A stretch of DNA of 35,582 nt from Micavibrio sp. (GTDB taxonomy: Bacteria; Pseudomonadota; Alphaproteobacteria; UBA9219), in assembly GCA_020718105.1 (NCBI GenBank), contig DYDA01000022.1, forward strand, positions 1-35,582, written 5' to 3'. The translations under genes and the position numbers were made by a program. This document shows positions 1-35,582 of the stretch, piece after piece (the stretch's first letter is position 1; each line of letters starts with the position of its first letter). The notes under the pieces were generated by a model. It saw only the letters and a program-made list of their open reading frames with translations, was not told where the DNA came from and searched no databases.

Positions 1-40
1 TTGTAAGCGTCGCCCGATTTTGGATCGCCAAAAGCAAAAA
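1..40 (+). repeat. Dispersed intergenic repeat, copy 1
   Basis: Bases 11-40 are identical over 30 bp, in the same orientation, to 28233-28262. The ten bases to the left also agree at about 7 of 10 positions. The core holds a small hairpin (TTTTGG, ATCG loop, CCAAAA). Both copies are followed by a G-rich tract. No reading frame is evident here. Its function is unknown. Confidence 0.8.
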
Positions 41-58
41 TGCGTGACGATGGAGGCA

Positions 59-90
59 GGGACTTGGGACTTGGGGCTAGGGGCTAGGGG
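59..90 (+). other. G-quadruplex-like motif
   Basis: Five runs of three or four G lie at 59-61, 66-68, 73-76, 80-83 and 87-90. They are separated by loops ACTT, ACTT, CTA and CTA. This fits the usual G3+N1-7 quadruplex pattern on the plus strand. It sits about 180 bp upstream of flgB. Folding and function are inference only. Confidence 0.55.
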
Positions 91-104
91 ACTCTCCCTC
101 CTGC

Positions 105-153
105 CGTCATTCCGCACGCAGGCCTTGGCGAAGGCCGAATATCCGGAATGACG
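105..153. repeat. Palindromic intergenic element (GTCATTCCG type)
   Basis: The 10-bp outer arms CGTCATTCCG (105-114) and CGGAATGACG (144-153) are exact reverse complements. Inside them GGCCTT (121-126) pairs with AAGGCC (131-136). The outer arms resemble those of the elements at 15419-15559 and 19635-19705, which suggests one family of palindromic repeats. Confidence 0.65.
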
Positions 154-215
154 AGAGGTTTGTTGGAATCTTGAAGGTTATGCAAGATGTCTATTATTCC
201 CTTTTCATAACAATT

Positions 216-244
216 ATGACGGATGGAAAAAACTGTGCTATAGT
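216..244 (+). promoter_or_regulatory. Putative sigma70-type promoter for flgB
   Basis: ATGACG (216-221), a 17-bp spacer and TATAGT (239-244) match the -35/-10 consensus at 4/6 and 5/6 positions. The implied start of transcription would be near 251, just ahead of the flgB start at 270. This is a by-eye match. Flagellar rod genes in alphaproteobacteria often use other sigma factors or regulators. Confidence 0.35.
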
Positions 245-269
245 TAACTTTCAACAAAAGGATTCGCGC

Positions 270-665
270 ATGTCGCTTATGGATGGTGGTATCTTAAGCT
301 TGATGTCTCAGAAGATGGCGTATCTGGGGCAAAAGCAGGCTGTGCTCGCGCAAAATGTCGCGAACGCCAACACGCCCGCCTATAAGGCCAAAGAGCTGAT
401 GCCTTTTGAAAACTTTGCTGACACGTTGAAATCGGCCAGCAGTGGCATGGCTGTGACGAACAATAGGCATATCACGCCTGCATCGATGGCGGGGGTGAAC
501 GCCGCGACTAAAACAATGCGGCCTTTTGAAGTTTTGCCAACGGGCAATTCGGTGGACCTTGAACAGCAGATGATGGAAGTCTCTAAAACCACGGTTGAGT
601 TTCAGGCGGACGCCTCAATCTATCAGAAGTTCATGGGGCTTCTTAAACTTGCGATTGGGAAATGA
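270..665 (+). CDS. flgB: Flagellar basal-body proximal rod protein FlgB
   Basis: The gene encodes a 131-residue protein of the usual FlgB length. FlgB forms part of the proximal rod that crosses the periplasm and joins the MS ring to the distal rod. The N-terminal rod-family motif is visible (ANANTPAYKA, about residues 30-39), and the C-terminus is a predicted helix of the kind that packs with other axial proteins. The frame runs open upstream to 171, but ATG 270 is chosen because it gives the family N-terminus (MSLMDGGILSLM) and has an A/G-rich stretch (AAAAGGA, 256-262) at ribosome-binding distance. It is followed 15 bp later by flgC and then fliE, the conserved flgBC-fliE order. Identification is secure from sequence and context. 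Confidence 0.93.
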   Translation: MSLMDGGILSLMSQKMAYLGQKQAVLAQNVANANTPAYKAKELMPFENFADTLKSASSGMAVTNNRHITPASMAGVNAATKTMRPFEVLPTGNSVDLEQQMMEVSKTTVEFQADASIYQKFMGLLKLAIGK

Positions 666-680
666 TAGGAAACGGACGCG

Positions 681-1100
681 ATGGCTACCTCTGATTTAAC
701 TTCGGTGATGTCGATTGCAAGCTCTGGCTTGCGGGCGCAATCCACGCGCATGAAGGTCATTGCCGAAAATATCGCCAACGCCTCAACGACGCCCGCGACG
801 CCTAATGACAAACCCTATCAGCGCCAAGTGGTGACCTTTAAGAACGAGTTTGACCGCGCTCAAGGAATCTATAGGGTCAAGGTTGCCGATGTGAGAAAAG
901 ACAACAGCGAGTTTATTCGCAAGTTTGATCCTTCTCATCCTGCGGCTGATGCACAAGGCTATATTATGACGCCTAACGTCAAACCGATCATGGAGAGCAT
1001 GGATATGCGCGAAACGCAGCGCTCTTATGATGCCAATCTTAACGTCATTGAATCGTCGCGCTCCATGTTGCTGCGCACGATTGATTTGCTTAGAAATTAG
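681..1100 (+). CDS. flgC: Flagellar basal-body rod protein FlgC
   Basis: This 139-residue protein is a proximal rod subunit that assembles in the periplasm next to FlgB. The N-terminal rod signature is clear (SGLRAQSTRMKVIAENIANA, about residues 15-34). The C-terminal rod helix (ETQRSYDANLNVIESSRSML) carries the family pattern. An AGGAAA Shine-Dalgarno (668-673) precedes ATG 681. It begins 15 bp after flgB stops and ends 15 bp before fliE, so the three are almost certainly co-transcribed. Confidence 0.95.
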   Translation: MATSDLTSVMSIASSGLRAQSTRMKVIAENIANASTTPATPNDKPYQRQVVTFKNEFDRAQGIYRVKVADVRKDNSEFIRKFDPSHPAADAQGYIMTPNVKPIMESMDMRETQRSYDANLNVIESSRSMLLRTIDLLRN

Positions 1101-1115
1101 TAGGAGGAAAACCCT

Positions 1116-1436
1116 ATGGTTATGAACGTCTCCAATGTCCTTTCTGCCTATCGTCAAGCCGACGGAGCAAGCCTTGGGATCAAAGATTCTGCCATGATGG
1201 CCCCCGTTGATAAGAAGGGCGATACGTTTTCCGATGCGCTTGGCGATTTTTTGGGCGATGCCGTTCAAGGCATCAAGCACAGCGAAGAAATGGCGGCCAA
1301 GGGCGCTGTTGGCAAGGCTGATTTGCAAGAGGTCATTTTGGCCGTCAGTAACGCGGAAGTGATGATGCAAACGGTGACGTCAATTCGCGATAAAGTTATT
1401 TCCGCCTATCAAGAAGTCATCCGCACCGCGATTTAA
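1116..1436 (+). CDS. fliE: Flagellar hook-basal body complex protein FliE
   Basis: FliE is the small adaptor between the MS ring and the rod and is needed for flagellar type III export. The 106-residue length is typical. The C-terminal conserved region is seen in VGKADLQEVILAVSNAEVMM and the following TSIRDKVISAYQEVIR. A strong ribosome-binding site (TAGGAGG, about 1101-1108) precedes the start; a second ATG two codons later (1122) is also possible. In many alphaproteobacteria fliQ and other export genes follow; here the operon stops and the next gene is on the opposite strand. Confidence 0.93.
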   Translation: MVMNVSNVLSAYRQADGASLGIKDSAMMAPVDKKGDTFSDALGDFLGDAVQGIKHSEEMAAKGAVGKADLQEVILAVSNAEVMMQTVTSIRDKVISAYQEVIRTAI

Positions 1437-1577
1437 TTTTCGATTAAAGACAATAGACCTCTTGGCTAATCTTGGGCTAACAGTAAAAAAATCCTTGTCA
1501 TTCTGGATCAGCGCGCCCCTGTTTTTGCAGAGAGGCGGCGATGGTCGTTAAAATCAAACAGAAGGTGGAAGGGGGCG

Positions 1578-1760
1578 TTATGCTGCGTCAACTTTTTGAG
1601 ATTCAAGGCGCATTATTTCGTCTTTGAGATTGAGTTTATCACGTTTGAGTTGATTGATTTTGCTTATGTCGCCAGCGGCTCTGGATTCTTCGATATGGAG
1701 TTGTTCTTCAATGTCGGTGTGACGTTTTTTAAGGGATTCGATGCGATGCGATAAGGGCAT
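1578..1760 (-). CDS. YdcH / DUF465 family small coiled-coil protein
   Basis: This is a 60-residue, highly charged, helical protein (MPLSHRIESLKKRHTDIEEQ onwards) with the YdcH/DUF465 pattern: an N-terminal HRIESLKKRH helix and a C-terminal KRDKLNLKDEIMRLE helix. The biochemical role of the family is unknown. Eleven further in-frame codons exist upstream, but the ATG at 1760 has a good AAAGGAAA ribosome-binding site and matches the usual family N-terminus. It is transcribed opposite to the flagellar genes and stands alone. Confidence 0.75.
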   Translation of the reverse strand: MPLSHRIESLKKRHTDIEEQLHIEESRAAGDISKINQLKRDKLNLKDEIMRLESQKVDAA

Positions 1761-1959
1761 GGGCGTTTCCTTTTTTTGTAAACATTGGATCAAACGACAT
1801 AACAGCTCATTGTACCTTAATTTAGTAAAAAAAGCATGACCTATTCCGCCCGCTTTAAAAAAAAGACCGCGTGTATGAGGCTTAACGCCTCGTCAAGAGT
1901 TTAGCGAGATAATGCTGCAATCTTCTTTCTTTTCCCCCTTCTTTTTCTGAACTTCTTCC

Positions 1960-2466
1960 ATGAAAAACACGCTTGTCATAATCTTTTTGCTGACGCTTCT
2001 GGCCGCGCCATGCGCTGCTCCTGCCTCTGATCATGGTGGCGGTGGCGGGGGAGGCCATGGGGCAGAGGCTAAAAAGGGGGACGATAGCAAAAAGCCTAAG
2101 AAGAAAGATGATGCCGCCACGATCACGGGTGGGATGACAGAGAATGAACCTGTTTATTTGAATCTTCCCGCTATCACGATGCCTGTCATCAATAAATATG
2201 GGGCGCAGCAGGTCATCTCGATGATTATGAATATCCGTGTTAGTGATAGGGCTGCCGCCGAAGCGATGCAGCTCAATATGCCCAAGTTGAGGGATTCCTT
2301 GTTTCAGGTTCTTTATACGGGATTTTCTGATGGTTCTTTGCGCAACGACAACGCCGTGGACTTGGCAGGCGTGAAAGCTATGGTTATTCAGACGGTTAAT
2401 GCCTTGTATCAGAAAGACTATGCCGTTGATGTTCTCATTCAGGCTATGGCTCAACGGCAGTTATAG
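1960..2466 (+). CDS. Exported FliL-like protein
   Basis: This 168-residue protein has an N-terminal hydrophobic stretch that reads as a cleavable signal peptide (residues 1-23). A Gly/His- and Lys/Asp-rich linker follows to about residue 55. The rest resembles the periplasmic domain of FliL: a 'VYLNLPAITMPV' strand, then a region with 'RAAAEAMQLNMPKLRDSL' and 'VKAMVIQTVNALYQKDYAVD'. FliL associates with the flagellar motor/stator; there it is normally held by an uncleaved transmembrane helix, while here the N-terminus looks like a signal sequence. A few hundred bases separate it from flgBC-fliE. The FliL assignment is by pattern only and moderate in confidence. Confidence 0.55.
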   Translation: MKNTLVIIFLLTLLAAPCAAPASDHGGGGGGGHGAEAKKGDDSKKPKKKDDAATITGGMTENEPVYLNLPAITMPVINKYGAQQVISMIMNIRVSDRAAAEAMQLNMPKLRDSLFQVLYTGFSDGSLRNDNAVDLAGVKAMVIQTVNALYQKDYAVDVLIQAMAQRQL

Positions 2467-2538
2467 TGATTTTTTCATTTCCCCCCTTGCCTTTAAGGGA
2501 GTCTTTGGGCATTCTGCCTCGGCTTTGCCGTGTGCGTT

Positions 2539-2557
2539 AACGCTAAAGCGTTTTTTT
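2539..2557 (+). terminator. Weak intrinsic terminator after the FliL-like gene
   Basis: AACGC, a TAAA loop and GCGTT form a 5-bp hairpin (2539-2552) followed directly by a T run. The short stem makes this a weak candidate. It lies between the FliL-like gene and hppA. Confidence 0.4.
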
Positions 2558-2616
2558 GAGTAAGGAGCCATCGGTTCTCTTGCTCCATCGTCTTCAAAAA
2601 ATGTGAGGAACTGTCC

Positions 2617-4716
2617 ATGAGTACTGAGTTCATGATAATTTTCGCCTGTGGCGTTTTGGCGCTGCTTTACGGATTGGTTACGGCCAGAACTGTTTTGTCG
2701 GCCTCTGCTGGTAATGCGCGGATGCAAGAAATCGCCGCCGCTGTTCAAGAAGGCGCGAAAGCTTACCTGAACCGTCAGTACATGACGATTGCCTTGGTTG
2801 GTATTGTCATCTGCGTTGCGTTAGGCTGGTTTTTAGGCCTGCATGTTGGCATTGGTTTTGTGACGGGCGCTGTTTTGTCAGGCGTTGCCGGTTATATCGG
2901 CATGAACGTATCGGTTCGCGCCAATGTGCGTACGGCTGCTGCCGCTCAGGTAGGGATGAAAGAAGCCTTGGGCATTGCCTTTAAGTCGGGTGCGATTACG
3001 GGCATGTTGGTTGTCGGTCTCGGCCTTCTGGCTGTTGGCGGGTATTATTACGCGCTGGTTCAGTGGAAAGGTCTTGAAGAAGAAAACATTCGCTCCGTCA
3101 TCGAAGCGCTTGTCGCGCTCAGCTTTGGTGCATCGCTGATTTCGATCTTTGCGCGTCTTGGCGGCGGCATCTTTACCAAAGGCGCTGACGTTGGCGCTGA
3201 TTTGGTGGGCAAGGTCGAAGCGGGCATTCCCGAAGATGATCCACGCAACCCTGCCGTGATTGCCGATAACGTTGGCGACAACGTTGGCGATTGCGCCGGT
3301 ATGGCTGCTGATTTATTCGAAACCTATGCCGTGACCATCGTCGCGACCATGCTTCTCGCCGCGACGTTCTTTGTCGGTGATGTGCGTGAGACGATGATGA
3401 TCCTGCCGCTCGTTATCGCGGGTGTTTGTATTGTGGCCTCGGTGATTGGAACGTACTTTGTGCGTTTGAACGCCAAGCAAAACATCATGGGCGCTTTGTA
3501 TAAAGGGCTTGTTGCGACGGGCGTTCTTTCCGCTGGGTTGATCTTTGTCGCGATCAATAAAATGGTTGGCTTCAACGAAGTCGTTGCCAATGTCGATGGC
3601 TCGGTTATTTCTGGAGCGAACCTGTTTTATTGCGCTTTGACAGGTCTGGGCGTCACGGCCTTGATGGTGTGGATCACAGAATACTACACCTCAACGGAAT
3701 ATCGTCCGGTTCGCTCAGTCGCGGCGGCTTCGGCCAACGGTCACGGTACGAACGTGATCCAAGGCCTTGCCATTTCGATGGAGTCCACGGCTCTTCCCGT
3801 TCTGGTGATCTCGGTTGGTATTGTTGTTTCTTATATGTTGAGTGGCCTGTTTGGTATCGCAATTGCGGCAACCACCATGCTGGCCTTGGCCGGTATGATC
3901 GTTGCCATCGATGCCTATGGCCCTGTGACGGACAACGCTGGCGGTATTGCTGAAATGGCCGATATGCCTAAGGAAATCCGCGTGACCACTGATGCTTTGG
4001 ACGCTGTTGGTAATACGACGAAAGCCGTTACCAAGGGCTATGCCATCGCTTCAGCGGGATTGGCTTCGTTGGTTCTGTTTGCCGCGTATATCGAAGACTT
4101 GCGCCACTACTTCCCCGATTTGAAGGTTGAGTTCAACCTTCAAAATCCGTACGTTGTGGTGGGTCTCTTCATCGGTGGCATGTTGCCTTACCTGTTCGGC
4201 GCGATGGCCATGACGGCTGTTGGCCGCGCAGCTGGCGCGGTTGTGCAGGAAGTGCGTCGTCAGTTCCGTGAGATCAAGGGCATTATGGAAGGCAAGGCAA
4301 AGCCAGAATATGGCACTGCCGTTGATATGCTAACCAAGGCTGCGATCCGTGAAATGATCATCCCCTCCTTGCTTCCAATCGCTGCGCCTGTCGTTCTGTA
4401 CGTTATCGTGAACACGGTAGCGGGGCAGACCGAGGCCTTTACGGCACTGGGCGCGATGCTTTTGGGCACGATTGTGACGGGTCTCTTTGTCGCTATCTCG
4501 ATGACATCGGGCGGCGGCGCTTGGGACAATGCCAAGAAGTATATCGAGGAAGGCCATCACGGCGGCAAGGGTTCAGAAGCCCATAAAGCTGCCGTTACGG
4601 GCGACACCGTCGGCGATCCGTACAAGGATGCCGCTGGCCCTGCCATCAACCCGATGATCAAGATCATCAACATCGTGGCGATCCTCTTGCTGGCTATTTT
4701 GGCTCGCATGGCGTAA
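2617..4716 (+). CDS. hppA: Membrane-bound proton-pumping pyrophosphatase, K+-independent type
   Basis: This 699-residue polytopic membrane protein couples hydrolysis of pyrophosphate to H+ transport across the cytoplasmic membrane. Substrate- and Mg-binding motifs are intact: [11 protein letters not shown] (about 190-200), [19 protein letters not shown] (about 213-231), and [16 protein letters not shown] (about 431-446). The sequence [12 protein letters not shown] carries Lys and Thr at the two positions that in this family separate K+-independent enzymes (Lys, Thr) from K+-dependent ones (Ala, Gly). Length and topology are normal. TGAGGAAC (about 2602-2609) is the ribosome-binding site. The gene is monocistronic, closed by a strong terminator. 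Confidence 0.96.
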
Positions 4717-4770
4717 CGCCTTCTTTTGTCATTTCCGCGACAGATCGTGGACGTGACGGAGAAAACAAAC

Positions 4771-4802
4771 CCCCACCGGAGCCATCCGGTGGGGTTTTTT
4801 GT
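4771..4802 (+). terminator. Rho-independent terminator of hppA
   Basis: CCCCACCGGA (4771-4780), a GCCA loop and TCCGGTGGGG (4785-4794) form a perfect 10-bp G+C-rich stem followed by TTTTTTG and further T's. It lies 55 bp after the hppA stop. Confidence 0.93.
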
Positions 4803-4910
4803 TTTGGCGAAAACGGCTCTTTTTTATTTGCCAACTCTTGAAGGGGAAGGGGGCTGTTGCCAAGCGTGAAAAAATCAAAACATCCTGTTGATCCAAAGTC
4901 ATTTTTCTTT

Positions 4911-4939
4911 TTGACGATTCGGCTTAAGCGTATTAGGCT
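4911..4939 (+). promoter_or_regulatory. Putative promoter for ihfA
   Basis: TTGACG (4911-4916) matches the -35 hexamer at 5/6. TAGGCT (4934-4939), 17 bp further, is a weak -10 match. The implied start would be about 25 bp before the ihfA ATG. Confidence 0.35.
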
Positions 4940-4972
4940 CTGAATCACCTTAAAGATTTGGAGAGTGCCATC

Positions 4973-5299
4973 ATGACTGATACCACAGTAACACGCGCCC
5001 ACCTTGCCGAAGCCGTTTATCAAGAAGTTGGTTTATCGCGCAATGATTCGGCACAACTTGTCGATGTCGTTTTGGAAGAAATTGGGCAAGCCCTCATTAG
5101 TGGGGAAATGGTCAAGCTTTCCTCTTTCGGTAGCTTTCAGGTGCGTAGTAAGGCTGAGCGCATTGGCCGTAATCCTAAGACGGGAGAGGAAGTTCCCATC
5201 TCGCCGCGTCGCGTGCTTGTGTTCCGCGCCAGCCATGTCCTGAAGGACAAAGTCAATCGCACCCGTAAGGGTGGCGCGTCTGGTCATGGAGCGGCCTGA
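4973..5299 (+). CDS. ihfA: Integration host factor subunit alpha
   Basis: This 108-residue protein belongs to the HU/IHF family; with IhfB it bends DNA at specific sites for transcription, recombination and replication. The dimerisation helices ([20 protein letters not shown]) and the beta-arm with its conserved tip ([20 protein letters not shown], about residues 64-83) are present. The C-terminus adds a short basic Gly/Ala tail. ATG 4973 is preferred over an in-frame TTG at 4958 because a GGAGA ribosome-binding site lies 8 bases before it. The stop overlaps the start of the following MerR-type gene by one base, which argues for translational coupling. Confidence 0.95.
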
Positions 5300-5763
5300 T
5301 GGAAGGCAGTGCTCAATCTCAAGTGATCGAAGTCAAGTCGGCCAGCGCTTTTCGCACGATCAGCGAGGTTGCTACGAACCTTGAAGTTCCCCAGCACGTC
5401 CTTCGCTTTTGGGAAAGCAAGTTTCAACAGGTTCGTCCTTTAAAACGGGGCGGCGGACGGCGTTACTATCGCCCCGAAGACGTCACGTTGCTCTCCAACA
5501 TTAAAGAGCTTTTATATAATCAAGGCCTCACGATTCGCGGCGTACAAAAGCTTTTGAAAGAAACGGGACGCTCTGGCATTGTGCGCCCTTCAGCCAAACA
5601 ATCGGTCGCACCAGCCACAATGGCTCAATCAGTGCCAGAAGTTGCCGCAATCGTAGCCAAGCCAGAGACGCAAGGTCTTACTATGGCCGCTCGCCGTGAA
5701 ATGGAAGGGCTGCTGACAGAGCTTAAAACCATGCGCGATATGATGCGGCAGGTCGGAGTTTAA
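5299..5763 (+). CDS. MerR-type DNA-binding transcriptional regulator
   Basis: This is a 154-residue protein. Residues 15-85 form a MerR-like winged helix-turn-helix: [20 protein letters not shown], then a [14 protein letters not shown] wing and a helix with [12 protein letters not shown]. The middle is Ala/Val/Pro-rich and probably flexible. A short C-terminal helix ([20 protein letters not shown]) may dimerise. There are no effector-domain cysteines typical of metal sensors. The start ATG overlaps the ihfA stop (TGATG), an arrangement common in alphaproteobacteria, so it is co-expressed with ihfA. Its target is unknown. Confidence 0.88.
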
Positions 5764-5817
5764 GGTTAAGCTCTGGCGTTATGGCAGGCCCTTGGTGTTT
5801 TGCATACCGGATTTCCA

Positions 5818-5847
5818 TTGCCTTCTTTGTTTTTCTGTGGTTATAGT
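5818..5847 (+). promoter_or_regulatory. Putative promoter for tRNA-Pro
   Basis: TTGCCT (5818-5823), an 18-bp spacer and TATAGT (5842-5847) lie 67 bp before the mature tRNA 5' end. The hexamers match the consensus at 4/6 and 5/6. Confidence 0.4.
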
Positions 5848-5913
5848 GCCCGCCTTGTTAAGGGGGTTGGTTTTCTATTAAAGAGAGCCGAAACCCTTGG
5901 CTTTTTCTAAGGT

Positions 5914-5990
5914 CGGGGCGTAGCGCAGCCCGGTAGCGCATCAGTCTGGGGGACTGGGGGTCGCAGGTTCAAATCCTGTCGCCCCGACCA
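5914..5990 (+). tRNA. tRNA-Pro (anticodon GGG)
   Basis: The cloverleaf can be drawn by eye. Acceptor arms CGGGGCG and CGCCCCG pair fully, with discriminator A and an encoded CCA at 5988-5990. The D arm is GCGCAGCCCGGTAGCGC, the anticodon stem TCAGT/ACTGG, and the seven-base loop CTGGGGG puts GGG at positions 34-36. The T arm is GCAGG-TTCAAAT-CCTGT. The anticodon GGG reads CCC and CCU proline codons. The 21 bases 5970-5990 recur exactly at 6118-6138. A terminator follows at once. Confidence 0.97.
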
Positions 5991-6022
5991 TTAAAAAAGA
6001 GGCCAAAGGGCCTCTTTTTTAA
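5991..6022 (+). terminator. Intrinsic terminator of tRNA-Pro
   Basis: TTAAAAAAGAGGCC and GGCCTCTTTTTTAA are perfect reverse complements around an AAAG loop. The right arm supplies the T run. It starts on the base after the tRNA CCA. Confidence 0.9.
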
Positions 6023-6117
6023 TGGTCAAGATGACAGGTTATGTTGAGGCATGGCAAGCCGTTGGGCGAAGCCATGCGAGGCCGAAGGCCAAAAACATGA
6101 GGAACCGAATGTTTTTG
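6023..6117. repeat. Stem-loop array between two tRNA-Pro 3' ends
   Basis: Three hairpins lie in a row: GCATGGC/GCCATGC (6049-6055 with 6071-6077), GGCC-GAA-GGCC (6080-6090), and AAAAACAT/ATGTTTTT (6091-6098 with 6109-6116). The left edge (6023-6040) is an imperfect reverse complement of the duplicated tRNA tail at 6121-6138 (TGGTC and GACAGG shared). No reading frame of its own is credible. It may be a small non-autonomous mobile element or an island remnant. Confidence 0.6.
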
Positions 6118-6138
6118 CAAATCCTGTCGCCCCGACCA
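6118..6138 (+). repeat. Duplicated tRNA-Pro 3' end (att-like direct repeat)
   Basis: These 21 bases are identical to 5970-5990, covering the 3' half of the T arm, the acceptor strand and CCA. Duplication of a tRNA 3' end is the usual footprint of site-specific integration at tRNA genes. Here the two copies are only 148 bp apart, and no integrase is present. Confidence 0.8.
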
Positions 6139-6160
6139 ATTTTTCAAAGGCTGTAACAAA

Positions 6161-6640
6161 ATGGACAAAACCGACGAAACTTTCCTTGAGATGGCGATTG
6201 AGAAAGCCAAACAGTCCGTTGCTCAAGGCGGGTTTCCGGCGGGTGCTGTTGTGGTCAACAACGGAAAAGTTATCGGTGAAGGTGTAAGCGTTGGAAATGT
6301 CATCCATGACCCAACAAGCCACGGCGAAATGGCTTCCATTCGTGACGCCTGCAAAAACATTCAATCTTCCGATCTGTCTGGCGTGGTACTTTATGCCTCC
6401 ATGCAACCTTGTATCATGTGCCTGAGCGCGGCGATGTGGGCGGGTGTTGCAAGAGTCGTTTTTGCCTGCCCACAAAACAAGGTGTCCCCCGAATACTATG
6501 GCGGACATTATGACAGCCTCCTCCTCAATAAATCCTTTCTGCGCCCCTTGACGATTGAACATGCGCCCTCTTTGGAACAGCGTTCATTAGATGTTGTTCG
6601 CTTGTGGGAAAAGAAATTGGCAGGCGCGGTCACTGGCTAA
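6161..6640 (+). CDS. Nucleoside/base deaminase of the cytidine deaminase fold
   Basis: This 159-residue zinc-dependent deaminase has His54 and catalytic Glu56 in SHGEM, and Cys84 and Cys87 in MQPCIMC. Family members hydrolytically deaminate guanine, adenosine in tRNA or related bases in the cytosol. The N-terminal ETFLEMAIEKAKQSV helix and the NDPT-like segment (HDPTSHGE) are closest in feel to guanine-deaminase/nucleoside-deaminase proteins. The usual HAE is HGE here. The substrate cannot be told from sequence. The gene begins 22 bp after the duplicated tRNA tail and has no strong Shine-Dalgarno. The following gene is 270 bp away, so it is probably monocistronic. Confidence 0.85.
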   Translation: MDKTDETFLEMAIEKAKQSVAQGGFPAGAVVVNNGKVIGEGVSVGNVIHDPTSHGEMASIRDACKNIQSSDLSGVVLYASMQPCIMCLSAAMWAGVARVVFACPQNKVSPEYYGGHYDSLLLNKSFLRPLTIEHAPSLEQRSLDVVRLWEKKLAGAVTG

Positions 6641-6757
6641 CCTCATTCATGGTTAATGGGCTTTTTTCAGTCCGCCCTTTTGTCGGGAAAAAGGATTAAC
6701 AAGGCTCTTTTACTAACGAACCCCTCATTTTTCCTAAAGCACTTTGTTCGAGTGGCA

Positions 6758-6787
6758 TTGTAACATGTTGATATATATTATTATATT
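6758..6787 (+). promoter_or_regulatory. Putative promoter for the M16 protease gene
   Basis: TTGTAA (6758-6763), an 18-bp spacer and TATATT (6782-6787) lie in an A+T-rich stretch. They match the consensus at 4/6 and 5/6. The hairpin at 6801-6829 would fall at the very 5' end of the transcript. Confidence 0.45.
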
Positions 6788-6800
6788 AATAATTTCCCTT

Positions 6801-6829
6801 TTTTGAAAGGGTTGCGAAGCCTTTCAAAA
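6801..6829 (+). other. Leader hairpin upstream of the M16 protease gene
   Basis: TTTTGAAAGG (6801-6810) and CCTTTCAAAA (6820-6829) form a perfect 10-bp stem with a 9-base loop. No T run follows, so it does not look like a terminator. It is 86 bases before the gene start and may stabilise or regulate the mRNA. Confidence 0.5.
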
Positions 6830-6914
6830 GACGCGATAATGCGCCCATAGGGAGATGCTTTACAATAAGAGTCTGCTTTTAAAAAGACAAAGACGTTTCA
6901 GGAAAGACGGCGCC

Positions 6915-8171
6915 ATGACAGTACAAATCTCAACCCTTTCTAACGGCCTACGCGTTGCCACGGACACCATGCTGGATGCCGAAAGCATGGTCATCGGCGC
7001 GTGGGTGGGGGTCGGCACGCGCCATGAGCCGTGGAACGCGAACGGCCTTGCCCATTTGACGGAACATATGATGTTTAAGGGAACCAAGCGCCGCTCGGCC
7101 TATGCTCTGTCCAAGACGATCGAAAAGAACGGTGGGGCGATGAACGCCTATACGACTCGCGAGGAGACAGCCTATTACGCCCGCGTTTTGCCCGAAGACG
7201 CCGACCGTGCCGCTGATATTATAGCCGACATGCTGCTTCGATCCGTTATCGATGCCAAGGAATTAGACCGCGAACGTCAAGTCATTATTCAAGAGATCGG
7301 CCGCGACCGCGACACGCCCGAAGATTACATTTACGACCTGATGCACGAAACCGCTTTTCCGCGCCAAAAGCTTGGTCGCTCGATCCTTGGAACTGAAGAT
7401 GTGATCGAACGGCTTCCTCGTGAGAAGGTTGTTGATTATGTGGGTAAGCACTACCATGCGGGGAATATCGTGATTGTCGGTACAGGCAAGATCGCGCATG
7501 ATGAGTTGGTGGCTCTTGCGCGGCGCTATTTTGGCCGCCTGCCAGCGGGCGCACCAACCAAGCATGAGCCTGCGCGGATCAAAAGCGGCGACCTGCGCCA
7601 GATGAAAGATTCTGAACAACTCCACCTGATGATGGCTTTTCCTGCGCCAAGCTTGCACGCTAAAACGGCTCCGGCAGCGGGGCTTCTTGGAACACTGTTG
7701 GGGGGGAGTTCATCTTCGCGCTTGTTCCAAAAAGTGCGCGAAAAGCGTGGCCTTGTGTACAACATTTCCACCTATCATGCGCCGTTTCAGGACACCGGTT
7801 TATTCTGCCTTTACGCCGGAACCGATCCCGCTCGTGTGAAGGAGCTTATTCCCGTTGTGTGCCGTGAGCTTCGCGATGTCACCACACGCGTCAGCGCGAG
7901 CGAGCTGGGTCGCGCCAAGGCGCAAGCCCGCGCCGACCTGCTCATGGGACAGGAAAGTGTGATGCGTCGCGCCGAGACTCTCGGCCACCACGTCTTGACC
8001 TATGGCCGCTCAATTCCCATGGCGGACACGCTGACGCAAATCATGAAGGTCACAGAGGACGAGATTAAAACCATCGCGAGCAAGATTCTTTCTCGCGCCC
8101 CCGTCTTCACCGCTCTTGGCCCCACGGATGGCATTGAGCCTTATCGCGCACTTCGCGAGCGATTGGTGTAA
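6915..8171 (+). CDS. M16 family zinc metallopeptidase (processing-peptidase type)
   Basis: This 418-residue protein carries the inverted zinc motif HLTEH (His47, Glu50, His51), with the third ligand Glu127 in RQVIIQEI. The C-terminal half has the second M16 domain with the GLVYNISTYHAPFQDTGLF segment. Length and motifs fit the bacterial relatives of the mitochondrial processing peptidase beta subunit, which cleave short peptides or presequences. There is no signal peptide. ATG 6915 (MTVQISTLSNGLRVATD) is chosen over an open extension to 6855 because it has an AGGAAAG site 10 bases ahead and begins at the conserved strand. In other alphaproteobacteria this gene often follows thrC; here it stands alone. 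Confidence 0.93.
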   Translation: MTVQISTLSNGLRVATDTMLDAESMVIGAWVGVGTRHEPWNANGLAHLTEHMMFKGTKRRSAYALSKTIEKNGGAMNAYTTREETAYYARVLPEDADRAADIIADMLLRSVIDAKELDRERQVIIQEIGRDRDTPEDYIYDLMHETAFPRQKLGRSILGTEDVIERLPREKVVDYVGKHYHAGNIVIVGTGKIAHDELVALARRYFGRLPAGAPTKHEPARIKSGDLRQMKDSEQLHLMMAFPAPSLHAKTAPAAGLLGTLLGGSSSSRLFQKVREKRGLVYNISTYHAPFQDTGLFCLYAGTDPARVKELIPVVCRELRDVTTRVSASELGRAKAQARADLLMGQESVMRRAETLGHHVLTYGRSIPMADTLTQIMKVTEDEIKTIASKILSRAPVFTALGPTDGIEPYRALRERLV

Positions 8172-8235
8172 GCACAATCTAAAACCTTATCGCCTCGAAC
8201 CAATCACCGTGAACATTCCATAAGTCTGGAGCGCT

Positions 8236-9132
8236 CTATCCCCATAACCCTGCTGCGCCGCGAAGACCCGCAATAGGGCCATGAAGAGCAGGAACAAAAA
8301 GCGTTTTGGGGTTTTTGGCAATACAATACTTTCCCCACTTTTGCGGAACCTTTTTATAAAGATCGGGCATACCGTTCAGGCCACCGCTCACCACAATGAT
8401 ATGGGGATCATAGGCATGGATCACCGTTACCATCGCCTTGGCCAACATCTCATAATAATGATCAAGAACATCTAGCGCTGCCGCATCACCTGACCTTGCC
8501 AGTGTGGCAATTTGAGGATTGTCCGCCTTCTTGCCCGTCATCGCCGCATAAAGGCGCATCAACGCGCTGCCTGCCACCGTTGTTTCGATGCAGCCAATCT
8601 GCCCACAACCACATTCAATTGCCGCGCCATCCGATTCTTCGCGATAGGGTAGGGGAAGATGGCCAATTTCTCCCACCAGCCCATTAGGGCCAGAGACAAT
8701 TTTTTTGTTCACAACAAAGCCAGACCCGATGCCCGTGCCGATAATCAAACCCAAGACCGTGTCATAACCTTGACCAGCGCCATCGATGGCTTCGGCAAGA
8801 GCCATGCTGTCCGCATCGTTTGCTATGCGAACCTCTTGTGACGTTGCGGCAGCAAGGTCATCGCGAAATGATTGATCTCGTGCACAGGGGATTCCAACAG
8901 AAAAAAAGCCCCCTTTTGCTTGATCAATCATGCCTGCGATACAAACGCCAAAGCGCTCAACAGATTTAGATTGAAGCTCAACCCCTGCCACAACGCCAGC
9001 GCATGCCTTTATGAAGGCATCGTATTCTTTGGGCGTAGGAACGCTTTGCTGTCCCATCATGGCACCGTGTTCGTCGAACGCCGCGCCAGCGATTTTTGTG
9101 CCACCGATATCAAGCCCGATAGAGATTGTCAT
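8236..9132 (-). CDS. ROK family sugar kinase
   Basis: The 298-residue protein has the ROK ATP-binding N-terminus (GLDIGGTKIAG, residues 6-16), the catalytic Asp region (RIANDADSMALAEA), and the zinc-binding signature with a His in GEIGHLPL and three Cys in ECGCGQIGC. ROK kinases with these features phosphorylate glucose, fructose, N-acetylglucosamine or N-acetylmannosamine in the cytosol. The substrate is not readable from the sequence. The presence of nagA 11 kb away makes an N-acetylglucosamine kinase attractive, but that is inference. No DNA-binding domain is present, so it is a kinase and not a ROK repressor. It is transcribed alone on the minus strand. Confidence 0.9.
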   Translation of the reverse strand: MTISIGLDIGGTKIAGAAFDEHGAMMGQQSVPTPKEYDAFIKACAGVVAGVELQSKSVERFGVCIAGMIDQAKGGFFSVGIPCARDQSFRDDLAAATSQEVRIANDADSMALAEAIDGAGQGYDTVLGLIIGTGIGSGFVVNKKIVSGPNGLVGEIGHLPLPYREESDGAAIECGCGQIGCIETTVAGSALMRLYAAMTGKKADNPQIATLARSGDAAALDVLDHYYEMLAKAMVTVIHAYDPHIIVVSGGLNGMPDLYKKVPQKWGKYCIAKNPKTLFVPALHGPIAGLRGAAGLWG

Positions 9133-9179
9133 GGGGTCCTCTGATTATGGGTTTTTACGATACTCTGCCCAAAACAGGT

Positions 9180-9247
9180 CAAGAGTTGGTTTTTTGAGGT
9201 GTATGCTTTTGGAAGATTGTGCAAAAAGTCTATAATGCCAACTCTTG
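9180..9247. repeat. Inverted repeat upstream of the ROK kinase gene
   Basis: CAAGAGTTGG (9180-9189) and CCAACTCTTG (9238-9247) are exact reverse complements 48 bp apart, just upstream of the ROK start. The longer form TGCCAACTCTTGAA also occurs at 4829-4842 upstream of ihfA. It could be an operator pair or chance. Confidence 0.35.
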
Positions 9248-9269
9248 AAATGGAAGAGGTATTGAGGGC

Positions 9270-9318
9270 AAAAAAAACGAGGCGGGAGAGCCTCATCGAC
9301 TCTTCCCGCCCCTCTCTC
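9270..9318 (-). terminator. Intrinsic terminator of the Flp pilin gene
   Basis: Read on the minus strand, a G+C-rich hairpin with small bulges (GAGGGGCGGGA with its partner in 9281-9290) is followed by a run of eight T. It lies 18 bp after the pilin stop. Confidence 0.7.
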
Positions 9319-9335
9319 GTCTCTTTTTTGTATCC

Positions 9336-9491
9336 TTAAAGGCTGTCTTGCACGGTTTGGAAAACCGCCTCTAGTCTTGGGCCAAGCGTTAAAAGAACGC
9401 CAACGATGGCCACGGCAATTAACGAAGCAATCAAACCATATTCAATGGCCGTCGCGCCGGATTCTTCTCTTAAAAAATGAAACATACGCAT
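9336..9491 (-). CDS. Flp/Fap-type pilin
   Basis: This 51-residue protein has the classic Flp pilin architecture. A short charged leader ends in EESG, cleaved before ATAIEYGLIA, with Glu at +5 and Tyr at +6. A hydrophobic helix (SLIAVAIVGVLLTLG) and a short C-terminus follow. Such pilins are processed by a prepilin peptidase and assembled by the Tad system at the inner membrane. ATG 9491 has a strong AAAGGAG site (about 9498-9504); the open frame upstream to 9545 is not needed. No other tad/cpa genes are nearby, so it is an orphan pilin locus with its own terminator. Confidence 0.93.
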   Translation of the reverse strand: MRMFHFLREESGATAIEYGLIASLIAVAIVGVLLTLGPRLEAVFQTVQDSL

Positions 9492-9747
9492 GATCTTTCT
9501 CCTTTGGTTGATAAACTGAAAAGTCGCTTCAACAAACCATCTCACCCCATAGAAACAATCATACAGAAAAGAAATTAAAAACGAGTGAAGAAATGGCTGT
9601 TTTGTTTATTATATTCAATAAGATAATACCATTTTATCCAATCGATTTTCATTTGAAATTCGAACTACTTTTCAGCGCCTTTGATAACATAAGGAAAGAA
9701 CACACTTCTTGGCGTTGAAGCTGTGGTGGCAGATGAGGGTGGGTGGG

Positions 9748-10239
9748 TTATAAGGTATGAGAGGCTAAGGAGGCGGCCAGTTTTTTCTTTTGCTCGCGAG
9801 ACAGATTTCTACCTTTTGGCATGGGTTTGCCATCTAGAAAGTCTATTTGTGCTTTGGTCATTTTAGCCGTTATTGTCGTTGGCTGATCAGAAATGCTGAA
9901 GGAACCTTCAAAGACGGATAGGTTTCCTTCTTCTCTTGTCTTGGAAAGGAGAACGCATGTTCCATCCTTTGTATGGGGGCTTGAATTCTTTTGGGAAAAC
10001 GAAGCCGATTTCTTTGTGGAAGGGCGGGGATGCATGATTTCTTCCATGATATGCTGATAGGCATCATCTTTGAATTCAGCTTTTAATTCACGGCGAACGA
10101 GACTCGTTATACGGTTATAGGCTCTTTTAATACGATAGTGTTTTATGGCAGCGGCAATATCGGGGGATAAGTCGCGCAAATTTTTCTCTTCTTTCCCAGA
10201 AACATGAGCGTTGTTTTCGTTGTTCGTTGTGAGGCTCAT
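9748..10239 (-). CDS. Uncharacterised protein
   Basis: This is a 163-residue protein from ATG 10239 (a TTG at 10251 is also possible). It is hydrophilic and without membrane segments. An N-terminal basic/helical part (AAAIKHYRIKRAYNRITSLV) is followed by a Ser/Lys-rich linker, and the C-terminal half reads as beta strands and a helix (KMTKAQIDFLDGKPMPKGRN) ending in a basic REQKKKLAASL helix. I do not recognise a family. No clear Shine-Dalgarno precedes the start. The region is more A+T-rich than its neighbours, which could reflect acquisition. It is flanked by the Flp pilin and a GT9 gene on the same strand but not tightly linked to either. Confidence 0.55.
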   Translation of the reverse strand: MSLTTNNENNAHVSGKEEKNLRDLSPDIAAAIKHYRIKRAYNRITSLVRRELKAEFKDDAYQHIMEEIMHPRPSTKKSASFSQKNSSPHTKDGTCVLLSKTREEGNLSVFEGSFSISDQPTTITAKMTKAQIDFLDGKPMPKGRNLSREQKKKLAASLASHTL

Positions 10240-10403
10240 TTTTTCACACAAATTGGAAGAGTTTAGGAGATCGGTTCACTTTTAAAAAAATAGGGCAGTG
10301 TCGATGCCGAAGCAATCTTTAGAATCAAAACTTATCATACATAAGTAAATAATCTCTTATTTGCGGCGTCGTATCAATGTGAAAAAGGGGATATCCTTTG
10401 TTT

Positions 10404-11420
10404 TCAGATTTTACCCTGCGTCATGACGGCATGGTTAATGGCTTCATTGACGGTTTCGGGGGGGATGGCCAGCATGGCCTCGCTGCCAAAATCTTGGGCG
10501 CAAATAACCGTTCCTTGGCTCACGCGTGGGGCGAACTTGCGGGCGCTGGTGGGGCCAAAAAGGCTGATAAGGGGGCAATTGACCGCTGCCAGCATATGGC
10601 TTGTCCCGCTATCGTTCACAACGGCTAGATCAAGGCAGTGCCCTAGCGCCAGCGTTTGTTCAACACTGATATCGCGGCCACCCCACACGTCATAGGCTTG
10701 CAAGGGAAAAATGGCCTCAGGAATCGATTTAAAAAGCCTGTCGTATAAGTCCATCTCTTGTGGGCCTAATAAGAAAACGGGCACTCTGTTCATGCGAACT
10801 TGTAATTTGGCGACTTTTTCAAAGTTTTCTAGCGGCCATTTTTTGATGGTGTTTCCTGCGCCCGGTGCGAAGCCGATGTAAATCTGTCCCTCTGGTAAAA
10901 TGCGTCGTGCCTTGGTGAGAAGGGGCGTCGAGACGGGTAGGCGAGCCGTCACGGCTGGAACAAAGCCAGCCGCAAGCTCAATCGTTTGCAACAGTTGCGC
11001 GATAAGAGAGGAGGGCGTGGGGGCCAACAAAGGGGGGCGCCTGTCCGAAAAAAGATAGCGCATGGCGGGCGCGATAAAAAGCTTGTGTGGCAGGCGAAGT
11101 CTTGCGGTTAGCACAGGCTTCCACCGTCCGCGTGTATCGATCACAAGATCAAACGGAGGTGGAATTGTGTTGTTTTCATCACCGCCTATCAGCCAAGAGG
11201 GCTGGACATGGATTTCATTCAGAAAGGGTGCTGCCGTCTCGCGCAAGGCTGAGGCATAAACGGTATCGCCTTGAGCGGTCACCCAATGGAGGGTGGCTTG
11301 CGGCCAAGCGGCGCGTAAAGCGCGGACAAAAGGCAGTTTAATAAGGCCATCGCCAATAACCTCGCGGCCAGACAGGATGGCGATATGCTCGGCAGGAAAA
11401 AAGGGGAAGGGAGGCGTCAT
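10404..11420 (-). CDS. Glycosyltransferase family 9 (heptosyltransferase-like)
   Basis: This 338-residue protein has an N-terminal Rossmann half with GDGLIKLPFVRAL and a C-terminal half with the GT9 nucleotide-sugar motifs: GFAPGAGNTIKKWPLENF (about residues 200-217), VVNDSGTSHMLAAVNCPLIS and LFGPTSARKFAPR. Family members add heptose or similar sugars to lipopolysaccharide core or other glycans on the cytoplasmic face of the inner membrane. The donor and acceptor are unknown here. ATG 11420 is chosen; an in-frame TTG two codons earlier also exists. The gene is divergent from grpE, with only 98 bp between starts, and no other LPS-core genes are adjacent. Confidence 0.9.
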   Translation of the reverse strand: MTPPFPFFPAEHIAILSGREVIGDGLIKLPFVRALRAAWPQATLHWVTAQGDTVYASALRETAAPFLNEIHVQPSWLIGGDENNTIPPPFDLVIDTRGRWKPVLTARLRLPHKLFIAPAMRYLFSDRRPPLLAPTPSSLIAQLLQTIELAAGFVPAVTARLPVSTPLLTKARRILPEGQIYIGFAPGAGNTIKKWPLENFEKVAKLQVRMNRVPVFLLGPQEMDLYDRLFKSIPEAIFPLQAYDVWGGRDISVEQTLALGHCLDLAVVNDSGTSHMLAAVNCPLISLFGPTSARKFAPRVSQGTVICAQDFGSEAMLAIPPETVNEAINHAVMTQGKI

Positions 11421-11434
11421 TGTCAAAAAAGGGG

Positions 11435-11464
11435 CTTGAATCGGTTGGCAAAAGAACCCAGATA
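11435..11464 (+). promoter_or_regulatory. Possible sigma32 (heat-shock) promoter for grpE
   Basis: CTTGAA (11435-11440), a 16-bp spacer and CCCAGATA (11457-11464) resemble the sigma32 consensus CTTGAA-N13-17-CCCCATnT. It is 55 bp before the grpE ATG, and grpE is a classical heat-shock gene. Confidence 0.5.
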
Positions 11465-11518
11465 GGGCATGAAGGACTCTATCATTACACCTTACAGGTA
11501 AAGAAACAGGAAACGCCC

Positions 11519-12094
11519 ATGAGCCAAGATCAAAACGAAGCCCCCCAGCAAGCCGTCCGTGACCTTGAGGAAGCTGAAACCTCTGTGGATGCGGCTGAAG
11601 ATGCCTTGGGTATGGCGCAAGATGAAATAGGCAAGCTTAAAGATCAGATTCTTCGCGCGATGGCTGAGACTGAAAATACGCGCCGCCGCATGAAAAAGGA
11701 AAACGATGACGCGCAAAAGTTTGCTGTCGCAAGCTTTGCCAAGGAAATGTTGGTTGTTGCCGACAATTTCCGCCGCGCTTTGGACGCTGTGCCTAAGGAC
11801 GATGCGCAAAACGATACCTTTAGAAATCTGGTGATGGGCGTGGAGGCGACCGAGCGTCAGCTTCTCTCGGCGTTTGAGCGTTTTGGGATTAAAAAGGTTG
11901 AGCCGACAGGTCAGCCTTTTGATCCTCACTATCATCAAGTGATGATGGAGCAGGACGACCCCAGCGTTCCCGCCGGAACGATCCTGACGGTTCTGCAAGC
12001 GGGTTATATGATCCATGATCGGCTTTTGCGTGAGGCGATGGTTGTGGTCGCCAAAGGCGGCCCCGCCGCGCATAAGGTAGATACCAACGCATAG
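11519..12094 (+). CDS. grpE: Nucleotide exchange factor GrpE
   Basis: GrpE is the cytosolic co-chaperone that releases ADP from DnaK. The 191-residue protein has an acidic N-terminus, a long coiled coil (about residues 15-70: EDALGMAQDEIGKLKDQILR onwards) and the beta domain with the C-terminal signature GYMIHDRLLREAMVVVAKG. ATG 11519 is chosen over the open frame back to 11420 because CAGGAAA lies just upstream and the family N-terminus fits. dnaK/dnaJ are not in the window. A possible sigma32 promoter precedes it and a weak terminator follows. Confidence 0.96.
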   Translation: MSQDQNEAPQQAVRDLEEAETSVDAAEDALGMAQDEIGKLKDQILRAMAETENTRRRMKKENDDAQKFAVASFAKEMLVVADNFRRALDAVPKDDAQNDTFRNLVMGVEATERQLLSAFERFGIKKVEPTGQPFDPHYHQVMMEQDDPSVPAGTILTVLQAGYMIHDRLLREAMVVVAKGGPAAHKVDTNA

Positions 12095-12109
12095 GGTTGA
12101 CCCTCGCTT

Positions 12110-12135
12110 AAAAGAGGCTTTTTCTCTCTTTTTAT
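12110..12135 (+). terminator. Weak intrinsic terminator after grpE
   Basis: AAAAGAG (12110-12116) pairs with CTCTTTT (12126-12132) and runs into T's. The stem is A+T-rich, so efficiency is doubtful. Confidence 0.4.
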
Positions 12136-12240
12136 ACCTTTTTTGCATAATTTCGCTTGAAGTTGCGCTTGGGGGCAGCCACACTGCGCCGCGCATCATA
12201 AAATGATGTGCTCGCTCATTACAAAAGATGAAGGACTTTT

Positions 12241-12807
12241 ATGAAAGTTGATGCCAACACCGTCCGCAAGGGCCACGTTCTGGAACACAACAACAAACTG
12301 TGGGTTGTGATCAAAAGTGAAATTATGATCCCCGGAAAGGGGAACGCGATCGTTCAGATCGATATGAAAGATGTCCGCACGGGCATCAAGACGAATGAGC
12401 GTTTTCGCACGCAAGAGTCGGTTGAGCGTGTCCAGCTTTCGGATCACGAAATGCAATTTCTGTTCGTCAGCGATGGCGATTATACCTTTATGGATCAGGA
12501 ATCGTTTGAGCAATATGTCGTGCAGGCCGACATCATCGGCGATGCGGCGGTGTATTTGCAAGACGGCATGGTTTGCAACGTGCAAACCTATGAGGGATCG
12601 CCTCTTTCGGTGGAACTGCCCGCGCAGGTGACACTGGAGATTGTTGAGGCCGATCCCGTCGTGAAGGGGCAGACCGCCTCGTCATCGTACAAGCCCGCCA
12701 AGCTTTCGAACGGTGTGCGTATTCTGGTGCCTCCGTTTATCGAGGCTGGAACGCGTGTCGTTGTGGCTACCGCCGACAACAGCTATGTTGAGCGCGCGAA
12801 GGACTAA
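12241..12807 (+). CDS. efp: Elongation factor P
   Basis: EF-P binds ribosomes stalled on polyproline stretches and promotes peptide-bond formation. The 188-residue protein shows the three beta-barrel domains. Loop residues PGKGNA place Lys33 at the tip position that is modified (beta-lysylated) in enterobacteria. The central NDGE-like segment (SDGDYTFMDQESFEQ) and the C-terminal signature (GTRVVVATADNSYVERAKD) are intact. An AAGGAC(TTTT) site precedes the ATG. No modification enzymes (EpmA/EpmB, EarP) lie in this window, so the modification state is unknown. A strong terminator follows. Confidence 0.96.
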   Translation: MKVDANTVRKGHVLEHNNKLWVVIKSEIMIPGKGNAIVQIDMKDVRTGIKTNERFRTQESVERVQLSDHEMQFLFVSDGDYTFMDQESFEQYVVQADIIGDAAVYLQDGMVCNVQTYEGSPLSVELPAQVTLEIVEADPVVKGQTASSSYKPAKLSNGVRILVPPFIEAGTRVVVATADNSYVERAKD

Positions 12808-12835
12808 AAACGGATTTGAATAGGATTTAAGAAAA

Positions 12836-12885
12836 GGGCGTTCAAGGAAGGGCGAGTAAGCCACTTTCCTTGAACGCTCTTTTTT
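12836..12885 (+). terminator. Rho-independent terminator of efp
   Basis: GGGCGTTCAAGGAA (12836-12849) pairs with TTCCTTGAACGCTC (12865-12878) with one G-T pair, around a 15-base loop. A T run follows. It lies just after the efp stop. Confidence 0.9.
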
Positions 12886-13027
12886 ATGCTTCGTCTCTTT
12901 GCTTTATTGTCGAATTATAGCTTTTGGGGCTTTTTTTAAGCGAGCCGCCACCCAAAATTATGACGTTCTTAATAAGATTGGGGTAGCCTAAATAGGATGG
13001 GGTTCTTACTTTTTTCAGGAGATGACC

Positions 13028-13444
13028 ATGAAATATTCTCTTTCACTTTCTTTGTTGGCGCTTTTGCTTCTTGCCTGCTGGGGCGCAGGAGATTCTCAAG
13101 CGGGCGTTCTTTTTCCTCCATACGGAACCGTAGGGGCTGCTAAGACCTGTCCCACTGGGAAGACTTTTTTGAGGTGGACAGGGGATACGGTTGAGTGCGG
13201 TAAAGTGAACGATGAGGTTACGGTCGCTTCTTGTGGCAGTGGGCAGATGCTTGTGGGGATCACAAACGGGGCGGCGAATTGTATCCCTATTCCAAAACCA
13301 ACGCTTGGCCCCGTTCAAACCTTTCATTTTGGTGATCAAGGGTGGTCCTTGTTGAACTGCCCCAATGGTTATGTGATGACGGGGGCTGGCGGTTGGGCGA
13401 ATACGGGAACGAATATTTATATGAACTGTAGGAAGCTTCAATAA
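13028..13444 (+). CDS. Small secreted cysteine-containing protein
   Basis: This 138-residue protein is of unknown function. The N-terminus is a clear export signal. It contains a possible lipobox (LLLAC, Cys17) and also a signal-peptidase-I-like site near SQA (about residue 25), so it could be a lipoprotein or a free periplasmic/secreted protein. The mature part has six cysteines spaced as paired Cys-Pro/Gly-x-Gly motifs (TCPTGK, VECGK, SCGSGQ, ANCIP, NCPNGY, MNCRK), which suggests disulfides. ATG 13028 is chosen because AGGAG is six bases upstream; an ATG two codons earlier would abut that site. It is monocistronic, with a shared terminator downstream. Confidence 0.75.
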   Translation: MKYSLSLSLLALLLLACWGAGDSQAGVLFPPYGTVGAAKTCPTGKTFLRWTGDTVECGKVNDEVTVASCGSGQMLVGITNGAANCIPIPKPTLGPVQTFHFGDQGWSLLNCPNGYVMTGAGGWANTGTNIYMNCRKLQ

Positions 13445-13460
13445 AAGAGCAACCTAAAAG

Positions 13461-13494
13461 AAAAAAGCGCGGTGCAAAAACACCGCGCTTTTTT
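13461..13494. terminator. Bidirectional terminator between convergent genes
   Basis: AAAAAAGCGCGGTG and CACCGCGCTTTTTT pair perfectly around a CAAAAA loop. The A run on one side and the T run on the other allow it to end both the secreted-protein gene (plus) and the phasin gene (minus). Confidence 0.93.
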
Positions 13495-13533
13495 ATGACT
13501 TGCAAAGTCTAGAGAGGAAAACGCCCGAAAGGG

Positions 13534-14046
13534 TTATTTCTTCATCATGCCCTTAATGTTATCGATCCCTTCACAAACGGCGCTGCTGACCGTTTGCATG
13601 GTTTCAACATGGCTTTGTGAGAGAAGCTCTGACAGCTCCTTAAGGCTGGAGACGCACCCTTCAATCGTCGTTTTTGTGGCCTCAACTTGCTTGGCCACTT
13701 TTTCTTCGGCGGTTGGGGCGGCCATCACGGCTTGCATAAGACCCGATGTGGCCTCCATGCTTTGACGCGCCAGATCGGATTGGCGACGCATATACGCCTG
13801 CATATTTTCAAAGGCCTTCTGGTTGTTGGTCGCGATGGCCTCAAGGCCTTTGCGTTGAGCGGCCATCATGGATTCGATATCCATGTTGGGGAGTTTGCAC
13901 TCGCTCATCGTTTTGCTGAAATCAGAAAATTTGGACATATCCATCATCTTTGACATATCGGCCATTTTGGAAGTGTCCATCATTTTAGACATATCCATAA
14001 ATTTCGAAAAATCGACATCAAAGAAAGGGTTTGTTGGGTTTGACAT
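13534..14046 (-). CDS. Phasin family protein with an N-terminal hexapeptide repeat
   Basis: This 170-residue protein has a phasin-type helical body (about residues 55-165). It includes KGLEAIATNNQKAFENMQAY, RRQSDLARQSMEATSGLMQA and a C-terminal helix. Phasins coat polyhydroxyalkanoate granules or act as amphipathic scaffold proteins; no PHA synthase is in the window. Residues 12-47 are six tandem copies of a six-residue unit close to D-M-S-K-M-M, which is unusual. ATG 14046 is used because GAGGGA lies upstream and the N-terminus fits; five further codons upstream are open. It is monocistronic, ended by the bidirectional terminator. Confidence 0.85.
   Translation of the reverse strand: MSNPTNPFFDVDFSKFMDMSKMMDTSKMADMSKMMDMSKFSDFSKTMSECKLPNMDIESMMAAQRKGLEAIATNNQKAFENMQAYMRRQSDLARQSMEATSGLMQAVMAAPTAEEKVAKQVEATKTTIEGCVSSLKELSELLSQSHVETMQTVSSAVCEGIDNIKGMMKK
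13906..14013 (-). repeat. 18-bp tandem repeat encoding D-x-S-K-x-x hexads
   Basis: Six in-frame 18-bp units encode DFSKFM, DMSKMM, DTSKMA, DMSKMM, DMSKFS and DFSKTM. They lie inside the phasin gene, and the DNA units have diverged. Confidence 0.8.
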
Positions 14047-14266
14047 TGTGGGTTCCCTCATGCCTTGCTAACTGTTGGTTGTATCCGCAGAATCAAGCCA
14101 TATGACGAATGCGGTATGGTTAACAAAGATGAATATGACTAATCTTAACCAATTTGTCACGCTTTTTTTTACCATATTTTTTGGCTTAAAAGCTTGCTTT
14201 TTTAAAAAAACAGCGCAAGCGTGACTTTTTTGATAGCCGACGAAAAAAGGAGAGGGCGAATCGGCC

Positions 14267-14770
14267 TTACGCTTGTCCTGCCGTATCAATCATGGCGGCG
14301 GCCAAAGCTTCTGTGGGATGCTTGCCACCCCATACGACGAATTGGAAGGCGGGGTAGAAGCGCTCGCACTCCGTCAGCGCAATCTCGACAAGGTCTTCCA
14401 ATGTTTCAACGCCTGGTAGCTTATCGCTGCGCGCCAGAACGGTATAGCGGAACAGCGGCGCGTTTTGCTGCATATCCAGATCGAAGTGACCCAGCCACAA
14501 ACGATTGTTGAGAAGAGAGAGAAGGTCGTTCACGTCGCCGCGCTTGCTTTCAGGAATGCGCATATCGAACTGACAGGAAAATTGCAAAGCGCCCACTTCG
14601 CGCTGCCACACAAAATACATGCGATAATGACACCAGCGTCCTGCAAGCTCAACGGTCAACTCATCCTCGCCAGAGCGATCGAACAACCATTCGTTGGCTG
14701 CGACGATTTCCTCTAGCGTATCGAGAGGATTGTGCGAGAGGGTTTGCTCTTGAACCGAAAGGAACGCCAT
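14267..14770 (-). CDS. YbjN domain-containing protein
   Basis: This 167-residue cytosolic protein matches alphaproteobacterial YbjN-type proteins, which have the fold of type III secretion chaperones but no known reaction. Recognisable segments are NPLDTLEEIVAANEWLFDR (about 13-31), ELAGRWCHYRMYFVWQREVG and LPGVETLEDLVEIALTECER. ATG 14770 (MAFLSVQEQ) is chosen. The 39 codons upstream to 14887 are open but do not resemble the family and lack a good start context. It stands alone on the minus strand. Confidence 0.83.
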   Translation of the reverse strand: MAFLSVQEQTLSHNPLDTLEEIVAANEWLFDRSGEDELTVELAGRWCHYRMYFVWQREVGALQFSCQFDMRIPESKRGDVNDLLSLLNNRLWLGHFDLDMQQNAPLFRYTVLARSDKLPGVETLEDLVEIALTECERFYPAFQFVVWGGKHPTEALAAAMIDTAGQA

Positions 14771-15023
14771 GGTGGGGAAGCCTTCTTTTTTGAAATGACT
14801 TCGAAAAATATCAAAGGGTGCAACTGCGCCGCAAGAGTCTCGTGCGATTTTTTGTGACAGGACTCGCGCCCGTGTGTTTTGAGTCACAGTGTGCGAGGCG
14901 TGCGCGAATCCTTTCGTTTACGGACTAACCGATTCAATTGACTCGAACTTTGAATCATTTCAGGCAGTTGAAATGCGCTTTTTGCCCTGTGAAACGAAGA
15001 GGTTTGATTAACAAAAAGTAAAT

Positions 15024-15329
15024 TTATTTTTTGACGCGAATTTGTTTTTTGACGGGCTTCTTTTGGGGACTTGACACGCGATTCTTTCCTTCAAGCGCTT
15101 GAAGACGACGATTCAAATCATCTTGTGCGATGCGAATTTTTTTGATCATCGCAAAGGCGACATCAAACTCATCATGAGTCACCAAATCAAGTTTACGCAC
15201 GATGGCCTCGCGCTTACCGGACAGGTGAACGGCCGCTTCTTTTTTAGCGCCAAGGAGAAGGTTGACCGCGATTTCTGTCAGCGCCATCAAATCATCAAGG
15301 CCGCTTGATTGCTGTTTTTGTTTTTTCAT
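15024..15329 (-). CDS. UbiK-like accessory factor (BMFP / DUF526 family)
   Basis: This 101-residue helical protein has a central conserved block (THDEFDVAFAMIKKIRIAQD, about 51-70) followed by a coiled-coil heptad region (LNRRLQALEGK) and a strongly basic tail. UbiK-family proteins trimerise and assist ubiquinone biosynthesis in proteobacteria. The N-terminal Lys/Gln-rich start (MKKQKQQSSG) is typical. AAAGGGA precedes ATG 15329. It is divergent from lgt across a palindromic element, a neighbourhood often seen in alphaproteobacteria. Confidence 0.82.
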   Translation of the reverse strand: MKKQKQQSSGLDDLMALTEIAVNLLLGAKKEAAVHLSGKREAIVRKLDLVTHDEFDVAFAMIKKIRIAQDDLNRRLQALEGKNRVSSPQKKPVKKQIRVKK

Positions 15330-15418
15330 CGCGCTGTTTTCCCTTTATGGTGTTTGATGGTGAAATAGGCTATAACAACCCGAGTTATGAGTTGAGCCTT
15401 TTGAAAAACAAAAAAACC

Positions 15419-15559
15419 TGTCATTCCCGCGAAGGCGGGAATTCAGCTGCGCCGTGTCCACGGCGCACATGAGTCAGAAAGATGTAAGAAACACACTGTT
15501 TTTGACTCATCTGCCTCGCAGACGCTCGGCGCTGGATTCCCGCCTTCGCGGGAATGACA
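15419..15559. repeat. Large palindromic intergenic element (141 bp)
   Basis: The 29-bp outer arms, 15419-15447 and 15531-15559, are reverse complements with a single mismatch. Each arm itself contains the small palindrome TTCCCGCGAAGGCGGGAA. Inside, GCGCCG/CGGCGC form a second hairpin, and ATGAGTCA (from 15468) pairs with TGACTCAT. It occupies most of the 316-bp gap between the ubiK-like gene and lgt. No gene is seen in this gap. Confidence 0.88.
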
Positions 15560-15645
15560 ATGTTTTTATCGGTTTTTCAAACGGAGAAACCCATTAATCA
15601 GGTTATAACAGCCTTTCCTTTTTTGTCCATGCCTTAAGGATTCCC

Positions 15646-16449
15646 ATGTTTGCTTTTTTGTTTCCTTCTATCGATCCCGTTTTTTTCTCAGTCGGGCCGA
15701 TTGAGATTCGCTGGTATGCGCTGGCCTACCTTGCTGGATTTTTAGGTGGCTGGTGGCTGTGTATGAAGCTGGCGCGCCTGAATCCTAAAGGAAAGCCGAC
15801 GGCCAAAGACTATGACGATTTCCTGACGTGGGCCGTTATCGGTACGATTTTGGGCGGGCGTCTTGGGTATGTCCTGTTTTATCAGTTTGACTATTACATG
15901 GCGCAGCCGTTAGAGGCGTTGCAGGTATGGCACGGCGGCATGTCCTTTCACGGCGGGATGTTGGGCGTGATCGGTGCGGCTCTTTTGTTCGTGCGTAGGC
16001 GGGGGCTCTCCTTCTTCGCGTTTACCGACGTGTTGGCTGTTGTGACGCCGATTGGCCTCGGCCTTGGCCGCCTTGCGAACTTTGTGAATGGCGAGTTGTT
16101 TGGCCGCGTGACAGGGGCTCCGTGGGGCGTTGTTTTTCCCTATGGTGGCGATTTGCCACGCCATCCCAGCCAGCTTTATGAAGCGGGGCTAGAGGGCGCG
16201 GTGCTTTTGATCATCATGCTGCTCTTGGCCTTTAACCCCAAGGTGCGGGCGAAGGAGGGGCTGTTATCGGGCGCGTTTCTGACGCTCTATGCCTTGTTTC
16301 GTTTTGGCGTGGAGTTTTTCCGCGAGCCTGACGCGCAGCTTGGCTTTCTGTTTGCGGGCGCGACGATGGGGCAGCTGTTGTGCGTGCCGATGTTCTTGTT
16401 CGGCATTGGCCTGATCGCTTATGCGTTTAAGAAAGAGCGAAAACTATGA
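15646..16449 (+). CDS. lgt: Prolipoprotein diacylglyceryl transferase
   Basis: Lgt moves diacylglycerol from phosphatidylglycerol to the lipobox cysteine of prolipoproteins in the inner membrane, the first step of lipoprotein maturation. The 267-residue protein has about seven membrane helices. Key motifs are present: GPIEIRWYALAYLAGFL near the N-terminus, WHGGMSFHGGMLG (about 98-110), the family signature GRLANFVNGELFGR (about 143-156) and HPSQLYEAGLEG. AAGG precedes ATG 15646. The stop overlaps the methyltransferase start by four bases (ATGA), so the two are translationally coupled. Confidence 0.97.
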   Translation: MFAFLFPSIDPVFFSVGPIEIRWYALAYLAGFLGGWWLCMKLARLNPKGKPTAKDYDDFLTWAVIGTILGGRLGYVLFYQFDYYMAQPLEALQVWHGGMSFHGGMLGVIGAALLFVRRRGLSFFAFTDVLAVVTPIGLGLGRLANFVNGELFGRVTGAPWGVVFPYGGDLPRHPSQLYEAGLEGAVLLIIMLLLAFNPKVRAKEGLLSGAFLTLYALFRFGVEFFREPDAQLGFLFAGATMGQLLCVPMFLFGIGLIAYAFKKERKL

Positions 16450-17501
16450 CCGCGATGGATAACATCGTGCGCGATGTGATCAAGGCGGAAGGGCCTGTTT
16501 CCGTTGCGCGGTTTATGCAACTGGCGCTTTCTCATCCCGCGCATGGTTATTACATTAAGGGCGATCCGCTGGGCGTGGCGGGCGACTTTACAACCGCGCC
16601 AGAAATCAGCCAGATGTTTGGCGAGCTGATCGGCCTGTGGCTGGCGGAGGCATGGCAGGCGCAGGGCTCACCATCCCCCTTTACGTTGATCGAGCTGGGG
16701 GCAGGGCGCGGCACACTGCTGGCCGATGCTTTGCGGGCTACGGCCAAAGTGCCGAACTTCCATGCGGGCATGAGGCTGCGGATTATTGAGAGCAACGAAA
16801 CGCTTAAGGCGATGCAACTTGAAAAATTGGCGGCGTATCATCCGACCCATAGCGCGGATTTGTCCGATTTGCCGGAGCATCCCGTTTTCTTTATCGCCAA
16901 CGAGTTTTTCGACGTGATGCCGATCCATCAGTATGAGCGCCATGCAGAAGGTTGGCGCGAGAGGCTGGTGGGGCTTGATGCTGCGGGCGCGTTTGTTTTT
17001 GTGGCTGGCGAGCAAACTGTCCCCTTGCCGTTGCCCGAAGGCGTCTCGTTTTATGAGCTATCGCCTGCCGCCATTGGCCTTGCGCAGGCGATGGCCAGCC
17101 ATATCGCGGCGCAGGGCGGCGCGGCGCTGATTATCGATTATGGTTATGCTGAGAACAGCGGCGCGAATACACTGCAAGCCGTGTCGGGCCATGCCAGCGT
17201 TCCTCCGCTGGAGCGGGCGGGCGCAGTGGATCTCACGGCGCATGTTGATTTTGCGGCGCTGCGCCTTGCGGCGCAAAAAGAAGATGTCTTTGTGTCGCCT
17301 ATCATCGGGCAGGGCGCGTTTTTAAAGGCCTTGGGCATAGACCTTCGCGCAAGGCAGCTGAAGATGCACGGCACGTTAGAGCAAGCCGACGCGATTGATG
17401 CGGCGCTTCACCGCCTTGTGTCGGCGGAGGAAATGGGCGTGTTGTTTAAGGTCATGGCGATGACGCCCAAGACCTTTCAGGATTTAGCGGGGTTTCCATG
17501 A
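16446..17501 (+). CDS. MidA/NDUFAF7-type SAM-dependent methyltransferase
   Basis: This 351-residue class I methyltransferase belongs to the family that includes NDUFAF7, which symmetrically dimethylates an arginine of a respiratory complex I subunit in mitochondria. The N-terminus IVRDVIKAEGPVSVARFMQL, the HPAHGYY-x-GDPLGVAGDFTT segment, the SAM-binding glycine motif LIELGAGRGTLLADALRA (about residues 80-97) and FFIANEFFDVMPIHQY are all family hallmarks. A complex I target in this bacterium is inference from homology. It overlaps lgt by 4 bp and is followed by pgeF across a 145-bp inverted-repeat element. Confidence 0.92.
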   Translation: MTAMDNIVRDVIKAEGPVSVARFMQLALSHPAHGYYIKGDPLGVAGDFTTAPEISQMFGELIGLWLAEAWQAQGSPSPFTLIELGAGRGTLLADALRATAKVPNFHAGMRLRIIESNETLKAMQLEKLAAYHPTHSADLSDLPEHPVFFIANEFFDVMPIHQYERHAEGWRERLVGLDAAGAFVFVAGEQTVPLPLPEGVSFYELSPAAIGLAQAMASHIAAQGGAALIIDYGYAENSGANTLQAVSGHASVPPLERAGAVDLTAHVDFAALRLAAQKEDVFVSPIIGQGAFLKALGIDLRARQLKMHGTLEQADAIDAALHRLVSAEEMGVLFKVMAMTPKTFQDLAGFP

Positions 17502-17549
17502 GCGCGGAATAGATTTTGTGGCGTAACATTTTAGGCGTTAAGAACCTAG

Positions 17550-17694
17550 TCACCCTCCCCTTGCGGGAGGGTCGAAAACACGAAGTGTTTTCGGGGAGGG
17601 GGCAGACAATGGAGTTTCAAAAGCAAACCCCTCCCCGAAAAATCCGTCTCCTTACGGAGTCGAATTTTTCGACCCTCCCGCAAGGGGAGGGTGA
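17550..17694. repeat. Nested inverted-repeat element (145 bp)
   Basis: The outer 29-bp arms 17550-17578 and 17666-17694 are perfect reverse complements (core CACCCTCCCCTTGCGGGAGG). A nested pair TTTTCGGGGAGGGG (17588-17601) and CCCCTCCCCGAAAA (17628-17641) is also perfect. Small hairpins fill the gaps, for example TCCGT/ACGGA at 17644-17659. It lies between the methyltransferase gene and pgeF. One frame runs through it in phase with pgeF without a stop. Confidence 0.92.
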
Positions 17695-17728
17695 TAAGAG
17701 AGCTATAATTTTGGTGCGAGGGGGATTT

Positions 17729-18514
17729 ATGCAAAATATCGACTGTATCAAAGCCAAAACATTGAACGCGATGATGTCTGTTACGCACGGCTTTTTCATG
17801 CGAACGGGTGGCGTCAGTCAAGGCGTTTTTTCTTCGCTGAACGGTAAGCTTGGGCTGGCCGACGATCCCTTGTTTGTACGCGAGAACAGGCGACGCGTGA
17901 ATGCTGCCCTTGGCGTGAAGGACAATGTCTTTGTTGCGTGCGATCAGATTCACTCAACCGAGGTGATCCCCGTCGCCGCCGCGTGGGACAGCCTTCATGA
18001 GCCGCCCGCCGATGCGATGGTGACGCGCAAGCGCGGCGTGACTCTCGGCATTTTGACGGCGGATTGCGCCCCAATCCTGTTCGCGGATGGGGCGGCTGGC
18101 GTGATCGGCGCGGCGCATGCCGGTTGGCGTGGCGCTTTGGGCGGCGTGATCGAAAACACGCTGGAGGCGATGGAGCGTTTCGGCGCGCAGCGCAGCGCGA
18201 TCAAGGCCGCCGTGGGCCCGTGCATCTGGCAGGAGTCTTACGAGGTCGGCGCGGATTTCAAGTTGCCGTTTCTGACACAATGCGACGCGAACGAAAAGTT
18301 TTTCAAGCCAGCGCAGAGGGCTGGGCATTTCCTTTTCGATCTGCCCGCTTACGTTGCGGCGCGGTTGCATGAGGCGGGCTTGGAAAGCGTGGAAGGCTCC
18401 CCCGCCGATACGTTCGCGGATGAAGGGCGTTTTTTCAGCTACCGCCGTGAAACGCTGGGGATTGAGGCTAACGCAGGGCGGCAAATGGCGGCCATCGCTT
18501 TGGTTAACGCGTGA
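17729..18514 (+). CDS. pgeF: Purine nucleoside phosphorylase / polyphenol-oxidase-like laccase-domain protein (PgeF/YfiH)
   Basis: This 261-residue protein belongs to the DUF152/YfiH family. Members have been described as peptidoglycan editing factor PgeF and as zinc-dependent purine nucleoside phosphorylase/adenosine deaminase. The metal-binding residues are visible as His in DQIHST, Cys in LTADCAPILFAD and His in GAAHAGWRGA. The sequence GGVSQGVFSSLN marks the N-terminus. ATG 17729 is chosen because it gives normal length. The frame is open back to 17516, but those codons are encoded by the inverted-repeat element. It follows lgt and the methyltransferase gene, probably as the operon's last gene. 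Confidence 0.93.
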   Translation: MQNIDCIKAKTLNAMMSVTHGFFMRTGGVSQGVFSSLNGKLGLADDPLFVRENRRRVNAALGVKDNVFVACDQIHSTEVIPVAAAWDSLHEPPADAMVTRKRGVTLGILTADCAPILFADGAAGVIGAAHAGWRGALGGVIENTLEAMERFGAQRSAIKAAVGPCIWQESYEVGADFKLPFLTQCDANEKFFKPAQRAGHFLFDLPAYVAARLHEAGLESVEGSPADTFADEGRFFSYRRETLGIEANAGRQMAAIALVNA

Positions 18515-18614
18515 CGGCGCGAAAGTAAAAAAAGAGCATGAAAAAGGCAGGCTCGTGCTATAGAGAGCGTTCTGATGATATCTTTTTCGCATCGTATTTA
18601 CAGGAGATTTTGAG

Positions 18615-19571
18615 ATGACGGATTATACAAACGCCTCTTTTAAAGAAATATATGAACAAATTTTTGAACAAGGTTCAGAGGGTGATCCCAAGGCTAAAGC
18701 TGAACTAAAACACCGAGGTGACGCGAAGAAGCTGGGGGACGACGCCATCGGCTATTTACAAGCGAAGGCAGAAAAAGGGGACGCTTGCGCGCAAAACTTC
18801 CTTGGAGCCTGCTACGATCAGGGGGTTGGTGTTGAGCCTGACCCTAGGAAAGCCGTGAAATGGTTTCGTGCGTCTGCAGAACAAGGATTTCCTCTAGCTC
18901 AACATAATCTTGGGTTCCACTACGCTAACGGGATTGGTGTTAAGGCTGATCGCAAAAAAGCCGTGAAATGGTATCGCGCATCCGCTGAACAGGGAATTTC
19001 TCAGGCACAATTTAATCTTGGATGTTGCTACGCTAACGGGACTGGTGTTGATGCTGTTGACAGCAAGAAAGCCGTGGAATGGTGTCGCAAGGCGGCTGAG
19101 CAAGGGCATGCTCTTGCTCAATTTTATCTTGGAGACAGCTACCACAAAGGGTTTGGTGTTGGACGCGATGATGTTGAAGCCGTGAAATGGTTCCGCATGG
19201 CTGCTGAACAAGGACTTCCTCTAGCTCAATTTACTCTTGGTATATGTTATGGTGATCAGATCGGTGTTAAGGCTGACCCCAAGAAAGCCGTGAAATGGTT
19301 CCGCATGGCTGCTGAACAAGGACACCCTGAAGCTCAACTTAAACTTGGGGTATGCTGCGGGGGTGGGTTTGGTACTAAGACAGATTCTGTGGAGGCTGCA
19401 AACTGGTTGGCGGCGGCAAGTCAGCAGGGTAACAGCAAGGCGATTGAGCGGCTCTTTGACCTTTGCAAAAAGGACGCGACTTTGCGCGAAGCTTTTATAA
19501 AAGCCATGGGAACGGTTAAGCGCCCTGAAGTTAAAGACCCACAAACCCAATTCCCAACCTGTAAAGCATAA
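18615..19571 (+). CDS. Sel1-like repeat (TPR-like) protein
   Basis: This 318-residue protein has no signal peptide. After a charged N-terminal 50 residues, about six to seven Sel1-like repeats follow (roughly residues 53-285). Each has the pattern A-x-x-x-LG-x-x-Y-x-x-G-x-GV-x-x-D-x-x-KAVKW-(F/Y)-R-x-(A/S)AEQG. Sel1 repeats form alpha-solenoids used for protein binding; partner and process are unknown. The repeats are similar at the DNA level, suggesting recent internal duplication. AGGAG lies about 8 bases before ATG 18615. The gene is monocistronic, with a palindromic element downstream. Confidence 0.88.
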   Translation: MTDYTNASFKEIYEQIFEQGSEGDPKAKAELKHRGDAKKLGDDAIGYLQAKAEKGDACAQNFLGACYDQGVGVEPDPRKAVKWFRASAEQGFPLAQHNLGFHYANGIGVKADRKKAVKWYRASAEQGISQAQFNLGCCYANGTGVDAVDSKKAVEWCRKAAEQGHALAQFYLGDSYHKGFGVGRDDVEAVKWFRMAAEQGLPLAQFTLGICYGDQIGVKADPKKAVKWFRMAAEQGHPEAQLKLGVCCGGGFGTKTDSVEAANWLAAASQQGNSKAIERLFDLCKKDATLREAFIKAMGTVKRPEVKDPQTQFPTCKA

Positions 19572-19634
19572 GGGTTTGTCATTGGCGGGGAGCGTGGGCG
19601 ACGGAAGAGGGATGCCCTTTCCATTACCCCGCCC

Positions 19635-19705
19635 GTCATCCATTTTCTTTCGCGCATCCGCCGTCGCTGCTTCGCAGCTATGGCGCGACAGGTCGCGGGG
19701 ATGAC
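19635..19705. repeat. Degenerate palindromic intergenic element
   Basis: GTCATCC (19635-19641) and GGATGAC (19699-19705) form the outer arms, with an inner hairpin GCTGC-TTC-GCAGC. The arms resemble the GTCATTCC...GGAATGAC ends of the elements at 105-153 and 15419-15559. It lies between the Sel1 gene and the cysteine-hydrolase gene on the opposite strand. Confidence 0.55.
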
Positions 19706-19750
19706 AAAAGAGGGTGGTTATGCAAGAGGTCTATTGTGTCCCCCATGTCG

Positions 19751-20248
19751 TTATAACGCGTCATAGTATAGGCTGTCTGCGCCGAATTGCCTTTGCATGA
19801 TGGACAGGGCGGCTTTGTGAATCATCGAGCCGCCGGACGAGCTGCAATAATTTGCAAGAATGATGGGCTGAACGCCACAATCCCATAAATTGAAGCAGGC
19901 CGCAAAGACGCAAGCATCTGTGTCAACTCCGGCGATGCCTACGCGGGGATAGGCTTTCAGTTTTTCTATAAGGCTTTGGGGAAGGCCATAGACGTAATGC
20001 TCAAAGACTTGTCCTGCCATGGGGGCAAGCTTATCTGGGAAATCTGTTTCGGGCGGAACCATAACGTCCATCCAGTCAAGGTGGCGATGAAACATGCTGT
20101 CGGGATGATTGCGGTATTTAAGCCAATACGTGGTTTCTGGAGGATGTTTTGATGTGAGCGCAGCGACGGCATGAACAAGGTCTTCCTGTTGTTTGAGGAA
20201 GCCTTTTTGCATATCGATAATAAGGAGAGCGTCAAAGGGCATGGGCAT
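19751..20248 (-). CDS. Isochorismatase-like cysteine hydrolase
   Basis: This 165-residue protein has the isochorismatase/nicotinamidase fold. The catalytic Asp lies in LLIIDMQKGF (about residues 8-17). The nucleophile Cys is in GVDTDACVFAACFNLWD (about 106-122), with the usual cis-peptide region before it. The segment that normally holds the catalytic Lys reads GQVFEHYVYGLP, with His at the expected position, so activity may be altered. Family substrates include nicotinamide, isochorismate and other amides; none can be assigned. The start at 20248 overlaps the end of nagA by 17 bp (an ATG at 20242 would overlap by 11), so the two genes form an operon. Confidence 0.82.
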   Translation of the reverse strand: MPMPFDALLIIDMQKGFLKQQEDLVHAVAALTSKHPPETTYWLKYRNHPDSMFHRHLDWMDVMVPPETDFPDKLAPMAGQVFEHYVYGLPQSLIEKLKAYPRVGIAGVDTDACVFAACFNLWDCGVQPIILANYCSSSGGSMIHKAALSIMQRQFGADSLYYDAL

Positions 20249-21398
20249 GATGAAATCTCTCTTTCCCGTCTTGCCAGACTTTTTGCGTTTTGAAGCTGTG
20301 ATCCAGCATGACGATGTCGGCGGCGTAAGTTGGCAGGAGTTTACCGAAGCGGTGTCCTAGGCCCAAAAACGCGGCGGGAAGGGTGGCGGCCATGCGAAGA
20401 ACCATTTCAGGATCAAGGCGCACATCGCGGATGCAGCGTGGTACGCATTCGCCCAAGGTCAGGCTCGCGCCGCACAAGCCGCCCTTTTCGTTGGTGCAAG
20501 CCTGTCCATTCGAAGAGGCTTTAAGGCCGCACAAAGTGAACGGCTCTGGCTTTTCTGCTCCTGTAGGAGGCATGGCGTCGCTGACTAAAAAGAGGTTGTC
20601 TTTGGCGCGTGCGGCAAGGCGCATCATCTCTGGCGCGACATGGATCGTATCACCGATAAGACTTGCATAAGATGGCGCGTGATCAAGCGCGATGGCGGCA
20701 AGGGATGGCTCGCGTCCGCTCATCGGTGGCATGGCGTTGAAGAGATGTGTAAAGCCTTTGGCTCCGGCGGTCAGCGCCGCCCTGACTTGATCCGCGTTAG
20801 CCTGTGAATGCCCCAGCGAGACAATCACGCCTTGCGCAACAAGTTGGGCTATCTGATCGGGCGTTACCTGTTCAGGAGCCAGCGTGATCATAAAAATTTC
20901 ATCGTCTTGCGCGTGATAAGCTGCAAGGTCTTGATCGTTCATGGGGCGGATAAAGGCGGCATTGTGCGTGCCCTTTTTCTCCACGCTGATGTGGGGGCCT
21001 TCAAGGTGGATGCCAAGGATGCTGCTGTCTTGCGCGCGCGCCTGCCGCGTTGCTTTGATGGCGGCGTCCATGGTTTCAAGCGTATCCGTGATGCAGGTCG
21101 GCAAAAGGCGGGTCGTGCCCGTCCTTTTATGCGCGGCCGCGATGGCCAGAATGCCCTCACATGTTGGTGTGGTGTTAAGGAGGACATTGCCGCCGCCATT
21201 CACCTGACAATCGATAAAAGCGGGGGCGAGGATATGGTTGCCGCAAGAGAACTGTTGGAAACTGGGGGGAACTTTATCGTTGGCAACAAGATCGATGATT
21301 CGCCCTTCCTCCATCAAAAGGGCCTTTTTTTCAACAAAAACATCACCTGTAAACAGGATGGAGTCGGTGAGGGCGGTGGGAAGATGGGCGACTGTCAT
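20232..21398 (-). CDS. nagA: N-acetylglucosamine-6-phosphate deacetylase
   Basis: NagA converts GlcNAc-6-phosphate to glucosamine-6-phosphate in amino-sugar and peptidoglycan recycling. The 388-residue amidohydrolase has metal- and substrate-binding motifs in order: APAFIDCQVNGGG, HLEGPHIS (metal Glu), VSLGHSQAN and THLFNAMPPM (metal His), and FLVSDAMPPTGAEK (catalytic Asp). ATG 21398 (MTVAHLPTALTDSILFTGD) begins at the conserved first strand. The frame stays open to 21617, but that part lies in antisense to the neighbouring plus-strand gene. There is no strong Shine-Dalgarno. It is divergent from the YfgM-like gene and overlaps the cysteine-hydrolase gene downstream. Confidence 0.92.
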   Translation of the reverse strand: MTVAHLPTALTDSILFTGDVFVEKKALLMEEGRIIDLVANDKVPPSFQQFSCGNHILAPAFIDCQVNGGGNVLLNTTPTCEGILAIAAAHKRTGTTRLLPTCITDTLETMDAAIKATRQARAQDSSILGIHLEGPHISVEKKGTHNAAFIRPMNDQDLAAYHAQDDEIFMITLAPEQVTPDQIAQLVAQGVIVSLGHSQANADQVRAALTAGAKGFTHLFNAMPPMSGREPSLAAIALDHAPSYASLIGDTIHVAPEMMRLAARAKDNLFLVSDAMPPTGAEKPEPFTLCGLKASSNGQACTNEKGGLCGASLTLGECVPRCIRDVRLDPEMVLRMAATLPAAFLGLGHRFGKLLPTYAADIVMLDHSFKTQKVWQDGKERFHHAHAL

Positions 21399-21477
21399 TG
21401 CTTGCACAAGGCTTTCGGGTGGATTAGGGTTGGGGACTTGAAAAAGATTCTCAATCCCCTTGAACAAACAGGTTCCT

Positions 21478-22143
21478 ATGCAGTCTACAAACCACGACAG
21501 CCTTATACAAGAAATTGATGACGATCTCGCCCGCAAGCAGATGGAAGCTTTGTGGAAGAAATATGCGCCCTTCGTGATTGGCGGCGCGTTGGCGATTATT
21601 GCGGCGACGGCGGGCATAACGGGCTGGAAAAATTATACAACGCAGACCGAGCAAAAGGCGACGCAAGCGTTGGTTGAGATTGTGGATAAGGACTATAAGA
21701 CGCCAGAGGAAAAAATTGCGGCTTTTGAATCGTTTGCTAAGGATTCCTCTAAGAAGCCTTTAGCTGTTTTTGCAAAGTTTGAAGCGGCTTCTGTGGCTTT
21801 GGAGCAAAACAAGCGCGAGCAGGCTATCGCCCTTTATGATGGCCTTGCTGCCGATACGGCTGCCCAGCCTCTTTATCGTGACCTTGCGGCTCTTTTTTCT
21901 GTGCAGGCGCAGTTGGATTCTGGCGATCCCGCCGCTCTTGAGGCGCGTTTGGCTCCGCTCATGAAGATGGGTAATCCTTGGCGTTTTTCGGCTTATGAGT
22001 TTGCGGCTTATCTGGCTCTTCGCGTGGGCGATAAGGAAAAGGCGGGAAAGCTATTTGCCGAGCTTAAGGCGATGCCAGATGCGCCAGCTTCGTTGGCGAT
22101 GCGGGCAAGTGATGTTTTGCAGTGGCTGAGTGAGGGGAAATAA
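21478..22143 (+). CDS. YfgM-like tetratricopeptide membrane protein
   Basis: This 221-residue protein has a cytosolic N-terminus (SLIQEIDDDLARKQMEALWK), one membrane helix (YAPFVIGGALAIIAATAGITGW, about 30-51) and a periplasmic TPR-like helical domain. This is the layout of YfgM, an ancillary subunit of the Sec translocon that works with periplasmic chaperones. ATG 21478 has CAGG six bases ahead; an in-frame TTG at 21460 is less likely. The bamB-like gene begins 4 bp after its stop, the same yfgM-bamB order seen in many proteobacteria. Confidence 0.85.
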   Translation: MQSTNHDSLIQEIDDDLARKQMEALWKKYAPFVIGGALAIIAATAGITGWKNYTTQTEQKATQALVEIVDKDYKTPEEKIAAFESFAKDSSKKPLAVFAKFEAASVALEQNKREQAIALYDGLAADTAAQPLYRDLAALFSVQAQLDSGDPAALEARLAPLMKMGNPWRFSAYEFAAYLALRVGDKEKAGKLFAELKAMPDAPASLAMRASDVLQWLSEGK

Positions 22144-22147
22144 AAGG

Positions 22148-23494
22148 ATGAAACGATCCATGCGGTCTTTCCTGTCTTATCCATTCTTGATGCTGCTTGT
22201 TTTTTCTTTGGTCGCTTGCGGATCGGATAAAGCAGAGAAGGAAGAAGCTATCGCGTCTTCCAGCTCGGGTAAGCGCATCGCTGTTTTGGAAGAGGCTCAA
22301 AAACAGCTGACGGGGCAGATTCCTGATTTTCGCGTTGAGGTTCCTGCGCCAGCGTTGAATGCGGATTGGGCACAAAACGGTGGTAATGCTCAGCACGCTA
22401 TGGGGGCTTTGGCTTTGGCCTCATCCTCTCCTGTCAAGAAATGGTCGGCGAGTATTGGTTCTGGCTCCAGCGGTGATTACAAGCTTTTATCGACACCTGT
22501 TGTGAGTGGCAAAACGCTTTATGCGATGGATTCAAAGGGTCGCATAAGCGCTTATGATACAACGGATGGTGATCGCCTTTGGCGGGTGGATACGGCGTTG
22601 CCTGATCGCGATGGCGAAGCCATGGGCGGCGGTCTTGCCTTTGAAGGCGGCGTTGTTTATGGAACCACGGGTTTTGGAGAGGTTGTGGCGCTTCGCGCAA
22701 CGGATGGCGCGGTTATTTGGCGGCGCGTTTTGGGAAAACCCATTCGCTCGGCGCCGACGATTGCGGATAAACGCCTTTTTGTGATCGATATTGAAAATGA
22801 AACTTTCATGTTGGACACCAAAACCAGCCTTGTTCTTTGGGCTCATAAGGGCATTGCGGAAAGCGCGACTTTAATGGGCTCGTCCAGCCCTGCGGTGAAG
22901 GGTGATACGGTCGTTGTGGCGTATAGCTCTGGTGAGGTTTTTGGCCTAAGGGCACAAAACGGTCGTGTGGTTTGGGGGGAGGTTTTGGCCGTTCCGACAA
23001 AAATTGGGGCGTTGCCTGCGATTGCCGATATTCGCGGCTTACCCGCCATGGATAAGGGCGGCGTCTATTCCATCAGTCACAGTGGTCGCATGGCGGCGAT
23101 TGATGAGCGGCGCGGGAATCGTTGGTGGGAGTCCGATATCGGCGGTGTCAACACGCCTTATCTTGCGGGCGATGTCGTTTATGTTGTGACGAATGATAGT
23201 GAGCTGCTTGCTGTATCGCGCCAAGATGGTCGCATTATATGGGTGACGCCTCTTCAAAAATTGAAAAAGCCATCGGATCGGGATTCGAAGCCTGTCTCAT
23301 GGTGGGGGCCTGTGCTGGCGGGGGGGCGCTTGTGGCTCACCAATTCCTTGGGCTCTTTGGCCTCTTTTGCACCAGAAACGGGCAAGGCTTTGCAGGCTAT
23401 TGATTTGGACGATCCCTTTTTCCTTCCCCCCATCGTTGCGGGGCAAACCCTTTATGTCCTGACGGATAAGGGTGAGCTTATTGCATTGCGGTGA
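22148..23494 (+). CDS. bamB: BamB-like outer-membrane assembly lipoprotein (PQQ-type beta propeller)
   Basis: This 448-residue protein has a signal peptide ending in a lipobox (FSLVAC, lipidated Cys24) and then PQQ-like propeller blades. Examples are KTLYAMDSKGRISAYDTTDG, GVVYGTTGFGEVVALRATDG, AVIWRRVLG and LWLTNSLGSLASFAPETG. BamB is the lipoprotein of the BAM complex that supports insertion of outer-membrane beta barrels. ATG 22148 is preferred; GTG 22130 and ATG 22160 are alternatives. It follows the YfgM-like gene by 4 bp. In many proteobacteria der (engA) comes next; here a giant repeat protein takes that place. Confidence 0.9.
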   Translation: MKRSMRSFLSYPFLMLLVFSLVACGSDKAEKEEAIASSSSGKRIAVLEEAQKQLTGQIPDFRVEVPAPALNADWAQNGGNAQHAMGALALASSSPVKKWSASIGSGSSGDYKLLSTPVVSGKTLYAMDSKGRISAYDTTDGDRLWRVDTALPDRDGEAMGGGLAFEGGVVYGTTGFGEVVALRATDGAVIWRRVLGKPIRSAPTIADKRLFVIDIENETFMLDTKTSLVLWAHKGIAESATLMGSSSPAVKGDTVVVAYSSGEVFGLRAQNGRVVWGEVLAVPTKIGALPAIADIRGLPAMDKGGVYSISHSGRMAAIDERRGNRWWESDIGGVNTPYLAGDVVYVVTNDSELLAVSRQDGRIIWVTPLQKLKKPSDRDSKPVSWWGPVLAGGRLWLTNSLGSLASFAPETGKALQAIDLDDPFFLPPIVAGQTLYVLTDKGELIALR

Positions 23495-23753
23495 AGCACT
23501 TCCTTTTTTGTAAGGGCAAATATACTTTAAAAACGAGGCGCTAGACGCCACTCTTCAACAGTTTCGTGAAAGCGAATCAAGCAAGAGGAGCGGGGGCGCG
23601 TTGTCTGGGGCTTTTCCTATTCGTGACCTTCCTGCCGCAGGGGCGACGATAATCAAAAGAAATAACACCATCTCCTTGATGACTATCGACTATTGGTTGC
23701 GTACCCTTTAGAACAATAGGAGTCGTGATTCTATCTTGGGTGTTGCCCTGCCT

Positions 23754-26700
23754 ATGTCTTTATCTATTCGCTTCTCATCTTGCTTGACGGCCTTGGGTTT
23801 GACGCTTGCGTTGGCGGCGGTTTTCCCTATGGGCGCAAGTGCGCAAATGCCAGCCGCATCGGTTGAAACTTATATCGATCAAGCTGTGCCAGATACAACG
23901 GGACAAGGGGTTATGCCTGATGGCGTGATCTGGAACCAGCCGCTTAAAGCGGGCGACATGGTTTTGCCAAGAAAAAGCGCAACAAAAGTAAAACCAAAAA
24001 CGACAGCCGTTCCGGCTGTGCCTTCTGCTTTGAATGATCTTAAAGCGCCTAAACTTCCTGCTGCAACGGTCAAGAAAGCGGCTCCGCCTCAAATCAAAAC
24101 GGATAAAAACAGCACGGCAAGCCTCATGCTTTTGCAGGGGATGAAAACGGCGTTACAAAAAGCCGGACAGAATGCCGAGATTCCAAAATCGGATTTAGAA
24201 CCTATCGATCCGGCCTCTGTTAAAATCGATGACAGCATGGTGGCTTTGCCTGAAGCGATGGAAGCTTCTGGGGAAAAGACGCCTTCTATGGCGATCTCTC
24301 TTCCCTCTAAGAAGGAAGGGTTTGTCGCTGGGCAAGAGCCTAAGGGATGGGTTTCTCCTGACAAGGCCGCTCTTCATGATGCCGAAGGGAAGGCTGCCTC
24401 TAAGACGGATGATGGGATGATGGATATTGTCTTCCCGCCCGAAATGACGAAGAGCGCCGCGCCATCCGCCGTTGCGGCCAGTGATCGTGTGCCAACGACG
24501 TTTGGTGCTGATGCTGGTGCTGCCGGTGCTGTTGCGGGGGATGAATCGCCCAAAGCGACTGAGATGGCTGAATCACCCTTACTGTTAGAACAATCGGCGG
24601 CCAAGCCTGCCGAGGATAAGAGCCTTTTTGATCGTATGGCTGAGCCGTTCACCAGCATTTTTGGTGAGCCGGTGGAGCAAAAGGAAGCGAAGAAGAAAGC
24701 GGCCACGACGGATCGGGATTCTTTGGATTCGGATGAGACTGATATAGGGAATGAGAAAAAAGAGACAGGCAAAGGCGAGAAGGTCAACGCTTCAGCATCC
24801 GATCTTTCGCTTCCTCCTATAGAGGACGAGGCCAAAGCTTGTCAGCCCAGTGTAACAAAGTGGACGCGTGAGTGTGCCGATGCCGGTTATCCGGCACACT
24901 TTGTCGGAAAAATTGTTGGAGAAACGCGGGTCGTTTGTCCGTTGGGGGATGCTCGTGACGTGTGGCTTAGCAATAATTGCGCTGCGCCGCTTGCTTCCTC
25001 ACCTTTAGCGGTATCGGCTTCGTCGTCCGTTGTCGTCTCGCCTGTCGCAACGGCCATGGCGCAAGAGCCTTCCAGTGCCGCATCGGTTATTGTGCCTGCG
25101 GCTATGGAAGCATCCATTATCGATGCCTCATGCGGCGTGGCCAATGGCCTTGCAGCGGATGGCAAACCCGCTGGCGATTTGTGCGCGCAAGGGATGGCGA
25201 CTCCCGTTTTAGGCGATGGTCCTTGGCGGTGGAGTTGTAAGGGGCTTGGCGGCGGCGTGACGGTGAGTTGCGCGGCGCCTGTTGCGGCGGGGGCAACGCC
25301 TAAAAAGACGGAAGCGAAGGATGCAGCGGCTAAGGCGAGCGAGGCATCCATCATTGACGGTCAGTGCGGCGAAGCCGCAGGCGTGGGCGCCCAAACAGCG
25401 CCACTCTCTGCTTTGTGTAAGCAAGGCCAACCTAGCCGTGTGAATGGCGCTGGTCCTTGGACATGGGCGTGCAGCGGCTCTAACGGTGGCATTGCGGCTT
25501 CTTGTAACGCGCCGCGCAAGGCGGATGGCGTTTGCGGCGTGGCTCATGACGTTGGGACGGACAGCTTGCCGATGCGCGATCTTTGTACGGCGGGCTATGC
25601 CAGTGCCGTGACGGGACAGGGACCTTGGAATTGGACATGCTCCGGTCTTTACGGCGGCGGCGCGGCAACGTGTCATGCGCCCTTGAAGAATAACGGCATT
25701 TGTGGCGCGGCCTCTATGCGTGGCCATCGTGATGCGCCGACGGGGGATCTTTGCAACGCTGGTGTGGCCAGCTCTGTAGCAGGGACGGGGCCTTGGACAT
25801 GGTCGTGTGAGGGCGGTAACGGCGGGGCGAGTGTCAGCTGTCGCGCTTCGACTTTGATTGATGGCGCTTGTGGGCCTGCCCATGGCAGCGCCTATGCCAA
25901 AACGCCGATGGAAGGGCTTTGTTCATCGGGGCATGCTACGCGCGTGACGGGATTGGGGCCGTTTAATTGGTCTTGCTCTGGCGATAATGGCGGTGCAACG
26001 GTAAGCTGCACGGCTTCGCTTGGGACACAGGAAGAGGTTGAGTCCGTGATTTCTTGCGGCGAAGCGGTTGAGACTTTGGCGCTTGGCAAGCCCAGCGATA
26101 AACTCTGCGCTTCCGGTCAGGCCAGCGCTGTAGAAGGTGATGGGCCTTGGACATGGCGTTGTTCTGACGATGCGGGGCATAGCGCTTCGTGTTCGACGCT
26201 TAGCGCAAGCGCGGGCGCGTGTGGCAAGGCCGCCGGTGTGCCTGTTTCCAACGAGCCAAAGACCAAGCTTTGTGAGGCGGGAACGCCCAGCGACGTTCGT
26301 ATGCATGCCAAGACGGAATGGCAATGGGATTGTGCGGGAACGATGGGCGCTAGTGCCGTTTCTTGCTCTGCGCCAATAGCGGCGGCAGAGGCTAAAAAGG
26401 AAACGTTGGCTGCGCTTAAAAATGACAAGGCAGTTGCGGCTGCTCCTGCGCCAGAAGCGGTTTGCGGCAATGCTGATGGGAAAAACCTAACCGAGAAACC
26501 CGATGACGATCTTTGTGCGACGGGCAAGGCCAGCGCTGTGCGTGGCTCTGGTCCGTGGAGTTGGACGTGCGGGCAAAAGGCCAAGGTGAATTGTGAAGCG
26601 CAAAAGACCGTGAACGGCGCATGCGGTGTGACCAATGGATCTGTTCAAAAAGAAGCGCCCTTTTCGGGGCTTTGCGTGACGGGAACGGCGACGCCTGTAA

Positions 26701-28007
26701 GCGGCTCTGGTCCATGGCTGTGGAGCTGCATCGGATCGGGCAGCGGATCAAGCGCGAGTTGCTCGGCCTCTTCGCAAGCACAGACCAAGGTTGATGGCTT
26801 GTGTGGCGCGGCGGCCAATGCCGTCATGAATCAAGCCCCTGTTTCCGGTTTATGCGACAGCGGTATGCCCAGTTCCGTTTACGGAGCAGGGCCGTGGACG
26901 TGGACGTGTTCAGGGATGAATGGCGGTATCGCCAGCACGTGCGGGACGTCTAAGATTCTGCCCAAAGCGCCTCCTCCTCCGGGGCCGCTGGTGAATGGTT
27001 TGTGCGGCTCCGCCAACGGTGTGGCCTCACTTGTCGCACCGGAAGAAGATATGTGTTCGGCGGGCATGGCAACGGCGCTGAGCGGCAATGGCCCTTGGAA
27101 TTGGAGCTGTATTGGCGCAAATGGCGGCATGACGGTCAGTTGTACCGCGCCGTTGACGCCGCCGGATCCTATCGTTGGCATGTGCGGCGCGGCACATGGC
27201 GTTAGCACGTTGACGGCCCCTAAGGGCGGCTTATGCGCGGCGGGCATTGTCAGCGCCGTGAGCGGTAAGGGGCCATGGACATGGAGTTGTTCGGGAACGA
27301 ATGGTGGTGGCGCGGTAAGCTGCGTTGCGCCTCTTGCGGGTAAGGGCTCATCGACGCAGGCTTTGCCATCGATGGTCACACCTTCTTCCAGCGGTGATGA
27401 AGCGCCAACGCCAAGAGCCGCGCCTGTCGGTCTTGTGACGCCGCAACTGTCTTCAAAAGCGGTCTTGCCAGCGCTTAAGCCGGGAACGCTCCCCTCGTTT
27501 AAGACGTCAAGTAAAACTGTAAAAGACGCCTCGCAGGGAAATCAAGAAACGCCTTCCTTTGCGCCGTCTTTGCCAGAGGGAACAACGGCCATCACGCCGC
27601 CACCTGTGCGTGATGCTTTGTTGCCGATGGCTGGGCTGAAACCTCCCGTGATTGACAGCGAAGGCAAAACCGTTCCCGGAACGCGCCTTGTGCTAGAACC
27701 CGAAGCGTCCTTGATCAGTTTTGAGAGAGGGTCGGATAAGTTGGATAAAGATGCTGTTGAGGTCGTTGAAAAACTTATTCGCATTTTAAAGGCAAATGGC
27801 GGGGCGCGGATCACGCTGACGGCTTATTCCGATACCAATGGCACGATCACGCCGCGTGAAGCGCGTCGCCTCTCCCTTAATCGCGCTTTGGCTATTCGCG
27901 ATTTTATGACGACCAAAGGCATTGCCAGCAGCCGCGTGGATGTTCGCCCCATGGGCGCGAACGTGCCTTCGGGCGATATGGATCGCGTGGATGTGAAGGT
28001 CAATTAA
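23754..28007 (+). CDS. Giant secreted Cys-repeat protein with OmpA-like peptidoglycan-binding C-terminus
   Basis: This is a 1417-residue protein. Residues 1-30 are a signal peptide (cleavage after GASA). Residues 31-360 are Pro/Ala/Lys-rich and low in complexity. A four-Cys unit follows (KWTRECADAGYPAHFVGK region, about 362-410). About residues 452-1195 hold some twelve repeats of 50-70 residues with the plan CG-x-A-x-G ... LC-x-x-G-x-(A/P)S-x-V-x-G-x-GPW-x-W-x-C-x-G-x-NGG-x-x-x-SC. Each repeat usually has four cysteines. The C-terminus (about 1312-1417) is OmpA-like, with SDTNG and LSLNRALAIRDFM carrying the Asp and Arg used to bind diaminopimelate in peptidoglycan. It probably acts in the periplasm or at the outer surface. 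Function is unknown. A TTG at 23736 is an alternative start. It follows bamB by about 260 bp. Confidence 0.88.
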   Translation: MSLSIRFSSCLTALGLTLALAAVFPMGASAQMPAASVETYIDQAVPDTTGQGVMPDGVIWNQPLKAGDMVLPRKSATKVKPKTTAVPAVPSALNDLKAPKLPAATVKKAAPPQIKTDKNSTASLMLLQGMKTALQKAGQNAEIPKSDLEPIDPASVKIDDSMVALPEAMEASGEKTPSMAISLPSKKEGFVAGQEPKGWVSPDKAALHDAEGKAASKTDDGMMDIVFPPEMTKSAAPSAVAASDRVPTTFGADAGAAGAVAGDESPKATEMAESPLLLEQSAAKPAEDKSLFDRMAEPFTSIFGEPVEQKEAKKKAATTDRDSLDSDETDIGNEKKETGKGEKVNASASDLSLPPIEDEAKACQPSVTKWTRECADAGYPAHFVGKIVGETRVVCPLGDARDVWLSNNCAAPLASSPLAVSASSSVVVSPVATAMAQEPSSAASVIVPAAMEASIIDASCGVANGLAADGKPAGDLCAQGMATPVLGDGPWRWSCKGLGGGVTVSCAAPVAAGATPKKTEAKDAAAKASEASIIDGQCGEAAGVGAQTAPLSALCKQGQPSRVNGAGPWTWACSGSNGGIAASCNAPRKADGVCGVAHDVGTDSLPMRDLCTAGYASAVTGQGPWNWTCSGLYGGGAATCHAPLKNNGICGAASMRGHRDAPTGDLCNAGVASSVAGTGPWTWSCEGGNGGASVSCRASTLIDGACGPAHGSAYAKTPMEGLCSSGHATRVTGLGPFNWSCSGDNGGATVSCTASLGTQEEVESVISCGEAVETLALGKPSDKLCASGQASAVEGDGPWTWRCSDDAGHSASCSTLSASAGACGKAAGVPVSNEPKTKLCEAGTPSDVRMHAKTEWQWDCAGTMGASAVSCSAPIAAAEAKKETLAALKNDKAVAAAPAPEAVCGNADGKNLTEKPDDDLCATGKASAVRGSGPWSWTCGQKAKVNCEAQKTVNGACGVTNGSVQKEAPFSGLCVTGTATPVSGSGPWLWSCIGSGSGSSASCSASSQAQTKVDGLCGAAANAVMNQAPVSGLCDSGMPSSVYGAGPWTWTCSGMNGGIASTCGTSKILPKAPPPPGPLVNGLCGSANGVASLVAPEEDMCSAGMATALSGNGPWNWSCIGANGGMTVSCTAPLTPPDPIVGMCGAAHGVSTLTAPKGGLCAAGIVSAVSGKGPWTWSCSGTNGGGAVSCVAPLAGKGSSTQALPSMVTPSSSGDEAPTPRAAPVGLVTPQLSSKAVLPALKPGTLPSFKTSSKTVKDASQGNQETPSFAPSLPEGTTAITPPPVRDALLPMAGLKPPVIDSEGKTVPGTRLVLEPEASLISFERGSDKLDKDAVEVVEKLIRILKANGGARITLTAYSDTNGTITPREARRLSLNRALAIRDFMTTKGIASSRVDVRPMGANVPSGDMDRVDVKVN
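25107..27340 (+). repeat. About twelve tandem Cys-rich coding repeats
   Basis: Tandem units of about 160-250 bp each encode one CG...LC...GPWTWSC...SC module. The seventh has a divergent middle (KTEWQWDC in place of GPW), and the eighth is shortened. DNA identity between units is moderate, so they are not recent copies. Linkers of Lys/Ala- and Pro-rich sequence separate some of them. Confidence 0.85.
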
Positions 28008-28232
28008 GGCGGGAGAATTGGGCGTTTTTCTGCCGCCCAAAGTGCTCTTTCGATATGCTTTGTTATCAATATGTTAGTAAAAAAACATCGATTCTCAGCC
28101 CCAAGAGCGTGGGATTATGCCTCTCAGTCGCCTTCAGCTCAAAGTTAATGCCGTAACCCCTTGAAATATAAGAAAACTGACTCGATTTTGGGTGGATACT
28201 AACCTATTGATTTAAAACACTTTTGTGAACTT

Positions 28233-28262
28233 CGCCCGATTTTGGATCGCCAAAAGCAAAAA
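28233..28262 (+). repeat. Dispersed intergenic repeat, copy 2
   Basis: This is the 30-bp exact copy of bases 11-40, with the same small TTTTGG/CCAAAA hairpin. It lies in the gap between the giant repeat gene and the convergent prepilin-peptidase-like gene. A G-run tract follows at once. The rest of the 283-bp gap holds one hairpin without a T run (TTGGGCG/CGCCCAA, about 28018-28040) and no gene. Confidence 0.85.
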
Positions 28263-28268
28263 ATCAGA

Positions 28269-28299
28269 GGGCAGGGGGCAAGGCGTGGGGTCAGTGGGG
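28269..28299 (+). other. G-run tract after repeat copy 2
   Basis: Runs of G lie at 28269-28271, 28274-28278, 28287-28290 and 28296-28299, with loops of 2, 8 and 5 bases. This is near the G-quadruplex pattern but one loop exceeds seven. It overlaps the stop of the minus-strand gene at 28291. Confidence 0.4.
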
Positions 28300-28686
28300 C
28301 GTGCGGCGCTCGCAATAGATCGTTGTGGCCGTTATCACGGCAATGAGCGCGATGAGCGCCCCGATCAGCGCCAACGAAAATCCTAAAAGAACAAAAGCCG
28401 CTGCGATGGCCACCGTTGTGACAAGTTCAATCATCACATAACGCGCCCCGATGGGGGCGGCGCAATGGCGGCAGCGGCCACGTCCGATCAGCCATGAAAA
28501 AACGGGGATAAGATCGCGAGGCGTTAAGCGCGTGCCGCACGAAGGGCAAGTTGACGGCGGCGCGATGATCGACATTTTGCGTGGCAAGCGATAGCTGAGC
28601 ATAGTTGTAAAGCTGCCCAGCACCAGCCCGATAAGCGTGCCAACAAAAAGTCTGACAAAGGGTTCGTTCAGCAAAGGATCGTTCAT
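28291..28686 (-). CDS. Orphan prepilin-peptidase N-terminal (methyltransferase-type) domain protein
   Basis: This 131-residue membrane protein has a first helix with the A24-family N-terminal pattern (VRLFVGTLIGLVLGSFTTML) and an R-x-P-R turn. A cytosolic zinc-type loop with two CxxC pairs (CPSCGTRLTPRDLIPVFSWL and GRCRHCAAPIGARY) follows, and then two or three hydrophobic segments. This is the N-terminal domain of PilD-like prepilin peptidases, which in bifunctional enzymes is linked to N-methylation of processed pilins. The C-terminal aspartyl-peptidase domain with its GxGD motif is absent, and the protein ends after ERRTPH. ATG 28686 is chosen for the family start. Confidence 0.78.
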   Translation of the reverse strand: MNDPLLNEPFVRLFVGTLIGLVLGSFTTMLSYRLPRKMSIIAPPSTCPSCGTRLTPRDLIPVFSWLIGRGRCRHCAAPIGARYVMIELVTTVAIAAAFVLLGFSLALIGALIALIAVITATTIYCERRTPH

Positions 28687-28794
28687 AGTGCGCTTATACC
28701 CTTTCTTGAGTCTGATGGCCATGCTTTCCTTGAAAGGAACATGGGTTTGTGACTATGATCCTTATCTTTGCACTCTTGTAAAGCAGAGATGATC

Positions 28795-29784
28795 ATGGCG
28801 GATCCCATCATTCAAGTACAGGATTTAACGCGCACCTTTCGCGTGCGCGATAAGGAAGCACGCCAAGGCGGTTGGTTTTCTCCCGCCAAGACGAAAGAGC
28901 TGATCGCCGTTCGCGACCTCAATTTCTCCATTCAAACGGGCGAGAAAGTTGCCTTTATCGGCCCTAACGGCGCGGGTAAATCCACGACGCTTAAAATGCT
29001 GTCGGGGCTTTTGTGCCCGACGGCGGGAACAGCCTCCGTTTGCGGTTTGACGCCGTGGGAGGCGACGCAAGCGCTATCGTCAAAGATTGGCCTTGTGTTT
29101 GGCCAGCGCTCGCACCTGTGGCCGAACTTGCCGGTGAAGGACAGCTTTGCTCTGCTGGCCAAGATTTATGATTTGGAAGAAGGCGCGGCGCAGCAGCAAA
29201 CGGACAAATTGATTGAGGTGTTTGGCCTTGCCAAATTTTTCAATCAATATGCCCGCACGCTGTCTTTGGGGCAACGGATGCGGTGCGATATTGCGGCGGC
29301 GCTTCTTCATCAGCCCTCGGTTTTGTTTTTGGATGAGCCGACCATCGGCCTTGACGTGACGGCCAAAGCGTTATTGCGCGATCACCTGAATCGCTTGGTG
29401 CAGGAGTTTGAGACGACGGTGCTGCTCACCAGTCACGACACGGATGATGTTGAGAAAATCTGTGATCGCGTGATTCTGATCGATCACGGGCAAAAGCTTT
29501 TGGATACGACGCTGCCCAAACTGCACCGTGACTATCGCCAGACGAAAACCTTGCGTTTGACGACTGAGGAAGAATGCCCCGTGTTTGAGCATCCCCATGT
29601 GAGCGTGGAGGCGCGGGGCGATCATACGCTGGTTCTTGCTGTGGACGTGACGCAAGTCAGGATGGAGGTCATCGTGTCGCAGTGCCTTGAGCGGTTTAAG
29701 CTGCACGATATCACAATCGAAGATTTGCCGTTGGAGGAGATTATCAAAACGATCTACCAGCAGATGAAGAAGGCGAGGCCGTGA
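28795..29784 (+). CDS. ABC-2 type exporter, ATP-binding protein
   Basis: This 330-residue ATPase has Walker A GPNGAGKST (residues 56-64), the Q-loop region VFGQRSHLWPNLPVKDSF, signature LSLGQRMR, Walker B VLFLDEPTIGLD and the H-loop LLTSHD. It powers export by the two following membrane proteins at the inner membrane. The N-terminal insert (EARQGGWFSPAKTKEL) before the first strand and the C-terminal extension of about 90 residues are typical of this drug/lipid exporter subgroup. The substrate is unknown. ATG 28795 is chosen; ATG 28789 is also possible. The stop overlaps the first permease gene. Confidence 0.92.
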   Translation: MADPIIQVQDLTRTFRVRDKEARQGGWFSPAKTKELIAVRDLNFSIQTGEKVAFIGPNGAGKSTTLKMLSGLLCPTAGTASVCGLTPWEATQALSSKIGLVFGQRSHLWPNLPVKDSFALLAKIYDLEEGAAQQQTDKLIEVFGLAKFFNQYARTLSLGQRMRCDIAAALLHQPSVLFLDEPTIGLDVTAKALLRDHLNRLVQEFETTVLLTSHDTDDVEKICDRVILIDHGQKLLDTTLPKLHRDYRQTKTLRLTTEEECPVFEHPHVSVEARGDHTLVLAVDVTQVRMEVIVSQCLERFKLHDITIEDLPLEEIIKTIYQQMKKARP

Positions 29785-30593
29785 TGGGGGCGTGGTCTTT
29801 TTCACTTCGCGTTTTTTGGATCGCCGTTGCCTATGGGTTCAGGCAGACGATGCAGCAAAAGATTTTGTTTGTCGGCGCTTTTCTGGTTTACGCGACGATC
29901 ATGGTGTTTTACAGCGGCATCATTAAAATGATCACGCCTGAGGATCTGGCCAAACATGGCTTTAGTCATGCGCAGTTGATCTGGTATTTGGCGATCACGG
30001 AATATATTTTGTTTTCCTGCGTTTCGTGGGTCTTTAAAGAGGTGCAAAGTGATTTCCAAAGTGGGCAGATGAGCCTCTCGTTGCTTCGCCCTTATCCAAC
30101 CAGCTTGACCCGCGTTATGGTTTGGTATGGCGAGGCGCTGGCGCGTCTTTTGGTATTGTTCGCGCCCATGATGGTGGTAACGGCCTTGCTCGCGGGTGAG
30201 TTTGTGATGACGCCCTTTCAAACGATGGGCATGTTGCTCAGCGTGCCTCTTGGTGCGGTGATTATGGAGTGCGCATTCTATATGATCGGTGCATCGTGTT
30301 TGTGGTTTGTGCAGGCCGAACCAGCCTCATGGGTTTGGCAAAAGGCCGTGTTCCTTTTCGGCGCGATGATCTGGCCGATGGCGTTCTATCCGCTGTGGAT
30401 GAAAGGCTTCATGTGGGCCACGCCCTTTCCCGCTGTGTTGGCGGCGGCGGGAAGCTGGGCGCTTAACCTCTCGCCATTCTATTATGTGCTTGCGTTTTTG
30501 CACCAGGTCTTTTGGGCTATCACCTCTCTTATTGTTTTGCGCTGGTTTGACGGCGTTGTGCTGCGCAAGGTTCAAGCGGGGGAGGGGGTATGA
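29784..30593 (+). CDS. ABC-2 family permease, first subunit
   Basis: This 269-residue inner-membrane protein has about six hydrophobic segments (for example KILFVGAFLVYATIMVFYSG and LLVLFAPMMVVTALLAGEFV). Between helices two and three it has an amphipathic loop, GQMSLSLLRPYPTSLTRVM. The 'G-x-(M/L)-x-x-x-LLRP' loop is typical of ABC-2 permeases encoded in pairs with a single ATPase. The start overlaps the ATPase stop (GTGATG; GTG 29781 is an alternative), and the stop overlaps the second permease start (ATGA), so the three genes are tightly coupled. Confidence 0.88.
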   Translation: MGAWSFSLRVFWIAVAYGFRQTMQQKILFVGAFLVYATIMVFYSGIIKMITPEDLAKHGFSHAQLIWYLAITEYILFSCVSWVFKEVQSDFQSGQMSLSLLRPYPTSLTRVMVWYGEALARLLVLFAPMMVVTALLAGEFVMTPFQTMGMLLSVPLGAVIMECAFYMIGASCLWFVQAEPASWVWQKAVFLFGAMIWPMAFYPLWMKGFMWATPFPAVLAAAGSWALNLSPFYYVLAFLHQVFWAITSLIVLRWFDGVVLRKVQAGEGV

Positions 30594-31360
30594 TTAAAAC
30601 ACTCTCCTATCTTTGGGCGTTGATGATGGCGAACATGAGCGAACATACGCACCAGCGTAAACGCTTGTTTGTCATGTCGTTCTTTATGATGATTCAAAAC
30701 ACGATGTTCTTTATCATTTGGATACTCTTCTTTCAATCGGTTGGTGATCTCAAAGGTTGGCAGTTGCCCGATTATATGCGGCTTATCGGAATCTTTGCCT
30801 CATCCTTTGGGTTTTGCATGTTTTTCTTTTACGGCGTGCGGAACATCGCGTACTGGATTCAGGACGGATCGTTGGATGCGTTTATCACGCGCCCACGCGC
30901 CGCGCTGCCCGCGTTGTTGATGAGCGCTTCCTCGCCCGCTAGCCTTGGCGATATTCTTTATGGCCCTCTTTTGTGGCTGACGTTGGGGGATATGCCGGTT
31001 TCAAGTTTGCCGTGGTTTTTGTTTCTGGCGATGATGTCGGCGGTTCTGTTGCTCTCGGTGCTTGTGATCATGTATTCGTTGGCGTTTTGGCTTAAGGGCA
31101 GTCCGCGCTTTTCTGATCAGCTTTTCGAAATGCTGCTTATCTTTACAGGCAACATTCTGCATGGTCAGCCGTTTGCGCTGAAGGCTGTGGCCTTTACCAT
31201 CATTCCTGCCGGATTCATCACCTATATCCCCGTTCAATTGACGCGGGAGTTCGATGCGACGCTTTTCGCGTTGCTGATAGGCGCGATCATTTTTTATGGT
31301 GCGGCGGCGATCCTTGTCTTTAACGCTGGCCTGCGGCGTTATATCAGGGGCTCTGTTTAA
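30590..31360 (+). CDS. ABC-2 family permease, second subunit
   Basis: This 256-residue membrane protein shares layout with the preceding permease: a hydrophobic first pair (FVMSFFMMIQNTMFFIIWIL), a cytosolic loop YWIQDGSLDAFITRPRAALP that mirrors the LLRP loop, and four more helices. It probably forms a heterodimer with the first permease. A G-rich GGGGGAGGGGG stretch precedes ATG 30590. Its last 17 bases overlap the end of the convergent PIG-L gene, leaving no room for a separate terminator. Confidence 0.88.
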   Translation: MIKTLSYLWALMMANMSEHTHQRKRLFVMSFFMMIQNTMFFIIWILFFQSVGDLKGWQLPDYMRLIGIFASSFGFCMFFFYGVRNIAYWIQDGSLDAFITRPRAALPALLMSASSPASLGDILYGPLLWLTLGDMPVSSLPWFLFLAMMSAVLLLSVLVIMYSLAFWLKGSPRFSDQLFEMLLIFTGNILHGQPFALKAVAFTIIPAGFITYIPVQLTREFDATLFALLIGAIIFYGAAAILVFNAGLRRYIRGSV

Positions 31361-32114
31361 GGGCCGTTATGGCTTCGCTTACCTGCGCGGGGTTCGTGAA
31401 ATCGATGCGAGGATGGCGGAAGGGAACCCATTGAAAACGAGCATACCATAACGTCCCCTCATGCGGCGGCTTGGCGTAGTCATAGGTGGACAGTGGACGG
31501 AAAACCTCATGATCCGTTTTAACATAGCCAAGGTTACTGCGTTCGCTGGCGTATAAGTTTAAAAGAGTTTGCTTGTTGCCTTTTTCTTCGTCCGTCAGGC
31601 GGACAAGAACTTCAGAACCGTTGGCTGAGGGAAAATGGTTTGAATGTGTTTTCCCTTGAGCGGCATTGTATTCTGAAAATTCCAAAATACTGATTTCTTG
31701 TTTTAAAAGGCTGCACGCGCCGTTGATCGCATCGTGATCGGCATGCCCCCCTTCATAGGCGGGAATCCACAGTTGATCAATATCGTGCGAGGCAAGGGCA
31801 TAACGAATTTCTTCAAGAACCCTTGGCAACGTCAAAGCAATTTGCCGCGCAGGACGATCCGCAAAAGCAAGCGGTTTAATTTTAAGACGTTTGGCCACCA
31901 TCTCAGCCTCTTTATGGCGGCGGGCGATGGATGAACGGTAATGCCCGCGCTTCCATGGCCACATGACGCTTTGCGCGATGCACCCATGGGTTAGATAAAG
32001 CGTGTAAATCTTGGCTCCTTCTGCCTGTGCGCGGCCTATCGTTGCGGCGCAGGCGACAACTTCGTCATCGGGATGGGGCACAAGAATAAGAATATGACGC
32101 CCAAAATCAGTCAT
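31344..32114 (-). CDS. PIG-L family N-acetylglucosaminyl deacetylase-like protein
   Basis: This 256-residue zinc hydrolase carries the PIG-L motif VPHPDDE (residues 12-18) and the third ligand motif HADHD (124-128). Members remove acetyl groups from GlcNAc-containing glycolipids or small glycosides. A signal peptide is lacking, so it acts in the cytosol. The gene overlaps the upstream GT4-type glycosyltransferase gene by 8 bp, which suggests the two modify the same glycan in sequence (sugar transfer then deacetylation, as in mycothiol/bacillithiol or GPI-type pathways). The glycan is not identified. Confidence 0.88.
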   Translation of the reverse strand: MTDFGRHILILVPHPDDEVVACAATIGRAQAEGAKIYTLYLTHGCIAQSVMWPWKRGHYRSSIARRHKEAEMVAKRLKIKPLAFADRPARQIALTLPRVLEEIRYALASHDIDQLWIPAYEGGHADHDAINGACSLLKQEISILEFSEYNAAQGKTHSNHFPSANGSEVLVRLTDEEKGNKQTLLNLYASERSNLGYVKTDHEVFRPLSTYDYAKPPHEGTLWYARFQWVPFRHPRIDFTNPAQVSEAITALKQSP

Positions 32115-33387
32115 GTTGTTTTTTTTCTTTCATTGCCTTTTTCCACGCAGGATAGAAATCGTTTTCTAAAACCTCTTGCCAACTCGCAATGGAAGTATCG
32201 GCATAAGCGCGTGCGACCTTGGCCATATGAAGGCGCGTGTTGGTGGAGCCTGTCACATCGCGCAAGGCTTTTGTCCATGCCTCGACGCCACTGGGCACGA
32301 CCAACATGGCGGGCGTGTTATCGCACAGCGCGGCGATGCCGCTTTTTTCGGAAACAAGGCTAGGGAGGCCAGAGACGATGGCTTCCACCGAGGCTGTGTT
32401 GCGGATTTCAATTTCCGAGGGCAGGGCGAACACGTCCGCGCTGGCGTACAGACGGGCTATTTCCTCTGGGCTGATTTGTCCCGCAACAGAGACGTGGCTG
32501 CCAAGGCGCTCGCGCAAGTCTTTGTCGGCGGGGCCGATGCCTGCCGTAATCAAATGGACGGCGCGACCTTCGGCGATCAGGTTTTCCATGGCGCCGATAA
32601 GGGTGTAAATGTTTTTGCCCTCATCCAGCCTTCCGACGAAAAGGACAATAATGGAATCATGAGGAACGTCATAGTCCATTTCGACGCCTGCGCGATCACG
32701 TTTATGGAGGCCGAAAAGAGAGCGATCCGTGCCAATACGCACGATGTGGACGTTTTCGTCGCCTATAAGGGCGGCAGCGATCTTTTTATCTTCATCCCGT
32801 TTGTAAAACGCCGCGCTACAGGCGCGTAGATGTTTGGTAAGGCGCTTTATCTTTGCGGCTTCTTGTTTTTCCGGCAGGTGAAGAACGTCAAGAAGAAATT
32901 TTGAAATCCAACCATGACCAAAAAGTTTTTCAATGGTGAGGCGCGTAAAAACACGCGCATAGGCGGGCGTGTCGGTATGAAAAGAAGTTGTCAGGGGAAT
33001 GCCGCGCTTGCGGCTTACTTTTTCTGCTGTTTGAGCGAAACAGAAGAAGCCATCTGTCGTGACGATGACATCATAAGCCTCCAGCTCTTTGGCAAGCTCT
33101 TTATGATAGCTTCCCAAATCCGTATTGTCGGGAACGTAGGGCAGAAATTTAAGGCGGCTTGTGCTAAAGACAGGGGGGAGGTGCTTGATCCTTGCCTTAG
33201 CGCTTAACTCTTGCGTTGGCGCATCGCCAGAAAAATAGGCGGTGAAGTCAAGAGGCAGGTTTGTTGTGGCCGCCGCCTTGGCCAGATTTTCCCAGCCTCG
33301 CGCATGGCCTCCCGACATTGGTGAGAGGGTAAGGTCGATAAGCGCGGCAACGCGCAAAGGGGCGGGATCTGTTTTGGGGCTTGTCAT
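32107..33387 (-). CDS. Glycosyltransferase family 4-type protein
   Basis: This 426-residue GT-B fold enzyme has the C-terminal donor domain marked by IVLFVGRLDEGKNIYTLIGA (about residues 248-267) and the E-x7-E-like motif in PSEIEIRNTASVEAIVSGLP followed by SLVSEKSGI. The N-terminal domain has LTLSPMSGGHARGWENLAKA, a glycine-rich acceptor loop. Such enzymes transfer a sugar from a nucleotide donor on the cytosolic face of the membrane. It forms an operon with the PIG-L gene and is divergent from the exported pseudo-hydrolase gene, only 43 bp away. Confidence 0.9.
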   Translation of the reverse strand: MTSPKTDPAPLRVAALIDLTLSPMSGGHARGWENLAKAAATTNLPLDFTAYFSGDAPTQELSAKARIKHLPPVFSTSRLKFLPYVPDNTDLGSYHKELAKELEAYDVIVTTDGFFCFAQTAEKVSRKRGIPLTTSFHTDTPAYARVFTRLTIEKLFGHGWISKFLLDVLHLPEKQEAAKIKRLTKHLRACSAAFYKRDEDKKIAAALIGDENVHIVRIGTDRSLFGLHKRDRAGVEMDYDVPHDSIIVLFVGRLDEGKNIYTLIGAMENLIAEGRAVHLITAGIGPADKDLRERLGSHVSVAGQISPEEIARLYASADVFALPSEIEIRNTASVEAIVSGLPSLVSEKSGIAALCDNTPAMLVVPSGVEAWTKALRDVTGSTNTRLHMAKVARAYADTSIASWQEVLENDFYPAWKKAMKEKKQHD

Positions 33388-33430
33388 GAACTGTCTTTAT
33401 GTCATCTAATGTGGAGCGTGGCTTGATGTT

Positions 33431-35038
33431 ATGCCCGCACGCAATTTTTCCATGAGTGGGAGTCTAAAACAAGTGCGAAATTTCCTGTGGCTTATTCTTT
33501 TGGGGTTATGGCTGCCGATGGTTGCGCAGGCTGGCGTTTTATCAACCTCTGGCGAGATTAAAACAGGCTCTGGCGAAAAGCCGGTTGATAAAACAGTGTC
33601 GGTTGATTCTGTTCTTGATGGTGTTTCGGGCGTTTTTGATTCTGTTGTGTCAACGATTGGCGGCCATAGCGATAATCAACCCAAGGCAGAAGCGCCAGAA
33701 ACCCCCGCATTGATCAAGGCCAAACGCCTTGAGTCTGACAAAGAGGCCGCCGCCAAAGACGCAACGCGCAAAGAGGAAGCGGCTGCGCCTTACAAAGTTT
33801 ATACCGCTCCTATGATTGCCGATGATCCGCCTGTTGTCATCGATCCCCATTCTTCTTCTGAAACTGACTCTGTTCAAGGGGATGGGTTTGAAGGGTGGCC
33901 GGAACAAGCGCCCAAAACAGTTGATCTTAGCAAGCCGCCCGCCTTGACCAAGCAAGCGAGAGAGGCCGCTGGCCTTTTTGTTGAACGGGAGGACGTGCTT
34001 TATAGTCCAGAAGGAAAAAGGGAAAAGACTGAAAGGGGCAGGGGCATTCCTCCCATTGCGGCGCTGCCTAAACAATTCATTCCAATCCTTCCCTTGGGTT
34101 TTGGTGGGAAAGCGGCACCGCAGCTTTTGCCTGTGGCGAGCAGCGTGTCACTTGATGATGATCAAACACAAGTCACGCGTGTGATCGTTTTTATTCACGA
34201 CATGACGCGCGGCGCGGCGGATGGCATAGCAACTTTGATGACTTTGTCCGGTTTGGAAGGTGAAAAGACTCTTATCATCGCGCCGCAGTTTCCTTTAGAT
34301 GTCGATATTGTTCGCTTTGCAAAGTTCCTCCCCGACTCGGGAAGGCAGGTTGCTCGTTGGCGCATTGAAGATGGGTGGCAATGGGGTGGCGAATCTCTGT
34401 TGGAAGCGCACCAGCGTGGGGTTAGTTCTTATACCGCGCTGGACATTCTGCTTTTATATCTTTCGGATCGTGAACGCTTTTCGATGTTGGAAAAGATCGT
34501 TCTGGCAGGCCATGGGCAAGGGGGCGATTTTGTGCAGCGTTACGCGGCGGTGGGAAAAGCGCCTTCTGTTTTAAAGAAAGAGGGTTTGCCCATAAGCTTT
34601 ATCGCGGCCAACCCTTCGTCCTATCTTTATTTGACGGCCTCGCGTCCTATGCCAGAAAGGGGCCGCTTTGCCGCGCCGGATGCCGCCGCTTGTCCAGACG
34701 TCAACAACTATCCCTATGGTCTTGCGGCGTTGAGTTCTTATGCCAAAAGCGCGGGCGCCAACGCTATCCGTTTGAATTATCCAGAACAGCCGGTGGTCTA
34801 TTTGGTGGGTGATAAGATTCTTGTTGATCACTATTTGGATCAGTCTTGCGCCGCGATGGCCCAAGGCGCGGATCGCACAACGCGAGGGAAGAATTATGGG
34901 CAGTATCTGTCCAAAAGCTTTGGCGATACGGCGCTTAGCCATACACTGCGGATTGTGCCTAATGCTGGCTATGACCCTGTTTCGCTTTTTGGTTCATCGT
35001 GCGGCATGGCCACGCTGTTTGGCGATGGCGGGTGTTAG
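33431..35038 (+). CDS. Exported alpha/beta-hydrolase-like protein with degenerate active site
   Basis: This is a 535-residue protein. Residues 14-35 are a signal peptide (ending VAQA). Residues 36-235 are low-complexity, Lys/Glu/Asp/Pro-rich and probably disordered. Residues 250-535 resemble a bacterial alpha/beta-hydrolase family: RVIVFIHDMTRGAADG, KTLIIAPQF, SSYTALDILL, IVLAGHGQGGDFVQRYAAVG, ANPSSYLYL and VPNAGYDPVSLFGS. The nucleophile elbow normally reads G-H-S-x-G-G; here the Ser is Gly. The His expected in the late G-H-D motif is Tyr. It is therefore likely a non-catalytic binding protein. Six cysteines in the C-terminal half may form disulfides. ATG 33431 is taken; ATG 33452 is possible. 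Confidence 0.75.
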   Translation: MPARNFSMSGSLKQVRNFLWLILLGLWLPMVAQAGVLSTSGEIKTGSGEKPVDKTVSVDSVLDGVSGVFDSVVSTIGGHSDNQPKAEAPETPALIKAKRLESDKEAAAKDATRKEEAAAPYKVYTAPMIADDPPVVIDPHSSSETDSVQGDGFEGWPEQAPKTVDLSKPPALTKQAREAAGLFVEREDVLYSPEGKREKTERGRGIPPIAALPKQFIPILPLGFGGKAAPQLLPVASSVSLDDDQTQVTRVIVFIHDMTRGAADGIATLMTLSGLEGEKTLIIAPQFPLDVDIVRFAKFLPDSGRQVARWRIEDGWQWGGESLLEAHQRGVSSYTALDILLLYLSDRERFSMLEKIVLAGHGQGGDFVQRYAAVGKAPSVLKKEGLPISFIAANPSSYLYLTASRPMPERGRFAAPDAAACPDVNNYPYGLAALSSYAKSAGANAIRLNYPEQPVVYLVGDKILVDHYLDQSCAAMAQGADRTTRGKNYGQYLSKSFGDTALSHTLRIVPNAGYDPVSLFGSSCGMATLFGDGGC

Positions 35039-35142
35039 GGGGTAAATCGAGAAATTTTCGATCATTATGGCATATCTTTTTTAATCTTTTGTTCTCCAAT
35101 TAAAGAATAGTTAGCCTAACTGACTGAAAATAAACAATTATC

Positions 35143-35171
35143 TTGACATTCTTCCAAAAAACCTATACAAT
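35143..35171 (+). promoter_or_regulatory. Near-consensus sigma70 promoter
   Basis: TTGACA (35143-35148), a 17-bp spacer and TACAAT (35166-35171) match the consensus at 6/6 and 5/6 positions. It lies 51 bp before the small gene at 35223 and is the best promoter match in the window. Confidence 0.8.
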
Positions 35172-35222
35172 TCGACACATAGTGCTTGTTTTATGCTGAA
35201 AGCTTTTGGAAAGGGGATAAGA

Positions 35223-35468
35223 ATGTCATATACTGATGCATCACAGGATATTCACCCTGAGGGGGGCAATATGTTTAGTCTTAGAAAGTTATTTGGATTA
35301 AAACCATCTTCTAATGAGATTGAAATTTTTTTAGCTGACATGCAAAAGTCCTCGCTTGAAGCGGCTACTAAGGCTGGCCAAGATTATCTTGACAAATCTT
35401 TCACAGCGCATCGTCCTAATGAATCAAGGGGTAAAGTTGTTTCGAAGGCTTGCGAGCGCACGCGTTGA
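35223..35468 (+). CDS. Small uncharacterised protein
   Basis: This is an 81-residue hydrophilic protein from ATG 35223, preceded by AAAGGGGATAAG. An alternative start at 35271 (65 residues) has its own strong GAGGGGGG site six bases ahead. Predicted helices include FSLRKLFGLKP and EIEIFLADMQKSSLEAATKA, with a basic C-terminus. I recognise no family. Its near-consensus promoter suggests it is well expressed. It sits 61 bp before the next gene start. Confidence 0.55.
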   Translation: MSYTDASQDIHPEGGNMFSLRKLFGLKPSSNEIEIFLADMQKSSLEAATKAGQDYLDKSFTAHRPNESRGKVVSKACERTR

Positions 35469-35529
35469 TTTTTTACTGTCTGATTGATTTTCTTAGATTT
35501 TAGAAAAATAAATTTCTTCGGAGGATTTC

Positions 35530-35582
35530 ATGTCTATACACCTTCCACTTCAAGAGTTGGGGTTGATTTATCCGCAAGGAGT
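35530..35582 (+). CDS. Start of a gene cut by the window edge
   Basis: ATG 35530 is preceded by a strong GGAGG ribosome-binding site (35520-35524). Only seventeen codons are visible (MSIHLPLQELGLIYPQG), too few to identify the product. It may share the promoter at 35143. Confidence 0.6.
   Translation, partial: MSIHLPLQELGLIYPQG

Follow-up and report, generated by a model that had tools for sequence, protein, structure and literature searches.

A conserved OmpA-domain protein of Micavibrionales with an array of twelve four-cysteine modules, a candidate wall-held periplasmic spacer

An OmpA-type C-terminal domain normally keeps the protein that bears it in the periplasm. The DAP-binding pair of such a domain is Asp271/Arg286 in A. 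baumannii OmpA (PMC12108004). M. aeruginosavorus ARL-13, which possesses type I and type II secretion, feeds while attached to its prey, and the paper on its genome makes no mention of OmpA (PMC3189940). We found no paper on the cysteine-rich module described below or on an OmpA bead-string in Micavibrio. To our knowledge no envelope scaffold has been characterised in the Micavibrionales. The gene analysed here lies at positions 23754–28007 on the forward strand of a 35,582-nucleotide stretch of Micavibrio sp. DNA (contig DYDA01000022.1 of assembly GCA_020718105.1; the window, to which all positions refer). The genomes that share it form a Micavibrionales-like order; the NCBI taxonomy still places Micavibrio under Bdellovibrionota. 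The product is a well-conserved, unusually built OmpA-domain protein, and its module is uncatalogued but widespread.

The open reading frame runs from an ATG at 23754 to a stop codon at 28005–28007 and encodes 1417 residues, comprising a signal peptide, a disordered N-region, a four-Cys unit (the N-unit), twelve four-Cys modules, a Pro/Ser/Thr-rich linker and an OmpA-type domain, all encoded on the forward strand. The signal peptide (23754–23843) is of the Sec type without a lipobox; its hydrophobic peak covers residues 7–28 and cleavage is probable after residue 30, between ASA and Q. An Ala-, Lys-, Pro- and Ser-rich region of about 320 residues then leads up to the N-unit. The 53 cysteines are distributed as C10 in the signal peptide, C363, C374, C395 and C409 in the N-unit and 48 in the modules, which makes exactly twelve four-Cys modules. 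An earlier reading of this DNA, made from sequence alone, had described a 1417-residue protein with a long disordered N-terminus, a four-Cys unit and about twelve Cys-paired modules, and the open reading frame and cysteine count bear this out; its words 'giant' and 'secreted' are justified insofar as the protein is long and carries a Sec-type signal peptide, and surface exposure is unsupported.

Measured from first to fourth Cys, modules 1 to 6 lie at 25131–25271, 25365–25505, 25533–25673, 25701–25841, 25869–26009 and 26055–26192, and modules 7 to 12 at 26220–26366, 26463–26594, 26622–26762, 26802–26942, 27003–27143 and 27183–27323; the first cysteines are residues 460, 538, 594, 650, 706, 768, 823, 904, 957, 1017, 1084 and 1144. 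A strict form of the module pattern occurs 11 times in the protein as against a maximum of 1 (mean 0.0006) in 10,000 shuffles. The two most divergent copies are module 7, which reads KTEWQWDC, and module 8, in which the C3–C4 loop is shortened. Conserved features are CG..., a Pro, LC..G, GPWxWxC and a final Cys (mean column identity 52%). All four cysteines are retained in 471 of 473 complete modules, a figure to be read with the fact that the profile used to select modules itself favours Cys; such near-invariance is expected if the cysteines are paired. An attempt to derive the pairing from co-loss of cysteines gave no signal, as Cys is missing from just two of these 473 modules.

No family was matched when the module was compared with Pfam, NCBIfam, PHROG and PDB sequences; the window modules have no Pfam or NCBIfam family over cut-off, and 38 module triplets gave scattered family matches at chance level only. 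The statement of the sequence-only reading that the module has no assigned function is thus unaltered by profile searches of named families. A structure for three adjacent modules had also been proposed there as a check, and AlphaFold predicted a stable, all-beta fold for modules 2–4 in tandem (38 alignment rows) with a mean pLDDT of 96.2 and a pTM of 0.74. Foldseek comparison of the module model with the PDB gave nothing below E 0.05 (best E 0.055), and VIA comparison gave a best Z of 3.8 with neighbours that were mostly Ig-like strings (NCAM2, IgLON, SiiE, GhpA, titin). These weak neighbours are strings of Ig-like, cadherin or adhesin domains and include fragments of SiiE, SraP and GhpA; a viral structure library added a chitobiase-C-domain protein of Caudovirales at E 2e-4 and, at E 0.03, an Ig-like protein of a phage. 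The module is therefore described here as a predicted small all-beta bead with weak Ig-like resemblance. That no PDB match stands out for the module or N-unit models is absence of evidence and no proof of a new fold.

The sole annotated part of the protein is its OmpA-type domain (27720–27968), which belongs to a divergent alphaproteobacterial clade by alignment and tree and matches PF00691 over residues 1323–1405 with 42.6 bits against a curated cut-off of 27.2. The NCBIfam equivalogs of this type (YiaD, Pal and others) scored far below their cut-offs (Pal_lipo 20.8 bits against 125.35). In the stretch AYSDTNG...LSLNRAL an Asp and an Arg stand at the positions aligned with the DAP-binding pair, with a spacing that is two residues longer. 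The Arg (SLxRAL) is kept in orthologues; the Asp is replaced in many of them (AYADNA, AYAGTN, AYAAPP, AYASMG), so that wall binding is not assured. Peptidoglycan binding by the window domain is likely, but it is not a proven property of the family. An 'intact' OmpA peptidoglycan-binding domain, as the domain had been called, is consistent with the Pfam match and with the presence of both residues in this protein, but the Asp is not conserved in the clade and the anchor is only probable.

The N-unit (24840–24980, residues 363–409) is an order-restricted domain recognised by profile searches and predicted as three beta strands (pLDDT 82, core above 90). It is weakly G5-like in VIA comparison (Z 4.0 to the G5 domain of IgA1 protease, Z 3.1 to that of HP0197), and there was no Foldseek match under E 1 and no Pfam match. 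Its derivation from the module by divergence was rejected (hhalign probability 0.3%). The low-complexity region that precedes it contains two conserved short motifs seen in the N-terminal alignment: VIWNQPLKAGDMVLP (23925–23969), which recurs in family f1 orthologues, and the helix-like STASLMLLQGMKTALQKAGQN (24111–24173), a candidate docking peptide; the recurring motifs of the disordered region read PLkAGdltL and LQGMKxALQ. A strict STASLMLLQGMKTALQKAGQN pattern was found in 10 of 26 orthologues as against 0.025 expected from shuffles, and recurrence of two short motifs in such a region is what is expected of docking peptides.

As the sequence-only reading had stated, the gene lies directly downstream of bamB (22130–23494), but this position is incidental because, of the relatives read, only the nearest (G005) retains it, and an operon link with bamB was rejected since the adjacency does not extend beyond this closest relative. 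Ancestrally the gene neighboured efp (EF-P) and suhB (inositol monophosphatase), and it follows these two in ten Micavibrionales loci. In the window the gene has been relocated next to bamB and is no longer beside efp–suhB; efp (12241–12807, forward strand), the former neighbour in the ancestral efp–suhB–OmpA order as judged by synteny, is now 11 kb away. Because this position has not been kept, orthology of the window gene rests on the tree and on the relatives. Among class-level relatives the efp–suhB–OmpA order occurs in L057 and L058 and suhB–OmpA in L059 and L060, where the OmpA proteins have about 290–350 residues and neither N-unit nor modules. A maximum-likelihood tree of OmpA domains places these short proteins and the Micavibrionales giants together in a clade of 20 rows with 100/99 support that leaves out the other OmpA proteins of the genome. 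Synteny and tree together point, on the simplest reading, to a short alphaproteobacterial OmpA protein (~300–350 residues) to which the N-unit and a growing bead array were added within the Micavibrionales. Two further open reading frames of the window were noted: a small secreted, Cys-containing one of 140 residues (13022–13444, forward strand) between efp and a phasin-like open reading frame, and one of 143 residues (28291–28722, reverse strand) whose product covers a prepilin peptidase no further than its N-terminal part (PF06750, 105.6 bits). A relative of the latter is found next to the orthologue in G005 and in G004 as well. A phage or plasmid origin of the protein was considered and rejected, there being no tblastn match in phage or plasmid collections; one IMG/VR contig has a single module.

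Of the 39 genomes in the sample of relatives, some of them class-level, 34 gave a whole-protein match somewhere. The N-unit is present in 28/33 genomes of the order (20/21 of those of high quality) as against 0/333 other sampled members of the class, and the module in 30/33 (21/21 of high quality) as against 1/286 other sampled Alphaproteobacteria. The full architecture was seen only in Micavibrionales, mostly as a single-copy gene with 1–12 modules, and in the genome of the window all twelve modules are confined to the one protein. The N-unit likewise occurs nearly always once per genome, with extra weak matches in other proteins of three family f2 genomes (G023, G027, G029). Large exoproteins of family f2 (L161:2165-6226; L163:8077-12237 and 1341-3668; L164:2744-6913 and 11279-13600) carry long CPSGQxGxI...R.CPSG...V.SNTC arrays, a repeat with distant similarity to the N-unit profile, and several of these proteins end in Gly/Asp tails. 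An N-terminal domain with a motif of approximately C[RF]Y[VI]DN....FVPF.T..EW.AF is shared by exoproteins carrying either of the Cys repeats (L052, L061, L062, L063, L064, L066, L161–L165).

The window protein and five relatives have 12 modules, three orthologues have 11 and most members of genus g3 have 8; the remainder have 7–9, down to 1, the counts for L044 and L045 being lower bounds as these are cut by contig ends. The N-unit lies ahead of most or all modules in families f1 and f3 and after them, adjoining the OmpA domain, in f2, from which the N-unit and OmpA domain emerge as the most constant parts and the array as variable. Among 12-module proteins modules of the same number pair up almost without exception (39–100% identity), whereas modules within one protein are 33–57% identical; positional identity across genera together with low identity within the protein indicates that the array is old and was inherited as a unit rather than recently amplified. 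The same two observations led us to reject gene conversion or a hypervariable array, and the differences in repeat number, whose comparison across strains had been suggested, do not look like length variation at strain level. Module 12 is the most conserved, with 70–100% identity in f1 genera other than g3 and 61–65% in g3, where modules around positions 2–5 and 7 have apparently been lost. No clear positional match to the window modules was found in the f2 and f3 arrays. In comparison with G005, dN/dS is 0.04 for the N-unit and OmpA domain, 0.08 for the modules and about 0.15 for the disordered and linker regions, and we read the modules as being under purifying selection and the array as old and stable. 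Neutral or near-neutral elaboration, in which the function lies with the ancestral short OmpA protein and the modules are no more than tolerated filler, would accommodate the range of 1 to 12 modules and the class-level relatives that do without them, but it is hard to reconcile with the module dN/dS, with near-invariant cysteines and positional orthology over genera, or with the presence of the module in every high-quality genome of the order, and we regard it as very improbable.

The module itself extends well beyond the order. One collection scan gave 575 pattern matches, 215 of which were confirmed, including some in Geobacteraceae/Desulfuromonadales, Nitrospirae, Patescibacteria, Beta- and Gammaproteobacteria and Myxococcales, and some of the exported proteins concerned have Ig-like, InlB-B-repeat, CBM96 or beta-propeller domains. 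The module is not peculiar to the window protein and occurs in exported proteins of many phyla; what is surprising is the order-wide conservation of a stable, ancient array and not an unprecedented module. In G007 (64 module matches) modules are fused to long proteins (L054:4569-8639 and L055:4834-8043) that combine the N-terminal membrane segment GFGVTPVLYLLALIGIA with glycine-rich repeats recalling tail-fibre or pilin-like proteins. Patescibacteria (Magasanikbacteria and others; L074, L077, L081, L100 and L105) have the module in large exported proteins, some of them partly masked; they are another group known for life attached to other cells. Modules also occur singly in unrelated proteins that are exported, and CBM96 or other sugar-associated domains accompany some of them; this raises the question of whether the modules are a ligand-binding array (for glycan or metal) that the wall anchor merely concentrates, length and stiffness being by-products. 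The strongly conserved aromatic GPWxWxC stretch of each module and the separate conservation of each module position would fit such a function, but no known binding family was matched and the conserved Trp may simply pack against disulfides in the core, so that we consider it improbable.

We tentatively favour, at a little short of an even chance, a periplasmic scaffold in which a short OmpA protein has been lengthened by the N-unit and bead array into a stiff spacer held at the wall. The protein would be exported by Sec, as its signal peptide suggests, and its cysteines would be oxidized in the periplasm by DsbA, which the genome encodes. The C-terminal OmpA domain would then grip peptidoglycan, the array of disulfide-stiffened Ig-like beads would serve as stiff spacer or scaffold, and the N-unit with the short conserved peptides of the disordered N-region would dock a candidate partner. 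A fixed-length ruler is not essential to this scaffold, since some orthologues go down to one module. The scan of the protein found neither lipobox nor barrel, nor a further strong hydrophobic stretch, and no part of T1SS or autotransporter type. With no part in the sequence that would cross the outer membrane, a periplasmic location is the default and is favoured over a surface adhesin. Of the 'rigid surface or periplasmic spacer tethered to the wall' put forward in the sequence-only reading, the stiff spacer is a reasonable interpretation, and the features absent from that scan leave surface exposure unsupported.

There is nonetheless something to recommend a reading in which the C-domain rests on the wall while the array passes, or is secreted, across the outer membrane and touches other cells or surfaces, such as the prey of epibiotic predators. 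Strings of Ig-like beads are a typical feature of long adhesins, fragments of SiiE, SraP and GhpA being among the weak fold matches. The other proteins that bear the module, whether from the order or from further phyla, are likewise exported, and some of them have carbohydrate-binding, putative Ig or beta-propeller domains. Twelve extended beads might, by our own estimate made without coordinates, span more than the distance from wall to outer membrane, and the protein may thus exceed the periplasm; outer-membrane secretins exist, with four secretin matches in the genome, and ARL-13 combines attached feeding with type I and type II secretion (PMC3189940). Against this stand the retention that an OmpA C-domain normally brings and the absence of barrel, lipobox, T1SS-type or autotransporter parts. 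The positional identity and purifying selection of the modules give no hint of the fast variation often seen in surface adhesins, and the gene is order-wide when predation has been shown for few members. On balance we think a surface or junction adhesin unlikely. A broader view, that this is an order-defining wall-anchored bead-string reaching from peptidoglycan towards or through the outer membrane as part of the envelope architecture or cell–cell contact of Micavibrionales, epibiotic predators included, we hold to be possible but rather doubtful.

The gene offers a near-universal, mostly single-copy marker and a candidate envelope component for an order that includes epibiotic predators. The module has no Pfam or NCBIfam entry despite its very-high-confidence predicted fold and its presence in several phyla including Patescibacteria, Nitrospirae and Desulfuromonadales. 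We know of no function for the short efp–suhB-linked OmpA protein; the module-free short homologues of other Alphaproteobacteria allow a before-and-after comparison of what the array contributes.

Compared with known systems, the window protein has in common with OmpA-family proteins (PF00691; Pal, OmpA and YiaD/YfiB-type) a C-terminal PF00691 domain above cut-off, export and the SLxRAL Arg, and differs from them in having neither barrel nor lipobox, in its own alphaproteobacterial clade, in the bead array and in an Asp that is not conserved across orthologues. More particularly, its signal peptide, unlike that of Pal, has no lipobox, and in place of the 8-stranded barrel of the OmpA porin, for which no Pfam barrel domain was found, it has a low-complexity N-region rich in Ala, Lys and Pro. 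The short alphaproteobacterial OmpA protein (L057, L058 and L060; L059 with suhB only) shares its OmpA subclade (100/99) and the same neighbourhood or part of it. The 'CPSGQxGxI..R.CPSG..SNTC' repeats of other exoproteins of the order include copies matched by the N-unit profile (E about 1e-5 to 1e-7), but form long arrays with another N-terminal domain, whereas the N-unit here is single and far more conserved. GPWxWSC proteins outside the order have the same module by profile (in the listed loci 51–72% identical to the query module), mostly in 1–7 copies (up to 13) and with other domains or none recognised; in the loci read outside the order the N-unit and the OmpA clade of the window protein are absent. 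Lastly, Ig-like bead-string proteins (titin, cadherins, SiiE, GhpA) resemble the window protein in having small beta domains in tandem, but there is no sequence similarity, and the beads of the window protein are about half the usual size with two potential disulfides each.
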